DNA of 64,000 nucleotides from Methylocella tundrae (GTDB lineage: Bacteria; Pseudomonadota; Alphaproteobacteria; Rhizobiales; Beijerinckiaceae). The translations under genes were made by a program, and so were the position numbers. The notes under the pieces were generated by a model. The model ran no database searches, was not told the DNA's origin, and saw nothing but the letters and a program-made list of their open reading frames with translations. The stretch is from NCBI RefSeq assembly GCF_038024855.1, contig NZ_CP139089.1:2514501-2578500 (forward strand), written 5' to 3'. Of this stretch, positions 1-64,000 are shown piece after piece. Numbering within the stretch: the stretch's first letter is position 1; each line of letters starts with the position of its first letter.

Positions 1-56
1 GCAACCTCCTTCAGAGAGAGGGGTTTGCCGGGACCTTCAAAAATCATCGCTTTCAT
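1..56 (-). CDS. Zinc-type alcohol dehydrogenase, N-terminal fragment (runs off the window)
   Basis: The first 56 bases read on the minus strand as an ATG-started N-terminus, MKAMIFEGPGKPLSLKEV, with the rest outside the window. This opening (MKAM, a short strand, then PGKPL and a second strand) is typical of GroES-like zinc-dependent medium-chain alcohol dehydrogenases. Such enzymes oxidise alcohols or reduce aldehydes with NAD(P). No catalytic or zinc-binding residues are visible because only 18 codons are present. The gene diverges from the DUF5335 gene across about 260 bases. The family call rests only on the N-terminal pattern; any GroES-fold oxidoreductase would look similar. Confidence 0.6.
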   Translation of the reverse strand, partial: MKAMIFEGPGKPLSLKEV

Positions 57-316
57 CGGCGCAACATCCGTTTTCACCCAGGACTCATGGCGGCGCGCAA
101 CTATCGCCCGGAGCGCGCGCCTCTCAAATCCCAATCCTTCATTTTTCCCCTTTTTATGACGCGGCGTCGACCTCAAGCCTGTGCTGGCCAGCCTCGGTTT
201 GGCGCGCTAGTCTGCGTGTTGGTTTGTCTTATCGCAAACGCGGGCGAGCTTCGGGCGCTACATTCGAAAAGTTCTTCGGATCAAACGCATCGAATAATTC
301 AGTCAGGGAGATTGTC

Positions 317-658
317 ATGACCGCGAAAAAACTCGAAAAAGCCGAATGGGGTCCATACTTCGACCATCTGAGCAAGACGCTGAAGGGCGCGCAGGCGGAG
401 ATCGAAGTCGCATCCCTAAAGCTCGGCGACCAGGTTGAAGCCTCGTGGCTGCCGCTCATCGGCCTCGTCTACGACCCTAAGGATAACATCATCGAAGTCG
501 CGCTCGATGGGATCGATCATCTGATCGCCAAGCCCCGCGATGTTTTTGTCGACGCCGGAGAGGAAGCGCTGGCAAGCGTCGAAATCGTCGATGGAGACGA
601 TAACCGGCAGATCGTCAGGTTCCGGCAGCCGCTCGCCTTGCCGCCGCCGGCACGGTAA
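317..658 (+). CDS. DUF5335-type small protein
   Basis: This is a 113-residue acidic soluble protein with no membrane segment or signal peptide. It resembles the DUF5335 family, small proteins of unknown function common in Hyphomicrobiales: a helical start (EWGPYFDHLSKTLKG), then strands containing LPLIGLVYDPKDNIIEVAL, and a conserved DHLI-x-P turn. The frame is open from 224, but the ATG at 317 has a good AGGGAG ribosome-binding site seven bases upstream and the family-like sequence starts there, so I start it there. It faces the MscS gene tail to tail across a strong hairpin. Function unknown. Confidence 0.8.
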   Translation: MTAKKLEKAEWGPYFDHLSKTLKGAQAEIEVASLKLGDQVEASWLPLIGLVYDPKDNIIEVALDGIDHLIAKPRDVFVDAGEEALASVEIVDGDDNRQIVRFRQPLALPPPAR

Positions 659-676
659 TCGGCAGCGCAGGCTTCT

Positions 677-705
677 CCTGTCATCCTCAGCGTGAGGAGG
701 ACAGG
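677..705. terminator. Hairpin between convergent genes, candidate bidirectional terminator
   Basis: A long stem is formed by CCTGTC-a-TCCTCA, a three-base loop GCG, and TGAGGA-g-GACAGG. It lies between the end of the DUF5335 gene at 658 and the MscS gene, whose TGA stop (687-689) lies inside the left arm. There is no long T tract on either side. The motif TCATCC-TCAGxGTGAGGA also resembles a common rhizobial intergenic palindrome, so it may be a repeat family member that doubles as terminator. Confidence 0.5.
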
Positions 706-2207
706 TCGAGCTGGAACAATTCTCTGATGCGATCCGCCAGGCGCTTTGCGGAATGCTCGGCGCGGCCTGACCCGGCGGCTTCGTCCGCCGCCTGCATCGC
801 GCTCCGGCGGGCCAGAGCCTGCCCCAGCTCCTGCGAAAGGGTCAGGCGCTCACGCAGAACGGGAGCAAGATCGTCCGCCTTGATTTCGTAGACGACCGCG
901 CGGGTCAGCGCCCTGATCGTGCCGTGCTGCGGCTCTCCGAGCAAAAGACCGCCTTCACCGAAATAATCGCCGGGCGCGAGCCGCACCAATTCATGTTCGC
1001 GCCCGTTCACTTCATGATAAAGGGCAAGCGCGCCCGACTGCAGGATGGCGAGCGTTTGCGACACGGCGCCGCGCTCAATCACAGGCTCGCCGGCCGCGTA
1101 TTCCGTACGTTTCATCTTCTCGGCGAGCAAGGTTATGTGCTCATTGCCGAGCGAGGAGAACAGCGGCAGATTCTTGATGATTCGCTCGGGCGTCCGCATT
1201 GGCTGCGTCGCCTCCGCGCCCGTCGCAGGCGGCACGACGTCCCCCAGGGCCGGAGCAAACTTCAGTCCAGCCGCCGCGGCGTGCCGGAAGACGCGATCCA
1301 GAACTTCATTTCGCGCGTCGTCTACAACCGACCGGTTGGGAATGCGATATCTCAGCTCCAGCTCGATCGCGGACGCGCTGAGCGACTTGATCGCGACGTT
1401 AGGGGCGGGATCATGCAGAATGACGTTGCAACTCGCCAGCACCTCGAGGGCGATATCGACGAAATGCGAGGGCGGAATGGTCGGCTCGAGCCGCACGGCG
1501 GTTGTGACGACATGCGCCTCGTCGGGATAGCTGACGTTGATGAGCTTGGCTTTGGCGAGAACGCTGTTCGGTATGATCGCAAGATCATGGCTTGCGGTCA
1601 GGAAATGAACGGCCTGCCAATTGGCTTCCACGATCTTGCCCTCGATTCCGCCGTCGATGATGATCCAGTCGCCGATGCGATACGATCGTCCAAGATTGAT
1701 CGCAATGCCTGAAAAAACGTCCGCGAGGGTGCTCTGAAGGGCAAGACCTGCGATGATGGCGACGGCGCCCGACGTCGCGAAAAGCGCGCCGACGGGAACA
1801 TTGAAGACGTTGCCGACAATGGCCAAAAGAACGCCGAGGTAAATCAGGCCGGCGATCAGCTGCTGGAACAGCCGGCTCTCGTGCGGCCTTCGCTCAAAGA
1901 TTACAAAGGCGTCGACGATGCCGACGAGACTTCGCGCCAGTGCGACCCACCATAAAATCTCGAGGAGATAAACGCCGGTCTGGCCCGTCGCGCCTGGCGC
2001 GGGCTCGCCGCTTGGCAGATAAGGCTCGATTCCCTGACTGACGAGAACGGCGGTGAGCGCAATAAAAAGCCCGATCCTTCCGGCAAGCCGCCACATTGCG
2101 TCGCGCCGGAAGGATAATATGAGCAGGGAAAGCGCCGCGACGAAAAGGGCTCCGATCGCGACAGCGATCTGCGGATGGTTGGCGATCACCGGCGGCCAGG
2201 GCGGCAC
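687..2207 (-). CDS. MscS-family mechanosensitive channel with C-terminal cyclic-nucleotide-binding domain
   Basis: This 506-residue membrane protein begins with a GTG. Roughly residues 8-160 contain about five hydrophobic segments, followed by the MscS pore and beta domain (a Gly/Ala-rich pore helix with SGAVAIIAGLALQSTLADVF, then GRSYRIGDWIIIDGGIEGKI). Residues about 350-480 look like a cyclic-nucleotide-binding jelly roll (ERGAVSQTLAILQSGALALY and APGDYFGEGGLLLGEP). Known relatives open on membrane tension and are modulated by cNMP-type ligands; the ligand here is not predictable. It is single, with its own 3' hairpin. The architecture call is secure; the physiological role in osmotic protection is inferred. 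Confidence 0.9.
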   Translation of the reverse strand: MPPWPPVIANHPQIAVAIGALFVAALSLLILSFRRDAMWRLAGRIGLFIALTAVLVSQGIEPYLPSGEPAPGATGQTGVYLLEILWWVALARSLVGIVDAFVIFERRPHESRLFQQLIAGLIYLGVLLAIVGNVFNVPVGALFATSGAVAIIAGLALQSTLADVFSGIAINLGRSYRIGDWIIIDGGIEGKIVEANWQAVHFLTASHDLAIIPNSVLAKAKLINVSYPDEAHVVTTAVRLEPTIPPSHFVDIALEVLASCNVILHDPAPNVAIKSLSASAIELELRYRIPNRSVVDDARNEVLDRVFRHAAAAGLKFAPALGDVVPPATGAEATQPMRTPERIIKNLPLFSSLGNEHITLLAEKMKRTEYAAGEPVIERGAVSQTLAILQSGALALYHEVNGREHELVRLAPGDYFGEGGLLLGEPQHGTIRALTRAVVYEIKADDLAPVLRERLTLSQELGQALARRSAMQAADEAAGSGRAEHSAKRLADRIRELFQLDLSSSR

Positions 2208-2316
2208 GTGTCCTTAACTTTCTCCGGCCAGCGGCTCAGATCGCATTTATCCCGCGACCGCGCGGGCCGCCTCCGCCTCAGCGCCTTTTCATGCGAGGGG
2301 ACGCCGGGCCGCCTGG

Positions 2317-2673
2317 TCAGAACAGGATCGGATAAGAGGCTAGAGAAATTTTCCGGTTCGGCGCAACCGTAAAATACTCCAGCCCGGATTTCTTTTGCTT
2401 CGGTTCGAAGACTTCACGACAGGCAGGACTGAGATCGCTGACATGCTGGATCAAACATTCCTTGATGCGCTCCGCGTCCGGAATATAGGCCTGACACAAA
2501 TTCAGCGCGTCTGGCGTGCAGGCCTCGCGCTCCTCAGGCGTTCCCTCAAGTCCCTGCGCGCAGGCGGCTGAAGCCGAAAAAGCGAAGATCACGCCAAGCA
2601 GGCCGCCGCGTTTCGCCCGCGCCGCTCTTACTGATGGATTGGCTGCCGCCAGCCCGGTATCCGCCTCACCCAT
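2317..2673 (-). CDS. Small secreted cysteine-rich hypothetical protein
   Basis: The 118-residue product has a basic stretch (RAKRGG), a hydrophobic segment and an Ala-Cys-Ala-Gln end near residue 40, which looks like a signal peptide. The mature part carries four cysteines in a C-x8-C...C-x10-C arrangement (ACTPDALNLC, then KECLIQHVSDLSPAC), probably two disulfides in the periplasm. Similar short cysteine-motif exported proteins are frequent in Hyphomicrobiales and have no assigned role. The start at 2673 has a GGAG eight bases upstream. Gene reality is likely, function unknown. Confidence 0.7.
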   Translation of the reverse strand: MGEADTGLAAANPSVRAARAKRGGLLGVIFAFSASAACAQGLEGTPEEREACTPDALNLCQAYIPDAERIKECLIQHVSDLSPACREVFEPKQKKSGLEYFTVAPNRKISLASYPILF

Positions 2674-2884
2674 TTACATCTCCGATCAATGCCGTCGCCG
2701 CGCCGGTCCTTTGTCCCTTGCGAGCGACGTTCTCGTTTGACTTCTGTTATGAAAGCAAGTCGTGGATGACCCCAATCGGTTTGTCAATTTCCGTCCGGCC
2801 AAAGACACGTTGAAAGCCCGTCAAACGCCGCGGCTCTTAAATGGATGCGAGGAGCGGCGCCTTAGCGATCGAGGGGCCCTGACG

Positions 2885-3292
2885 TCACAGCTTTGCCGCG
2901 ACCTCGACCCCGGCCCGCGCAATCTGCTCGTCCTCCGAGGATTGCACTCCCGAAATGCCGATGGCGCCGACGACGCGGCCCTCGTTGAGCAAAGGCAGGC
3001 CGCCCTGGATCGGCGTCGCCCCCGGAAGCGTCAGCATCACCGCGCGGCCGCCGGCGACAACCTCTTCGATGCTTTTCGTCGACCGCTTGAACAGGAAGGC
3101 GGTGCGCGCCTTCTCCTGCGACACAGCGACGGAGCCAATGCCTGCGTCGTCGAGACGCTGCAAATAAATGAGGTTGCCGCCATCATCGACGATGGAAATC
3201 GTGACGTTCCAGTTGTTTTTCAGCGCTTCGGCTTCCGCCGCCGCCGCGATGGCCTTGGCGTCGGCAAGGGTCAGGCTCTTTTTCGTGAACAT
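2885..3292 (-). CDS. GlcG/HbpS family protein
   Basis: A 135-residue protein covering the whole GlcG/HbpS domain: N-terminal helix (LTLADAKAIAAAAEAEA), the strand motif VTISIVDDGGNLIYLQRLD, then GATPIQGGLPL and VGAIGISG near the C-terminus. Family members bind haem or small metabolites or act as accessory proteins in diol and glycolate gene clusters. Nothing adjacent fixes the ligand; it sits between the Cys-rich protein gene and a TetR regulator on the same strand. No signal peptide is evident, so a cytoplasmic location is expected, although some homologues are exported. The family call is strong, the role open. Confidence 0.85.
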   Translation of the reverse strand: MFTKKSLTLADAKAIAAAAEAEALKNNWNVTISIVDDGGNLIYLQRLDDAGIGSVAVSQEKARTAFLFKRSTKSIEEVVAGGRAVMLTLPGATPIQGGLPLLNEGRVVGAIGISGVQSSEDEQIARAGVEVAAKL

Positions 3293-3465
3293 GGCTTTTC
3301 TTCCCTTCGTGTCGGCTCGATGGCGGTCCTTGCGCCTTCATCCGTCTCGCGAGATCGGATATTGTCCCCGCGCCGCGCGGCCGAGCTTCGGCCGGTTTTA
3401 GCGCGCCCCAATGCGCTTCCACAAGCGCCCCTCGCGCCGGCGTTTCATTTATCGGCTGCGACTGA

Positions 3466-4113
3466 TCAGCGCCGGGCGCAGCCGACGAAGAACTGGGCCA
3501 CGGCCGCCACTGCGATCTCCTCGATTTCCGATTTGTCCGGGGAGGTCCGCACGCCGATCAGGCACTGGAATCGCAGCGTCCCGGACAGCATTTCGAGAAA
3601 ATGATCCGCCGCCCTGCGGCTATCGGGCATTTGGAGCCGCCCGCGTTCGATTTGCCGGTCGAAAAAATCGGTGAGGAAATCCCGGCTGCGGCCAGGACCC
3701 AATTGCCAGTAGCGTTCGGCGATGTCTGGAAGGCGCGCGGCCTCGGCGATGATCAGGCGATTGATGCTCAAGGCCGCCGGAGAGGTCACGATCTCAAGGT
3801 AGCGGACGCCGAATTCGGTCAAAACCTGTTCAGGCGGCTGCGGCGCCAGTTTCTCAGGGGTGAGGCCGCGGAAAATCGTCTCGGCGGTCTCGGTGATGAG
3901 CGCCTCGAGAAGGCCCTTCTTGCCGCCAAAAAGCAAATAAAGCGTCTGCCGCGATCCGCCCGATAGCGCGATCACATCGTCAAGCGTCGCTTCGGCGAAG
4001 CCCTTCTCCTGGAACACCGTCCGGGCCGCGGACAGGAAGGCGGCACGCCGCGCAGCGAGGCGGCTTCCTGCCGGAACCTGGGAAAAGTCAACCTTTACAG
4101 CGGCTGTTTTCAT
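3466..4113 (-). CDS. TetR/AcrR-family repressor, probably of the adjacent RND pump
   Basis: The 215-residue protein has an N-terminal TetR helix-turn-helix at about residues 25-75 (TVFQEKGFAEATLDDVIALS, then RQTLYLLFGGKKGLLEAL), with a C-terminal ligand-binding domain of the type seen with AcrR/AefR-like regulators. It is transcribed away from the RND permease gene, with 83 bases between the two start codons. That interval contains an inverted repeat of the right size for a TetR dimer. The expected arrangement is auto-repression plus repression of the pump, relieved by a pump substrate. Family is certain; target is inferred from the layout. Confidence 0.9.
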   Translation of the reverse strand: MKTAAVKVDFSQVPAGSRLAARRAAFLSAARTVFQEKGFAEATLDDVIALSGGSRQTLYLLFGGKKGLLEALITETAETIFRGLTPEKLAPQPPEQVLTEFGVRYLEIVTSPAALSINRLIIAEAARLPDIAERYWQLGPGRSRDFLTDFFDRQIERGRLQMPDSRRAADHFLEMLSGTLRFQCLIGVRTSPDKSEIEEIAVAAVAQFFVGCARR

Positions 4114-4150
4114 TCAAAAGCAGGTGAGACTTGCATAATGCACTTGATAT

Positions 4151-4169
4151 GTACTGTACGATACAATAC
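4151..4169. promoter_or_regulatory. Palindromic TetR operator candidate
   Basis: The sequence GTACTGTACGATACAATAC is an imperfect palindrome: half-sites GTACTGTA and TACAATAC, matching at 7 of 8 positions around a CGA centre. It sits in the only gap between the tetR start (4113) and the pump start (4197), where a repressor would block both directions. The site is seen directly; its use by this TetR protein is inference. Confidence 0.55.
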
Positions 4170-4196
4170 GTCAAGGACAAATCCCCGGAGAGCATT

Positions 4197-7100
4197 ATGG
4201 GCATTGTCGGCTTCGCGCTGCGGTATCGCCACACGTTTTACGTGCTGGCCTTTATGATGCTTTTCCTTGGCGGCGCGGCGATCTTCACGACGCCGAAAGA
4301 CATTTTTCCGAACATCAACATCCCGGTCGTCACGGTGATCTGGCAATATACAGGCCTGACGCCGGATGAAATGGAGCAGCGCGTCACCACCTATAGCGAA
4401 TATTCGATCAGCTCCAGCGTGAGCGACGTGCGCAACATTGAGAGCCAGACGCTCTCCGGCATCGCCGTCGAAAAGATCTATTTCCAGCCCAATGTGAGCA
4501 TTGACCTCGCGATCGCCCAGATCGTCTCGGGCTCAAATTCCATCCGCGCCCTCATGCCGGCGGGCATCCAGCCGCCGATCATCATCCAGTACAGCGCGTC
4601 GTCGGTCCCGGTGCTTCAGTTGAGCTTGAGCTCGGACCGGCTGAACGAACAGCAGCTCTATGATTACGGCATCTATCAGATGCGCCAGGCGCTGGCGCCG
4701 ATCCCTGGCATCACGCTGCCGACCCCTTATGGCGGCAAATACCGCCAGGTGATGATCGATCTCGACCCCGACGCTCTGCGGGCGCGCGGGATCTCGCCGA
4801 ACGACATCGTCAACGCGGTCAACGCCCAAAGCCTGACCTTGCCTTCCGGCGACGCCAAGATGGGCGACAAGCAGTTCATCGTGAAGGTCAACAGCCTCGC
4901 CCCCTCGATCGAAGACCTCAATCACGTGCCGATCAAACAGGTTGGCGGCGCAACCGTCTTTCTCTCCGACGTCGCCCATGTGCGCGACGGCTGGGCGGTG
5001 CAGCAGAACATCGTGCGCGCGGAGGGCCGGCGCTCCGTCCTGCTGACCATCATCAAGAACGGCAACGCTTCGACCCTCGACGTTGTCAACCGGGTCAAGG
5101 CGGCGCTTCCCGAGATCAAGAAGGCGGCGCCGCCCGGCATGAACATCGAGCTGCTCTTCGATCAGTCGGTGTTTGTGCAGAACGCCATCCAGAGCGTGCT
5201 GCACGAAGGCGCGATCGCGGCCGGGCTGACCGCCCTCATGATCCTCATTTTCCTCGGCTCGTGGCGTTCGACGATCGTCGTTATGGTATCGATTCCGCTG
5301 TCGATCCTGACCTCGATCGCGGTGCTGTCGGCGCTCGGCCAGACGATCAACACGATGACGCTCGGCGGCCTGGCGCTCGCGGTCGGCATTCTCGTCGACG
5401 ACAGTACGGTGACGATCGAAAACACCCATCGCCTGCTGGAAGAAGGAGAGCCCTTCGACAAAGCAGTGCTCGAGGGCGCCGCCGGCATCGCCGTGCCGAC
5501 CCTGATTTCGACGCTCGCCATCTGTTGCGTGTTCATTTCGGTGTTCTTCCTGCAGGGCGCCGCGCGCTATCTGTTCACGCCGCTCGCCATGGCCGTCGTG
5601 TTCGCCATGCTCGCCTCCTATGGCATCTCGCGCACGCTGACCCCGATCATGATCTCGCTTCTGATCCGTAAGGAACACGAGCAGCACGGCGAAGCGACCG
5701 GCTGGTTCGCGCGGTTTCACGCCGGCTTCAACGCCCGCTTCGATCGTTTCCGCGACTTCTACGGCTGGCTGCTCGCCGGGATTCTCCGGCGCAAGATCCT
5801 GACGCCGACGGTCGCTCTGCTCGTCATCGCCGGCGCCGGCGTTCTGTCGCTCCATGTCGGATCGGACTTTTTTCCAAGCGTCGACGCGGGCCTCATCCAG
5901 CTGCATGTGCGGGCGCCTGCGCGCACCCGCATCGAGCGGACCGAACAGATCTTTCAGGCGGTCGAAGACAAAATCCGCGCTTCGGTCCCGGCCAAGGATC
6001 TAAAGCTCGTCATCGACAATATTGGCCTGCCGCAGCGGCTCTATAATCTCGCCTTTACGGATGGCAGCGCCATCGGAGTGAACGACGGCGTCATCCAGAT
6101 CGAGCTGAGCGAGGATCACCAGCCGACCGCGCAAATCATCAAGAAGCTGCGCGCTGAGCTGGCCGCCGCCTTTCCCGACGTCCTGTTCTATTTCCAGCCC
6201 GCCGATCTCGTAACGCAGGTGCTGAACTTTGGCGTTCCGACCCAGATCGACGTCCAAATTCAAGGTCGCGACCGCGAAAACAACAAGAAGGTCGCAGCTC
6301 TCCTGCAGCAGAAGATGAGCAAGGTTCCAGGCGTCGTCGACGCCCATATACAGCAGGAGCTGGACGCGCCGGAAATGTATTACGTGGTCGACCGCACGCG
6401 CGCCCAGCAGCTTCAGCTGAAGATGCAGGACGTCGCCAATAATCTGAACATCAGCCTCAGTTCATCGGAGCAGGTCTCGCCGAACTTCTGGACCGATCCG
6501 AAAAGCGGCATCCCCTATTTCATGGCCGTGCAAACGCCCGAATATCGCATCGCCAGCAAGAACCAGCTGGACAATACGCCCCTGACCAGCGGCATAGATC
6601 CGAGCGGCACGCCGATCCCGACGGTGCTCGGAAACATCGCCACGTCGAAACGCGTCGGCGTACAATCCGTGTACAACCACTCGAACATTCAGGCCGTCTA
6701 TGACGTCTATGGCAGCACCCAGAACAAGGATCTCGGCGCAGTGGCGTCGGCAATCCGCAAGATCGTCGCCGAAGTCGAGCCGCAGCTGAAACCGGGCAAT
6801 CGCATCGTCGTCCGCGGCCAGATCGACAGCATGGAGTCGGCGTTTCAGAATTTGACGCTCGGATTGCTGTTCGCGGCGGTGTTCGTCTACATGCTGATGG
6901 TCGTCAACTACCAGAGCTTCCTCGATCCGCTCGCCGTCATCCTCGCGCTGCCGGGCGCGGGCGCAGGCATTCTGTTGCTGCTGTTTGTCACCGGCACGAC
7001 CTTGAGCGTGCCCTCGCTGATGGGCGCCATCATGGCGATCGGCGTCGCCTCGGCGAATTCGATCCTGCTCGTCACCTTCGCCAGAGAACAGCGCGAGGCG

Positions 7101-7382
7101 GGGATGAGCGCCTTCGACGCCGCGCTGTCGGCCGGCACGACGCGATTGCGGCCCGTTCTGATGACCGCCGCGGCGATGATCGTCGGCATGATTCCAATGG
7201 CGATCGGCGGCCCTGGAGAGGAGCAGAACGCGGTGCTGGCGCGCGCCGTGCTTGGCGGCGTCATCGTCGGCACGATGACGACTTTGCTTTTCGTGCCTTT
7301 CCTCTATTCCGTTATCGGCCGGTTTGAGCGCATCGAAGCCGAAACCCCGGAGAGCGTGACCCATCAAGGATCGCCGTCATGA
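4197..7382 (+). CDS. RND-family efflux permease (AcrB-like)
   Basis: This 1061-residue inner-membrane pump has the standard length and plan: TM1 (RYRHTFYVLAFMMLFLGG), a first large periplasmic loop, a helix bundle with the ion-relay region (LGGLALAVGILVDDSTVTIE), and the repeat half with a second loop and terminal helix bundle (SLMGAIMAIGVASANSILLV). RND permeases export hydrophobic compounds, driven by proton flow, with an adaptor and an outer-membrane channel. The frame opens at 4131, but the ATG at 4197 follows a CCGGAG site and matches the conserved MG-x2-GFALR start. Its stop overlaps the adaptor start by four bases, so the two are co-translated. No outer-membrane channel gene is nearby. 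Substrate unknown. Confidence 0.93.
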   Translation: MGIVGFALRYRHTFYVLAFMMLFLGGAAIFTTPKDIFPNINIPVVTVIWQYTGLTPDEMEQRVTTYSEYSISSSVSDVRNIESQTLSGIAVEKIYFQPNVSIDLAIAQIVSGSNSIRALMPAGIQPPIIIQYSASSVPVLQLSLSSDRLNEQQLYDYGIYQMRQALAPIPGITLPTPYGGKYRQVMIDLDPDALRARGISPNDIVNAVNAQSLTLPSGDAKMGDKQFIVKVNSLAPSIEDLNHVPIKQVGGATVFLSDVAHVRDGWAVQQNIVRAEGRRSVLLTIIKNGNASTLDVVNRVKAALPEIKKAAPPGMNIELLFDQSVFVQNAIQSVLHEGAIAAGLTALMILIFLGSWRSTIVVMVSIPLSILTSIAVLSALGQTINTMTLGGLALAVGILVDDSTVTIENTHRLLEEGEPFDKAVLEGAAGIAVPTLISTLAICCVFISVFFLQGAARYLFTPLAMAVVFAMLASYGISRTLTPIMISLLIRKEHEQHGEATGWFARFHAGFNARFDRFRDFYGWLLAGILRRKILTPTVALLVIAGAGVLSLHVGSDFFPSVDAGLIQLHVRAPARTRIERTEQIFQAVEDKIRASVPAKDLKLVIDNIGLPQRLYNLAFTDGSAIGVNDGVIQIELSEDHQPTAQIIKKLRAELAAAFPDVLFYFQPADLVTQVLNFGVPTQIDVQIQGRDRENNKKVAALLQQKMSKVPGVVDAHIQQELDAPEMYYVVDRTRAQQLQLKMQDVANNLNISLSSSEQVSPNFWTDPKSGIPYFMAVQTPEYRIASKNQLDNTPLTSGIDPSGTPIPTVLGNIATSKRVGVQSVYNHSNIQAVYDVYGSTQNKDLGAVASAIRKIVAEVEPQLKPGNRIVVRGQIDSMESAFQNLTLGLLFAAVFVYMLMVVNYQSFLDPLAVILALPGAGAGILLLLFVTGTTLSVPSLMGAIMAIGVASANSILLVTFAREQREAGMSAFDAALSAGTTRLRPVLMTAAAMIVGMIPMAIGGPGEEQNAVLARAVLGGVIVGTMTTLLFVPFLYSVIGRFERIEAETPESVTHQGSPS

Positions 7383-8644
7383 ACAGCATTCCTCCAGACC
7401 CTTCGTTCAGAACGCAAAATCTTCGGGCGCCGGACGAGCGTGGAGAGCCGCACAATCCGAAACCTGGCGACGGCGAACGGCGGAGCGCCGCGCGGCTGAC
7501 CGGCTTCGCCGCGCTCGCGGTCCTCGCGGGTCTCGTTGGTTTTGGCATGTGGACGCACACTAGCCGCAATGCCGAGGCTGAGGCGGAAGTCGAGGCGCGA
7601 GAAAACGCCGCGCCGACAGTGCGCACCATGCTGGCCAAGGAGGAGAGCTCCCCCCGCACGATCGAGCTCACAGGCAATATGGCGGCGTTCGACGCCGCGA
7701 CGCTGTTTGCGCGCGCCACCGGCTATATCAGCGTCCGCAACGCCGACATCGGAACCAAGCTGAAGAAAGGCGACGTTCTCGCCGTGATCGCCGCGCCTGA
7801 TCTCGATCAGCAGCTCGCCCAGGCAAAGGGGCAGCTCGTGCAGTTCCAGGCCGCGGTGCAACAGGCGGAAGCGGACGCCGATCTTGGCCGCGTCACCGAC
7901 CAGCGAACCTCGCGTCTTGTTGCGCAAGGCTGGTCAAGCGCACAGCAAGGCGACACGGACCGGCTGACTTTTGCCTCGCGCGTAGCGGCGGTCGCAGTCG
8001 CCAAGGCCAATGTCGTCGCGCAGCAGGCGGCGGTGAACCGGCTTCAGCAATTGACCGAATTTGAGCAGATCAAGGCGCCCTACGACGGCGTCGTCACCAG
8101 CCGGCTGGTCGATGTCGGCGACCTTGTCACAGCCGATGCAAGTTCGGGCACGCCCCTGTTCGCCGTTGCGAGAACCGACGTCCTGCGCGTGCAGGTCTTC
8201 GTGCCGCAGGCTTTCACCTTCGGCCTCAAGGATGGCGATCCCGCGACCGCGACGGTATCGGAACTGCCGGGCCAGGTGTTCCACGGCAAGGTCGCGCGCA
8301 ACGCCGAGGCCCTTGCCGCGGGGACGCGCACCCTGCTGATGGAAGTGGATATCGACAATCGGGAGGGCAAGCTGGCGGCGGGTCTTTACAGCGTCATTCA
8401 TCTGCAATCTCGGCGGATCAATCCGGTCATTATCGTTCCCTCGCAAGCGGTGGTTTTCGGCCAGGACGGGCTGCGCGTCGCCGTCGTCAGCAACGGCAAG
8501 GTCGAGATGCGCAAAATCGTTCTCGAATTGGACAATGGCGCAACGGTCGAAGTAAAATCGGGCCTGAAGCCCGGCGATCAGATCATCCTCAGTCCGCCCG
8601 CCAATGCGGTGGACGGCATGAAAGTCACGGTGGCCTCAGCCTGA
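7379..8644 (+). CDS. RND efflux periplasmic adaptor (membrane fusion protein)
   Basis: The 421-residue adaptor has one N-terminal membrane anchor (about residues 40-60, GFAALAVLAGLVGFGMW), then lipoyl-like halves (DIGTKLKKGDVLAVIAAPDL and IKAPYDGVVTSRLVDVGDLV) around an alpha-hairpin rich in Gln and Ala, and a C-terminal beta-barrel. It bridges the RND pump to an outer-membrane channel. Start ATG overlaps the pump stop as ATGA. Here the permease gene precedes the adaptor, the reverse of the second RND set at 18.3-22.8 kb, so the two pumps are not simple tandem copies. Confidence 0.92.
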   Translation: MNSIPPDPSFRTQNLRAPDERGEPHNPKPGDGERRSAARLTGFAALAVLAGLVGFGMWTHTSRNAEAEAEVEARENAAPTVRTMLAKEESSPRTIELTGNMAAFDAATLFARATGYISVRNADIGTKLKKGDVLAVIAAPDLDQQLAQAKGQLVQFQAAVQQAEADADLGRVTDQRTSRLVAQGWSSAQQGDTDRLTFASRVAAVAVAKANVVAQQAAVNRLQQLTEFEQIKAPYDGVVTSRLVDVGDLVTADASSGTPLFAVARTDVLRVQVFVPQAFTFGLKDGDPATATVSELPGQVFHGKVARNAEALAAGTRTLLMEVDIDNREGKLAAGLYSVIHLQSRRINPVIIVPSQAVVFGQDGLRVAVVSNGKVEMRKIVLELDNGATVEVKSGLKPGDQIILSPPANAVDGMKVTVASA

Positions 8645-8727
8645 GCGCGGCGCGCCGCCGCTTCCGCTGGCGCGAAGCCAGGCCGCAACAAGCCAGGTCG
8701 CAATTTTATTTTCAAAGGAACCAGCCA

Positions 8728-9735
8728 ATGACCGCTCTCGCGCCGGACAAAGGCGAGTTCGCCGAAATCAAAGGAACGCCGCTGAAAGTCTCGCGGGTGG
8801 CGCTTGGAACCTGGGCCATCGGCGGCTGGATGTGGGGCGGCAGCGATGACGCGCAGTCGATCGCGACGCTGCGCGCCGCTCTAGACCATGGCGTCACGCT
8901 GATCGACACCGCGCCCGTCTACGGATTTGGCCGTTCAGAGGAAGTCGTCGGCAAGGCTCTCGAAGGCGGGCTGCGCGAGCGCGTCCTGATCGCGACCAAG
9001 GTCGGGCTCGACTGGAAGGATGGAAAAGTCTTCCGCAACGCCAGCCGCGAGCGCATCAACCGCGAGATCGAGGACTCCCTCGCGCGGCTCAAGACGGACC
9101 ATATCGACATCTATCAGGTGCATTGGCCGGACCCGAGCGTCCCCGTCGAGGAAACTGCGGAGGCGATGAAGGCGCTCTTCGATCAGGGCAAGATCCGCGC
9201 CATCGGCGTCAGCAACTTTTCCGTCGAACAGATGGAGCGGTTCCGCAAGGTCGCGCCGCTGCATGTGCTGCAGCCCCCCTACAATCTGTTCGAGCGCGAG
9301 ATCGAGGCGGAAATTCTGCCCTATTGCCTGAAAAATGAGATTGCGACCTTCGGCTATGGCGCGCTCTGCCGCGGGCTTCTGTCTGGCCGGATGAAGACGG
9401 ACACCGTCTTCGAGGGAGACGATCTGCGCCGCAAAGATCCGAAGTTCCAGCAGCCCCGCTTCGGGCAGTATCTTTCCGCCGTCGCGCGCCTCGAGCAGTT
9501 GGCGAAGGAGCGTTTCGGCAAAAAAGTCATCGACCTCGCCGTGCGCTGGGCGCTCGACCAGGGCATTACCTCGGCGCTATGGGGCGCGCGCCATCCAGGC
9601 CAGTTGGAGCCCATCGACGACGTTTTCGGCTGGTCGCTCGACGCCTCCGCCAAAGCCGAAATCGATCGCATTCTGCACGAGGAGATCAAGAACCCCGTCG
9701 GTCCGGAATTCATGGCGCCTCCGGCGCGATCATGA
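8728..9735 (+). CDS. Aldo/keto reductase
   Basis: A 335-residue NADPH-dependent oxidoreductase of the aldo/keto reductase superfamily. The catalytic tetrad is visible: Asp and Tyr in LIDTAPVYGFGRSEE, Lys in IATKVGLDW, and His in IYQVHWPDP. The GVSNFS motif and the LAVRWALDQGITSALWGAR cofactor-site region are also present. It reduces aldehydes or ketones in the cytoplasm; the substrate cannot be read from sequence. It lies 83 bases after the pump adaptor and 111 bases before a glutathione peroxidase, so it may belong to a detoxification or oxidative-stress run of genes. Confidence 0.92.
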   Translation: MTALAPDKGEFAEIKGTPLKVSRVALGTWAIGGWMWGGSDDAQSIATLRAALDHGVTLIDTAPVYGFGRSEEVVGKALEGGLRERVLIATKVGLDWKDGKVFRNASRERINREIEDSLARLKTDHIDIYQVHWPDPSVPVEETAEAMKALFDQGKIRAIGVSNFSVEQMERFRKVAPLHVLQPPYNLFEREIEAEILPYCLKNEIATFGYGALCRGLLSGRMKTDTVFEGDDLRRKDPKFQQPRFGQYLSAVARLEQLAKERFGKKVIDLAVRWALDQGITSALWGARHPGQLEPIDDVFGWSLDASAKAEIDRILHEEIKNPVGPEFMAPPARS

Positions 9736-9846
9736 TCTTGAGCCGCGCGCCGGGTTGACCGCCCCGGGAAGCGCCGTGCTCTTTGGCGCGCCCCTGTCGT
9801 GCTGGCCTGAGAGTTTCGTCTCCCGACTGCAATCGGAGCATCGAGC

Positions 9847-10395
9847 ATGAGCGCGTTTTACCAATTCTCCGCCAACACCTTGCGCGGCGAGAAAATTCAA
9901 TTCTCGCGCTATGCGGGTCAAGTGGTTCTCGTCGTCAACACGGCGAGCAAATGCGGCTTTACGCCCCAATATGCGGGGCTTGAGCAATTGCACCGCGCCT
10001 ATGCGAGCCGCGGACTTGTCGTTTTAGGATTCCCCTGCAACCAGTTCGGCAATCAGGAGCCGGGCGACAGCGCCGCGATCGCGGACGGCTGTCTCGTCAA
10101 CTACGGCATCAGCTTCCCGATCTTCGAGAAAATCGACGTGAATGGTCAGAGCGCGCATCCGCTTTTTTCCTGGCTGACCGCCAAGCTCCCGGGGCTGCTC
10201 GGGCGCAGCGTCAAATTGAATTTTACTAAATTTCTGATCGGAAGGGATGGGACGCCTCTGCGCCGCTTCGCGCCCCTGACTCCTCCGAAGAAGATCGAAG
10301 GCTCCATCCAAAACGCGCTCGGGCGATACGCTGAGCGCGGCGACGCCCAAGGCGACATGGGCGGGGCAGGAAACGCCGCGCGGCGGCCGGAATAA
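9847..10395 (+). CDS. Glutathione peroxidase-family protein with catalytic Trp replaced by Leu
   Basis: The 182-residue thiol peroxidase contains the family motifs NTASKCGFTPQY (peroxidatic Cys36) and GFPCNQFGNQEPG (Gln66). In the third motif, normally WNF-x-KFL, the sequence is LNFTKFLIGRDG: position 124 is Leu (TTG, one base from Trp TGG), with Asn125 kept. The Trp is part of the Cys/Gln/Trp/Asn tetrad, so activity may be altered. The C-terminus has an extra Gly/Arg-rich tail beyond residue 165. A second, shorter paralogue starts 17 bases downstream, almost certainly in the same transcript. Expected role is reduction of hydroperoxides with thioredoxin or glutathione. Confidence 0.9.
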   Translation: MSAFYQFSANTLRGEKIQFSRYAGQVVLVVNTASKCGFTPQYAGLEQLHRAYASRGLVVLGFPCNQFGNQEPGDSAAIADGCLVNYGISFPIFEKIDVNGQSAHPLFSWLTAKLPGLLGRSVKLNFTKFLIGRDGTPLRRFAPLTPPKKIEGSIQNALGRYAERGDAQGDMGGAGNAARRPE

Positions 10396-10412
10396 ACAGG
10401 AGAGAGAACGAG

Positions 10413-10889
10413 ATGAGCGCCTATGATTATTCGTTCAAGACCATCGACGGCGAAGCCCTGCCCCTCTCGACGTTCAAGGGCAAGGCCGTGCTGGTCGTCA
10501 ACACGGCCTCGGCCTGCGGCCTCACCCCGCAATATGAGGCGCTCGAAGCCCTCTACCGGAAATATCAGGGCGCCGGCCTCGTCGTGCTCGGCGTTCCGGC
10601 CAATGATTTCGGCAAGCAGGAGCCGGGGACGGAAGCCGAGATCAAGCAGTTTTGCACAGTGAAATTCCACATCGACTTTCCAATGACCTCGAAAGAAGTC
10701 GTCATCGGGCCCGACGCGCATCCTTTCTATCAATGGGTCGTGAGCGAACTTGGCGAGGCCGCGACGCCAAAGTGGAATTTCCATAAATATCTGATCGACA
10801 AAAAAGGCGCGATCGCGGGGACGTTCGGATCGCGCACCGCCCCCGACGCGCCGGAAGTCGTGGAGGCAATCGAAAAAGCGCTCGCCTGA
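10413..10889 (+). CDS. Glutathione peroxidase-family protein (second, short paralogue)
   Basis: A 158-residue peroxidase close to the minimal family size. Cys35 lies in NTASACGLTPQYEAL and Trp121-Asn122 in PKWNFHKYLID. The usual CNQFG is ANDFG, giving Asp65 at the Gln position; the VP-x-NDFG form is a recurrent bacterial subclass, so this is probably a real variant rather than damage. A second cysteine occurs in EIKQFC, where resolving cysteines are found in thioredoxin-type members. It shares only family-level similarity with the upstream copy, so the pair is not a recent duplication. Ribosome-binding site AGGAGAGA precedes the ATG. Confidence 0.92.
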   Translation: MSAYDYSFKTIDGEALPLSTFKGKAVLVVNTASACGLTPQYEALEALYRKYQGAGLVVLGVPANDFGKQEPGTEAEIKQFCTVKFHIDFPMTSKEVVIGPDAHPFYQWVVSELGEAATPKWNFHKYLIDKKGAIAGTFGSRTAPDAPEVVEAIEKALA

Positions 10890-10941
10890 ACCGATCGCGT
10901 CCCGGCCGCGAAAGTCGACCTGTCGGCGGAAACCGCAGGCG

Positions 10942-11154
10942 TCACTCGGCGTCGAGGGTAAAGCCGACTTTCAGCATCACCTGGAAGTGATGCACCTTGC
11001 CATCCTCGACGTGGCCGCGCGTCTCGATCACCTCGAACCAGCGAATGTTCCTGAGCGTCTGACTGGCGCGCTCGATCGCTCCTTTGATGGCGTCCTCAAT
11101 CGACGTGGGCGACGAGCCGACAAGCTCAACGACTTTATAAACGTGATCTGACAT
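10942..11154 (-). CDS. Dodecin, flavin-binding protein
   Basis: The 70-residue product [15 protein letters not shown]... carries the dodecin pattern: first strand [17 protein letters not shown], a single helix ([19 protein letters not shown]) with the flavin-stacking Trp at the RW motif, then two strands with [13 protein letters not shown]. Dodecins form hollow dodecamers that store and protect free riboflavin, FMN or FAD. The frame is open upstream, but the dodecin begins at this ATG. It lies 3'-to-3' with the second peroxidase gene, 52 bases apart, and is transcribed away from the GH94 gene. Confidence 0.95.
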
Positions 11155-11352
11155 CGCAAACCCTTCCATCGCAGCCAAGGCGATTTGTTTCAGTGGCGAA
11201 ACACACGCAGTGAAACGCGCCCGCGCAACGCCGGCAAGGGCTTGATGGATCCCGACCGGCTGATTTGCGGCGGCGCGCACCATCTTTTATGTTGCCGCCC
11301 CTGCGGCGCCATGCGGCGGCGCTCCCTGCACGCAATTGAGGGCGAACAAAAG

Positions 11353-14300
11353 ATGACCGGCCTCAAGGCGCGCAATTGGACGACGCCGCGCGACGGCGCC
11401 CTTGGCCTCAGCCGGATCGAGAACGGCGGCGGCCTTAAAATCAGCGCGCTGCCGAACGGATGCGTCTTCTCGATCGAACATCATCGCGACGGCGCCGCCC
11501 CGATCCTGATCAATCAGCTGCTAGGGTCCCCGATCGACGGCGGCGTCGGGCGCATCTATCTGCGCCTTGAGGGAGCGCCGCCGGTCGAGGTCGTCGGGCC
11601 AAACGCCGACATTCGTTTCGGTGCCGGGCGAGAGTGCTTCGTCTTTGAGGGCGAAACACAGGGCGTCCGCCATCGCGTCACGCTTTTTGCGCAGCCGCAC
11701 CAAGCCGCCTGGATCTGGCGGCTCGACGTCGAGAATCGCGGCGCCGTTCGCGCCATGGATGCGATTTTGATTCAGGACATCGGGCTTGGGCCGCGCGGCT
11801 TCCTTATGAACAATGAAGCCTATGTCTCGCAATATATCGACCATTTCGCCGCGAAGCATGAGCGCTTCGGCCCCGTGGTGATGAGCCGGCAGAATCTGGC
11901 GCAAGAGGGTCGCTGCCCCTTCGTGATGCATGGCTGCCTCGATGGCGCGATAAGCTATGCGACCGACGGCAAGCAGCTTTTTGGTCCCGCCTTTCGTGAC
12001 GACACCGCTTTCAGTTTTCCTTTCGGCGTCGATCTGCCGAATGCGCGGCTGCAGCATGAGATGGCCTGCGTCGCGATCCAGTCCGCGCCCATCGCGCTGG
12101 CGCCCGGGCAAAGCGCGGCCTGGCGCTTCTTCGGCCTCTATGAGCCGGATCAGCCTCGCGCGTCGGGCGACGCGGATCTCGCGCGCATCGACGCGATCGC
12201 GTGGAGGGATGTCGCGCTGGAAGCGCCGCCCCTGACGACGCCCGTCCGCAGCCTCGTCCAGGGCGCGGCCCCCGCGAAAGCGGCGCTCCTCACGGAAGAC
12301 GAAATCGCCAGGCGCTTCCCCGACCGGCTGCATGAGGAGCGGGCCGACGGCCGCCTGCTGTCATTTTTCACCCCCAACGCGCCGCACAATTCTCATGTCG
12401 TCTTGCGCGACAAGGAGCGGATAGTAACGCGCCGTCATGGCGCGCTTCTGCGCTCCGGCGCGGCGATGCTTCCCGATGATGCGACGCTTTGCGCCACCGC
12501 CTGGATGCACGGCGTTTTCGGGGCCCAGCTCACAATCGGCAACACCTCGTTTCACAAGCTGTTTTCGGTCTCGCGCGATCCTTACAACGTTTCCCGCGCC
12601 AGCGGTTTACGGATCATGGCCGACCTTGGCGAAGGCTGGCGGATGCTGGCGATCCCGTCCGCCTTCGAGATCGGCCTCTCCCATTGCCGCTGGATCTATG
12701 CGCTGGGCAAACGCACGATCACCATCAGCGCCATCGCTTCGGGTCAAAATCCCGCGATGCAATGGCGCGTCAACGTCGAAGGCGATCGCTGCCGTTTTCT
12801 CGTCTTCGGCCATCTGGCGTTGGGCGAGCGCGAATTCGACCACGAAAGCCGGATCGAGGTAAACGCGGAGACGAAGCGCGCTTGCCTGCGCCCCGATCCG
12901 AACTGGCTCTGGGGCCAGCGCTACCCGAATGCGGTCTATCATCTTGTGAGCAGCGCGCCGGACGCCATCGAGGCGATCGGCGGCGATGAGCTGCTTTATA
13001 CGGACGGCCGTTTCCGCGGCGGCGCTTACGTGGCGCTCCGCACGAGGCCGACGCGCGACTTCTCTTTCGCCGTCGCCGGCTCCATGACCGATGCGGCCGA
13101 GGCCGACGCGCTCGCCGAAAAATTCGAGCGGGGCGTCGCGGATGAGGATCTGCTGGCGCCAGCCGAGCGCTTCTGGCGTTCGGTCACACGCGGTTTGCGC
13201 ATCGAGGGGAACAGCGCGCTCGACTGCCTGTTTCCGTGGCTGGCGCAGAACGCCATGATCCATCTCACCGCGCCGCATGGTCTCGAACAATATACCGGCG
13301 CCGCCTGGGGCGCGCGCGACGTCTGTCAGGGACCCGTCGAGTTTCTGCTGGCGCTGGAGCATGACGAACCCGTCAAAGAGATTCTGCGCCTCGTCTTCGC
13401 TCAGCAATATCAGTCGAGCGGGGACTGGCCGCAATGGTTCATGCTCGACCCTTACGCGATCGTCCAGGACCGCGTCAGCCATGGCGACATCATCGTCTGG
13501 CCCCTAAAGGCGCTGAATGATTATATCGAGGCGACCGGAGACTTCGCTTTTCTCGATGAGAAGATCGCATGGCGGCGCGAGGATACGCTTGAACACACGG
13601 AGCGCGTGGACACCGTCGCAGCGCATATTGAAAAGCTGATCTCGACCGTTCGACTGCGCTTCATTCCCGGCACGCATCTCGTGCGCTATGGCGAAGGCGA
13701 CTGGAACGATTCGCTTCAGCCCGTTGACCCTCTGATGCGGGACTGGATGGTCTCGAGCTGGACGGTCGCTCTCCTGTTTCAGCAGCTGCGCCGCTACGCT
13801 GGCGTTCTGCGCGAGGCGAGCCGCGCGTGGGAGGCCGAGCCGCTCGACGAACTCGCGGAGGCCATGCGGGCGGATTTCAACGCCTATCTCATCCGCGACG
13901 AGACGGTGGCGGGTTACGGCGTTTTCGGCCCGGGACGCTCCGAACCCGAACTGCTGCTGCATCCGAGCGATTCCCGCACGGGCCTGAGCTATTCGCTGCT
14001 GCCGATGACGCGCAGCATCATCGGCGGTCTATTTACGCCGGAACAGACGCGCCATCATCTGCGGCTTATCCGTGATCATCTCATCTTTCCCGATGGAGCA
14101 AGGCTGATGGACCGGCCGGTGCATTATAGCGGCGGCCCGCAGACGATCTTTCGGCGCGCCGAATCATCCTCTTTCTTCGGCCGCGAGATCGGCCTCATGT
14201 ATACGCATTCGCATCTGCGCTATGGCGAGGCCGTGGCTGTGCTCGGCGATCTCGACGCGCTTTTCGAGGCGCTCGAAATCGTCAATCCAGTCTCGGTCGG

Positions 14301-14583
14301 AAACAGGCTGGCGCAAGCGTTGCCGCGCCAGCGCAACGCTTTTTTCAGCAGCAGCGACGCGGCCTTCGCCGATCGCTTAAGCGCCAGCGCGCAATGGGAT
14401 CGCGTCCGGAGGGGAGAGATCGGCCTCGAAGGGGGCTGGCGCATTTACTCGAGCGGACCGGGCCTGTTCGCCAATCTGCTCATTCGTTACGGCCTCGGCA
14501 AACGCCGGCTGTTTGGCGAACGCGCGCCGGCGCCCGCCCATCGGGACCTGATCGCAACCTGGGACATCGACGAACGGGCTTAA
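11353..14583 (+). CDS. GH94-like carbohydrate phosphorylase or hydrolase (cellobiose/1,2-beta-oligoglucan phosphorylase type)
   Basis: A 1076-residue soluble protein. The N-terminal half is beta-sandwich-like and the C-terminal half is an (alpha/alpha)6 barrel with motifs of glycosyltransferase-36/GH94 enzymes: GAAWGARDVCQGPVEFLLA near residue 650, SSGDWPQWFMLDPY, HGDIIVWPLKALNDYIEATG and GEGDWNDSLQP near residue 780. Such enzymes reversibly phosphorolyse beta-linked glucosides; the length suits 1,2-beta-oligoglucan phosphorylases. Where many GH94 proteins have RD-x3-QD, this one has RDVCQG, so the usual Asp is not at that spot. The frame opens at 11185, but the ATG at 11353 is preceded by GAGG and starts the conserved sequence. 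It lacks the huge transferase part of NdvB-type glucan synthases. Exact substrate unknown. Confidence 0.75.
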   Translation: MTGLKARNWTTPRDGALGLSRIENGGGLKISALPNGCVFSIEHHRDGAAPILINQLLGSPIDGGVGRIYLRLEGAPPVEVVGPNADIRFGAGRECFVFEGETQGVRHRVTLFAQPHQAAWIWRLDVENRGAVRAMDAILIQDIGLGPRGFLMNNEAYVSQYIDHFAAKHERFGPVVMSRQNLAQEGRCPFVMHGCLDGAISYATDGKQLFGPAFRDDTAFSFPFGVDLPNARLQHEMACVAIQSAPIALAPGQSAAWRFFGLYEPDQPRASGDADLARIDAIAWRDVALEAPPLTTPVRSLVQGAAPAKAALLTEDEIARRFPDRLHEERADGRLLSFFTPNAPHNSHVVLRDKERIVTRRHGALLRSGAAMLPDDATLCATAWMHGVFGAQLTIGNTSFHKLFSVSRDPYNVSRASGLRIMADLGEGWRMLAIPSAFEIGLSHCRWIYALGKRTITISAIASGQNPAMQWRVNVEGDRCRFLVFGHLALGEREFDHESRIEVNAETKRACLRPDPNWLWGQRYPNAVYHLVSSAPDAIEAIGGDELLYTDGRFRGGAYVALRTRPTRDFSFAVAGSMTDAAEADALAEKFERGVADEDLLAPAERFWRSVTRGLRIEGNSALDCLFPWLAQNAMIHLTAPHGLEQYTGAAWGARDVCQGPVEFLLALEHDEPVKEILRLVFAQQYQSSGDWPQWFMLDPYAIVQDRVSHGDIIVWPLKALNDYIEATGDFAFLDEKIAWRREDTLEHTERVDTVAAHIEKLISTVRLRFIPGTHLVRYGEGDWNDSLQPVDPLMRDWMVSSWTVALLFQQLRRYAGVLREASRAWEAEPLDELAEAMRADFNAYLIRDETVAGYGVFGPGRSEPELLLHPSDSRTGLSYSLLPMTRSIIGGLFTPEQTRHHLRLIRDHLIFPDGARLMDRPVHYSGGPQTIFRRAESSSFFGREIGLMYTHSHLRYGEAVAVLGDLDALFEALEIVNPVSVGNRLAQALPRQRNAFFSSSDAAFADRLSASAQWDRVRRGEIGLEGGWRIYSSGPGLFANLLIRYGLGKRRLFGERAPAPAHRDLIATWDIDERA

Positions 14584-14599
14584 AGCAGAATGCGCGCAG

Positions 14600-14616
14600 G
14601 CGGAATCGCATTCCGC
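14600..14616 (+). terminator. Hairpin after the GH94-like gene
   Basis: GCGGAAT-CGC-ATTCCGC is a perfect 7-bp stem 16 bases after the stop codon, followed by a moderately T-rich stretch ending in TTTGTTTT. It separates the GH94-like gene from the convergent HxlR gene. The T run is not immediately adjacent, so terminator activity is uncertain. Confidence 0.4.
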
Positions 14617-14670
14617 TCATTAAGCCTTTGTTTTAAAGCAAGATGTCGAAAAATCTGCAACTTTCCGGCG

Positions 14671-15186
14671 TCATGCCCTAGCTCGCGTCGAAGCCCGGAG
14701 CGGGGTGGCGGCGTCACGTTCACAGGCTTGCGGAGCCCCATCAGGGGCGCTTTTGATGAACCCGAAGCGCGATGCTCCCGTCAGGGGCGCGCCGGTCGCG
14801 CGGTCGACCAGCACAGGATCAATGATGCGGCCTGTCTCCAAATCGACGATCTGAACCTTTTCGCCTTCCGTCGCGAACTGGCGATTGCCATAATCGACGA
14901 GAGCGAAAAGGACCGGCAGGAAATCGCGCCCCCTTGTGGTCAATACATATTCATAGCGCTTCGGACGCTCATGATAGAGGCGGCGCTCCAGGAGGCCGTC
15001 CTCGACGAGGGCGTTGAGACGCCGCGTCAGCATGTTCGGCGCGATCTTGAGATTGGCCTCGAAGGCGTCGAACCGCGTGATGCCGCTGAGAGCGTCGCGC
15101 AGGATGAGAATGCTCCACCATTCGCCGACTCTTTCGAGACTGCGGGCGATGGGGCATTCCATGGTCTCAAAGCTCTTACGGCGCAT
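14671..15186 (-). CDS. HxlR-family winged-helix regulator
   Basis: A 171-residue protein with the HxlR signature: Cys10 in the N-terminal MECPIARSLERVGEWWSIL, then a winged helix (GITRFDAFEANLKIAPNML, RRLNALVEDGLLERR) and the wing YHERPKRYEYVLTTRGRDFL. The cysteine is the redox or electrophile sensor in several family members. It lies downstream of, and on the same strand as, the molybdenum hydroxylase pair (94 bases after the large subunit), so it may regulate that pair or sense its aldehyde-type substrates or products. The C-terminal 60 residues extend beyond the usual domain. Confidence 0.9.
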   Translation of the reverse strand: MRRKSFETMECPIARSLERVGEWWSILILRDALSGITRFDAFEANLKIAPNMLTRRLNALVEDGLLERRLYHERPKRYEYVLTTRGRDFLPVLFALVDYGNRQFATEGEKVQIVDLETGRIIDPVLVDRATGAPLTGASRFGFIKSAPDGAPQACERDAATPLRASTRARA

Positions 15187-15280
15187 GATTCTCTCACAAA
15201 GCGATGCTTTCCCCCCGCCACAGGGCCGCGCGGCCTTCGCGGGTAGCGCAACGCGCTAATTTTCGGGGTGCCGCATCCCT

Positions 15281-17482
15281 TTACACCGATTTCAGCGCAT
15301 TTGCGTCGATCGGCAGTTTTCGCAACCGCTTGCCGGTGGCCGCGAAGATCGCATTGACGATAGCGGGAGCGATTCCGGCCGTCCCCGGCTCGCCAGCGCC
15401 TCCCGGCGCCTCCTCACTGTCCACCAGATAGACTTCTATTTTGGGAGCCTCATTGATCCGGAGCAATTGGTAGGTGTCAAAATTACCCTGCTCGACGCGC
15501 CCGTCCCTGAGCGTGATCTCGCCGTAGAGCGCGGCGGTGACGCCAAAGATGGACCCGCCCTCAATTTGCGCCTTCAAGGTGTCCGGATTGACCTGCCGGC
15601 CGCAATCGAAGGCGGCGACGATGCGTTCGACGCGCACCGTTCCGTCCTTGTCGACCGCGACCTCGGCGACCTGGGCCAGATAGCTTCCAAAACCGAAGAT
15701 GACCGAGACGCCGCGGCCGCGCCCTGCCGGCAGGGGCGAGCCCCAGCCGGATTTCTCCGCCGCTAGATCAAGCACCGCTTTCGCGCGCGGGGATTTGCCG
15801 AGCAGCGCGCGGCGAAATTCGACCGGATCTTTCTTGGCGGCGGCGGCCAGCTCATCGATGAAGCCTTCGACCATGAAGGCGTTGTGGGTCATGCCGACGC
15901 CGCGCCACCAGCCCGTCGTCATGCCAGGCGGCGGCTCGTGACGCACATAGTCGACGAGAACATTGGGAAAGCTGTACGGACCCGCGGCGCCTTCGACGGC
16001 GTCGAAATCGAGGCCGCCCTTGAACAGGGGAGGCGCCCAGCGCGCCAAGATGGAGGAGCCGACGACGCGATGGCTGAAAGCGATGGGGGCGCCGCTCTCG
16101 TCGAGCCCGGCGGCGAGCACATCGTAATAATAGGGCCGGTAGACGTCGTGCTGGATGTCTTCTTCACGCGACCAGACCACTTTCACGGGGCCGTCGACCT
16201 CTTTGGCGATCCTTGCGGCCTGATAGATCCCGTCTTCATCAAGCCGGCGCCCGAAACCGCCGCCGATCAAATGATTGTGCACCTTGACCTTGTCCAGCGG
16301 CAGACCGGTCGCCTTGGCGACGGCGGCTTGCGCTCTCGTGATCACCTGCGTGCCGACAAAGACGTCGCACCCGTCCTCGCGAAGATCGAGCGTGCAATTC
16401 ATCGGCTCCATCGCGGCATGGGCGAGGAACGGCAGCTGATAGACGGCCTCGATTTTTTTTGCGGCGCCGCTGATCGCCTTTTGCGCGTCGCCGATCCTGG
16501 AAGCGACGGCGCCGTCCATCTTCGCGGCTTCCTTCAGTTGTTCGATGAGATCGGCCTGGGACACATGGGCGTTCGGACCGTCGTTCCAGGCGATAACGAG
16601 AGCGGCGAGACCTTTGCGCGCCGCGCCATTGTGGTCGGCGATCACCGCGACCGCGTCGTCGAGCCTGACGATCTGGCGCACGCCCTTCACCGCCATCGCC
16701 TTGCTGTCGTCGACGCTTTTGAGCTTGCCGCCGAAGGTCGGACAGGCGGCGACGGCGGCGAATTTCATGCCGGGAAGCATCGCGTCTATGCCGTATTTCG
16801 CCGATCCGTTCAGCTTGCTCGGCGTGTCGACCCGTTTCGCCGGCGTGCCGATGAGCTTATAATCCTTTGGATCTTTCAGCGCGGGCGCGTCCGGGACAGG
16901 GTAGGTCGCCGCCTTGTCGGCCAGCGCGCCATAAGAGAGCTTGCGGCCCGACGCGGCGTCGATGACTTCGCCTTTCTCGGCGCGCAAGGAAGCCGGATCG
17001 ACATTCCACGTTTCGGCCGCCGCCTTGATCAGCAGGACGCGCGCCGCCGCGCCTGCTTGCAGCAGCGGCTTCCAGAGCGCGCGCACCGAAGTCGAACCGC
17101 CGGTGGCCTGGAAGCCGAGCAACGGATTGGCGTAAAGCTTATCGTTTGCAGGCGCCGGTTCGACGCGGACCCGGCCGAGATCAACCTCCAATTCCTCGGC
17201 GATCAGCATGGGCATGGAGGTGAACGTGCCCTGGCCCATCTCGACCTGCGCGACAATCAGCGTCACCTCATTGTCGCGACCGATGCGAATATAGGCGTTG
17301 GGCGCGAAATCTTCAGAGCCCGCCGCCGCGGCCGCGCCGCTAAAGCCTGACAGACGGAAGCCAAGGAGCAGGCCGCCGCCCGCCGCGGCGCCGATTTTCA
17401 GAAAGTTCCGGCGCGAATGGCCGCTTGAGGACGCAGCGGAGCCGGCGTCCCCGTCATAAATGATGACATGATCGAGCAACAT
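15281..17482 (-). CDS. Molybdopterin-binding subunit of a xanthine-dehydrogenase-family oxidoreductase (IorB-like)
   Basis: The 733-residue large subunit begins with a Tat-type signal ([15 protein letters not shown] near residues 23-40), so the enzyme is exported to the periplasm. It belongs to the isoquinoline 1-oxidoreductase beta-subunit/aldehyde dehydrogenase group: [36 protein letters not shown] and the C-terminal [20 protein letters not shown] and [17 protein letters not shown] are cofactor-site motifs. These enzymes hydroxylate aldehydes or N-heterocycles with water as oxygen donor. The 2Fe-2S subunit gene ends three bases upstream. The usual cytochrome c electron-acceptor subunit is not present nearby. 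Substrate unknown. Confidence 0.9.
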
Positions 17483-17485
17483 GGG

Positions 17486-17962
17486 TCAGCCTCCCTGCTT
17501 GACGGCGTTCTCGCCGGCCGCGAGTTTGATCGCTTCCCGAATGCGCGAATATGTGCCGCATCGGCATATATTGCCGGACATCGCCTCGTCGATATCGCTA
17601 TCGCTTGGATGCGCGTTGCCCGCGAGAAGCGCGGCGGCGGACATGATCTGGCCCGACTGACAGTAACCGCATTGCGGCGCCTCAAGATCGAGCCAGGCTT
17701 TCTGAATTTTCGCGCCGGACGGCGTATCGCCGATGGCTTCGATCGTCATGATCGACGATTCGCCGATGCTGTCGATCGAGGTGATGCAGGATCGAATGGC
17801 GTTTCCATCCTGATGCACCGTGCATGCGCCGCAGAGCGAAGCGCCGCAGCCGAATTTGGTGCCGGTCATTCCAAAAACATCGCGCAGAACCCAAAGAAGG
17901 GGGGTGTCTCCATCGACATCGGCGGTGCGTTCCACTCCATTGACTTTGATTGTGTAGGCCAT
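17486..17962 (-). CDS. 2Fe-2S subunit of the molybdenum hydroxylase (IorA-like)
   Basis: The 158-residue small subunit starts at the ATG at 17962 ([15 protein letters not shown]). It has the plant-ferredoxin-type cluster motif ([20 protein letters not shown]) and the second helical-domain cluster ([19 protein letters not shown], then [15 protein letters not shown]). All eight cluster cysteines are visible. It passes electrons from the molybdopterin centre of the next gene to an unknown acceptor. The frame remains open upstream, but nothing conserved lies there. Confidence 0.93.
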
Positions 17963-18274
17963 GGGCATCTCCCGAAGCTTCCGTTGCAAGCGATCGTGCG
18001 GGGCCGTGGGACGGCGGCGGATCTGCGTCACCGCCGGCGTCTGGAAACGCGGGGCATTGGCCGAGAGCATCCTCCGAACCGTTGAACAGGCGTTTCCTGA
18101 ATCCCTTCGCTCCCGCCGGTCTAAGTCACCTCCATCATGATAGTTACGATTTGGCCGTTTGAGAACGAACAATCGCAGTTGGGCAAAAAAGGTGAAATGC
18201 CGCGCTGCGCGCCGCCGCGCGCATCAGCGGCTTCGATCGGCGGCGCTGGTTGAACGAGCCGGCGTCTCCGAAGT
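17963..18274. other. 312-base promoter-proximal gap between RND pump and molybdenum hydroxylase
   Basis: The gap lies between the stop of the RND permease gene and the start of the 2Fe-2S subunit gene, both on the minus strand. It must hold the promoter of the hydroxylase pair. The stretch at about 18120-18200 is visibly richer in A and T than its surroundings and is the most likely promoter or operator region. I found no convincing gene or strong hairpin in it. Confidence 0.4.
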
Positions 18275-21200
18275 CTACCCCGGCAGAACTTCATCCGTCG
18301 GCGCCTGCTTTGCTTTGCCATGACCGTCCCCCCGCGCGGAGCGCTCGCGCGCGCCCGCGTCCGGCGTCGGCTTTTTCCTGAAACGGCCAAGCCACGCCCC
18401 GAAGCCGCGCACGACGACATAGAAGGTCGGCGTGAACAAAAGTCCGAACAGAGTCACGCCCAACATGCCGGCAAAGACCGCGGTGCCGAGCGATTGGCGC
18501 ATCTCGGCGCCAGCCCCCTCGGCGCGGGCGAGCGGCAACACGCCGAAGATGAACGCGAAGGAGGTCATCAGGATCGGACGCAGCCGCGTCCGCGCGGCGC
18601 TGACGGCGGCTTCAAACCGCGTGTGGCCTTCCTCCTCGGCCTGCTTGGCGAATTCGACGATCAGGATGGCGTTCTTCGCCGCGAGACCGACAAGGACGAC
18701 GAGGCCGATATCGACCAGAATATTGCGGTCGAGGTCTCGATAGGTGACGCCAAGCATGGCCGCAAGAATGCACATGGGCACGATGAGGATGACGGCGAAC
18801 GGCAGCAGCCAGCTTTCATACAGCGCGGCGAGCAGGAGAAAGACGAAGACGACGGCGAGGCCGAAAGCGAGGATCGCCGTATTGCCGGCAAGCTTTTCCT
18901 GCAGCGCGATCTCTGTCCATTCGAAGCCGAAGCCTTGCGGCAACTTCTCTTTCGCGAGAGCCTCGACAGCCGCAATGCCCTGACCCGAAGAGAAGCCGCG
19001 GGCGAGGCTGACCTGGACTTCCGCCGCCGGGAAAAGATTGTAACGCGTCACGCGGAACGGTCCGGTGGTGTCGTTCAGCGTCGCGACCGAGCCGATCGGC
19101 ACCATATCGCCGCTGGCGTTGCGGGTCTTGAGATTCGCGACGTCCCGCGTCGTCAGCCGGAACGGGTTGTCAGCCTGCGCGGTGACCTGATAGGTGCGCC
19201 CCAGAATGTTGAAGTCGTTGATATAGGCCGATCCCATATAGACGGACAGGGCTTCGAAGACGCGCGAAATCGGAACGCCGAGCAACTCCGCCTTGGTGCG
19301 GTCGATGTCGGCGTAGATCTGCGGCGTTTTCGTATTGAACAGCGTAAAGGGTTGAGCGAAGCCGGGATTGGCGGCGATCGCGCCGACAAGGCCCCAGGTC
19401 GCGTTTTCCAGCGCCGGCAGGCCGCGGCCGGCGCGATCTTGAACATAGCCCTTGAGGCCGCCACCGGTGCCGATGCCGGGAACGGATGGCGGCTCCAGCA
19501 CGAAAGCGAAGGCGTCCGTGAGCACGCCGATGTGCTGGCGCACGTCGGCGAGGATTTTCGCCGCCGTCAGACCTTTCTTGACGCGCTCCTCGAAGGGCTG
19601 CAACCCGACGAAGATAACGCCGGTGTTGGTGGCGTTGGTGAAGGTCGCTCCGTCGAAGCCGGCGAAAACAACGGCGTGCTCAACGCCCTCCCGGTGCAGG
19701 ATGATGTCGGTCGCGTCGCGCAGCACCTTGTCGGTGCGGTCGAGTGAAGAGCCGGGCGGCAGCTGGAACGCGGCGATGAGATAGCCGCGATCGAGCGGCG
19801 GAATGAGTCCCGTCGGAGTCTTGTTCAAAAGGTCGAAGGCGAAATAGATGAGGCCGCCGTAGATAATCAGCGACACGAAGCCGACCCTGATGAGCCTCGC
19901 CGTCAACGCGCCATAGCCATTGCTGAGCTTTTCGAACGCCCAGTTGAAGGCTGCGAAAAACCAGCGCAGGGGCGTCGAGAGCCAGTAGATCAGCCCCGAC
20001 GTCTTCGGCGCTCCGTCGCGCCGCTTGAGCAGAATGGCGGCGAGGGCCGGAGACAAGGTCAGGGAGACGAAGGCGGAGATCAGGGTCGCGCTGGCGATGG
20101 TGATCGCGAACTGCTTGTAGAAAGCGCCCTGCAGGCCGGTAATGAAGGCCGTCGGGATGAACACCGCGCAAAGCACAAGGGCGATCGCGAGCAATGCGCC
20201 GCCGACCTCATCCATTGTCTTATGCGCCGCGTCCTTCGGGTCCATGCCATGTTCAAGGTAGCGCTCGACATTTTCGACGACGACGATTGCATCATCGACG
20301 ACAATGCCGATCGCCAGCACAAGACCAAAGAGGGATAGCGTGTTGAAGGTTAGTCCAACGCCGCTCATGAACAGGAAACAGCCGATCAGCGAAACCGGAA
20401 TGGCGATCACCGGAATGATCGCGGCGCGCCACGTCTGCAGGAACACGACGACGACGATGACGACGAGCCCGACCGCCTCAAAAAGCGTGTGCACGACTTC
20501 ATCGACCGACTGCTGAATAAACTCCGTCGGATTATAGACGACCGTATAGTCGATGCCCGGCGGGAAATCCTTTTTCGCCGTCTCCATGGCGGCCTTGACC
20601 AGCGCCGCGGTCGCCAGAGCATTCGACCCCGGCCGCTGGAAGACCACCATCGCCGTTGCGACGTCACGGTCGAGATAGGCGTTGACCGTATAGTCCTGCG
20701 CCCCAAGCTCGATGCGGGCGACGTCGCGCAGCCGCACGTAACCATCGCCGTCCGATCTGAGCACGATGTCTCCGAACTGCGCTGGATCGCTGAGGCGCCC
20801 GAGCGTTTGAACGGCCAGCTGAAAGGCTGCCGGCGAAGACACCGGCGGCTGGTTAATAGCGCCGGCGGCGACCTGAAGATTGGCGGCCTGCAGCGCGGCG
20901 ACGACCTCGCCGGCGGTGAGGCCGCGCGCCGCGACTTTGCCCGGATCGAGCCAGACGCGCATCGAATAGTCGCGCGCGCCGAAAATCTGGACGTCGCCCA
21001 CGCCGTCGACCCGCGCGAGCTGGTCCTTGAGATGGAGCGTCGCATAGTTCGAGATATATTTCTGATCGCGCGAGCCGTCGGGCGAGATCATATGGACGAC
21101 CATCATGAGGTCGGGCGAGGACTTCTGCACGGTCACGCCCTGCCGGATGACTTCCTGAGGCAGCCGCGGGGTGGCGATCGCGACGCGGTTTTGCACCAGC

Positions 21201-21520
21201 ACCTGCGCCTGATCGACGTTGGTTCCCGGCTTGAAAACGACGTTGATCGAGAGCTTCCCGTCGCCCGTCGATTGCGAGGTGATGTAAAGCATGTCGTCGA
21301 CGCCGTTGACCTGCTGCTCGATCGGCGTCGCGACGGTCGCCGCGATAACTTCGGCGGAGGCGCCTGGGTAAATTGTCGTGATGTTCACCGTCGGCGGCGC
21401 GATTTCCGGATATTCGGAAACGGGCAGCGACCTTTGCGCGATCGCGCCGGCGATCGTCAAAATGATCGAAAGCACCGCGGCGAAGATCGGCCGGTCGATG
21501 AAGAAATGAGAGAAACGCAT
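18275..21520 (-). CDS. RND-family multidrug efflux permease (HAE1 type)
   Basis: A 1081-residue pump of the hydrophobe/amphiphile efflux type. It opens MRFSHFFIDRPIFAAVLSI, has the signature GLVLAIGIVVDDAIVVVENV with the Asp pair of the proton relay, and the second-half counterpart NILVDIGLVVLVGLAAKNAI. Length and topology (12 membrane helices, two large periplasmic loops) match AcrB-like proteins. It forms an operon with the upstream adaptor gene (adaptor first, 136 bases gap) on the minus strand. No outer-membrane channel or local repressor gene is next to it. Substrates are probably drugs, solvents or detergents, by family inference. Confidence 0.94.
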   Translation of the reverse strand: MRFSHFFIDRPIFAAVLSIILTIAGAIAQRSLPVSEYPEIAPPTVNITTIYPGASAEVIAATVATPIEQQVNGVDDMLYITSQSTGDGKLSINVVFKPGTNVDQAQVLVQNRVAIATPRLPQEVIRQGVTVQKSSPDLMMVVHMISPDGSRDQKYISNYATLHLKDQLARVDGVGDVQIFGARDYSMRVWLDPGKVAARGLTAGEVVAALQAANLQVAAGAINQPPVSSPAAFQLAVQTLGRLSDPAQFGDIVLRSDGDGYVRLRDVARIELGAQDYTVNAYLDRDVATAMVVFQRPGSNALATAALVKAAMETAKKDFPPGIDYTVVYNPTEFIQQSVDEVVHTLFEAVGLVVIVVVVFLQTWRAAIIPVIAIPVSLIGCFLFMSGVGLTFNTLSLFGLVLAIGIVVDDAIVVVENVERYLEHGMDPKDAAHKTMDEVGGALLAIALVLCAVFIPTAFITGLQGAFYKQFAITIASATLISAFVSLTLSPALAAILLKRRDGAPKTSGLIYWLSTPLRWFFAAFNWAFEKLSNGYGALTARLIRVGFVSLIIYGGLIYFAFDLLNKTPTGLIPPLDRGYLIAAFQLPPGSSLDRTDKVLRDATDIILHREGVEHAVVFAGFDGATFTNATNTGVIFVGLQPFEERVKKGLTAAKILADVRQHIGVLTDAFAFVLEPPSVPGIGTGGGLKGYVQDRAGRGLPALENATWGLVGAIAANPGFAQPFTLFNTKTPQIYADIDRTKAELLGVPISRVFEALSVYMGSAYINDFNILGRTYQVTAQADNPFRLTTRDVANLKTRNASGDMVPIGSVATLNDTTGPFRVTRYNLFPAAEVQVSLARGFSSGQGIAAVEALAKEKLPQGFGFEWTEIALQEKLAGNTAILAFGLAVVFVFLLLAALYESWLLPFAVILIVPMCILAAMLGVTYRDLDRNILVDIGLVVLVGLAAKNAILIVEFAKQAEEEGHTRFEAAVSAARTRLRPILMTSFAFIFGVLPLARAEGAGAEMRQSLGTAVFAGMLGVTLFGLLFTPTFYVVVRGFGAWLGRFRKKPTPDAGARERSARGDGHGKAKQAPTDEVLPG

Positions 21521-21656
21521 GGTCGTCCTTGCCCGCTGACGCCAGAGCCTTCTCCGGTCGGAAAAATGCTCTCGTCCTTCAATGTTGCCGCATTTCCTCC
21601 GAAGCGAGCCGCCATGCGCTTCGCTTCGTCAGGCCTCGATCACCAAGACTCGATCA

Positions 21657-22844
21657 TCAGTTCGAGGCTGCCTCCGCCGGAAGGGTGATCGCGCCCTCCT
21701 TCGGAGCGACCATCGCCCCCGGCCGCACAAAGGGGTTGGCGATGCCTTCGATGACGACGCGGTCGTTCTCGGAGAGCCCGGCGAGAATGACGCGCAAGCC
21801 CTGATACATGGCGCCGAGGGTCACCGTTTTTGGCACGACCTTGTTGTCGGCGTTGACCGTCAGAACGATCTTGCTCGCCTGATCCGACGCTATCGTCGAA
21901 TCGGGAATCAGGAGCGCATTGATGTTGCCGCCGAACAGCCGCAGCCGCCCGAAGGTGCCGGGCAGGAGGAACAGATCCTTGTTTTCAAAGATGGCGCGGC
22001 CGCGAATGACGCCGGCGCGGGCGTTGAGCTGATTGTCGACGAAGTCCATGACGCCCGCGTGGCTGTGGCTCCAGTCGACTTCATCGGCGAGACGGACCAT
22101 GACGGGATTTTTGAATTGCCGCGACGAAGGCCTCTCCTTCGCAGTGGCGAGGCGGGCATAGCGGATGTAGTCAGCCTCCGACGCGTCGAACACGAAATGG
22201 ATCGGGTCGAGCGTCACGATCGTCGTGAGCAGGGTCGCCCCCGACTGGCCGCCCTGCACCAGATTGCCGATGTCGATCTTATGGTCAGAGACGCGGCCGG
22301 GTATCGGCGCGCGCACCTGCGTCCATTCGAGATTGAGTTCGGCGTTGTGCAGCGCGGCTTCCGCGCTGAGCTGCTGAGCCCGGGCGACATCGAGAGTGGC
22401 TTTGCGCTGATCGACGTCGCGCAAGGTGATCGCCCGGGTCTCGGCCAGCTGCTGCGCCCGCGTCACGTCATTGGCGGCGACTTCGACTTGCGCCTGCGCT
22501 TTGGCGACGTCGGCTTGCGCGCTATCGACGGCGATCTGATAGGGCCTCGGGTCGATGACGAAAAGCAGATCTCCCGTCTTGACGATCTGGCCGTCGACGA
22601 AGTTGATCGTATCGACCGCCCCCGACACGCGCGGGCGCACCTCGACCTGCTGAAGCGGCTCGAACCGGCCGGTATATTCGTCCCAGCGCGGCACCGATTT
22701 GGCCAGCGGATGCGCGACCGTGACGGCTGGCGGCGGCGGTCCCTCCGCGAAGGCTCCTCGCGGGACCGCGAGAACCCCCGCGATGACGCCGCAGACAATG
22801 ATCGCCCGCGCAAAAGGAGAAACTGAAAACCGAATGCCCCGCAT
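21657..22844 (-). CDS. RND efflux periplasmic adaptor
   Basis: The 395-residue adaptor starts at the ATG at 22844 (MRGIRFSVSPFARAI), which has TTTGGAG upstream; a second in-frame ATG eight codons earlier lacks this. A signal or anchor segment (IIVCGVIAGVLAVPRGAFAE) is followed by the lipoyl and hairpin regions (TINFVDGQIVKTGDLLFVID; WTQVRAPIPGRVSDHKIDIG) and barrel domains. The adaptor precedes its permease gene, the common order. It shares only family-level similarity with the other adaptor at 7.4-8.6 kb. Confidence 0.92.
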   Translation of the reverse strand: MRGIRFSVSPFARAIIVCGVIAGVLAVPRGAFAEGPPPPAVTVAHPLAKSVPRWDEYTGRFEPLQQVEVRPRVSGAVDTINFVDGQIVKTGDLLFVIDPRPYQIAVDSAQADVAKAQAQVEVAANDVTRAQQLAETRAITLRDVDQRKATLDVARAQQLSAEAALHNAELNLEWTQVRAPIPGRVSDHKIDIGNLVQGGQSGATLLTTIVTLDPIHFVFDASEADYIRYARLATAKERPSSRQFKNPVMVRLADEVDWSHSHAGVMDFVDNQLNARAGVIRGRAIFENKDLFLLPGTFGRLRLFGGNINALLIPDSTIASDQASKIVLTVNADNKVVPKTVTLGAMYQGLRVILAGLSENDRVVIEGIANPFVRPGAMVAPKEGAITLPAEAASN

Positions 22845-23332
22845 GTGAAACTCCAAAGACCCTGTCATGAACGAGCGGCGCCAGCCTATCTGGCAAGAGC
22901 GGCGCCATTAAGCTTATTCACGGCGGTTTGAAAGACGTGGTGTTGGCGGCGCAGATCTCAGCCGGTTGCATCGCGGTCCGGCTTCTCGCCCTCGCGTCGA
23001 AAACGCCAGTTTGAGCGGCAACAAAGCAAATTATGCTGTCGATTGCAATATGCAAGCTCAACCATCTCCGGAGCTGGGGCTCTGCGCGGGGCGCTGCAAT
23101 CGCGCTTGCCGGAAGCCGTCCAACGCGACAATATGCAGCAGACCGAGGGACTATCTTGACCCTTGCCGGAGAGCCCGGAAAGGGGCGGCGCGCATTGCCG
23201 CTCCATGCAAGGACCGCCGTCTGCACGGGGGCGCGGACCATAGACCGCGGCAATGGAGACTATCGAGACAACCACTTCGACGCGGAGAGCCGTCCTCTAT
23301 AGCCTAGTTTCCATCAACTGAGGAGTTAGCCT
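22845..23332. other. 488-base divergent intergenic region between RND adaptor and catalase
   Basis: This gap holds the promoters of both the minus-strand efflux operon and the plus-strand catalase gene. AT-richer sequence occurs around 22995-23060. Several CTAT-type tetranucleotides lie upstream of the catalase start (about 23150-23302, ending in CTATAG), but their spacing does not form a convincing OxyR site. I see no gene or RNA structure here. Confidence 0.35.
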
Positions 23333-24790
23333 GTGAGCGACAAGATCCTGACCACCACCGGCGGCGCGCCGGTCTCCGACAATCAGAATTCCATCACCGC
23401 AGGACCGCGCGGCCCTGTACTGATGGAAGATTACAAGCTTCTCGAAAAGCTCGCCCATCAAAATCGCGAACGCATTCCCGAACGCACCGTGCACGCCAAG
23501 GGCGTCGGCGCGTTTGGCGCGCTGACGGTCACGCATGACATCACGCGCTATACCAAGGCCAAACTGTTCTCCGAAATTGGCAAGACGACGGAGATGCTGG
23601 CGCGTTTCTCGACCGTCGCCGGCGAGCGCGGCGCGGCCGACGCCGAGCGCGACGTGCGCGGTTTTGCGCTGAAATTCTATACCGAAGAAGGCAATTGGGA
23701 CCTCGTCGGCAACAACACCCCGGTATTTTTCGTCCGCGATCCCTTGAAATTTCCTGACTTCATCCATACGCAAAAGCGCCATCCAAAGACCAACATGCGC
23801 TCGCCGGCTGCGATGTGGGATTTCTGGTCGCTGAGCCCGGAAAGCCTGCATCAGGTCACCATTTTGATGTCGGATCGCGGCCTTCCCCAAGGCATGCGCC
23901 ACATGCATGGCTTTGGATCGCATACCTACTCATTCATCAACGCGCAAAATGAGCGACACTGGGTTAAATTCCACTTCAAATCGATGCAAGGCATCAAGAA
24001 CTGGACCAATCGCGAGGCTGAAGCCGTGGTCGCCACGGACCGCGAAAGCGCGCAGCGCGATCTTTTCGAGTCCATCGAGCGGCGCGATTTCCCGAAATGG
24101 CGGTTCTACGTTCAGATCATGACAGAGGCGGAGGCCGATAAAACGCCATTCAATCCTTTCGACCTGACGAAAGTGTGGCCGCACGGGGATTTCCCGCTGA
24201 TCGAGGTCGGCGTGCTCGAGCTCAACCGGAACCCGGAAAATTATTTCGCCGAAATCGAGCAATCCTCGTTCTCGCCCTCCAATGTCGTCCCGGGCGTCAG
24301 CTTCTCGCCCGACAAAATGCTGCAGGCGCGCATATTCTCTTATGCCGACGCGCATCGCTATCGGATCGGAACCCATTACGAATCGCTGCCGGTCAACCGT
24401 CCGAAGAACGCCGTCAACACCTATCACCTCGACGGTCCGATGCGGTCCGACTATTCGGACAATCCCGACGCTTATTACGAGCCGAACTCCTTCAATGGTC
24501 CGGTTCAGACCAATGTCGCCGAAGAGCCGCCGCTGCCGATCTCGGGCGCCGCCGCGCGCTACAATCATCGCGAAGGGAATGATGATTATACGCAGCCCGG
24601 CAATCTCTTCCGCCTGATGTCGGATTCGCAGAAAGCGCAGCTTTGCCAGAACATCGCCGAGGCGATGGCCGGCGTGCCGACATTCATCATCGACCGCCAG
24701 CTTGCGCATTTCGACAAGGCGGACAAAGCCTATGGCGACGGCGTCCGCTCCGCTTTGGCCAAGCAGGGGGTTCAGCTCGCGGCGGAGTGA
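23333..24790 (+). CDS. Monofunctional haem catalase (clade-3-like)
   Basis: The 485-residue enzyme starts at a GTG with AGGAG upstream and has the classic sequence: N-terminal [14 protein letters not shown], the distal His motif [20 protein letters not shown] region preceded by [12 protein letters not shown] (active-site His), an Asn in [19 protein letters not shown], and the proximal haem Tyr motif [14 protein letters not shown]. It disproportionates hydrogen peroxide in the cytoplasm. Length matches small-subunit catalases. A strong terminator follows 26 bases after the stop. It is monocistronic. Confidence 0.96.
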
Positions 24791-24816
24791 TTCGACAAAA
24801 GCCTGACAGGTGAACA

Positions 24817-24842
24817 GAGCGGCGACATTCGCCGCTCTTTTT
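24817..24842 (+). terminator. Rho-independent terminator of the catalase gene
   Basis: A perfect 9-bp stem, GAGCGGCGA and TCGCCGCTC around a CAT loop, is directly followed by TTTTT. The right arm and T run (14 bases, GCCGCTCTTTTTGC, 24831-24844) are then repeated exactly at 24845-24858, giving a second T tract. Confidence 0.9.
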
Positions 24843-25105
24843 GCGCCGCTCTTTTTGCGCCTCCCGCTCAGCCCGAGCTGCGCGGGACGGGGTGGCGCGC
24901 GCCAGCGGCAGAAACATGAGGAGCGTCATCCCCGCGCTTGCGAGCGCTGCCGCGCCCGAACCTGATTTTTCCCCTCCGCGAGCGCAAGCGCGAGCGGGCA
25001 TAAGCGCCTTGCTGACCTCGGAAAGCTGCGACACAATGGCGATATTCGGACAGTCAAGACTTTGACGCTGCTGAGCCATTGCTGGCAGAAGACGGGAGCG
25101 CCGCC

Positions 25106-30574
<5,469 letters not shown>

Positions 30575-30588
30575 GCGGAAGAAGCGCG

Positions 30589-32265
30589 ATGAACGCCAAG
30601 GAAAAAGTGAATATTCTTCTCGTCGACGACCAGCCGGGAAAGCTTCTGAGCTATGAGGCGATCCTCGGCGAGCTCGACGAGAATCTGGTGAAGGCGGGTT
30701 CAGCCCGGGAGGCGTTCGAGCATCTTCTCAAGACCGATATCGCGGTGATTCTGATCGACGTGTGCATGCCCGAACTCAACGGCTTCGAGCTCGCCGCCAT
30801 GATCCGCGAACATCCAAGGTTTCAGCGCGTCGCCATTATTTTCGTGTCGGCGGTGCAGATTGCCGATCCGGACCTTTTGCGCGGCTATGAGGCCGGCGCC
30901 GTCGACTATGTGCCGGTGCCCGTCATTCCGGAGGTCTTGCGCGCAAAGGTCAAAGTCTTCGCCGAACTGCATCAAAAGACGCGGCAGCTCGAGCGGCTGA
31001 ACGCAGAGCTCGAAGCAAGGGTCGCGGAGCGCACGGCCGCGCTCGAGCGTTCGACGGCGCAATTGAAACGGCTCAATCAGGACCTCGAGCAGCGCATCGA
31101 GGAGCGGACGCATGAACGCGAGCGGGCGCTGGCGCAATTGTTCGAGGCGCAGAAGATGGACGCCATCGGGCAGCTCACGGGCGGCGTCGCGCATGATTTC
31201 AACAATCTGCTCACCGCCGTGATGGGAAGCCTCGAACTTCTGAAGAAGAGGCTGCCTGACGATGCGCGCATGAAACGCCTCGTCGACACCGCTATGCAAG
31301 GCGCCGAGCGCGGCGCGGCTCTGACGCAGCGTCTGCTTGCCTTCTCCCGGCGCCAGGAGCTGAAGCCGGAAGCCGTCGATGTCGCGCAGCTCATTCACGG
31401 CATGGAGGAGCTTTTGACGCGGGCGTTGGGGCCCGGCGTACAGATCGAAAAGCGCCTGCCGCCGGACCTCAAACTGGCGAGGGTCGACGGCAACCAGCTC
31501 GAGCTGGCTTTATTAAATCTCGTGGTCAATGCGCGCGACGCGATGCCCTCCGGCGGCGCCATCATGATCGCCGCGTCCAATGAAGTCATCACGGCTCAGA
31601 ATGCGCGCAAAGGCATGAGCCCGGGGGTTTATGTCCGCATCAGCGTCATCGATGCCGGCTTTGGCATGGATACGGAGACGCTCGTAAAAGCGGCGGACCC
31701 GTTCTTTACGACCAAGGGGCCGACCAAAGGAACAGGCCTTGGCCTCTCGATGGTCCAGGGCCTCGCGGCGCAGTCCGGCGGCGCCATCGAGATCTCGAGC
31801 GAGGTGGGGGTCGGCACGACAGTCGACCTCTGGCTGCCGCAGGCCGAGCCCGGCACGCAAAGGCGCTTTGGCGGAGACGGGCGCAAGGCTCCCGAATTGC
31901 GGCTTGCGCCTTGCACCGTCTTGCTGGTGGACGACGACGTTCTGGTCAGCGCCGGAACCGCGTCGATCCTCGAGGATCTCGGCCATTCGGTCATCGTGGC
32001 GCATTCGGGCGCCGAGGCGCTGCGCATCCTGCAGTCAGGAGCCTCACCCGATCTCATCATCACCGATTACGCGATGCCAGGCATGACGGGACTGGAGCTC
32101 GCGCGCTCAGTCCGCGAAAAATATCCCGACATTCCCATTCTGCTGGCGAGCGGCTACGCCGAACTTCCGCTGCCTGCTATGGGTGGCGAGGCTCTGCCGC
32201 GCCTCGCCAAGCCCTTCCGCCAGGATGAACTTGTCGCGGCGATGGCTGAGGCGTCTTCGCGATGA
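30589..32265 (+). CDS. Hybrid kinase REC-HisKA-HATPase-REC
   Basis: A 558-residue soluble protein. The N-terminal receiver ([20 protein letters not shown]; acceptor Asp in [15 protein letters not shown]) is followed by a coiled coil (about 125-190), a HisKA domain of the [11 protein letters not shown] type (His near residue 200), an HATPase ([27 protein letters not shown]) and a C-terminal receiver ([30 protein letters not shown]). The ATG at 30589 has GGCGGAAG upstream and follows the previous kinase stop by 14 bases, so the two are co-transcribed. A phosphorelay between them is the natural inference; no DNA-binding output domain is present in either. Confidence 0.93.
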
Positions 32266-32274
32266 GGGCGGCTG

Positions 32275-32358
32275 GAGCATGATGGCGCCAAATGCAGCCG
32301 ATCACGCTCCTTATCCCGTTATTTTGACGCATGACCCTATTCAGTGGATCATGCCCTC
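32275..32358. repeat. Degenerate intergenic palindromic element with GAGCATGAT-type ends
   Basis: The segment begins GAGCATGAT (32275-32283) and ends ATCATGCCCTC (32348-32358), near-inverted ends. The interior includes GTTATTTTGACGCATGACCC, which resembles rhizobial intergenic repeats. It lies in the space between two convergent genes. Membership in a repeat family is by recognition only. Confidence 0.4.
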
Positions 32359-32384
32359 TGCGAGCCGCATAAGGCGGCCCGCAG
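32358..32384. terminator. Hairpin between convergent kinase and molybdenum hydroxylase genes
   Basis: CTGCG-a-GCCGC, loop ATAAG, GCGGC-c-CGCAG: two 5-bp GC-rich stems separated by one mismatch. It stands 14 bases before the stop of the minus-strand hydroxylase gene and 93 after the kinase stop, so it could terminate transcripts from both sides. It has no T run. Confidence 0.45.
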
Positions 32385-32397
32385 GCGATCTCGACGA

Positions 32398-34575
32398 TCA
32401 GGCCGAGCCAAGGTCTCCAAACGGCAGAACGCGGATGCGCTTGCCGGTCGCCGCGAAAACGGCGTTGGCGACGGCGGGACCGATCGGCGCAACGCCCGGT
32501 TCACCGACGCCCGTCGGCGCTTCAGCGGAGGGGACGATATGCACCTCGACCTTCGGCATGGCGTCGATGCGCAGCACCTGATAACCGTCGAAGTTGCTCT
32601 GCTCGACGGCGCCATCCTTCAGGGTGATCGCTCCATACAGCGCCGCCCCGAGGCCAAAGCCGATGCCCCCCTCCATTTGCGCGGCGATGATGTCGGGATT
32701 GACCGGCACGCCGCAATCGACGGCGCAGACGACGCGATCGACCTTGACCTTTCCGTCCGCCACCGTCACTTCCGCGACCTGCGCGACATAGGTGCCGAAG
32801 GCGACGGCGACGGCGATGCCGCGGCCCCTGCCCTTCGGCAGCGGATCGCCCCAGCCGGCCGCCTTCGCGGCGAGTTCGAGAACCGCCTTGTGGCGTGGGC
32901 TGTGGCTGAGCAGCGCCTGCCGGAAGGCGAAGGGATCTTTTCCCGCGGCGGCGGCCACCTCGTCGATGAACGCTTCGACCGCGTAAGCCGTGTGCGAACT
33001 GCCGACGACGCGCCACCAAAGCACCGGCACGCCGGTCTTTGTAGTCGCCAGCTCGACCGACAGATTGGGGATCGCATAGGGCAGATTGGCGGCGCCTTCG
33101 ACCGAGGTTCCGTCAACGCCGTCCTTGACCATGAAGGCCTCAAAAGGCGTGCCCGCCATGATCGACTGGCCGACGATGCGGTGCCGCCAGCCCACGAGTT
33201 CGCCGCTCTTGTCGAGCGCGGCTTCGAGCTTATGCACATAGGCTGGCCGGTAGCGGCCGCCCTGGATGTCGTCCTCGCGCGTCCATTGGAGCTTGACCGG
33301 AACCCCATTCGCGCCGAGCGCCTTGGCGACCGAAACCGCTTCGACGATGTAATCGGACGCGGCGTTGGCGCGCCGGCCGAAGCTTCCCCCGGCGAACAGC
33401 GTATTGATCTTGACGTCCTCCGGCTTGAGGCCCGCGACGCCCGCGGCATTCATCTGGTCGATCGTCTGGAACTGGTCGCCGGCCCAGATCTCGCAGCCAT
33501 TCGCCCCGAGTTGCACGACAGCGTCGAGCGTCTCCATTGGCGCATGGGCGAGATAGGGAAACTCGAAGGTCGCGGCGACCGTCTTCGCCGCGTGCTTGAG
33601 GGCTCCGCCGGCATCGCCCTCGGCGCGCGCGGGCTTGCCCGGCCGTTCCGCCAGCGCGCGATATTCGGCGAGGATCTCCGCGGAGCCGCGCTTTTCCGCT
33701 TTGGCGTCATCCCAGGCGATCTTCAGTGCGTCGCGGCCTTGCTTTGCCGCCCAAAAGCTCTTGCCGACAACGGCGACGCCCGCCGGCACTTCGAGAACTT
33801 CGACGACGCCCGGGATGGCTTTGGCCGAAGCCGCATCGAACGAGGCGACGCGCGCGCCAAAAAGCGGCGGCCGTTTAATGAGCGCCACCAGCATTCCCGG
33901 CATGGCGACGTCGATCGTGAATTGCGCCGTGCCGTTGGTTTTCGGCGGCACGTCGACGCGCGCCAGCCTGGTCCCGATCAACGTGAAGTCTTTGGGGTTC
34001 TTCAGCGCGACCTTCTCCGGCGCCGTAACATTCGCCGCATGCGCCGCGAGAGCGCCGAAGGACGCCTCACGCTTGCTCGGGCCGTGGCGGACGACGCCGC
34101 GCTCGACGCTTATCTGTCCGGCCGGGACGCCCCATTCAGCGGCGGCGGCGGCGATCAGCATCGCGCGCGCCGTAGCGCCCGCCTCACGCAATTGCATCCA
34201 GGAATTAGCGATCGCGGTGCTGCCGCCGGTGCCTTGCATCTTGAAGGCGAGATTGGCGTAGAGCTTCGTGTCCGCAGGCGCGCTCTCCACCTTGATCTGG
34301 CTCCAGTCGGCGCCGAGCTCTTCGGCGAGGATGGTGGCGAGCCCGGTATAGACGCCTTGCCCCAATTCGACATGCTTCGAGATGACGGTGACGCTGTTGT
34401 CAGGGGCTATGCGCAAGAAAGCGTTGGGCGCAAATTCGGCGGCGGATTCAGCCGCCGCGAAGGCGCGCCGTTGCGGCAGAGCAACGTTGAAGGCGATGAC
34501 GAGCCCGGTCCAGGCCGCGCCTTTCAGCACGCCGCGCCGGTTCATCGAGGCCAAATCATCTGTGATGGCGTTCAT
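32398..34575 (-). CDS. Molybdopterin-binding subunit, second IorB-like oxidoreductase
   Basis: A 725-residue paralogue of the protein at 15.3-17.5 kb. It starts at the ATG at 34575, with GGAGGG upstream. The N-terminus has a shorter export-type segment ([20 protein letters not shown]) with RR suited to Tat export. Cofactor motifs seen are [58 protein letters not shown] and [20 protein letters not shown]. It forms a pair with the 2Fe-2S subunit gene four bases upstream. Divergence from the first pair suggests a different substrate. No cytochrome subunit gene is adjacent. Confidence 0.9.
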
Positions 34576-34579
34576 GGGC

Positions 34580-35041
34580 TCAGCCCTCCAGCGCGTGAGC
34601 GGCGGCGTGGATCGCGGCCCTGATGCGAACATAGGTCGAGCACCGGCAGATATTGCCGCGCATCGCGTCGTTAATGTCGGCGTCGGTCGGCTTGGCGTTC
34701 TGCTCGAGCAAAGCCGTCGCGGACATGATCTGGCCTGACTGGCAATAGCCGCACTGCGGCACCTGCAGATCGACCCAGGCCGCTTGCACGGCTTTGGCCT
34801 GCTTGCTTTCGAGCCCCTCTATGGTGCGCACATGCTGGCCTTTCACGGATTCGAGCGGCGTCACGCAGGAGCGCTGCGCCTGACCCTCGATCTGCACGGT
34901 ACAGGCGCCGCATTGGGCCATGCCGCAGCCGAATTTCGTGCCATGCAGGCCAGCGACTTCGCGGATCGCCCACAACAGCGGCATGTTTGGATCGGCGTCG
35001 AGCGCGATCTCTTTGTCGTTGAGAAAGAATGACACGGTCAT
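34580..35041 (-). CDS. 2Fe-2S subunit, second molybdenum hydroxylase (IorA-like)
   Basis: A 153-residue protein beginning [15 protein letters not shown] at 35041. Both clusters are complete: [20 protein letters not shown] with a later RSC cysteine, and [19 protein letters not shown] with [15 protein letters not shown]. It is the electron-transfer partner of the large subunit encoded immediately downstream. The first-strand GDR sequence before the ATG is in frame but not conserved. Confidence 0.93.
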
Positions 35042-35281
35042 GAACCTGTCTCCGGAGCGTGAAGAAACAAAGGATTGGAAGGGTTCGAGGAGCTCTCGTC
35101 GCCCCCATTCGCGCCGCGCGCAGAAGCGCGAGCCCGACCAGCTGGGCCCTGGCGGCATAATCCGCCCGAGCGCGACAGCGCGCCCAGCTTAACCAATCCC
35201 CGCCCCGTGCGCCAGCCGCTCCGCTTCACGGTCGGTTGATGCGCCTTCAGTCCAACCGGAGGGCGCGAGGCCCGCGGCGGG

Positions 35282-36412
35282 TCATCGTCTCGCCTGAGCC
35301 TGCGCGAAATCCGCCGACCATCGCGCCAGCTCCTTCAGGTCCTGATGCAGCTGCTCCAATGCGAAGGCGAGGCCGAACAAACGCTCCAGAGCCTCGATGG
35401 GCAGGCTTCGCGTCAATCCTTCCTGACGCAAGGCGGCGATCTCGGCCTCATAGGCGTTGAGGGCCGCCTCAAATTCGACGAGCGAGGGGGCCGGACGCCT
35501 CACCAAAGCGTCGCCGCTCTCTTCAAGGAATCGCGCGGCGCTTTCGGCGATGCGCGCGATGGAGGGCGCCAGTCTTGCGCGAAAGCCATCGGGGAGCGGC
35601 GCAACGGCCGCGCGTCCGATAATGACGAGGTCATGACGCACGCGCAGCAGCAGGCGCAGCAGAGGCTTCAGATCGGGCTCCGACGAAAAATAGGCCACGC
35701 GCTCGCGCCGCGCCTCATCGGCGATGATTTCGAGCCGCGACATGGCCGGTCCGATATCGCCCTGGATCTTGCCGACCGTCGCGACGTCGAGCGGCGCGGC
35801 GCAGCCAGCGAGCAATCGGCGCAGCGCGCCCGCCATGAGCTGGAGCATATTGGCCGCGGCCTCGATGCCTAAATGATGGGCGCGGGAGGGCAGCACAAAA
35901 AATGAGACAAAAAGCGCGACGGCGCCGCCGAGCGCCACTTCGATGACCCGAAAAAAAGCCGACTCGAGCGGCGGGACATGCGTGATCGTCGGCGCGAGGA
36001 GAACCATCACCGCAGTAAATGGCGCGGCGCTGAATTGCGGCTTGACCGCCGCCAGAAAAGCCAGCGGCCCGATCGAGACGGCGAGCACGGTCATAAATTC
36101 GAGTTCTGCATCGTGCGGCGTGAAGGCGGCGATGAGCCCGCTATAGACCGCGCCGCCAAGCGTGCCGATAAAATAATCGACCGTGGTTTTCAGCGACTTG
36201 CCGAGACTGAGCTGCGACATCACGACAGCCGTGAGCACCGTCCACAGAACCTGCGGAACATGCAGCAGCAGCGACAACGCATAAGTCAACAGCGTCGCGA
36301 CCGTAACCCGAACCGCGAGGCGAAGCTCCACCCGGCGGGAGAGCATCGCGGCGGTCAACCAACGCCAGGGCTTAGAGAGAGAGTTCGAGAAAGATGTAAT
36401 GATGGCGTTCAT
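35282..36412 (-). CDS. FUSC-family transporter
   Basis: A 376-residue inner-membrane protein with an N-terminal bundle of about six hydrophobic helices (residues 30-185; RLAVRVTVATLLTYALSLLL, YFIGTLGGAVYSGLIAAF) and a C-terminal soluble helical part. This is the single-module fusaric acid resistance/aromatic acid exporter plan. FUSC proteins export aromatic or organic acids. It stands alone between the hydroxylase pair and a HAD phosphatase gene, all on the minus strand. Because the hydroxylases could make aromatic acids, a functional link is possible but unproven. Confidence 0.85.
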   Translation of the reverse strand: MNAIITSFSNSLSKPWRWLTAAMLSRRVELRLAVRVTVATLLTYALSLLLHVPQVLWTVLTAVVMSQLSLGKSLKTTVDYFIGTLGGAVYSGLIAAFTPHDAELEFMTVLAVSIGPLAFLAAVKPQFSAAPFTAVMVLLAPTITHVPPLESAFFRVIEVALGGAVALFVSFFVLPSRAHHLGIEAAANMLQLMAGALRRLLAGCAAPLDVATVGKIQGDIGPAMSRLEIIADEARRERVAYFSSEPDLKPLLRLLLRVRHDLVIIGRAAVAPLPDGFRARLAPSIARIAESAARFLEESGDALVRRPAPSLVEFEAALNAYEAEIAALRQEGLTRSLPIEALERLFGLAFALEQLHQDLKELARWSADFAQAQARR

Positions 36413-36533
36413 TTCACCGGCCGCGGAGAAGGGCGCGCGGCCGCGCCGGCGGCGGGACCGAGGCCGCAGCTAAATCTGACAAAGCCGCGCGCTGTCAATC
36501 TCCGATTTCGCGCCGGCGCGATGACATAAGGCG

Positions 36534-37085
36534 TCAAAACGCCCCTGACATGGCGACGAGCTCGACCCAGTCGCGCGCGCGACGAGGCCAGGCGACATCG
36601 CGATTCCAGGGCAGGCTGCCAAAGAGGATTGTCGGAATGCCGGCGTCCGCCGCGCGCCGGATCTGGCGCGCATTATCATCGATGAGCAGCTTTGCCCCGG
36701 CGGCGCGCAGCGCCTTCACCTTGTCCGGGTGATGCCCGACGGAATGAACGTCCGCGAAAACGCCGGGAAAAAGCCGGTCCACCAATGCATTCGTCACCGG
36801 CGCCGCCTCAAGCTTGCGCGCGGTCACGACGACGAGGTTGAACCCTGCCTCCTTCAAAGTCCGGCAGCCCTCGGCCGCGCCGGTTATCGCGTTGATTTTA
36901 TGATGCGCCGCCGCGTCATAGAACGCATCGACGATCTCGGCCGTCTGCTTTTCGTCGGCGCCAAGCTGATAGGTCGCAAGCCGCGCTTCGTCGACGCGAT
37001 AGCCGTGCGCCTCCTCGATCCAGTCGAGCAAGGTGGCGATGGTGTCGACCAGCGTATCGTCGAGATCGAGGGCGATGGTGTTCAT
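36534..37085 (-). CDS. HAD-superfamily phosphatase, nucleotidase-like
   Basis: A 183-residue cytoplasmic protein with the HAD nucleophile motif at the very start (IALDLDDTLVDT; DxDxT), motif II Thr in LVVVTARKLEA, the motif III Lys in HHPDKVKALRAAGAKLL and the motif IV Asp pair LLIDDN. The compact cap and length resemble 5'-nucleotidase/NIF-type HADs. The ATG at 37085 with GGAAG is chosen over a GTG six codons upstream. Substrate unknown. Confidence 0.85.
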   Translation of the reverse strand: MNTIALDLDDTLVDTIATLLDWIEEAHGYRVDEARLATYQLGADEKQTAEIVDAFYDAAAHHKINAITGAAEGCRTLKEAGFNLVVVTARKLEAAPVTNALVDRLFPGVFADVHSVGHHPDKVKALRAAGAKLLIDDNARQIRRAADAGIPTILFGSLPWNRDVAWPRRARDWVELVAMSGAF

Positions 37086-37621
37086 AAGCTTCCCGGATTT
37101 CACAAGGTTCGTCGCCGCGTTCCATGGCGCAGATCATCGATCAGGATCATGACATCGCCGCAAAGACAACCACCCGATCGACTTAAGATTTGAACAGCTG
37201 CCGGAAGGATCGCGGCTTTTTCGCGCGCTCATCGCCACAAGACCGCAGAAAATCAAAACCTCTGAGCCGCGCCCGCCCTTATCGCCGATTGCCGGGCCGC
37301 GACTTCAAGCCGCGTCCTCAAAACAGCCGAAACGGGATTTTGAATTGAATTCTACGGCAAAAACATGCTCGAAAGGGTCACCGCCCGTCGAGGGGCGACT
37401 ATTTTCCAACTCTGCGCCGATACAATGGCGCGAAACTCGGTTACAGTAGATGCGCAAAGCATCGTCCGATTCGCGGAATCGGAACATGGCTTTATTTTGT
37501 CGCCCTTTCGCATTTTGTTCACGAAATCGGCGTCTACTTCGTCCCAAAATTCGCGGCGCAGGTTGGCGCTCCAGCAAATAGACGGCGGCGCGCGGCGGCG
37601 CATGAACGAAAGAGATCTGCA
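37086..37621. other. 536-base region upstream of cioAB with a perfect inverted repeat
   Basis: This gap separates the HAD gene (minus) from cioA (plus). An AT-richer half (about 37310-37520) is the likely cioAB promoter zone. It contains a perfect 17-base palindrome, CCGATTC-GCG-GAATCGG, at 37466-37482. No FNR-type TTGAT-N4-ATCAA site was recognised. Short open frames here have no protein-like character. Confidence 0.45.
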
Positions 37622-39043
37622 ATGCTTGGCCTAGACGCCCTCGATCTTGCTCGGATCCAGTTCGGCTTCACGGTTTCCTTTCACATCATCTTCCCGGCGA
37701 TCACCATCGGCCTCGCCAGCTATCTCGCCGTTCTCGAAGGGCTGTGGCTCTGGAAGAAAGACCGCGTCTACCGCGATCTCTATCACTTCTGGTCGAAAAT
37801 CTTCGCTGTGAACTTCGCCATGGGCGTCGTCTCAGGCCTCGTCATGGCCTATCAGTTCGGCACCAACTGGAGCTATTTTTCCGCTTTCGCGGGCGGCGTC
37901 ACGGGCCCCCTCCTCGCTTATGAGGTCTTGACCGCCTTCTTTCTCGAAGCCGGCTTTCTGGGCGTCGCGCTGTTTGGCTGGAACAAGGTGGGTCCGGGCC
38001 TGCATTTTTTCGCGACCCTGATGGTGGCCGCCGGCACGCTCGTCTCCGCGACCTGGATTTTGGCGTCGAACAGCTGGATGCAGACGCCGCAAGGCTTCGA
38101 CATCGAGGGCGGCCGCGTCGTTCCGACCGACTGGCTGGAGGTCATCTTCAATCCGTCCTTCCCCTATCGCCTCGTCCACATGACGATCGCGGCCTACCTC
38201 GCGACGGCGCTGTTCGTCGGCGCGGCGGGCGCCTGGCACCTGTTGAAGGGCAACGACACCGCGCGCGTGCGAAAAATGCTGTCGATGGCGATGTGGATGG
38301 CGCTGATCGTGGCGCCGATCCAGATCGAGGCCGGCGATCAGCATGGGCTCAACACGCTGAAATATCAGCCCGCGAAGATCGCCGCGATTGAGGGCCATTG
38401 GCGCAACAAGCCGGGCGAGGCCGTGCCGCTGATTCTCTTTGGCTGGCCGGACATGAAGTCCGAGACGACCAAATACGCGCTCGAAATTCCTCATCTTGGA
38501 AGCGTCATCCTCACCCATACGTGGGACGATCAGTTTCGCGGTCTCGCCGATTTTCCCGCCGAAGACCGGCCCGATTCGACCGTCGTGTTCTGGACTTTCC
38601 GCATCATGGTCGGCCTTGGCGTGCTGATGCTGCTCCTTGGCCTTGCGAGTCTCTGGCTTCGCATCAAGGGCGATCTCTACGACACGCGATGGTTTCTGCG
38701 CTTTGCGGTCTTGATGGGTCCAAGCGGCATCCTCGCCATTCTCGCCGGCTGGCTGACGACGGAGATCGGACGGCAACCCTGGGTCGTCTATGGCGTCATG
38801 CACACCAGGGACGCCGTCTCGAACCATTCCGTGCTGGCGCTGAGCCTGACGCTTGGCGTCTTCATCGTGATGTATTTCATCGTCTTCGGCACCGGCCTTT
38901 TCTACATGCTGAGACTCGTCGCCGCCGGCCCGCAGGATCTCGGCCCGGAAAGTCCCGCTCCCGCGATCGATCTCAGCGCCGACACGCCACTGAATGCGCG
39001 TCCCTCGCGCCCCTTTTCGGCCGCGCCGGACGCAACCCCATGA
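37622..39043 (+). CDS. cioA: Cytochrome bd-type (cyanide-insensitive) quinol oxidase subunit I
   Basis: The 473-residue subunit has the bd signature: LDLARIQFGFTVSFHIIFP with the high-spin-haem His, LVHMTIAAYLATALFVGAAG, and TTEIGRQPWVVYGVMHTRDA (quinol site). The periplasmic Q loop is short, as in cyanide-insensitive oxidases rather than E. coli CydA. It oxidises ubiquinol and reduces oxygen without proton pumping, useful at low oxygen or under cyanide/NO stress. Subunit II follows after 38 bases and a micro-subunit after that. The symbol cioA rather than cydA reflects the loop; both names are used. Confidence 0.93.
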   Translation: MLGLDALDLARIQFGFTVSFHIIFPAITIGLASYLAVLEGLWLWKKDRVYRDLYHFWSKIFAVNFAMGVVSGLVMAYQFGTNWSYFSAFAGGVTGPLLAYEVLTAFFLEAGFLGVALFGWNKVGPGLHFFATLMVAAGTLVSATWILASNSWMQTPQGFDIEGGRVVPTDWLEVIFNPSFPYRLVHMTIAAYLATALFVGAAGAWHLLKGNDTARVRKMLSMAMWMALIVAPIQIEAGDQHGLNTLKYQPAKIAAIEGHWRNKPGEAVPLILFGWPDMKSETTKYALEIPHLGSVILTHTWDDQFRGLADFPAEDRPDSTVVFWTFRIMVGLGVLMLLLGLASLWLRIKGDLYDTRWFLRFAVLMGPSGILAILAGWLTTEIGRQPWVVYGVMHTRDAVSNHSVLALSLTLGVFIVMYFIVFGTGLFYMLRLVAAGPQDLGPESPAPAIDLSADTPLNARPSRPFSAAPDATP

Positions 39044-39081
39044 CGTCCGCCGCGCACTGACTTTGCTCCAGGAGATCTCGC

Positions 39082-40089
39082 ATGGGAATTGATCTTCCGA
39101 TCATCTGGGCGGTCATCATCGCCTTCGGCCTCATGATGTATGTCGTCATGGACGGCTTCGACCTCGGCATCGGCATCCTGTTCCCCTTCGTGAAGGACAG
39201 GAACGATCGCGATTGCATGGTGAACACCGTCGCCCCCGTCTGGGACGGCAATGAAACCTGGCTGGTGCTCGGCGGCGCGGGCCTTCTCGCCGCCTTTCCG
39301 CTCGCCTATTCCTTCCTGCTCAGCGCGCTTTATCTGCCGCTGGTTCTGATGCTCGCTGGGCTGATCTGGCGCGGCGTCGCCTTCGAGTTCCGCTTCAAGG
39401 CGGATGAAGAGCACAAATGGTTCTGGGACCACGCCTTTGCGTGGGGCTCCTATATCGCGACCTTCTTCCAGGGCGTCGCGCTTGGCGCCGTCATCAACGG
39501 ATTCAAGGTTCAAGGGCCGTCCTACATCGGCGGCGCCTTCGACTGGCTGACGCCATTCAGCCTGTTTACTGGCCTTGGACTGCTCGTCGCTTATGCGCTG
39601 CTTGGCAGCACCTGGCTGATCATGAAGACCGAAGGAGACCTTCAGCGGCGCATGATCGAACTCGCCCGGCCGATCACGCTGACGCTGCTCGGCGTGATCG
39701 TCGTCGTCAGCATCTGGACGCCGCTCACCCACGCCGATGTGGCGGCGCGCTGGTTCACATTTCCGAACCTCATCTTTTTCTCGCCCGTCCCCATTCTCGT
39801 GCTGGCGGCGAGCCTTGGCATTCTGCATTTCCTGAAGCGCGAGACTCATTCGACGCCGTTCCTTCTCGCGCTGGCGCTTCTTTTCCTCGGCTATAGCGGG
39901 CTCGGCATCAGCATGTGGCCGAACATCATTCCGCCCGATGTCTCGATCAGGGCCGCCGCCGGGCCGCCGCAGAGCCTCGGCTTCGCGCTTGTCGGCGCTT
40001 TGTTCATCGTGCCGATCATCCTCACCTACACGGCATGGTCGTACTATGTGTTCCGCGGCAAGGTGAAAGTCGGAGATGGCTATCATTGA
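39082..40089 (+). CDS. cioB: Cytochrome bd-type quinol oxidase subunit II
   Basis: A 335-residue membrane protein with about eight to nine helices and the family opening PIIWAVIIAFGLMMYVVMDG and FDLGIGILFPFVKD, plus WDGNETWLVLGGAGLLAAFP. It pairs with subunit I and stabilises the haems. The AGGAGAT ribosome-binding site lies seven bases upstream of the ATG. Its last 14 bases overlap the start of the 49-residue micro-subunit gene. Confidence 0.94.
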   Translation: MGIDLPIIWAVIIAFGLMMYVVMDGFDLGIGILFPFVKDRNDRDCMVNTVAPVWDGNETWLVLGGAGLLAAFPLAYSFLLSALYLPLVLMLAGLIWRGVAFEFRFKADEEHKWFWDHAFAWGSYIATFFQGVALGAVINGFKVQGPSYIGGAFDWLTPFSLFTGLGLLVAYALLGSTWLIMKTEGDLQRRMIELARPITLTLLGVIVVVSIWTPLTHADVAARWFTFPNLIFFSPVPILVLAASLGILHFLKRETHSTPFLLALALLFLGYSGLGISMWPNIIPPDVSIRAAAGPPQSLGFALVGALFIVPIILTYTAWSYYVFRGKVKVGDGYH

Positions 40090-40225
40090 GCCGCGGGCAA
40101 GCGGCAAAGGCTGGCTTCACCGCGTCGGCTGGTTCGTCCTTATCTGGGCGCTGAGCGTCGGCGCGCTCGCAATCGCGGCTCTGATCCTTCGCGCGATCCT
40201 CACCGCGGCGGGCCTCCGCGCCTGA
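40076..40225 (+). CDS. DUF2474/CydX-like micro-subunit of the bd oxidase
   Basis: A 49-residue open frame (start MAIIEPRASGKGWLHRVG) overlapping the end of cioB by 14 bases. It has a basic N-terminus, one hydrophobic helix (WFVLIWALSVGALAIAALIL) and a short basic end, with the GWFVLIWALSV pattern of DUF2474. DUF2474 and CydX proteins are encoded directly after subunit II and are stabilising single-helix subunits of bd oxidases. The ATG follows GGAG closely. Position, size and pattern all agree, so I consider it genuine despite its length. Confidence 0.85.
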   Translation: MAIIEPRASGKGWLHRVGWFVLIWALSVGALAIAALILRAILTAAGLRA

Positions 40226-40244
40226 CAACAATCAAAGCCTCATG

Positions 40245-40276
40245 AAAAAAGCGCGGCCGCTTCAGGCTACCGCGCT
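40245..40276 (-). terminator. Rho-independent terminator for the minus-strand small gene
   Basis: On the minus strand, AGCGCGG and CCGCGCT form a 7-bp stem followed by six T residues (AAAAAA at 40245-40250 on the plus strand). It sits 27 bases past the stop of the 70-residue protein gene and separates it from the cioAB operon. Confidence 0.75.
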
Positions 40277-40302
40277 CCCAAGTCCTCGGCCGGGGTCCCT
40301 TG

Positions 40303-40515
40303 CTATTTCAGGGGCACTTCGCCGCCGCCGCCGATCTTGACATCATGCGCCTCGATTTCTTCGCGAACGGCCGTCAAAGCCATTTGCAGGCTCGCAAGTT
40401 TTTGCAGCCCATCCGGGGTAAGCGACGCGCCTTTTGCGGCCAATTCTTCCACGGCCTGAAGGCGCGCGGCTTCAAGATTGGCCTTGAGAGCATGTATGGG
40501 CGAGGAATCACTCAT
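40303..40515 (-). CDS. Small helical protein of unknown function
   Basis: A 70-residue soluble protein starting MSDSSPIHALKANLE, with GGAG ahead of the ATG. It is mostly predicted helix rich in Ala, Leu and Glu (HALKANLEAARLQAVEELAA; LASLQMALTAVREEIEAHD) and ends with a Gly-rich tail. It may form a coiled coil. It has its own terminator, so it is probably an independent gene. I do not recognise the family. Confidence 0.65.
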   Translation of the reverse strand: MSDSSPIHALKANLEAARLQAVEELAAKGASLTPDGLQKLASLQMALTAVREEIEAHDVKIGGGGEVPLK

Positions 40516-40642
40516 CGAAGTCTCCGTTTCACGTTGAGAAATCGCCGATGGCCGAAGCGCAAGCACTTTTGCTCCTGAGAGCCGATCGATCGTTAACATG
40601 TTTCGATGGGCAGATCGATAGGCGAGGATCGACCTGGAACGC

Positions 40643-41350
40643 TCACCACGCCACAGTCCGGCCGCGATAATCGAGATATTGCAAGCCCTTCTTGCCGGAT
40701 TGCGCGGTGATGACGTCGACGAGGCTCGGAATGCTCTCCTCGACGCTCAATTGAGCATCAGGGCCGCCCATGTCGGTGCGCACCCAGCCCGGATCCATGA
40801 TCAAAAGCGCGCGCAGATCGCGCGCATGTCGGGCGGCGAAAGACCGCATCAGCGTGTTCAGCGCCGCCTTGCTGGCGCGGTAGGTTTCATAGCCTCCATT
40901 CGTATTATTGGCGACGCTGCCAAGCCCAGACGACATGACGCCGATCGTTCCGGCTGGCGGGACCAATTCCTCCAGCGCCTCGATGACGCGAAGCGGGCTG
41001 AGGGCGTTCGTCACCATGATGCGGTTGAATTCCTCCGTCGATATGTCCGCGATGGTCTTGACCGGCTCATCGAGCACCCCGGCGTTGACGAACAAAAGAT
41101 CGAGCCTTCGCCCGGCGAGCCGCTTGCGCAGCGCGGCGACCTCGGCCGGAACGGCGATGTCCAGGGTTTCGACTTCAAGCAGGCCTTCGGCCTTCGCCGC
41201 CAGATCATGCAACGCCGTGCGCGCCTTTCCGCGCACGGTGGCGATCACGCGCCAGCCACGCTCGAGGTAGGTCTGCGCGATCGCGAAGCCAAGGCCGCGC
41301 GAGGCGCCGACGATCAGCGCCGTGGGCAAGGTTTTGGACGATTTTGGCAT
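40643..41350 (-). CDS. Short-chain dehydrogenase/reductase
   Basis: A 235-residue SDR enzyme starting at the ATG at 41350 with AAGGAG upstream. Seen are the cofactor motif ALIVGASRGLGFAIAQTYLE, the LLFVNAGVL motif (NAG), Ser in GVMSSGLGSV and the YRASKAAL motif (Tyr-x3-Lys). It is an NAD(P)-dependent cytoplasmic oxidoreductase of unknown substrate. The glycine motif is GASRGLG, typical of classical SDRs. It diverges from the kdp operon across about 190 bases. Confidence 0.92.
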   Translation of the reverse strand: MPKSSKTLPTALIVGASRGLGFAIAQTYLERGWRVIATVRGKARTALHDLAAKAEGLLEVETLDIAVPAEVAALRKRLAGRRLDLLFVNAGVLDEPVKTIADISTEEFNRIMVTNALSPLRVIEALEELVPPAGTIGVMSSGLGSVANNTNGGYETYRASKAALNTLMRSFAARHARDLRALLIMDPGWVRTDMGGPDAQLSVEESIPSLVDVITAQSGKKGLQYLDYRGRTVAW

Positions 41351-41541
41351 GGCAAGCTCCTTCGTTGGAGAGGGATCAATAGAGCGCTCGGGGATCAAAC
41401 GCACCCCCGCCGATCTTTACGAGATCCTTAGACCCGGCGCGCGTCTTCCCGATCGACTCTTGAGGCGCCCAGCGCCATGTTGCCTCGTGATCCTTTGAAT
41501 TGGCGCAGCCGGACGGCGCGCCGAATGGATGGAGGTTTTTC

Positions 41542-41625
41542 ATGTTCGACGTCATCTTCCTCGCTTTGGGCTTCGGCTCCATCGCATTGCTGTGCGTCTA
41601 CGCGCGCGCGCTCAACCGCATCTGA
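41542..41625 (+). CDS. 27-residue membrane peptide preceding kdpF
   Basis: An open frame of 28 codons with ATG preceded by TGGAGG, encoding MFDVIFLALGFGSIALLCVY followed by ARALNRI. It is almost a single transmembrane helix with a basic C-terminal end. It ends 11 bases before kdpF. Many alphaproteobacterial kdp operons have such a tiny frame here. It could be a second KdpF-like stabilising peptide or a translated leader. Function unknown; its reality rests on the ribosome-binding site and hydrophobicity. Confidence 0.6.
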   Translation: MFDVIFLALGFGSIALLCVYARALNRI

Positions 41626-41636
41626 TGGAGGGCTTC

Positions 41637-41723
41637 ATGTTCGAGCCGCTCCTTGGCCTCGCCGTCGCGGTTGCGCTCGGCGTCTATCTGCTCATCACGC
41701 TTCTGAAGCCGGAACGCTTCTAA
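41637..41723 (+). CDS. kdpF: K+-transporting ATPase KdpF subunit
   Basis: A 28-residue peptide, MFEPLLGLAVAVALGVYLLI then TLLKPERF, with the LLKPERF ending typical of KdpF. It is a single-helix lipid-like stabiliser of the KdpABC pump. GGAGGG lies ahead of the ATG; an in-frame ATG four codons earlier is also possible. It precedes kdpA by 72 bases. Confidence 0.93.
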   Translation: MFEPLLGLAVAVALGVYLLITLLKPERF

Positions 41724-41795
41724 AGGCCGAACTGAGCGACGCTCACGATCAGCCAATGGCGTTATGGCGCCCCCGCAAGTCCGGAGTTTTACAAT

Positions 41796-43505
41796 ATGTC
41801 CCTCAATGGCTGGCTTCAGATCGGCCTTCTCATCGCCGTTCTGCTCATCTCGCTGAAGCCGCTCGGGCTCTATATGGCCCACGTCTTTTCCGGCGATAAA
41901 ACGTTTCTGTCTCCCGTGCTCGGCCCGCTCGAGCGCGTCTTTTACAAAGCCGCCGGCGTCGATCCGACAAAGGAGCAAGGCTGGCTCGCCTATACCTTCG
42001 CGATGCTGATTTTCAGCGCCGCGGGTTTCGCCTCCCTCTACGCGATTTTGCGCCTGCAGGTCTATCTGCCGCTGAATCCGCAGAACTTCGACAATCTCAC
42101 CCCCGATCTCGCCTTCAACACGGCGGTGAGCTTTCTCACCAACACCAACTGGCAGGCCTATGGCGGCGAGACGACCATGAGCAACTTCAGCCAGATGGTC
42201 GGCCTCACGGTTCATAACTTCCTCTCGGCCGCCACCGGCATCGCGCTCGCCCTCGCCCTCACCCGCGCCTTCGCCCGGTCGGGCGTTGCAACGCTCGGCA
42301 ATTTCTGGGTCGATCTGACGCGCACGACGCTTTACGTACTGCTGCCCCTGGCGATCGTCGTCGCGCTTTGCTTTCTCGCGCTCGGCGTGCCGCAAACCTT
42401 GACCGGCACGGTCGACGCCACAACTCTCGAAGGCGCCAAACAGACCCTCGCCATGGGTCCGATGGCGAGCCAGGAAGCGATCAAGCAGCTCGGCACCAAC
42501 GGCGGCGGGTTCCTCAACGTCAATTCCGCGCACCCATTCGAGAACCCCAACGCGCTTTCGAACTTTCTGGCGATCTTCAGCATGCTGGCGATCTCCTCGG
42601 CCCTGGTCATCGCCTTTGGCCAGATGGTCGGAAAGGCGCGTCAGGGCTACGCCCTGCTCGCCGCCATGGGCGTCTTGCTGATCGCCGGCGTCGTCCTCGT
42701 CTATGCGGCGGAGACCTTTGGCAATCCGCTTCTGACGGCGCTCGGAGTCGATCCCTCAGTGGGCAATCTCGAAGGCAAGGAAATGCGCTTCGGGCAGGCC
42801 ATGACGGCGCTGTTCGTCGCCGTGACGACAGGACTTTCCTGCGGCGCCGTCAACGCCATGCACGCCTCGCTGACCCCGCTCGGCGGCCTCGCGCCCCTGT
42901 TCCTCATCCAGCTCGGCGAAGTGCTGCCGGGCGGCGTCGGGTCGGGGCTTTACGGCATTCTCGTCTTCGCCATCCTCACCGTCTTCATCGCCGGTCTCAT
43001 GGTCGGCCGCACGCCGGAATTTCTCGGCAAGAAGATCGAGACGCGCGAAATGAAATTCGCCATGCTCGCGGTGCTGATCCTGCCGCTCGCTATCCTCTCC
43101 TTCACCGCCATCTCGGCGATGCTGCCGGTAGCGCTCGCGAGCCTCGCCAATGCGGGGCCCCATGGCCTCACCGAAATCCTCTACGCCTACTCGTCAGCCG
43201 TCGGCAACAACGGTTCAGCCTTCGCCGGCCTCAACGCCAACACGCCCTGGTTCAACACGACTCTCGGGATCGCCATGATGGCCGGCCGGTTCGGCTATGT
43301 CGTTCCCGTGATGGCGATTGCCGGATCGCTGGCGGCCAAGGTCAAAGTGCCTGAGTCCGCCGGCACATTCCCGACCGACGCGGTCCTGTTCGTCGGCCTT
43401 CTCGTCGGCGTCATCTTGATCGTCGGCGGCCTGCAATATTTCCCGGCCCTGGCGCTGGGACCAATCGTCGAACATGTGCTGATGCTCGCCGGCAAGACTT
43501 TTTAA
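41796..43505 (+). CDS. kdpA: K+-transporting ATPase subunit A
   Basis: The 569-residue membrane channel-like subunit has the four-fold selectivity loops characteristic of KdpA ([64 protein letters not shown]). It binds and gates K+ and hands it to KdpB. Operon position kdpF-A-B-C-D-E is standard. A rhizobial-type hairpin separates it from kdpB by 106 bases, which could lower downstream expression. Confidence 0.97.
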
Positions 43506-43520
43506 CCCGAGGCGGCCCCT

Positions 43521-43558
43521 CATCCTGAGGAGCCGCGCAAGCGGCGCCTCAAAGGATG
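43521..43558. repeat. Rhizobial-type intergenic palindrome between kdpA and kdpB
   Basis: The hairpin starts CATCCT-GAGGA-GCCGC, has loop GCAA, and closes GCGGC-GCCTC-AAAGGATG. The wider segment to about 43600 (CTCATCCTGAGGAGC..., then GTGGTTCGAGATGCGCC) matches a palindrome family widely scattered in Hyphomicrobiales genomes. It lies inside the operon, so it may mark mRNA processing or attenuation between subunit genes. Confidence 0.75.
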
Positions 43559-43611
43559 ATCGCGATACTCAAGCTCTCGTGGTTCGAGATGCGCCTTAAA
43601 GGAAATTCGCT

Positions 43612-45666
43612 ATGTCCACTGAAACCCGTTCAACGTCATTGTTCAACGCGCCGCTTCTCGCGGCCGCGCTCAAAGACGCCTTCATCAAGCTCGATCCGCG
43701 CCAATTGCTGCGCAACCCCGTGATCTTCGTCACCGAAGCCGTCGCTGCGCTGGTGACGGTGCTTTGGATCAAGGATCTTGTCCTTCATGTCGACGATCCC
43801 TTCTTCTCCGGGCAGATCGCCGCATGGCTTTGGTTCACCGTGCTGTTTGCGACCTTCGCCGAGGCGGTGGCGGAAGGGCGCGGCAAGGCGCAGGCGGAAA
43901 GCCTCCGTCGCACGAAGTCGGATCTCGTCGCCAAGCGGCTGCCCTCGGCCGCTTCCCCGATCCAGGCCTATAAGAGCGTCCCGGCGACGCAGCTGAAGCT
44001 CGGCGACATTGTCGTCGTCGAGGCCGGCGAGCTGATCCCCGGCGACGGCACGATCGTCGAGGGCCTCGCCTCCGTCAATGAAAGCGCCATCACCGGCGAA
44101 TCGGCGCCGGTCATTCGCGAATCCGGCGGCGACCGCTCCGCCGTGACCGGCGGCACGATGGTTCTGTCCGACTGGATCAAGGTGAGGATCACGAGCGAGC
44201 CGGGCTCTTCCTTCATCGACCGCATGATCGCTCTCGTCGAGGGCGCCGAACGCCAGAAAACGCCGAATGAGCTCGCCCTGTCGATCCTGCTGTCCGGGCT
44301 TACGCTCATCTTCCTGATCGCAGTCGTCACGCTCTGGGGCCTTGCCAATTATTCGGCGACGGCGCTTTCAGTCGTCGTGCTCGTCGCGCTGCTCGTCACG
44401 CTGATCCCGACGACGATCGGCGGCCTTCTGTCGGCGATCGGCATCGCCGGCATGGACAGGCTGATCCGCTTCAATGTCGTCGCCACTTCGGGCCGCGCGG
44501 TGGAGGCCGCCGGCGACGTCGACACGCTTCTCCTCGACAAGACCGGCACCATCACCTATGGCAATCGCCTCGCGACGGAATTCTTCACCGTTCCTGGCGT
44601 CGACGACGGCCGCATGGCGGAAGCCATTCTGCTCGCAAGCCTTGCCGACGAGACGCCGGAAGGACGCTCGATCGTCGCCCTCGCCAAGACGGAATATGGC
44701 GTCGCGGAGCCGGACCTTTCCTTGAGGCCCGCGAAGATCATCCCCTTCTCGGCGCAGACCCGGCTCTCCGGCATTGATCTCGACGGCCGCTCGATCCGCA
44801 AGGGCGCGGTCGACGCGATCTTGAAGCTCGCCGGAATCAGCCCCGAGGCCCCGCCATTCGCTTTCCGCCAGGCGGTCGACAAGATCGCGCGCTCCGGCGG
44901 CACGCCGCTCGGCGTCAGCGAAAACGGCATCCTGCTCGGCGTCATTCATCTGAAGGACGTCGTGAAGCCGGACATCAAGGAGCGCTTCGCCGAACTTCGC
45001 GCCATGGGCATCCGCACCGTGATGGTGACGGGCGATAATCCGATCACCGCCGCGGCCATTGCCTCGGAGGCGGGCGTCGATGATTTCATCGCCGAGGCGA
45101 CGCCAGAGGACAAGCTCGCCTATATCCGCAAGGAGCAGACGGGCGGCCGGCTCATCGCCATGTGCGGCGACGGCGCCAATGACGCGCCGGCTCTCGCCCA
45201 GGCCGACGTCGGCGTCGCCATGCAGACCGGCACGCAGGCGGCGCGCGAGGCCGGCAATATGGTCGATCTCGACAGCAATCCGACGAAGCTCATTGAGATC
45301 GTCGGCATCGGCAAGCAGCTTCTGATGACGCGCGGATCGCTGACGACCTTTTCGGTCGCGAACGACGTCGCCAAATATTTCGCCATTCTGCCTGCCCTGT
45401 TCGTTGCGACCTATCCCGAGCTCAGCGCCCTCAACATCATGCATCTCGCCTCGCCGAAGTCGGCGATTCTCTCCGCGGTGATCTTCAACGCGCTGATCAT
45501 CGTCGCCCTGATTCCGCTGGCGCTCAAGGGCGTCGAATATAAGCCCGTCGGCGCCGCCGCGCTGCTGCGCCGCAATCTCCTGGTCTACGGCGTCGGCGGC
45601 CTCATCGCGCCCTTCATAGGCATCAAACTGATAGATCTCATCGTCTCGGCGGCGCATCTGGCCTAA
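43612..45666 (+). CDS. kdpB: K+-transporting P-type ATPase subunit B
   Basis: The 684-residue P-type ATPase has the phosphorylation site [15 protein letters not shown], the actuator motif [15 protein letters not shown], the nucleotide-domain KGAVDAI segment and the hinge [18 protein letters not shown]. It hydrolyses ATP to energise K+ uptake through KdpA. Length and motifs are canonical. The stop codon TAA overlaps the first two bases of a 66-base repeat element. Confidence 0.98.
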
Positions 45667-45730
45667 GCTTTTGAATCTGGAGCGATTTCTGATCGATCGA
45701 ATGACCCCATCCGATCGGAAAGCGCTCTAG
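45665..45730. repeat. 66-base intergenic repeat, copy 1 (between kdpB and kdpC)
   Basis: It starts AAGCTTTTGAATCTGGAGCG and ends CGATCGGAAAGCGCTCTAG, with a GATCGATCGAATGA centre. The same 66 bases, with three mismatches, occur in inverted orientation at 49900-49965 just after kdpE. The AAGCTT end begins within the kdpB stop codon, and the CTCTAG end leads to 86 bases before kdpC. Confidence 0.9.
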
Positions 45731-45816
45731 ATCACGACGATCGTCATGCTCTGAATAAACGGACTACACAGGATGGTTGGCCGCGTTTGGGATCGCCATC
45801 CTTAAAGGAGAGACAA

Positions 45817-46422
45817 ATGTTGCAACATCTTCGACCGGCCCTTGTCATGCTGGCGCTGTTCACGGTCCTGACCGGCGTCATTTATCCCTTCGCTCTCACA
45901 GGCTTCGCGGCGATCGCCCTTCCCGGCGCCGCCAATGGCAGCCTCATCAAAAAGGGCGACGTCATCATCGGCTCGAGCCTCATCGGGCAGACTTTCACCA
46001 AGGACGTCTATTTCCACAGCCGCCCGTCGGCGACCAGCGCAGCCGACCCGAATGATTCGACGAAGACGATCGACGCGCCCTATAACGCCGATAATTCCTC
46101 GGGCTCAAACCTTGGCCCGACCTCGGCCAAGCTGATCGACCGCGTCAAGGCCGATATTGAAACACTGCGCGGCCAGGGTCTTGCCGGCCCCATCCCGGCC
46201 GATGCGGTGACGACGTCCGGCTCCGGCCTTGATCCCGATATTTCGCCGGCCTATGCGAAAGCGCAGGTTGCGCGCGTCGCCAAGGCGCGTAACCTGCCGG
46301 AAGCAAAGGTCGCCGCGCTCGTCGACGCCACCACATCAGGGCGCCTCCTTGGGGTTATCGGCGAGCCGCGCGTCAATGTTCTGGAGCTGAATCTGGCGCT
46401 CGACGGCATGAAGGGCAGCTAG
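45817..46422 (+). CDS. kdpC: K+-transporting ATPase subunit C
   Basis: A 201-residue protein with one N-terminal helix (ALVMLALFTVLTGVIYPFAL) and a periplasmic domain containing FHSRPSATSAADPNDSTK, GSNLGPTSAKLIDRV, the VTTSGSGLDPDISP motif and ARVAKARNLPEAKV, all conserved in KdpC. It assists K+ binding. The ATG at 45817 with AAAGGAG is chosen. The gene is preceded by a repeat element rather than directly abutting kdpB. Confidence 0.96.
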   Translation: MLQHLRPALVMLALFTVLTGVIYPFALTGFAAIALPGAANGSLIKKGDVIIGSSLIGQTFTKDVYFHSRPSATSAADPNDSTKTIDAPYNADNSSGSNLGPTSAKLIDRVKADIETLRGQGLAGPIPADAVTTSGSGLDPDISPAYAKAQVARVAKARNLPEAKVAALVDATTSGRLLGVIGEPRVNVLELNLALDGMKGS

Positions 46423-46507
46423 CAAAAATTGGGCTGATCCTGACGCGCGCCGCTGATCGCAACGTCGCCGGGATCAGCCTGGAGATGGCGCAAAGCTGGA
46501 TTGGGAA

Positions 46508-49210
46508 ATGGCGGGCTCTGAACGCAAGGGTGAAAAGCAGCGGCCCGACCCCGATGCGCTTCTGGCGCTGGCGAGCAAGGAGGCGCGGGGCAAGCTCACC
46601 GTCTTTCTCGGCGCCGCGCCCGGCGTCGGCAAGACCTTCGCCATGCTGGCCCGCGCTCAGAGCCTCAAGGCCGCCTCCGACATCGTGGTCGGCCTTGTCG
46701 AGACCCATGGCCGCGCCGAAACGGCGGGGCTGCTCGAGGGGCTCGAGGTCCTGCCGCGCCGCACTGTCCCCTATCGGGGCCAGACGATCGAGGAATTCGA
46801 CATTGACGCGGCGCTGGCGCGCAAACCCGGCATTATCATCGTCGACGAGCTGGCGCACACCAACGCGCCCGAAAGCCGTCATCCGAAGCGCTACCAGGAC
46901 GTCGAGGAGCTGATCCGCGCCGGCATCGACGTCTGGACGGCGATGAACATCCAGCATCTTGAAGGCCTCTCCGACGTCGTCGCCCGCATCACCGGCGTCG
47001 CCGTGCGCGAAACCGTGCCGGACAGCGTGCTGAAGCTCGCCGACGAAGTCATCGTCGTCGACATCACGCCGGCGGAACTGATCCAGCGCCTCAAGGACGG
47101 CAAGGTTTATGTGCCGGATAATGCGCGCCGCGCGATCGACGGCTTCTTCAAGCCGGGAACGCTCACCGCCCTGCGCGAACTGGCGCTGCGCCGCACGGCG
47201 GACCGCGTCGACGACCAGATGGTCGACTTCCTGCGCCAGAACGTCATCGAAGGCCCTTGGGCGACCGCCGAGCGCCTGCTCGTCTGCGTTGGTCCCCAAA
47301 GCTCATCGGAAAAGCTGGTGCGCGCCGCGAGCCGGCTCGCCGACGGGCTCAATGCGCCCTGGACCGCGGTGCATCTCGAACGCGCGGGCGAAGAGCTCAA
47401 TCCCCGCGCCGATAACGCCCGCATCGACGAGACCTTGCGCCTCGCCGAGCGGCTTGGCGCGGAGACCATGCGCGTCAGCGCGTCTGACTTCGCCACTGAG
47501 ATCTTGCGCATCGCGCGGCGCGAGAACGTCACGCAGATCGTGCTTGGCCGATCGGCCGCCGGCTGGTGGTCGCACCTGCGCGGCAAATGCCTCAGCGACG
47601 CCATCATGCGTCAGGCGAGCGATATTGGCGTGCATATCATCGCCGATGAGGAGGCTGAGCCAAGCAGCGCGCCACGGTGGCGCCTGCCGGCGTTCAAGTT
47701 CGGCTCGATCGCCGCGCTCGCCACCGTCGGCTCTGTCGCCGGCGCGGTTCTGATCGGGCTGGGTCTTCAGCTGATCGTCAAACTGCCCAATGTTTCGATG
47801 CTGTTCATGATGGCCGTGCTGCTTTGCGCCATCTATTTCGGGCGCTGGTACGCCATCAGCGCGGCCGCTCTCTCTTTCTTCGCCTATAATTTCTTTTTCA
47901 TTCCGCCGGTCTATACCTTGACGATAGCCGAGCCGCATGAATTTTTCGCGCTCATCCTTTTCCTGATCGTCGCCGTTCTCGCCGGCGGACTCGCCGGACG
48001 CATCCACGATCAGGCGGAGACGGTGCGCAAGCGCTCCGCCAGCACACAGGCGCTCTACGAGTTTTCGCGGAAACTTTCGGGCGCGGTCAAGCTCGACGAC
48101 GTTCTCTGGGCGAGCGCCTCGCATTTGCGCAACGCGCTGAAGGCCGACGTCGTGCTGCTCTTGCCGGAGGACGGCGAGCTTCAGGTCAAGCTCAGCTGGC
48201 CGCCGGACGTCACGCTCGACGGCACGGAAATGACGGCGGCGCGCTGGGCGCTGGACAAAGCGGAGCCCGCCGGCCGCGGCAGCGGAACGCTGCCGAATCT
48301 CGCGTTCCAGTTCCGCCCCCTTTTGACGCCGCGCGGCGTCATTGGCGTCTGCGGCTTCCGGCAAGGCAAGGCGACGCCGCCGCTCGAGGCGGGAGAGGAG
48401 CGCGAACTCGCCGCTTTGCTCGATCAGACCGCGATTGCGCTCGACCGCGCCCTGTTGACGCGAGAGAGCGCCAAAACAGCGGCCCTGAAGCAGAGCGAGA
48501 AGCTGAATTCCGCGCTTTTGTCCTCGCTCTCGCATGATCTGCGCACGCCCCTGTCCTCGATCATCGGCGCCGTCACCACCTTGCGCCAGCTTGGCGAAAA
48601 AATGAGCGCCGCCAGTCACGATGATCTTCTCGCCTCAATCGAGGAAGAGGCGGGGCGCCTCTCGCGCTTCGTCTCCAACCTCCTGGACATGACCCGTCTC
48701 GAAGGCGGCGCGCTGAGGCCGAAGCGCGACTGGGTCGATGTCTGCGATGTGATCCGGGCGGCGGCCGATCGCGGCCGGAAGGCCTTTCCCGAACGCGCGA
48801 TCGAGGTTAGCCTCGCGCTGGATCTGCCTCTCGTGCGAGGAGACGGGGCGCTGCTGCAACAGGTGCTGTTCAATCTGATCGACAACGCCAATAAATATGG
48901 CGGCGTTGATGCGCCGACCTCGATATTCGCCCGGCGCGACGGCGGCGATGTCGTGATCAGCGTCACGGATCTCGGCAAAGGAGTGCCCCCGGCCGATCTT
49001 GAGAGAATCTTCGACAAATTTGTTCGCCGCGGCAAGGTGGATGGCCGCGTCGCCGGGACAGGGCTCGGACTTTCAATCAGCCGCGGCTTTATCGAAGCCA
49101 TGGGCGGCTCGATCAAGGCGGAGAGCCCGGCAGTGCGCAAGCGCGGGACGCGCATCGTCATTCGCCTGCCCGCCGCCGACGCCAATGTCGGCGAAAGGAG
49201 CCCGCCGTGA
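46508..49210 (+). CDS. kdpD: Osmosensitive K+ channel sensor histidine kinase
   Basis: The 900-residue kinase has the N-terminal KdpD domain with Walker A (VFLGAAPGVGKTFAML) and Walker-B-like IIIVDELAHTNAPESRHPKR, a USP-like domain, four helices (about 400-500), a GAF-like region, HisKA (SLSHDLRTPLSSIIGAV) and HATPase (NLIDNANKYGG; GTGLGLSISRG). It senses K+ limitation or turgor and phosphorylates KdpE. The last four bases overlap kdpE (GTGA). Confidence 0.97.
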   Translation: MAGSERKGEKQRPDPDALLALASKEARGKLTVFLGAAPGVGKTFAMLARAQSLKAASDIVVGLVETHGRAETAGLLEGLEVLPRRTVPYRGQTIEEFDIDAALARKPGIIIVDELAHTNAPESRHPKRYQDVEELIRAGIDVWTAMNIQHLEGLSDVVARITGVAVRETVPDSVLKLADEVIVVDITPAELIQRLKDGKVYVPDNARRAIDGFFKPGTLTALRELALRRTADRVDDQMVDFLRQNVIEGPWATAERLLVCVGPQSSSEKLVRAASRLADGLNAPWTAVHLERAGEELNPRADNARIDETLRLAERLGAETMRVSASDFATEILRIARRENVTQIVLGRSAAGWWSHLRGKCLSDAIMRQASDIGVHIIADEEAEPSSAPRWRLPAFKFGSIAALATVGSVAGAVLIGLGLQLIVKLPNVSMLFMMAVLLCAIYFGRWYAISAAALSFFAYNFFFIPPVYTLTIAEPHEFFALILFLIVAVLAGGLAGRIHDQAETVRKRSASTQALYEFSRKLSGAVKLDDVLWASASHLRNALKADVVLLLPEDGELQVKLSWPPDVTLDGTEMTAARWALDKAEPAGRGSGTLPNLAFQFRPLLTPRGVIGVCGFRQGKATPPLEAGEERELAALLDQTAIALDRALLTRESAKTAALKQSEKLNSALLSSLSHDLRTPLSSIIGAVTTLRQLGEKMSAASHDDLLASIEEEAGRLSRFVSNLLDMTRLEGGALRPKRDWVDVCDVIRAAADRGRKAFPERAIEVSLALDLPLVRGDGALLQQVLFNLIDNANKYGGVDAPTSIFARRDGGDVVISVTDLGKGVPPADLERIFDKFVRRGKVDGRVAGTGLGLSISRGFIEAMGGSIKAESPAVRKRGTRIVIRLPAADANVGERSPP

Positions 49211-49899
49211 GCCTCGATCGCATTCTCGTCGTCGACGACGAGCCGCAGATCCAAAGGTTTCTGATGCCCGCGCTGAAGGCCGCGGGCTATGAAGTCTTGA
49301 GCGCCGATACGGGAGCAAAGGCGCTGAAGGCGATCGCCGTCTCCGCGCCTGACGTGATCATCCTCGATCTTGGCCTGCCTGACATGGACGGCAAGGAGAT
49401 CATCAAGGAGGTTCGCGCCTGGTCCCAGGCGCCGATCATCGTCCTGTCGGCGCGCGACCGCGAGAGCGAAAAGATCGCGGCGCTCGATCTCGGCGCCGAC
49501 GATTACGTCGAAAAGCCTTTTGGCGTCGGCGAGCTCATCGCCCGCATCCGCGCCGCGCTTCGCCATAAGGCCCATGACGCCGGCGAAAGCCTGCACGTCG
49601 AAGTGGACGGGCTCAAGGTCGACACGCTGAGGCGCATCGTCACGAAGAATGGCGAGCCGGTGCGGCTGACGCCGACCGAATATGACCTCCTCGCCATTCT
49701 CGTGCGTCACGCCGGACGCGTCGTCACCCATCGCCAGCTTCTCGGCTCGGTGTGGGGCCCGGCGCATGTCGAGGATACGCAATATCTGCGCGTCTTCATC
49801 GGCCAGCTGCGGGCCAAGGTCGAAGCCGATCCGGCGAATCCCCGCGTCATCCAGACCGAGCCCTCGATCGGCTACAGATTTGTGGGCGGCGACATGTGA
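49207..49899 (+). CDS. kdpE: Response regulator of the kdp operon
   Basis: A 230-residue OmpR-type regulator starting at a GTG. The receiver has ILVVDDEPQIQRFLMPAL, phosphoacceptor Asp in VIILDLGLPDMDGKE, the Lys of VEKPFGVGELIARIR, and a winged-helix output (RLTPTEYDLLAILVRHAGRV; EPSIGYRFVGGDM). It activates kdp transcription under low K+. Its TGA stop is followed immediately by the CTAG end of the intergenic repeat. Confidence 0.97.
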   Translation: MSLDRILVVDDEPQIQRFLMPALKAAGYEVLSADTGAKALKAIAVSAPDVIILDLGLPDMDGKEIIKEVRAWSQAPIIVLSARDRESEKIAALDLGADDYVEKPFGVGELIARIRAALRHKAHDAGESLHVEVDGLKVDTLRRIVTKNGEPVRLTPTEYDLLAILVRHAGRVVTHRQLLGSVWGPAHVEDTQYLRVFIGQLRAKVEADPANPRVIQTEPSIGYRFVGGDM

Positions 49900-50012
49900 C
49901 TAGAGCGCTTTCCGATCGAATGGAGTCATTCGATCGATCAGCAATCGCTCCAGATTCAAAAGCTTGAGCTTATTCTTGTCGATCAAATCGATCTGATCGG
50001 AATATGCTCTAG
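49900..50012. repeat. 113-base palindromic repeat element, copy 2 plus a partial third arm
   Basis: Bases 49900-49965 are the inverted copy of the repeat at 45665-45730. They are followed by a degenerate sequence ending TGATCGGAATATGCTCTAG. The two outer ends, CTAGAGCGCTTTCCGATC and the complement of the terminal segment (CTAGAGCATATTCCGATC), match at 15 of 18 positions, so the element is bounded by inverted CTAGAGC ends. Its left CTAG directly follows the kdpE stop, and the right CTAG supplies the TAG stop of the convergent DHFR-like gene. Confidence 0.85.
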
Positions 50013-50419
50013 TCAGCCCGCGATGCGGCCGCGGTCAGCCAGGCGGGATCGAAATAGCGATCGGCCTCGCCATCATAAGGGAGCCTCGTCACGTCCCAAT
50101 GCTGGACGAAGGGCGCATAGGCCCGCCACACGGGCGGTCCGCCGCCGATGAAAACGAGCCGGTCGCTGAAGCGCTCCAGAACCGACTTCGGATCGTCGGT
50201 CGACCGCACCACGACGAGCGTCCGTCCGGGTCGCGCCCAGTCGGGAAAAGAGCCGATCGTGCATGGGCCCGCGATCAGCACATGGCCCTTGGTCAGCTCG
50301 AAAAATCGCGCGACGTCGGCCCTATACTCACGGCCGGGATTGCCCTCCCAGGGCAGGGCGCCCTTGAGGCCGAGTTGTCCCCGCTGTCCGATGGCGCAAA
50401 TCACGCGAACCTCGCCCAT
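50009..50419 (-). CDS. Dihydrofolate reductase-like protein (possible pterin reductase)
   Basis: A 136-residue protein with DHFR-like features: VICAIGQRGQLGLKGALPWEG (LPW motif, residues 22-24), an acidic residue at the catalytic place (Asp35 in YRADVARFF), HVLIAGPCTIGSFPD at the cofactor loop and FIGGG near residue 92. The loop reads AGPCTIGS rather than the usual GRxT, so it is divergent. A GGAG precedes two adjacent ATGs; I use the second. It lies 132 bases downstream of mgdD on the same strand, so it may serve the C1-carrier needs of the methylamine operon. It could instead be a dihydromethanopterin reductase (DmrA type), known in methylotrophs; sequence alone does not decide. Confidence 0.7.
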   Translation of the reverse strand: MGEVRVICAIGQRGQLGLKGALPWEGNPGREYRADVARFFELTKGHVLIAGPCTIGSFPDWARPGRTLVVVRSTDDPKSVLERFSDRLVFIGGGPPVWRAYAPFVQHWDVTRLPYDGEADRYFDPAWLTAAASRAD

Positions 50420-50551
50420 CATCGTCTCCAGAAGAATGCCGGTCGCGCGGGCGAAAAACCCGCCTGAGCGTTGATCGAAGGGGACAGTCTCTAGGGGCAA
50501 TGGCGGGAGCGCGCAACCGGCGGCGCTCTCATGGCCTGGGGTGATTGTGCT

Positions 50552-51202
50552 TCAAACCTCGTCTTTGAGGTCGACGCGCAGGGCGTAGGGCTCGCTGGCT
50601 TGGATGAGGGCGTTGTGGAGGCTTGCGGCGAAGCTTCGGGCGACGGCGCATTCATAGGCGTGGCCGGCGGTTGTGCGGCGGAGCTGGACGCTCATGCCGT
50701 GCAGCTCGGTGGCGGCGGCGGCGCCTGGCGGGAAGGCGGCCGGGTCGAGGTCGAGGCGGACGAGCTTGACGAGCGCGTCGGCGGCGCGCGGTCCGCTGAG
50801 CCTGAACGCCGTGAAGCCGTGCGAGACGTCGACGACGGTCGCGAGATCGCGCGCCGCCGCGATCAGCGCGGCGCGGCGCGGGGCGCGGTCTTTTCCGCGC
50901 GCAATGGCGTGCCAGCGCGACGGGCCGACGCCGACGAAGGAAAAGCCGCCCGCCTCGACGGTTTGCGGGCCGTCGGCCGGCGCCTGTCCGAACGCCGCGC
51001 CGATCGCCGCGATGAGCTCCGCCGTCCTGCCGCGGCGCGCCTCGATGTTGAAGCGGTCCTCCCCGGCGACCAGCTCCAGCGTCACGCCGGGCGCCGGCGC
51101 CGGCGCGCCAAAACGTCCGGCGCGAAAATAATGCGGCGTCAGTTCCAGGGCGAGCCCGGCCGCGGCGCCGGCCGCATGAGATGTTGCAAAGGGGTCAGAC
51201 AC
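50552..51202 (-). CDS. mgdD: N-methylglutamate dehydrogenase subunit D (sarcosine oxidase gamma-like)
   Basis: A 216-residue protein matching the SoxG family: GITVVDVSHGFTAFRLSGPR-like core (TVVDVSHGFTAFRLSGPRAA), PGAAAATELHGMSVQLRRT, and AYECAVARSFAASLHNAL at the end. The GTG start overlaps the mgdC stop by eight bases (GTGTCTGA), proof of coupling. It is the smallest non-catalytic partner of the heterotetrameric enzyme that oxidises N-methylglutamate. The name follows the mgs-gmaS operon context; alone it would be called soxG. Confidence 0.85.
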   Translation of the reverse strand: MSDPFATSHAAGAAAGLALELTPHYFRAGRFGAPAPAPGVTLELVAGEDRFNIEARRGRTAELIAAIGAAFGQAPADGPQTVEAGGFSFVGVGPSRWHAIARGKDRAPRRAALIAAARDLATVVDVSHGFTAFRLSGPRAADALVKLVRLDLDPAAFPPGAAAATELHGMSVQLRRTTAGHAYECAVARSFAASLHNALIQASEPYALRVDLKDEV

Positions 51203-54170
51203 GGGAGCGCTCGCCTTTCGGATCAACGAAGCAGGAGGCGACGATTTCGGCCGCGACGTCGCCGCCGCGAAGGGGATCGTAAACGCGCACTTTTTCGCCG
51301 ATCCGGTCCGGGCCGCCCGACGCCAGGGCGAGGCCGATCCAGGAGGACAGCGTTGGCGACCAGCAGGCCGAGCTGATCCAGCCAAGATCCGTTTCGGCGC
51401 CAGGAACGGCGCCGGCCGGGATGATATGCGCGCCGCTGCGAATGCGTTGACCGGGATCGAGCGGCCTGACGCCGACGAGGCGCGGCCGGGCCGGATCGAC
51501 GAGCGCCTCGCGCGCGCAAAGGACGCGGCCGACATGATCCTTGTCCTTGGCGAGCGCGCGCGCCATGCCGAGATCATAGGCGGTGGTCTGGCCGTTGATC
51601 TCGCCGCCGGCGGGATGGCCTTTTTCGATGCGCATCACGCCCATCGCCTCGCTGCCATAGGCGACGACGCCATAAGGTTCGCCGACCGCCATGACGCGGC
51701 GGATCAGCGCGTCGCCAAAGCCCGCCGGAACGCCAAGCTCGAAGGAGCGCTCGCCGGAGAAGGACAGCGCGCAAAGGCGCGCCGGAACGCCGCCGCAGAT
51801 CGTGATCTCGGCCGCCCGCATCGGCGGAAAATCCGCCTGGGTGATCAACACCGGCGCGTCGACGAGCGCCTGCAGCACCGCCGGGGATTTCGGCCCGGCG
51901 ATGGCGAGCTGCGCCCAGCCGTCGGTGACCGCCGTGAGGTTGACGTCGAGCTCCGGCCACAGCACCTGCCGGCAATATTGCATGTGCCGGTAGACCGGCG
52001 CCGCGTGCGCCGTCGAGACATAGGCGACATATCTGTCCTCGGCGAAGCGGGCGAACATGCCGTCGTCCTTGAGGAAGCCGTCCTCGCGCAGCATGATGAG
52101 ATAGCCGCAGCGCCCGACCTTGATCGCCGACGGGCGCATGGCGCAGACGAGATCGAGGAACTTTGCCGCGTCCGGCCCCTCGACCTCGACTTTGCCGAGG
52201 GTCGAGACGTCGGTCACGCCGACGCCTGAGCGCACCGCATTCACCTCGCGGTTGGCCGTCGCCAGAAGATCCGCGTCGCCGGCGAGCGGAAAATACTGCG
52301 GCCGCTTCCACTGGCCGGCGTCGACGAAGGGCGCGCCGCGCTCCAGCGCATAGGCGTGGATCGGCGTCTCGCGCAAAGGCTTGAAGGCGCCGCGCCGGTG
52401 CGCGCCGGCGACGGCGCCGAGGGCGACCGGAACCACCGGCGGGCGCGCCAGCGTGACGCCGGTCTGCGGGATCGACTGGCCGGTCAGCTGCGCCATGATG
52501 GCGAGCGCGTCGAGGTTTGCGGTGCGGCCCTGGTCGGTCGCCATGCCGAGCGTCGTATAGCGCTTCAGATGTTCGACCGAGCGATAGCCTTCGCGATGGG
52601 CGAGGATGACGTCGGAGGCGGTGACGTCGTGCTGGAAATCGACGAACACCCTGGCGTCCCCGCCCCGGCCCGGCCGCCACCAGGCGGGCGCTGATCCCGC
52701 CGCGCTGTGCCGGATGGCGGGAAGCTCGACCGGCTTGACCGGGAGGCCGAGCGCCTGCAGGGCCGCAGAGCCCGCGTCGGCGCCGCTTTTCAGCGCCTCG
52801 CCCGGCGCGAAGACGCCGGCCGCCGCCCCCGCCATGTGAAGGCCGTCGACGCCAGGGGCGAGGAACGCCTGGATCTTGTCGGACCAGGCCGGACGGCCGC
52901 GAAAACAGCTCGCAAGCTGAATAGAGGGGTTGAAGCCGCCCGAGACGGCGAGCGCGTCGACGGCGAAGTTTTGCGCGGCGCCCGATCCTTTGACCGTAAT
53001 GGCGCTGAGGCCTTTGCGCCCTTGCGTGGCGACGACGGCGCCATTGAGCACGACGGGAACGGCCTTCGCCACATCGGCGAACTCCGCCGGCGCCTTTTCG
53101 CGCGCGTCGATGACGACGACCGGAGGGAGCCCCGCCTTGATGAGGTCGCGCGCGGTGAGCCAGCCGTCGTCGGTCGCCGTATAGACCGCGATTTGGCGGC
53201 CCGCGGCGACGCCGAAGCGGTTGAGATAAGACCGCACGGCGCCGGCCAGCATGATCCCCGGCCGGTCATTGTCCGGGAACGCCAAAGGCCGCTCGCTCGC
53301 GCCCGTCGCGATAATGGCGCGGCGGGCGGCGATGCGCCAGAAGCGCTGGCGCGGCGTGAAGGGCGGCGGCTCCGGCAGATGGTCGGCGACCCGCTCCAGC
53401 GCCGCGAACACGCCGCCGTCAAAAGCCGCGACGACGCTGGCGCGCGAAAAAACGCGGACATTCGGCATGGCGGCGAGTTCGGCGGCGACGGAGTTCACCC
53501 ATTGGGCGGCCGGCTGGCCGCCGACGCTCTCGCGCTCATCGAGAAGCCGGCCGCCAAGGCGTGGCTGATCCTCGCAGAGAATGACTTTCGCGCCCGATCG
53601 CCCGGCGGTCAGCGCCGCCATCAGCCCGGCGCCGCCGCCGCCGGCGACAAGCAGGTCGCAATGGGCGTTCGAATGCTCATAGCTGTCCGGATCTTCGAGC
53701 GCGCTGGCGCGGCCGAGCCCGGCGGCGCGGCGAATGACCGGCTCATAGATTTTTTCCCAGAAGGACGCCGGCCACATGAAGGTCTTGTAGTAGAAGCCCG
53801 CCGCGAACACCGGCTTCAACAGGCCGTTCAGCGCCATGACGTCGAAGCCGAGCGAGGGCCAGCGGTTCTGGCTCGACGCGACAAGGCCGTCGTAGAGTTC
53901 GATCGTCGTCGCCTTGACGTTGGGTTCGCGGCGCGCGCCGGAGCGCAGTTCGACGAGCGCGTTCGGCTCCTCGTGCCCCGCCGAGAGCACGCCGCGCGGA
54001 CGATGATATTTGAACGAGCGGCCGACGACGCGCACGCCATTGGCGAGCAGCGCCGAGGCCAGCGTGTCGCCGGCGCAGCCTTGATAGCTCCTGCCGTCGA
54101 ATGTGAAGGACAGCGGGCGCGAGCGGTCGATGAGGCCGCCGGAGCCCAGCCTGAAGCCGCCGCCGCTCAT
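51195..54170 (-). CDS. mgdC: N-methylglutamate dehydrogenase subunit C (sarcosine oxidase alpha-like)
   Basis: The 991-residue alpha-type subunit starts at ATG 54170, overlapping mgdB by four bases. Order of parts: an N-terminal ferredoxin-like domain (SYQGCAGDTLASALLANGV), a dinucleotide-binding region near residue 170 (LLVAGGGGAGLMAALTAG), a second nucleotide site with ARRAIIATGASERPLAF, and a C-terminal GcvT-like tetrahydrofolate-binding region (about 600-985; RCGYLIMLREDGFLKDDGM). The folate part receives the C1 unit as methylene-tetrahydrofolate. Length equals SoxA of heterotetrameric sarcosine oxidase. In this context it is assigned to the N-methylglutamate pathway. Confidence 0.9.
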   Translation of the reverse strand: MSGGGFRLGSGGLIDRSRPLSFTFDGRSYQGCAGDTLASALLANGVRVVGRSFKYHRPRGVLSAGHEEPNALVELRSGARREPNVKATTIELYDGLVASSQNRWPSLGFDVMALNGLLKPVFAAGFYYKTFMWPASFWEKIYEPVIRRAAGLGRASALEDPDSYEHSNAHCDLLVAGGGGAGLMAALTAGRSGAKVILCEDQPRLGGRLLDERESVGGQPAAQWVNSVAAELAAMPNVRVFSRASVVAAFDGGVFAALERVADHLPEPPPFTPRQRFWRIAARRAIIATGASERPLAFPDNDRPGIMLAGAVRSYLNRFGVAAGRQIAVYTATDDGWLTARDLIKAGLPPVVVIDAREKAPAEFADVAKAVPVVLNGAVVATQGRKGLSAITVKGSGAAQNFAVDALAVSGGFNPSIQLASCFRGRPAWSDKIQAFLAPGVDGLHMAGAAAGVFAPGEALKSGADAGSAALQALGLPVKPVELPAIRHSAAGSAPAWWRPGRGGDARVFVDFQHDVTASDVILAHREGYRSVEHLKRYTTLGMATDQGRTANLDALAIMAQLTGQSIPQTGVTLARPPVVPVALGAVAGAHRRGAFKPLRETPIHAYALERGAPFVDAGQWKRPQYFPLAGDADLLATANREVNAVRSGVGVTDVSTLGKVEVEGPDAAKFLDLVCAMRPSAIKVGRCGYLIMLREDGFLKDDGMFARFAEDRYVAYVSTAHAAPVYRHMQYCRQVLWPELDVNLTAVTDGWAQLAIAGPKSPAVLQALVDAPVLITQADFPPMRAAEITICGGVPARLCALSFSGERSFELGVPAGFGDALIRRVMAVGEPYGVVAYGSEAMGVMRIEKGHPAGGEINGQTTAYDLGMARALAKDKDHVGRVLCAREALVDPARPRLVGVRPLDPGQRIRSGAHIIPAGAVPGAETDLGWISSACWSPTLSSWIGLALASGGPDRIGEKVRVYDPLRGGDVAAEIVASCFVDPKGERSRV

Positions 54171-54448
54171 GACGCCTGCTCCGGCGCCCGCGTCGCCTCG
54201 ACCTTCAAAATGTCGTGCGTGCGCGTGTCGCGCTCGATGAGAAGCCAGCTCTGGCATCCCGCCGCGTGGAACCAATGTTCGCGGTGGAGCCCGGCCGGGT
54301 TGTCGCGCAGATAGACGGCCGTGGCGAAGGCGGCGCGGCTCGCGGCGCTGTCGAGGCCGCCGTCGGCGCCGGGCCGCGCCACGGCTTCGCCATTGACCGC
54401 GAACTCGGCAAGGTCGCGCGGCCCGCAATAGGGACACTGGATCAGCAT
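54167..54448 (-). CDS. mgdB: N-methylglutamate dehydrogenase subunit B (sarcosine oxidase delta-like)
   Basis: A 93-residue SoxD-like protein starting MLIQCPYCGPRDLAEF, with the zinc ligands CPYCG and a downstream HAAGCQSWLLIERDT (Cys and His). The conserved LRDNPAGLHREHWFH pattern is typical. It binds zinc and is part of the heterotetramer. It overlaps mgdC by the sequence ATGA. Confidence 0.93.
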   Translation of the reverse strand: MLIQCPYCGPRDLAEFAVNGEAVARPGADGGLDSAASRAAFATAVYLRDNPAGLHREHWFHAAGCQSWLLIERDTRTHDILKVEATRAPEQAS

Positions 54449-54502
54449 GCGTCAAAACCTTGTGCCGGGCGCCGGTGACGATCATTCATGACGATTATCA
54501 TC

Positions 54503-55753
54503 TCAATGCAGATTGGGCGACGGACCGGCGCCCTTTTCATCGATGACGCGGCCGCTTTCGAAACGGTCGAGCCGGTAGGCCGCGGCGGCCGGATGCGGCT
54601 CGCCTTTGGCGATCAGATGCGCGAAGCAGAAGCCCGCCGCCGGCGTCGCCTTGAAGCCGCCGTAGCACCAGCCGCCATTGAAGAACAGCCCGTCGACCGG
54701 CGTCCTGTCGATGATCGGCGAGCCGTCCATGCTCATGTCCATGAGGCCGCCCCAGCTGCGCAGAATGCGCAGGCGCCCGAGCATCGGCATCAGGGCCATG
54801 GCGTTTTCGGCGACGTCGGCGAAGATTGCGAGGCTGCCGCGCTGCGCATAGGACGGATAGGGCTCAAGATCGCCGCCGAAGACGAGGCTGCCCTTGTCCG
54901 ATTGCGAGATGTAAAAATGCCCGGCGCCGAAAGTGACGACGCAGTCGATCACCGGCTTCAGGCTTTCGGACACAAAGGCCTGCAACGCATAGCTTTCGAT
55001 CGGCAGCCGCAGTCCGGCGAGCGAGGCCACGCGGGACGAGTTGCCGGCGACCGAGACGCCGACGCGCCGCGCGCCGATAAAGCCTCGCGTCGTCTCGACG
55101 CCGATGATCTTGCCGTTCTCCTGCCTGAGGCCGGTGACTTCGCAGTTCTCCACGATGTCGACGCCGCGCCGGTCGGCGGCGCGCGCATAGCCCCACACCA
55201 CGGCGTCGTGGCGCGCCGTGCCGCCGCGCCGCTGCAGCAGGCCGCCCTGCACCGGGAAGCGGGCGTTGTCGAAATCGAGATAGGGCGCCATTTTCCGCAC
55301 GCCCTCGCGGTCGAGCAGCTCCGCGTCGACGCCATTGAGCCGCATGGCGTTGCCGCGCCGCGCGAAAGCGTCGCGCTGCGCGTCGCTGTGACAGAGGTTG
55401 AGCACGCCGCGCTGCGACACCATGGCGTTGTAGTTGAGGTCCTGCTCCAGCCCCTCCCACAATTTCATGCCGAGTTCATAAAAAGGGATGTTGCCGGCAA
55501 GCAGATAGTTCGACCGGATGATCGTCGTGTTGCGTCCGGCGTTGCCGGAGCCGATCCAGCCTTTTTCGATCACCGCGACGTCGCGGATTCCGAATTCCCT
55601 GGCGAGATAATGGGCGGTGGCGAGGCCGTGGCCGCCGCCGCCGATGACAATCACGTCATAGGCCGCCTTCGGCTGCGCCTTGCGCCAGTGCGGCGTCCAG
55701 CCGGCGCCGCCGTTCAGCGCGTTCTTCAAAAGCTCAAAGCCGGAGAATGTCAT
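54503..55753 (-). CDS. mgdA: N-methylglutamate dehydrogenase subunit A (sarcosine oxidase beta-like)
   Basis: A 416-residue FAD-dependent oxidoreductase: the DAO fold begins at YDVIVIGGGGHGLATAHYLA (GxGxxG near residue 35), followed by GWIGSGNAGRNTTIIRSNYL as in SoxB. The C-terminal GWCYGGFKATPAAGFCFAHL closes the FAD site. It carries out the amine oxidation of N-methylglutamate. It lies between gmaS (70 bases upstream) and mgdB (54 bases), consistent with one operon. Sarcosine is the alternative substrate by family, but gmaS/mgsABC next door favour N-methylglutamate. Confidence 0.92.
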   Translation of the reverse strand: MTFSGFELLKNALNGGAGWTPHWRKAQPKAAYDVIVIGGGGHGLATAHYLAREFGIRDVAVIEKGWIGSGNAGRNTTIIRSNYLLAGNIPFYELGMKLWEGLEQDLNYNAMVSQRGVLNLCHSDAQRDAFARRGNAMRLNGVDAELLDREGVRKMAPYLDFDNARFPVQGGLLQRRGGTARHDAVVWGYARAADRRGVDIVENCEVTGLRQENGKIIGVETTRGFIGARRVGVSVAGNSSRVASLAGLRLPIESYALQAFVSESLKPVIDCVVTFGAGHFYISQSDKGSLVFGGDLEPYPSYAQRGSLAIFADVAENAMALMPMLGRLRILRSWGGLMDMSMDGSPIIDRTPVDGLFFNGGWCYGGFKATPAAGFCFAHLIAKGEPHPAAAAYRLDRFESGRVIDEKGAGPSPNLH

Positions 55754-55823
55754 CCGTCATATCTTTCGGCGCGGATTTGTGATCGACGCGGGCGCCGCGC
55801 GCCGGCGCCCATGAGGCTGCGTT

Positions 55824-57125
55824 TCAGCAATCCAGCGTGTGGTCGCGCTCCCAGTCGCTGAGATGGCGCGTATAGTCCTGCCATTCCTGGTGCTTGAGCT
55901 TGGCGTAGGAGCTGACGAAGGACTCGCCAAGGCCCTCCTTGACGATCTTGGAGGATTCGAAGAGACGGAGCGCGTCGAGCAGATTCTGCGGCAGCTTCTT
56001 CGCGCCATTGACCTTGTGCGGCTCGGCGTACATGTCGAAGTCGGAGCGCTCGCCCGGATGACGGTTGCTCTTCATTCCGTCAAGGCCGGCGACGAGGACG
56101 CTGGCCTGCAGCAGATAGGGATTCGTCGCGCCGTCGGCGAGGCGGAACTCGAAGCGTCCGCCTTCGGGAATGCGGATCATATGCGTCCTGTTGTTGCCGG
56201 TGTAGGTGATCGAGTTCGGCGCCCAGGTCGCGCCGGAGGTGGTGCGCGGCGCGCTGAGGCGCTTGTAGGAGTTGACCGTCGGATTGGTGAGGGCGCAGAG
56301 CGCGTCGGCGTGCTCCATCAGGCCGCCGAGGAAACGGTAGCCGAGCTCCGAGACGCCAAGCTCGCCGTCCTTGTCTTCAAAGGCGTTGTCCTCGCCGCGC
56401 CAGAGCGACACATGCGAGTGGCATCCAGAGCCGGTCAGATTGAGGAACGGCTTCGGCATGAAGGTCGCCCGCATGCCGTGTTTCTCGGCCAGCGACTTCA
56501 CCATATATTTGAAGAAGGAGTGCCGGTCGGCGGTCTTCAGCGCCTCGTCATATTCCCAGTTCATCTCGAACTGCCCGTTGGCGTCCTCATGGTCGCTCTG
56601 ATAGGGCTTCCAGCCGAGCTCGTCCATCGCTTCCGAGATCTCGGTGATGACCTCATAGCGCCGCATCAGCGCCTGCTGGTCATAGCAGGACTTCGCCTGC
56701 TTGTCGGCGCCGTCCGCGATGCAGGAGCCGTCGGGCGCGAGCAGGAAAAACTCGCATTCGACGCCGGCCCGCATCTCATAGCCAAGCTCTTTCAGTTCGG
56801 CGATGAGGCGCTTCAGCACATTGCGCGGGCCCTGATCGACCGGCTTGCCTTCCATGTAGAGATCGGCGGCGAGCCAGCCGACTTCCCGCTTCCACGGCAG
56901 CTGGATGAGGCTGTCCGGATCCGGCACCGCGAACATGTCCGGCATGGCGGGCGTCATATCGAGCCAGGTCGCAAAGCCCGCAAAGCCCGCGCCGTCGCGC
57001 GCCATCTTGTCGATCGCCCGCGCCGGCACCAGCTTGGCGCGCATGTGGCCGAACAGATCCGTGTAGGATACCAGGAAGTTCTTGATGCCGCGCTCCGCGG
57101 CGACTTCCGATAGCAGGGTCGACAT
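55824..57125 (-). CDS. gmaS: Gamma-glutamylmethylamide synthetase (glutamine-synthetase family)
   Basis: A 433-residue enzyme of the glutamine synthetase fold, shorter than type I GlnA. Visible are YEMRAGVECEFFLLAPDG (metal-binding Glu), the SDHEDANGQFEMNWEYDEA motif, TGSGCHSHVSLWR (ATP/metal) and the NSITYTGNNRTHMIRIPEGG region. It ligates methylamine to glutamate with ATP, giving gamma-glutamylmethylamide. The ATG at 57125 has GGAGAGG five bases upstream. A strong inverted repeat lies 47 bases upstream of the start. Context (mgsC before, mgdA after) separates it from ordinary GS-like ligases. Confidence 0.92.
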   Translation of the reverse strand: MSTLLSEVAAERGIKNFLVSYTDLFGHMRAKLVPARAIDKMARDGAGFAGFATWLDMTPAMPDMFAVPDPDSLIQLPWKREVGWLAADLYMEGKPVDQGPRNVLKRLIAELKELGYEMRAGVECEFFLLAPDGSCIADGADKQAKSCYDQQALMRRYEVITEISEAMDELGWKPYQSDHEDANGQFEMNWEYDEALKTADRHSFFKYMVKSLAEKHGMRATFMPKPFLNLTGSGCHSHVSLWRGEDNAFEDKDGELGVSELGYRFLGGLMEHADALCALTNPTVNSYKRLSAPRTTSGATWAPNSITYTGNNRTHMIRIPEGGRFEFRLADGATNPYLLQASVLVAGLDGMKSNRHPGERSDFDMYAEPHKVNGAKKLPQNLLDALRLFESSKIVKEGLGESFVSSYAKLKHQEWQDYTRHLSDWERDHTLDC

Positions 57126-57171
57126 AAGCTTCCTCTCCAAATATTGTGACCGTTGGTTGGCCGATACGAAC

Positions 57172-57197
57172 CTTCGAATTGTTCAAGCAATTCGAAG
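57172..57197. promoter_or_regulatory. Perfect inverted repeat upstream of gmaS
   Basis: CTTCGAATTG, six-base loop TTCAAG, CAATTCGAAG: a perfect 10-bp stem in the 104-base space between mgsC and gmaS. It is AT-rich relative to the region and has no T run, so it is less like a terminator and more like an RNA-processing, attenuation or protein-binding site that tunes GmaS relative to MgsABC. Confidence 0.6.
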
Positions 57198-57229
57198 TCC
57201 ACAGCTGAGGCGACGTGGGTCTGCGCCCG

Positions 57230-58564
57230 CTATCGTTCTCCGGCTCCCGGAATCCACGACGTCCCGGCGAGCGGAACGCCGGCCATGGCGGCGGCCTCCA
57301 CCGTCAGCGCCACAAGATCCTCCGGCTCGAGATTATGCACATGGCTCTTGCCGCAGGCGCGCGCAATGGTCTGCGTCTCGAGCGTCAGCACCGACAGATA
57401 ATTGGCGAGCCGGCGCCCGGCCGCGATCGGGTCAAGCCGCTTTGCGAGCTCGGGGTCCTGCGTCGTGATGCCGGCCGGATCGCGCCCTTCATGCCAGTCG
57501 TCATAGGCGCCGGCGGTCGTGCCAAGGGCCTGATATTCGGCCTCAAGATGCGGGTCGTTGTCGCCCAGCGCGACGAGAGCCGCCGTGCCGATCGAGGCGA
57601 CGTCCGCGCCAAGCGCCAAAGCCTTGGCGACGTCGGCGCCGTTGCGGATGCCACCCGAGACGATGAGCTGCACCTTGCGGTGCATGCCAAGGTCGCGCAG
57701 CGCCTGCACGGCCGGCCGGATCGCCGCCAGAATCGGAATGCCGACATGTTCGATGAACACTTCCTGCGTCGCCGCCGTGCCGCCCTGCATGCCGTCGAGA
57801 ACGATCACGTCGGCGCCCGCCTTCACCGCCAGCGCGGTGTCGTAATAGGGCCGCGACGCGCCGACCTTCACATAGATCGGCTTCTCCCAGTCGGTGATCT
57901 CGCGCAGCTCCTCGATCTTGATTTCGAGATCGTCCGGCCCGGTCCAGTCGGGGTGGCGGCAGGACGAGCGCTGGTCGATGCCTTCCGGCAGCGTGCGCAT
58001 CTCGGCGACGCGCTTCGAGATCTTCTGGCCAAGCAGCATGCCGCCGCCGCCCGGCTTCGCGCCCTGTCCGATCACCACCTCGATGGCGTCCGCCCGGCGC
58101 AGATCGTCGGGGTTCATGCCATAGCGCGAGGGCAGATACTGATAGACGAGGATCGAGGAATGGCCGCGCTCCTCCTGCGTCATGCCGCCGTCGCCGGTTG
58201 TCGTCGACGTGCCAACCACCGAGGCGCCGCGCCCCAGCGCCTCCTTCGCCTGCGCCGAGAGCGAGCCAAAGCTCATGCCCGCGATGGTGATCGGGATCTT
58301 CAGTTCGATCGGCTTCTTGGCGAAGCGCGCGCCGAGCACCACCGAGGTGTCGCATCTCTCGCGATAGCCCTCGAGCGGATAGCGCGACATCGAGGCGCCG
58401 AGAAACAGGAGGTCGTCGAAATGCGGAACCTTGCGTTTGGCGCCGCCGCCGCGGATGTCGTAAATGCCCGTCGCCGCCGCGCGCCGGATCTCCGACATCG
58501 TCTGCGGATCGAACGTCGCCGAATAGCGCGGCAAGGTGCGCGGGATACGAATCTGATCGTTCAT
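57230..58564 (-). CDS. mgsC: N-methylglutamate synthase subunit C (FMN-binding glutamate-synthase-like)
   Basis: A 444-residue protein with the glutamate synthase FMN/TIM-barrel domain: the loop GQGAKPGGGGMLLGQKIS, Lys in PIYVKVGASRPYYDTALAVK, GADVIVLDGMQGGTAATQEV and LIVSGGIRNGADVAKALALG (FMN phosphate-binding). The conserved Cys in SSCRHPDWTG may belong to an Fe-S site. The start ATG (58564) overlaps the mgsB stop by one base (TGATG). It converts gamma-glutamylmethylamide or methylamine plus glutamate to N-methylglutamate with MgsA and MgsB. Confidence 0.93.
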   Translation of the reverse strand: MNDQIRIPRTLPRYSATFDPQTMSEIRRAAATGIYDIRGGGAKRKVPHFDDLLFLGASMSRYPLEGYRERCDTSVVLGARFAKKPIELKIPITIAGMSFGSLSAQAKEALGRGASVVGTSTTTGDGGMTQEERGHSSILVYQYLPSRYGMNPDDLRRADAIEVVIGQGAKPGGGGMLLGQKISKRVAEMRTLPEGIDQRSSCRHPDWTGPDDLEIKIEELREITDWEKPIYVKVGASRPYYDTALAVKAGADVIVLDGMQGGTAATQEVFIEHVGIPILAAIRPAVQALRDLGMHRKVQLIVSGGIRNGADVAKALALGADVASIGTAALVALGDNDPHLEAEYQALGTTAGAYDDWHEGRDPAGITTQDPELAKRLDPIAAGRRLANYLSVLTLETQTIARACGKSHVHNLEPEDLVALTVEAAAMAGVPLAGTSWIPGAGER

Positions 58565-59271
58565 CAATAGGCCCCCGCATTGTCGACATGGAAATGGTAG
58601 AGCGCGCGCGCCGAGCCGTAGCGCCTGAACTCGCCGACGTCGACTTCGCCCGCCGCGCCCGCCCGCTCCAGCGTCGCGTAGAGCTCGGCGCGATGCATGT
58701 CGTCCATCGGCTTTTCGACGCAGTCCGCGCCAAGGCTCTTCACCGCGCCGCGCACATAAAGCTTCGCCTCATAGATCGAATCGCCGAGCGCGTCGCCGGC
58801 GTCGCCAAACACGGCGAGCGTCCCCGCCTGCGCCATGAAGGCGGACATCGGCCCGATCGAGCCCTTGACGATAATGTCGACCCCCTTCATCGAAATGCCG
58901 CAGCGCCCCGAAGCGTTGCCCTCGATGACGATGGCGCCGCCATGCGCCGTCGCGCCCGCCGCCTGGCTGGCGTCGCCCTTCACATAGATGAGGCCCGACA
59001 TCATATTCTCGCCAAGGCCAAGCCCGGCGCTGCCGTTGACGATCACCGTCGCGCGCTTGTTCATGCCGGCGCAGTAATAGCCGACGTCGCCGTCGATCTC
59101 GATCGTCACGTCGGCGTCGACGCCGGCCGCCACGGCGTGCACGCCGCGCGGATTGAGAACCTGCCAGCGCGCGACATTGCCGCCTTCCCTGATCGCGTGA
59201 AGGGCGGCGTTGAGTTCACGCACCGAAGTCGCGGCGAGGTCGACCGCTTTCGCTGAAAATTGAGTGGTCAT
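58564..59271 (-). CDS. mgsB: N-methylglutamate synthase subunit B (GXGXG-domain)
   Basis: A 235-residue protein homologous to the beta-helix GXGXG domain at the C-terminus of glutamate synthase. The repeated pattern is visible (GYYCAGMNKRATVIVNGSAG, GLGENMMSGLIYVKGDASQA, GGAIVIEGNASGRCGISMKG, MDIIVKGS-like turns). It has no catalytic cofactor of its own and scaffolds the complex. The start overlaps the mgsA stop by four bases and the end overlaps mgsC, so the three genes are translationally linked. Confidence 0.92.
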   Translation of the reverse strand: MTTQFSAKAVDLAATSVRELNAALHAIREGGNVARWQVLNPRGVHAVAAGVDADVTIEIDGDVGYYCAGMNKRATVIVNGSAGLGLGENMMSGLIYVKGDASQAAGATAHGGAIVIEGNASGRCGISMKGVDIIVKGSIGPMSAFMAQAGTLAVFGDAGDALGDSIYEAKLYVRGAVKSLGADCVEKPMDDMHRAELYATLERAGAAGEVDVGEFRRYGSARALYHFHVDNAGAY

Positions 59272-60167
59272 GCGGCGCGGTCCCAGAAATAGACGGTGGC
59301 GGGATTGGGCTCGAAGACGCGGGCGTTTTCGATGCCCGGCAGGCGGCTCAGAGCGCGATATTCGGTGCCGAACGCGACATATTGCTCGGTCTCCGCCATC
59401 ACCGCGTGCTTGCAGCCGATCGGATCGCGCAACACGCCAAAGCCCGTGTCGGTGCCGACCACGAAAGTGTAGAAGCCGTCGAGATCCTTCAGCGAGGCTT
59501 CAAGCGCGCCGCCAAGGCTTTCCCCCTGCGCAAGACGCCACGACAGATAGCCGGCGGCGACTTCCGAATCATTCTCCGTCGCAAACGAAATCCCCTCGCG
59601 CGTCAGCCGGCGGCGCAGCTCATTGTGGTTCGAAAGCGAGCCATTGTGCACAAGGCACTGGTCCTTGCCCGTCGAAAATGGATGCGCCCCAGCCGTCGTC
59701 ACCGCCGATTCCGTCGCCATCCGCGTATGCCCGACGCCATGCGTCCCGCTCATCCGCGAAAGACCGAACCGCCGCGCAACATCCGCCGGAAGTCCAACCT
59801 CCTTGTAAAGCTCCATATGCGAGCCGACCGAACTCACCGTCAGATCATCGTCAAGATCCCCGATCGCCGACAGCGCCAGGCCCGCCTGCTCCGCCGCAAC
59901 CGTCACCACAACATGCGTGCCCCGCGCGACGACGTCGACCTCGCCATCAAGCGCCGAAGCCAGCGATACAGCCAGCGCCCCGGCGTCAAACAAACGCCCC
60001 GCGCGAAGCGTGATCTTGATCCGCTCCGGCGAGCCATCGCCATAAATCGCAAAACCAGCGCTGTCCGGACCCCGCGCCGTCATCGTCTCAAGCATCACCG
60101 CAAGATGCCGGCCAAGATCCGGCTCAAGCGACGGGTCCTTAAGGAACAATCCCACTATGCCGCACAT
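59268..60167 (-). CDS. mgsA: N-methylglutamate synthase subunit A (class II glutamine amidotransferase)
   Basis: A 299-residue Ntn-hydrolase type glutaminase: the nucleophile Cys2 follows the initiator Met (MCGIVGLFLKDPSLEPD), with SGTHGVGHTRMATESAVTTA and QCLVHNGSLSNHNELRRRL motifs as in glutamate synthase N-terminal domains. It releases the methylamine (or ammonia) moiety and channels it to MgsC. GGGAGA is the ribosome-binding site. It is the first gene of the minus-strand operon and faces the permease operon across about 308 bases. Confidence 0.93.
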   Translation of the reverse strand: MCGIVGLFLKDPSLEPDLGRHLAVMLETMTARGPDSAGFAIYGDGSPERIKITLRAGRLFDAGALAVSLASALDGEVDVVARGTHVVVTVAAEQAGLALSAIGDLDDDLTVSSVGSHMELYKEVGLPADVARRFGLSRMSGTHGVGHTRMATESAVTTAGAHPFSTGKDQCLVHNGSLSNHNELRRRLTREGISFATENDSEVAAGYLSWRLAQGESLGGALEASLKDLDGFYTFVVGTDTGFGVLRDPIGCKHAVMAETEQYVAFGTEYRALSRLPGIENARVFEPNPATVYFWDRAA

Positions 60168-60475
60168 CGCTCAAATGTCTCCCGTCGATATTTCGTGTCA
60201 GGAAAATAGACATCGCCGTAAGAAAAATACAAGACCAAAAATGGAGATTTGCGCAAAATATATTCTTGACAGGCAAATCAGGGATGGCCCAGGATTTAGG
60301 AAGTCGTCTTAAGCATTTGAATTCAGTGACTTAGCCTATGATCAAAAGCGCTTCCATCTTAGGCATATCGCCACGAAAATGTGCAACGACTTCTGAATCC
60401 GGTTGACAACGAGCCGAGAGTTGTCTTGTCTTTCGTAAAAAGAAAGAACTGTTCCTAATAAGAATGGAGAGGAAA
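60168..60475. promoter_or_regulatory. Divergent promoter region of the methylamine operon and permease operon, with inverted repeat
   Basis: This 308-base gap is clearly AT-richer than the flanks. It contains GACAAC-GAGCCGAGA-GTTGTC at 60405-60425, a 6-bp perfect inverted repeat with a 9-base centre, and a TTGACA just at its left end (60403-60408). A further TTGACA lies at 60266-60271. These are candidate regulator and promoter sites, but no convincing matching -10 boxes or sigma-54 GG-N10-GC element was found. Shared control of both operons from here is expected. Confidence 0.5.
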
Positions 60476-60778
60476 ATGGCCCAACATGATGACCCGCGCG
60501 TTGACGGGATGTTCCGACGCGACGCCATTGGGGCGCTCGCGGCGGTCGTTCTGGTATGGCTGCTCTACGCTTTCACTTATTACACGCTGTCCGAAGTTTT
60601 CAACCAGCTTGGGTTGAGCGCCCTGATGGGCGGCCTCGCGCTTTGCGTTCTGGTTTTGAACGCATCGTCGATCATCGCGATGATCAAACACTTCAGCGAA
60701 GACAGGACCGCGATCTACAGCCGCGATCTCTACTACCTCGATCTCTTGCGGACCAACCGCGCCGGAGGGTCGAAATAA
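60476..60778 (+). CDS. Small two-helix membrane protein, first gene of the permease operon
   Basis: The 100-residue protein starts MAQHDDPRVDGMFRRDAIGA, with GGAGAGG ahead of the ATG. It has two hydrophobic segments (ALAAVVLVWLLYAFTYYTL and ALMGGLALCVLVLNASSIIA) and a charged C-terminal part (KHFSEDRTAIYSRDLYYLDL). I do not recognise the family. The TAATG junction with the next gene shows coupling. The setting, upstream of an APC permease, suggests an accessory subunit of a transporter. Confidence 0.8.
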   Translation: MAQHDDPRVDGMFRRDAIGALAAVVLVWLLYAFTYYTLSEVFNQLGLSALMGGLALCVLVLNASSIIAMIKHFSEDRTAIYSRDLYYLDLLRTNRAGGSK

Positions 60779-61170
60779 TGGCTTACGAACCTCCGAAGCA
60801 ATCAACCGCTGGCCAGATCTTCGACGCTTTGCTGATGATGGCGCTGGTCATCGTGACCTTGTATGCGCCGCTTCTCCTGAAGCTCGCGGGCGGCGGAACG
60901 ACGACGCAGGAACTCGACGCATCGAGCTGGCGGACTCTCGGTCAGAACGCCGTCATGTCCCAGCAATGGGAGAAACTCGGATTCACACCGGCCACCGCCG
61001 CGCCGATCATCGCCGTCCGCTTCGATTACGTCATCAACTGGGGAACTCTCGCCCTCTCTTTCGCGGTGATTATCGCATACTTCGTTGTTCTCATAAAAAT
61101 ATCCGACAGGCAGTACAAAGATGTGATTGCCGAGCATTTCGGACCAGCGCAGAAAATCAATAAAGTCTAG
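60778..61170 (+). CDS. Small two-helix membrane protein, second gene of the permease operon
   Basis: The 130-residue protein begins MAYEPPKQSTAGQIFDALLM. Two helices (ALLMMALVIVTLYAPLLLKL and WGTLALSFAVIIAYFVVLIK) flank a soluble loop of about 60 residues rich in polar residues (TTTQELDASSWRTLGQNAVM). No known family is recognised. It overlaps the preceding gene by one base (TAATG) and is followed 16 bases later by the third small gene. The loop would face the periplasm if both termini are cytoplasmic. Confidence 0.8.
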   Translation: MAYEPPKQSTAGQIFDALLMMALVIVTLYAPLLLKLAGGGTTTQELDASSWRTLGQNAVMSQQWEKLGFTPATAAPIIAVRFDYVINWGTLALSFAVIIAYFVVLIKISDRQYKDVIAEHFGPAQKINKV

Positions 61171-61186
61171 CTCCAGGGAGGACGAC

Positions 61187-61360
61187 GTGATTCTACTATT
61201 CAATATTGCGGCCTGGAGCGTCTCCGGACTGCTCATGGCCTGGATGCTGTTTGATCTCATTCGCGTTAACAGGCAGTTCGACGAAGACTACCTCTTATCT
61301 TCGCATGAAGGCGATATCGTCGATACCGAAGAGGCCGAGAAGGCGGAGGGGCTGCTATGA
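61187..61360 (+). CDS. 57-residue single-helix membrane protein, third gene of the permease operon
   Basis: Starts at a GTG with GGGAGG upstream, encoding one helix (LFNIAAWSVSGLLMAWMLFD) and an acidic tail (RQFDEDYLLSSHEGDIVDTE). Its stop overlaps the permease start (ATGA), so it is translated with it. It is too short for most gene finders and could be missed in annotations. Function unknown; a KdpF-like stabilising role for the permease is the natural guess. Confidence 0.75.
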   Translation: MILLFNIAAWSVSGLLMAWMLFDLIRVNRQFDEDYLLSSHEGDIVDTEEAEKAEGLL

Positions 61361-62778
61361 ACAAGATCGACACTATTTCGTCGCCCGGCGGCAAGACATT
61401 TGTCCCGTCGGAAAAAAAAGTTGCGCTCTCGCGCGTGCTCGGCCCCGGACATGTCTGGGCGCTCGGCGTCGGCATCGTTCTCGTCGGCGAATTCATGGGC
61501 TGGAATTTCGCCGTCGGCAAAGGCGGCGCCGTCGCCGCTCTGACAGCCTGCTGGCTCGCCGGCATCCTCTATACCTGCGTCGCCATGATCGACTCGGAAA
61601 TTACCTCGACGGTGGCGGCCGCCGGCGGCCAATATGCGCAAGCCAAGCACATCATCGGGCCGCTGATGGCTTTCAACGTCGCCCTTTATCTCGTCATGGC
61701 GTATACGATGCTCGAAGTCTCCAATGCGATTGTCGCCGGAGATCTTCTGCAATCATTCGCCACCGACCTTGGCATTGCCGGCAGCATCGACAAACAGTCG
61801 GTCATTGTCCTGACGATCGTCTTATTATCATGGTTCAATTATCGCGGCGTTCTGGCCACGTTGACGCTGAACCTCATCATCACGGCCATCGCGTTCATCT
61901 CGATCGCCGTCCTGTTCTTCTACATCAAGCCGTGGTCGGACGGTCAAAACGAACAGCTGCACGCGCTGCTGACGGGGCTCCCCTATGGGACCCTCGGCAT
62001 TCTCGCCTCGCTGCACTTTGGGCTTTGGTTTTATTTGGGCATAGAGGGCACGACCCAGGCGGCCGAAGAGGTTCGCTCTCCCGCGCGCTCCTTGCCGCTT
62101 GGAACCATGACCGGCATGATAACCCTGCTGATCGCGGCGACAGCGACCTGGTATATCGGGGCCAGCCTGATGCCATGGGAATATCTCGGCCAGTCGATCA
62201 CGCCGCTTTACGACGCGGCCAAGCTGACGAGCAACAAATATCTTGAGATTTTTCTCTTCTTCGGGACGTTGTTTGCAACATTCGCCTCGGCTAATGGGTG
62301 CATCAATGACGCCTCGCGCGCCTGGTTCGCGATGGGCCGCGACCGTTACATGCCGATCTGGTTCGGCGCCGTTCATCCCAAATATCGCACGCCCTATCGC
62401 TCGGTCGTCTTCTTTGTGCCGATCGCAGTTCTCTTCGCCGTTTCGACGCCGCTCGATCAGACCATCACCTTCTCGATTCTCTCGGGTCTGCTCGGCTACA
62501 CGCTGATGGCGATCAGCATCTTCCTGTTCAGGCGCAAATGGCCGCTGAAAAGCATCGACCGGGGCTATGTGCACCCGTTTCATCCAATACCGTCTCTGCT
62601 GCTCATGCTCCTCTGCTGCCTCGCCTTCTTCGCGGTCTATCTTGGCTACGGCACGCAGCTTCTGGCGATGATGGCCTTCTATATCGTGGCCTCGGCCTGG
62701 TTCGTCCTGCACCGGTATAAATATGTGCGTCGCGGCGACCAGTTCACCATGCCCTGGCCGCGCCCGCAGGGCTACTGA
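61357..62778 (+). CDS. APC-family permease, candidate methylamine/amino-acid importer
   Basis: A 473-residue protein with about twelve membrane helices and the APC opening ALGVGIVLVGEFMGWNFAVG, GWNFAVGKGG substrate-loop glycine motif and LHFGLWFYLGIEGTTQAAEE, close to the ethanolamine/amino-acid permease branch. Substrate is likely a small amine or amino acid. It is divergent from the methylamine operon and preceded by three small membrane protein genes in one transcript, which is unusual for APC carriers, usually single proteins. Import of methylamine or N-methylated compounds is inferred from position only. Confidence 0.88.
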   Translation: MNKIDTISSPGGKTFVPSEKKVALSRVLGPGHVWALGVGIVLVGEFMGWNFAVGKGGAVAALTACWLAGILYTCVAMIDSEITSTVAAAGGQYAQAKHIIGPLMAFNVALYLVMAYTMLEVSNAIVAGDLLQSFATDLGIAGSIDKQSVIVLTIVLLSWFNYRGVLATLTLNLIITAIAFISIAVLFFYIKPWSDGQNEQLHALLTGLPYGTLGILASLHFGLWFYLGIEGTTQAAEEVRSPARSLPLGTMTGMITLLIAATATWYIGASLMPWEYLGQSITPLYDAAKLTSNKYLEIFLFFGTLFATFASANGCINDASRAWFAMGRDRYMPIWFGAVHPKYRTPYRSVVFFVPIAVLFAVSTPLDQTITFSILSGLLGYTLMAISIFLFRRKWPLKSIDRGYVHPFHPIPSLLLMLLCCLAFFAVYLGYGTQLLAMMAFYIVASAWFVLHRYKYVRRGDQFTMPWPRPQGY

Positions 62779-62851
62779 TCGCCCCACCCGAGATATGGCG
62801 CGCGCTCTAGCGTTAAGGGGCGCGCGCCCTCACCAAACAGGAAAGCTGTTG

Positions 62852-63547
62852 ATGGGCGACCCCAATTCGCAGGACCAGGACCACGCGTGGCGGCGATCGA
62901 TTCTACGCGGGCTGGAGCGGCGCTTGTCGACGGCCGGCGCCAAGCGCAAACATCTTTTGGCCGATTGCCTCCCCCTTCTCGAGCGGAGCGAGATCAGGAT
63001 CAGGCCGGATGGCTGGGGAGAGCTTCATGGTTTTGCCGACGGGCGCGCCGTGTCGATTACGCCGTTTTCGGAAACGCTCGCCTTCCGCCGCCTGCCGCAG
63101 CTCTGGATCGCCGTAACGGCCCATTGCGATTTGCGGGCGCGTGGCGTTCTCGACGTCGTCCGTCGATCGACGAATGCTGAATTTTACGCGCCGGCCGCCG
63201 ACTTGCCGACGCGGTTTGCGGCGCCGGCGCAATGGCCGCCCGATACTTTGGTCAAAGGCAACGGCGCCGCGGCGCCCAGCACCCTCGCGCTCCTGACGGA
63301 GCCTCTCTCGCTTCTCTTCGCTGACGCGAGGGTAAAGGAGGCGCTCGTCGCGCCCCGCGGCGTGCGGATCGTCTATCAGGCGCGCGAAGGCGTCAGAGGC
63401 GCCTATCTCCTCTTTCGCCAAAGCCGGTTTAGCGTCGATCGCCTGCACCCGGACGAGGTTTCGCCCCTTATTGCCTCGGCGCAAAGCCTCGCCAGCCTCC
63501 TCTCTTTGCCTCCCACATTGAAAAGGACCGCGCATGCCGCCGTTTGA
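62852..63547 (+). CDS. Uncharacterised soluble protein downstream of the permease
   Basis: A 231-residue protein with no membrane segment. It is basic at the start (AWRRSILRGLERRLSTAGAK) and has a mixed alpha/beta pattern with GVRIVYQAREGVRGAYLLFR near the end. I do not recognise a family. Its start has AGGAAAG upstream and it lies 73 bases after the permease gene on the same strand; it overlaps the next gene by 14 bases, so it may be the fifth gene of the operon. Confidence 0.7.
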   Translation: MGDPNSQDQDHAWRRSILRGLERRLSTAGAKRKHLLADCLPLLERSEIRIRPDGWGELHGFADGRAVSITPFSETLAFRRLPQLWIAVTAHCDLRARGVLDVVRRSTNAEFYAPAADLPTRFAAPAQWPPDTLVKGNGAAAPSTLALLTEPLSLLFADARVKEALVAPRGVRIVYQAREGVRGAYLLFRQSRFSVDRLHPDEVSPLIASAQSLASLLSLPPTLKRTAHAAV

Positions 63548-63830
63548 TCGTCTGGACAGCCGCATAATCCTCGCCGCCGCCATGGTTCTGCCCGGCGTCG
63601 GCCATGTCATGGCGGACCGGGCCGGGCGCGGCCTCGGCTTTGCGTTCTTCACTCTTGTTTTTGCGTGGCTGACGACGAAATTCGCCGCGCCGGACGCAAA
63701 CTTCATCGGCCGCCACGCAGGGGGGCTGTTCGTTTGGGCGCTCTCCCTGACCGATGTCTACCGTATCGCGCGATCAAGAGAGATCCGCGAAGAGCGGAGC
63801 CTTGGCGGGGCGAAGCGCCTTGAGAGATAG
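63534..63830 (+). CDS. Small membrane protein, last gene before the window end
   Basis: A 98-residue protein with a hydrophobic N-terminal half: ILAAAMVLPGVGHVMADRAG, then GLGFAFFTLVFAWLTTKFA, and a third weak segment GGLFVWALSLTDVYRIA, ending in a basic tail. The PGVGHVMADRAGRGLGF pattern resembles small TM2/DUF5683-like proteins with a PGxGH motif. It overlaps the previous gene by 14 bases, so it is probably co-transcribed. Function unknown. Confidence 0.7.
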   Translation: MPPFDRLDSRIILAAAMVLPGVGHVMADRAGRGLGFAFFTLVFAWLTTKFAAPDANFIGRHAGGLFVWALSLTDVYRIARSREIREERSLGGAKRLER

Positions 63831-64000
63831 GTCTGGATCAGGAAGCTCAACAAGACGCTTTCGCGCATCCCGCTCTAGCCGTGCTCTCAACGCTTCTCAT
63901 CCGATCGACGCCAACGCCAATGCGGCGTCGGCCTGCCAATGACATTCATCATGCGACGGCGGGATCCCGCCGGGATCAATCGATCATCAGTGCGAGATCA
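63831..64000. other. Window-end intergenic sequence with a 14-bp palindrome
   Basis: No convincing gene continues to the edge. The perfect palindrome GGCGGGATCCCGCC occurs at 63958-63971, immediately repeated in part (CGGGATC). It may be a terminator arm or regulatory site of a gene beyond the window. Confidence 0.3.

Follow-up and report, generated by a model that had tools for sequence, protein, structure and literature searches.

Precedents exist in other settings both for secondary carriers with small partners and for APC-fold proteins with partner proteins. MetP with MetS (PF16951) and the SSS carriers with DUF485 or DUF4212 have a short membrane protein, usually one partner, encoded with the carrier; the module described here resembles them in its carrier-linked short membrane proteins, although those carriers belong to other families. 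The GerA germinant receptor likewise pairs an APC-fold protein with dedicated partners, but it is a receptor rather than a carrier, and the GerA partners of GerAB are unlike the small proteins s1–s3 of our module in size and domains. By sequence, the nearest solved carrier is GkApcT, in its heterodimer with MgtS (5oqt, 6f34). MgtS (PMC5803215) is a single-helix protein of 31 aa that derives from the E. coli expression host and sits on TM5, and its presence increases the amount of substrate moved; our module instead encodes three dedicated proteins. A preliminary description of the locus held that APC carriers usually function as single polypeptides and that dedicated subunits would be unusual. 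Unusual they are, but GkApcT–MgtS and SLC7–SLC3 (PMC5803215), and GerAB with GerAA and GerAC, are precedents.

We analysed a window of 64,000 nucleotides (the whole stretch of DNA under study) from Methylocella tundrae, in which three small genes precede an APC-family permease gene. The features are as follows.

60476..60778, + strand: s1, membrane protein of 100 aa (read from sequence)
60778..61170, + strand: s2, membrane protein of 130 aa (read from sequence)
61187..61360, + strand: s3, 57 aa, GTG start (read from sequence)
61357..62778, + strand: APC-family permease, 473 aa (read from sequence, Pfam)
62852..63547, + strand: orf231, with a predicted TtfA-like domain
63534..63830, + strand: orf98, small membrane protein
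60168..60475, no strand: divergent intergenic region between the N-methylglutamate (NMG) operon and the module
59268..60167, − strand: MgsA-like glutamine amidotransferase domain, first gene of the NMG operon; orthologues adjoin the module elsewhere
58564..59271, − strand: MgsB-like protein
57230..58567, − strand: MgsC-like FMN glutamate synthase, which serves as the NMG marker
55824..57122, − strand: GmaS-like gamma-glutamylmethylamide synthetase (ATG chosen; the open reading frame list starts at a TTG at 57140)
54503..55753, − strand: MgdA (sarcosine oxidase beta-like)
51195..54485, − strand: MgdC (sarcosine oxidase alpha-like)

In the direction of transcription the unit consists of six genes: s1, s2, s3, APC, orf231 and orf98. 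The preliminary description had recognised the three small genes and the permease, which stand, but closed the operon at 62778 and so overlooked orf231 and orf98, which lie on the same strand as APC and overlap each other by 14 bp. It had also joined the three short genes to the permease by overlaps. The s1 stop and s2 start do overlap as TAATG and the s3 stop and APC start as ATGA, but s2 and s3 are 16 bp apart, hence there is no overlap at that junction. Its account of 100, 130 and 57 codons with two, two and one hydrophobic segments was confirmed by the hydropathy of the window proteins, and our gene reading agreed that the module is divergent from the NMG operon, which runs from 60167 downwards through mgsA, mgsB, mgsC, gmaS and the mgd genes. 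A contig of Methylocella tundrae (L005) carries a near-identical locus (97–100% at the protein level). Sigma-54 control of the divergent promoter was considered and rejected: the intergenic region 60168..60475 contained no match to the consensus at up to 2 mismatches, and the 12 matches across the window compare with 23.5 expected by chance.

Scanning genome contigs with s2 returned 28 loci in other genomes, from Methylocella, Methylorubrum (M. populi and M. zatmanii among others), Methylobacterium, Methylopila, Hyphomicrobium, Sinorhizobium/Ensifer, Rhizobium and several metagenome-assembled genomes. The order s1-s2-s3 on one strand was kept in all 28, with gaps among s1, s2, s3 and APC of −4 to +88 bp, and APC, orf231 and orf98 followed the trio in 27, the remaining locus (L007) being cut by a contig end. 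All six genes were present in each of the five plasmid loci examined, out of 22 matching plasmid records; these include Paracoccus aminophilus pAMI6, Aminobacter aminovorans pAA01 and a Paraburkholderia caribensis megaplasmid. In a genome of another class (G670) the six genes adjoin its NMG genes. The phylum sample (14 of 398) was skewed towards close relatives and is a poor guide to breadth.

Within the order, the s2 profile matched 60 of 397 genomes, and a close APC (profile E ≤ 1e-60) occurred in 59 of the 397, all of them among the 60 s2 carriers. At 59 of 61 s2 loci the APC gene lay 189–319 bp downstream on the same strand; the exceptions were G004, at a contig end, and a second, dispersed set in G031. 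The s1 profile matched 48 of 317 genomes, every one an s2 carrier, and if that sample runs from G000 to G316, as the handles suggest, it missed no s2 carrier. s3 adjoins s2 in 28/28 genome loci, 30/30 loci of the order (L034–L063) and 5/5 plasmid loci; the order loci span about 1.5 kb on each side, and our counts of orf231 and orf98 exclude them. The preliminary description had proposed that s1–s3 are subunits of the permease, an idea that would fail if the small genes occurred without APC in most genomes. This was so in just one of the 60 s2 genomes (the contig end) and one dispersed paralogue set. With the small genes nearly always accompanied by APC, the subunit idea survives, unproven. The presence of the trio beside APC is not incidental.

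The second set in G031 (L081, G031:C1:547000-565500) has a diverged s1' and APC' together and s2' 10.8 kb further on, and s3 was not found in it. Being dispersed and lacking s3, this set shows that the trio is not indivisible. We considered whether an ordinary permease and unrelated small genes merely share a promoter. The separation of s2' from APC' would suit such an arrangement, as would the lack of physical evidence for a complex, but the 60/59 co-occurrence and the constant gene order, found in another class too, make it scarcely credible.

Some loci depart from the usual arrangement. G124 (L082) has two tandem APC genes for one trio, G375 (L087) has a broken APC reading frame, and the s2 match in G090 (L086) contains one internal stop. 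Between s1'-APC' and s2' of the second G031 set lie genes for a response regulator and a histidine kinase as well as a mau cluster that includes MauG.

The window permease is a member of the APC amino-acid permease family, scoring 108.7 and 96.8 bits against PF00324 and PF13520 (gathering scores 24.6 and 27) over residues 36–436. The ethanolamine permease model TIGR00908 is the nearest curated one and gave the best E-value in 16/16 family members, but at 170.1 bits the window protein falls far under its cut-off of 381.75. The carrier is an APC protein near, not within, the ethanolamine permease family. Its next APC relatives in its own genome are 21–30% identical to it, and the nearest of these (L002) is a bona fide ethanolamine permease at 654.5 bits against TIGR00908. 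The two share the TM1 motif GE[YF]xGW, as GEYFGW in L002 and GEFMGW in the window protein, where G44, E45, G48 and W49 are invariant in 16/16 members. That the motif marks ethanolamine permeases is our own reading from this one true member; a small amine is a likely substrate for the window protein too.

The window APC also aligns with GkApcT over most of its length, at low identity. According to the available parts of PMC5803215, the backbone amides of Thr43 and Gly44 in GkApcT hold the substrate carboxylate, and Lys191 may undergo protonation and deprotonation in transport. The corresponding residues in our APC family are Val43-Gly44, followed by a Glu45 that is invariant in 16/16 (window numbering), and, in this low-identity alignment, Ala179. 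We dropped the idea that losing Thr43 amounts to losing the carboxylate site: since the contacts described in that source are backbone amides, the change to Val by itself proves little. An invariant Glu45 just after the TM1 carboxylate-binding stretch weakly suggests that the site may suit a small cationic amine without a carboxylate. As the GkApcT lysine implicated in proton coupling has no counterpart in this alignment, uptake might simply be driven by the membrane potential and not via a lysine of that type, an equally weak suggestion.

A link between the module and methylamine was proposed in the preliminary description and is upheld by gene content. MgsC (≥75% identity) was present in 57 of 60 module carriers compared with 69 of 337 genomes without s2 (Fisher p ~1e-29, in a test that ignores shared ancestry), seven genomes whose MgsC matches were all weaker (E 1e-116 to 1e-155) being scored negative. 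At least 32 of the 57 have module and MgsC within 20 kb of each other. The three carriers without MgsC are G308 and G384, with GmaS at 61% and 59% identity, and G004, which is rated 100% complete and has s1 and s2 with neither MgsC nor a GmaS better than 38%.

A second argument, independent of NMG, comes from mau: the two routes are unrelated but share methylamine as their substrate. The mauB family (PF06433) was detected in 7/60 carriers, two of them via weak matches (112–115 bits); methylamine dehydrogenase (mau) clusters have a full module beside them in two cases and a partial paralogous set in one. The only full module found in G124 and in G303 is 1–2 kb downstream of mau genes, with MgsC 108 kb and 1.78 Mb away, and in G031 the extra s1'-APC' is upstream, and s2' downstream, of the mau cluster. 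The other four mauB carriers, which include both weak matches, have mauB on a different contig from the module. A module copy close to mau was seen in only 3 of the 7, which counts against the link. In G031, mauB, mauE, mauG and MauJ were identified by Pfam, and mauD and mauA were named by position and appearance; the mau genes of G124 and G303 were named by similarity to those of G031 (38–62%). Methylamine dehydrogenase (MADH) is periplasmic, so import is unneeded for carbon use through mau, which weakens the mau argument. With 57/60 carriers holding MgsC and copies of the module beside both NMG and mau clusters, the association with methylamine is strong, and it points to methylamine as the probable substrate.

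The NMG pathway does not require the module, which was absent from 69/126 MgsC genomes, including three from the window's family; uptake in these genomes presumably relies on Amt proteins, known to conduct methylammonium, or on carriers of another kind. In the literature searched, from which subscription journals were mostly out of reach, we found no report of a gene for a bacterial methylamine permease other than Amt-family members. A transcriptome of Methyloversatilis universalis on methylamine reports that amino-acid permeases and "co-clustered conserved proteins" were induced alongside the NMG genes (PMC5023235). A publication on Paracoccus aminophilus describes NMG genes that adjoin our module, and the parts of it that describe them do not mention the module.

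The nearness of the ethanolamine permease family raises the alternative that the module moves, inwards or outwards, another small amine or an N-methylated compound (ethanolamine, gamma-glutamylmethylamide, N-methylglutamate or sarcosine). Consistent with this, the plasmid loci of Paracoccus sp. MA and Pseudohalocynthiibacter have no methylamine genes in the stretches shown, where gene tables are incomplete. However, the genome holds a separate true ethanolamine permease (654.5 bits), the module's own carrier reaches 170 bits against a cut-off of 382, and methylamine is the factor that NMG and mau pathways have in common. We regard a different substrate as quite unlikely.

A different function for the same partnership would be sensing, the APC protein detecting methylamine and its partners relaying the signal as in GerA spore receptors. 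Bacillus GerA comprises GerAA, GerAB and GerAC, GerAB having the APC fold, and in G031 a two-component system comes after APC'. Against such a role, the conserved module contains no kinase, regulator or DNA-binding gene, and no Ger domain appeared among the Pfam matches inspected for s1 (25 of 37 weak ones), s2, s3 and orf231. We consider it very improbable.

We examined the small proteins for clues to their part in transport. s1 has hydrophobic segments at 17–35 and 52–70, with both ends predicted cytoplasmic. Besides two such segments, s2 has a conserved loop, roughly 50 aa long and predicted periplasmic, with the motif W..LGQN..QWEKLGFTP..A..I..RFDY. s3 has a single N-terminal hydrophobic segment and an acidic tail with an invariant L.SS.EG, although 7/16 rows of its alignment lacked a hydrophobic segment at the threshold that gave the window s3 one. 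Identities to the window protein in the 16-row alignments were 25–49% (s1), 40–61% (s2) and 30–52% (s3). In Pfam searches with 16 members of each, and NCBIfam searches that for s3 used the window protein only, none of the three matched a family above cut-off; matches were scattered and weak, and for s1 25 of 37 such Pfam families were inspected. The ordinary small-subunit families PF16951, DUF485 and DUF4212 were rejected for s1–s3 on the same ground, with the proviso that very remote relatives can escape profiles; PF16951 matched one s2 at E 3.7. A BCCT transporter match of a single s2 row (E 2.5e-4 in Pfam, 1.1e-3 in NCBIfam) was taken as generic hydrophobic similarity.

Profiles of s1, s2, s3, orf98 and orf231 retrieved nothing meaningful in a sequence search of the PDB. 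The structure model of s2 (pLDDT 78, pTM 0.38) was too uncertain to be fit for a structure search; all that it supports is a pair of long and a pair of short helices. Scoring 8000 candidates gave the s2 family at least 3021 database members. The 120 members listed are hypothetical, uncharacterised or nameless apart from two called "succinate dehydrogenase anchor", and none of the 120 has a transport name.

The model of orf231 suggested a TtfA-like fold for its domain (TtfA structure 6t84), and matched chains 7tm3_4, 9i78_4 and 6w6l_7 of the multipass translocon, which we take to be CCDC47, nearly as well. A TtfA/CCDC47-like fold is thus predicted. Like TtfA, an MmpL3 accessory, and CCDC47, of the PAT complex, orf231 is encoded with a multipass membrane protein, and most of its relatives share an N-terminal hydrophobic segment with them (12/15 of those aligned). 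The window copy lacks this anchor; four closer homologues likewise have a polar or amphipathic N-terminus. orf231 differs from both in being encoded with another transporter family and in sequence: a profile of 84 sequences matched no PDB chain at E ≤ 10, and so detected no homology to TtfA or CCDC47. orf98 has conserved LPG.GHV and GR...G motifs and a weak similarity to DUF6677 in 16/16 members (best E 0.00085).

Such resemblances leave room for a methylamine permease with helpers rather than subunits, in which s1–s3, orf231 and orf98 insert, fold or protect the APC protein and are absent from the working carrier. The near-equal match of orf231 to the translocon chains would fit this, given the role of CCDC47 described in PMC9630114, and so would the behaviour of GkApcT, whose initial rate was similar with MgtS although more substrate was moved (PMC5803215). 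Tight coupling and near one-to-one retention suit stoichiometric subunits at least equally, and we think the helper explanation doubtful.

On balance, we lean slightly towards the six genes forming a dedicated methylammonium importer, made of an APC carrier, three small membrane subunits and a TtfA-like accessory; its substrate, direction and energetics, and the physical complex, are what we infer, and the linkage of the genes is what suggests a multi-subunit carrier of APC with s1–s3. The APC protein would be the methylammonium carrier, and s1, s2 and s3 would be small integral-membrane subunits that join it during coupled translation and may stabilise or gate it, s2 supplying a periplasmic cap and s3 an acidic tail, probably cytoplasmic. 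orf231 would be a cytoplasmic accessory acting as TtfA does on MmpL3. Glu45 would accommodate the small amine lacking a carboxylate, uptake may follow the membrane potential alone, and the importer would supply GmaS and the NMG pathway or operate alongside mau. AmtB is shut by GlnK when ammonium is in excess, so for cells that draw their carbon from methylamine under such conditions a carrier free of nitrogen-status throttling would be sensible.

A stronger version, that the carrier functions only as a complex with the three small subunits and the TtfA-like cytoplasmic protein and serves many alphaproteobacterial methylotrophs and rhizobia as their methylamine permease, we put forward tentatively, as somewhat short of an even chance. 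The module is a concrete candidate for the methylamine permease in Methylorubrum, Sinorhizobium and Paracoccus. If true, the pairing of one APC protein with a TtfA-like accessory and three small membrane proteins would establish multi-protein assembly as a possible design for bacterial APC carriers.

Two further observations concern the surroundings of the module. On Paracoccus aminophilus pAMI6 (L064, 17909-21153) it is followed, on the opposite strand, by a pseudoazurin gene and an iron-type ABC transporter. In the genome of the window, the NMG operon (window 50548-60216) occurs twice, the inverted copy (G000:C3:2810535-2820204) being 99.76% identical over 9670 bp, which looks like a recent duplication; the repeat stops about 260 bp before s1, and the module itself is single-copy in the genome.
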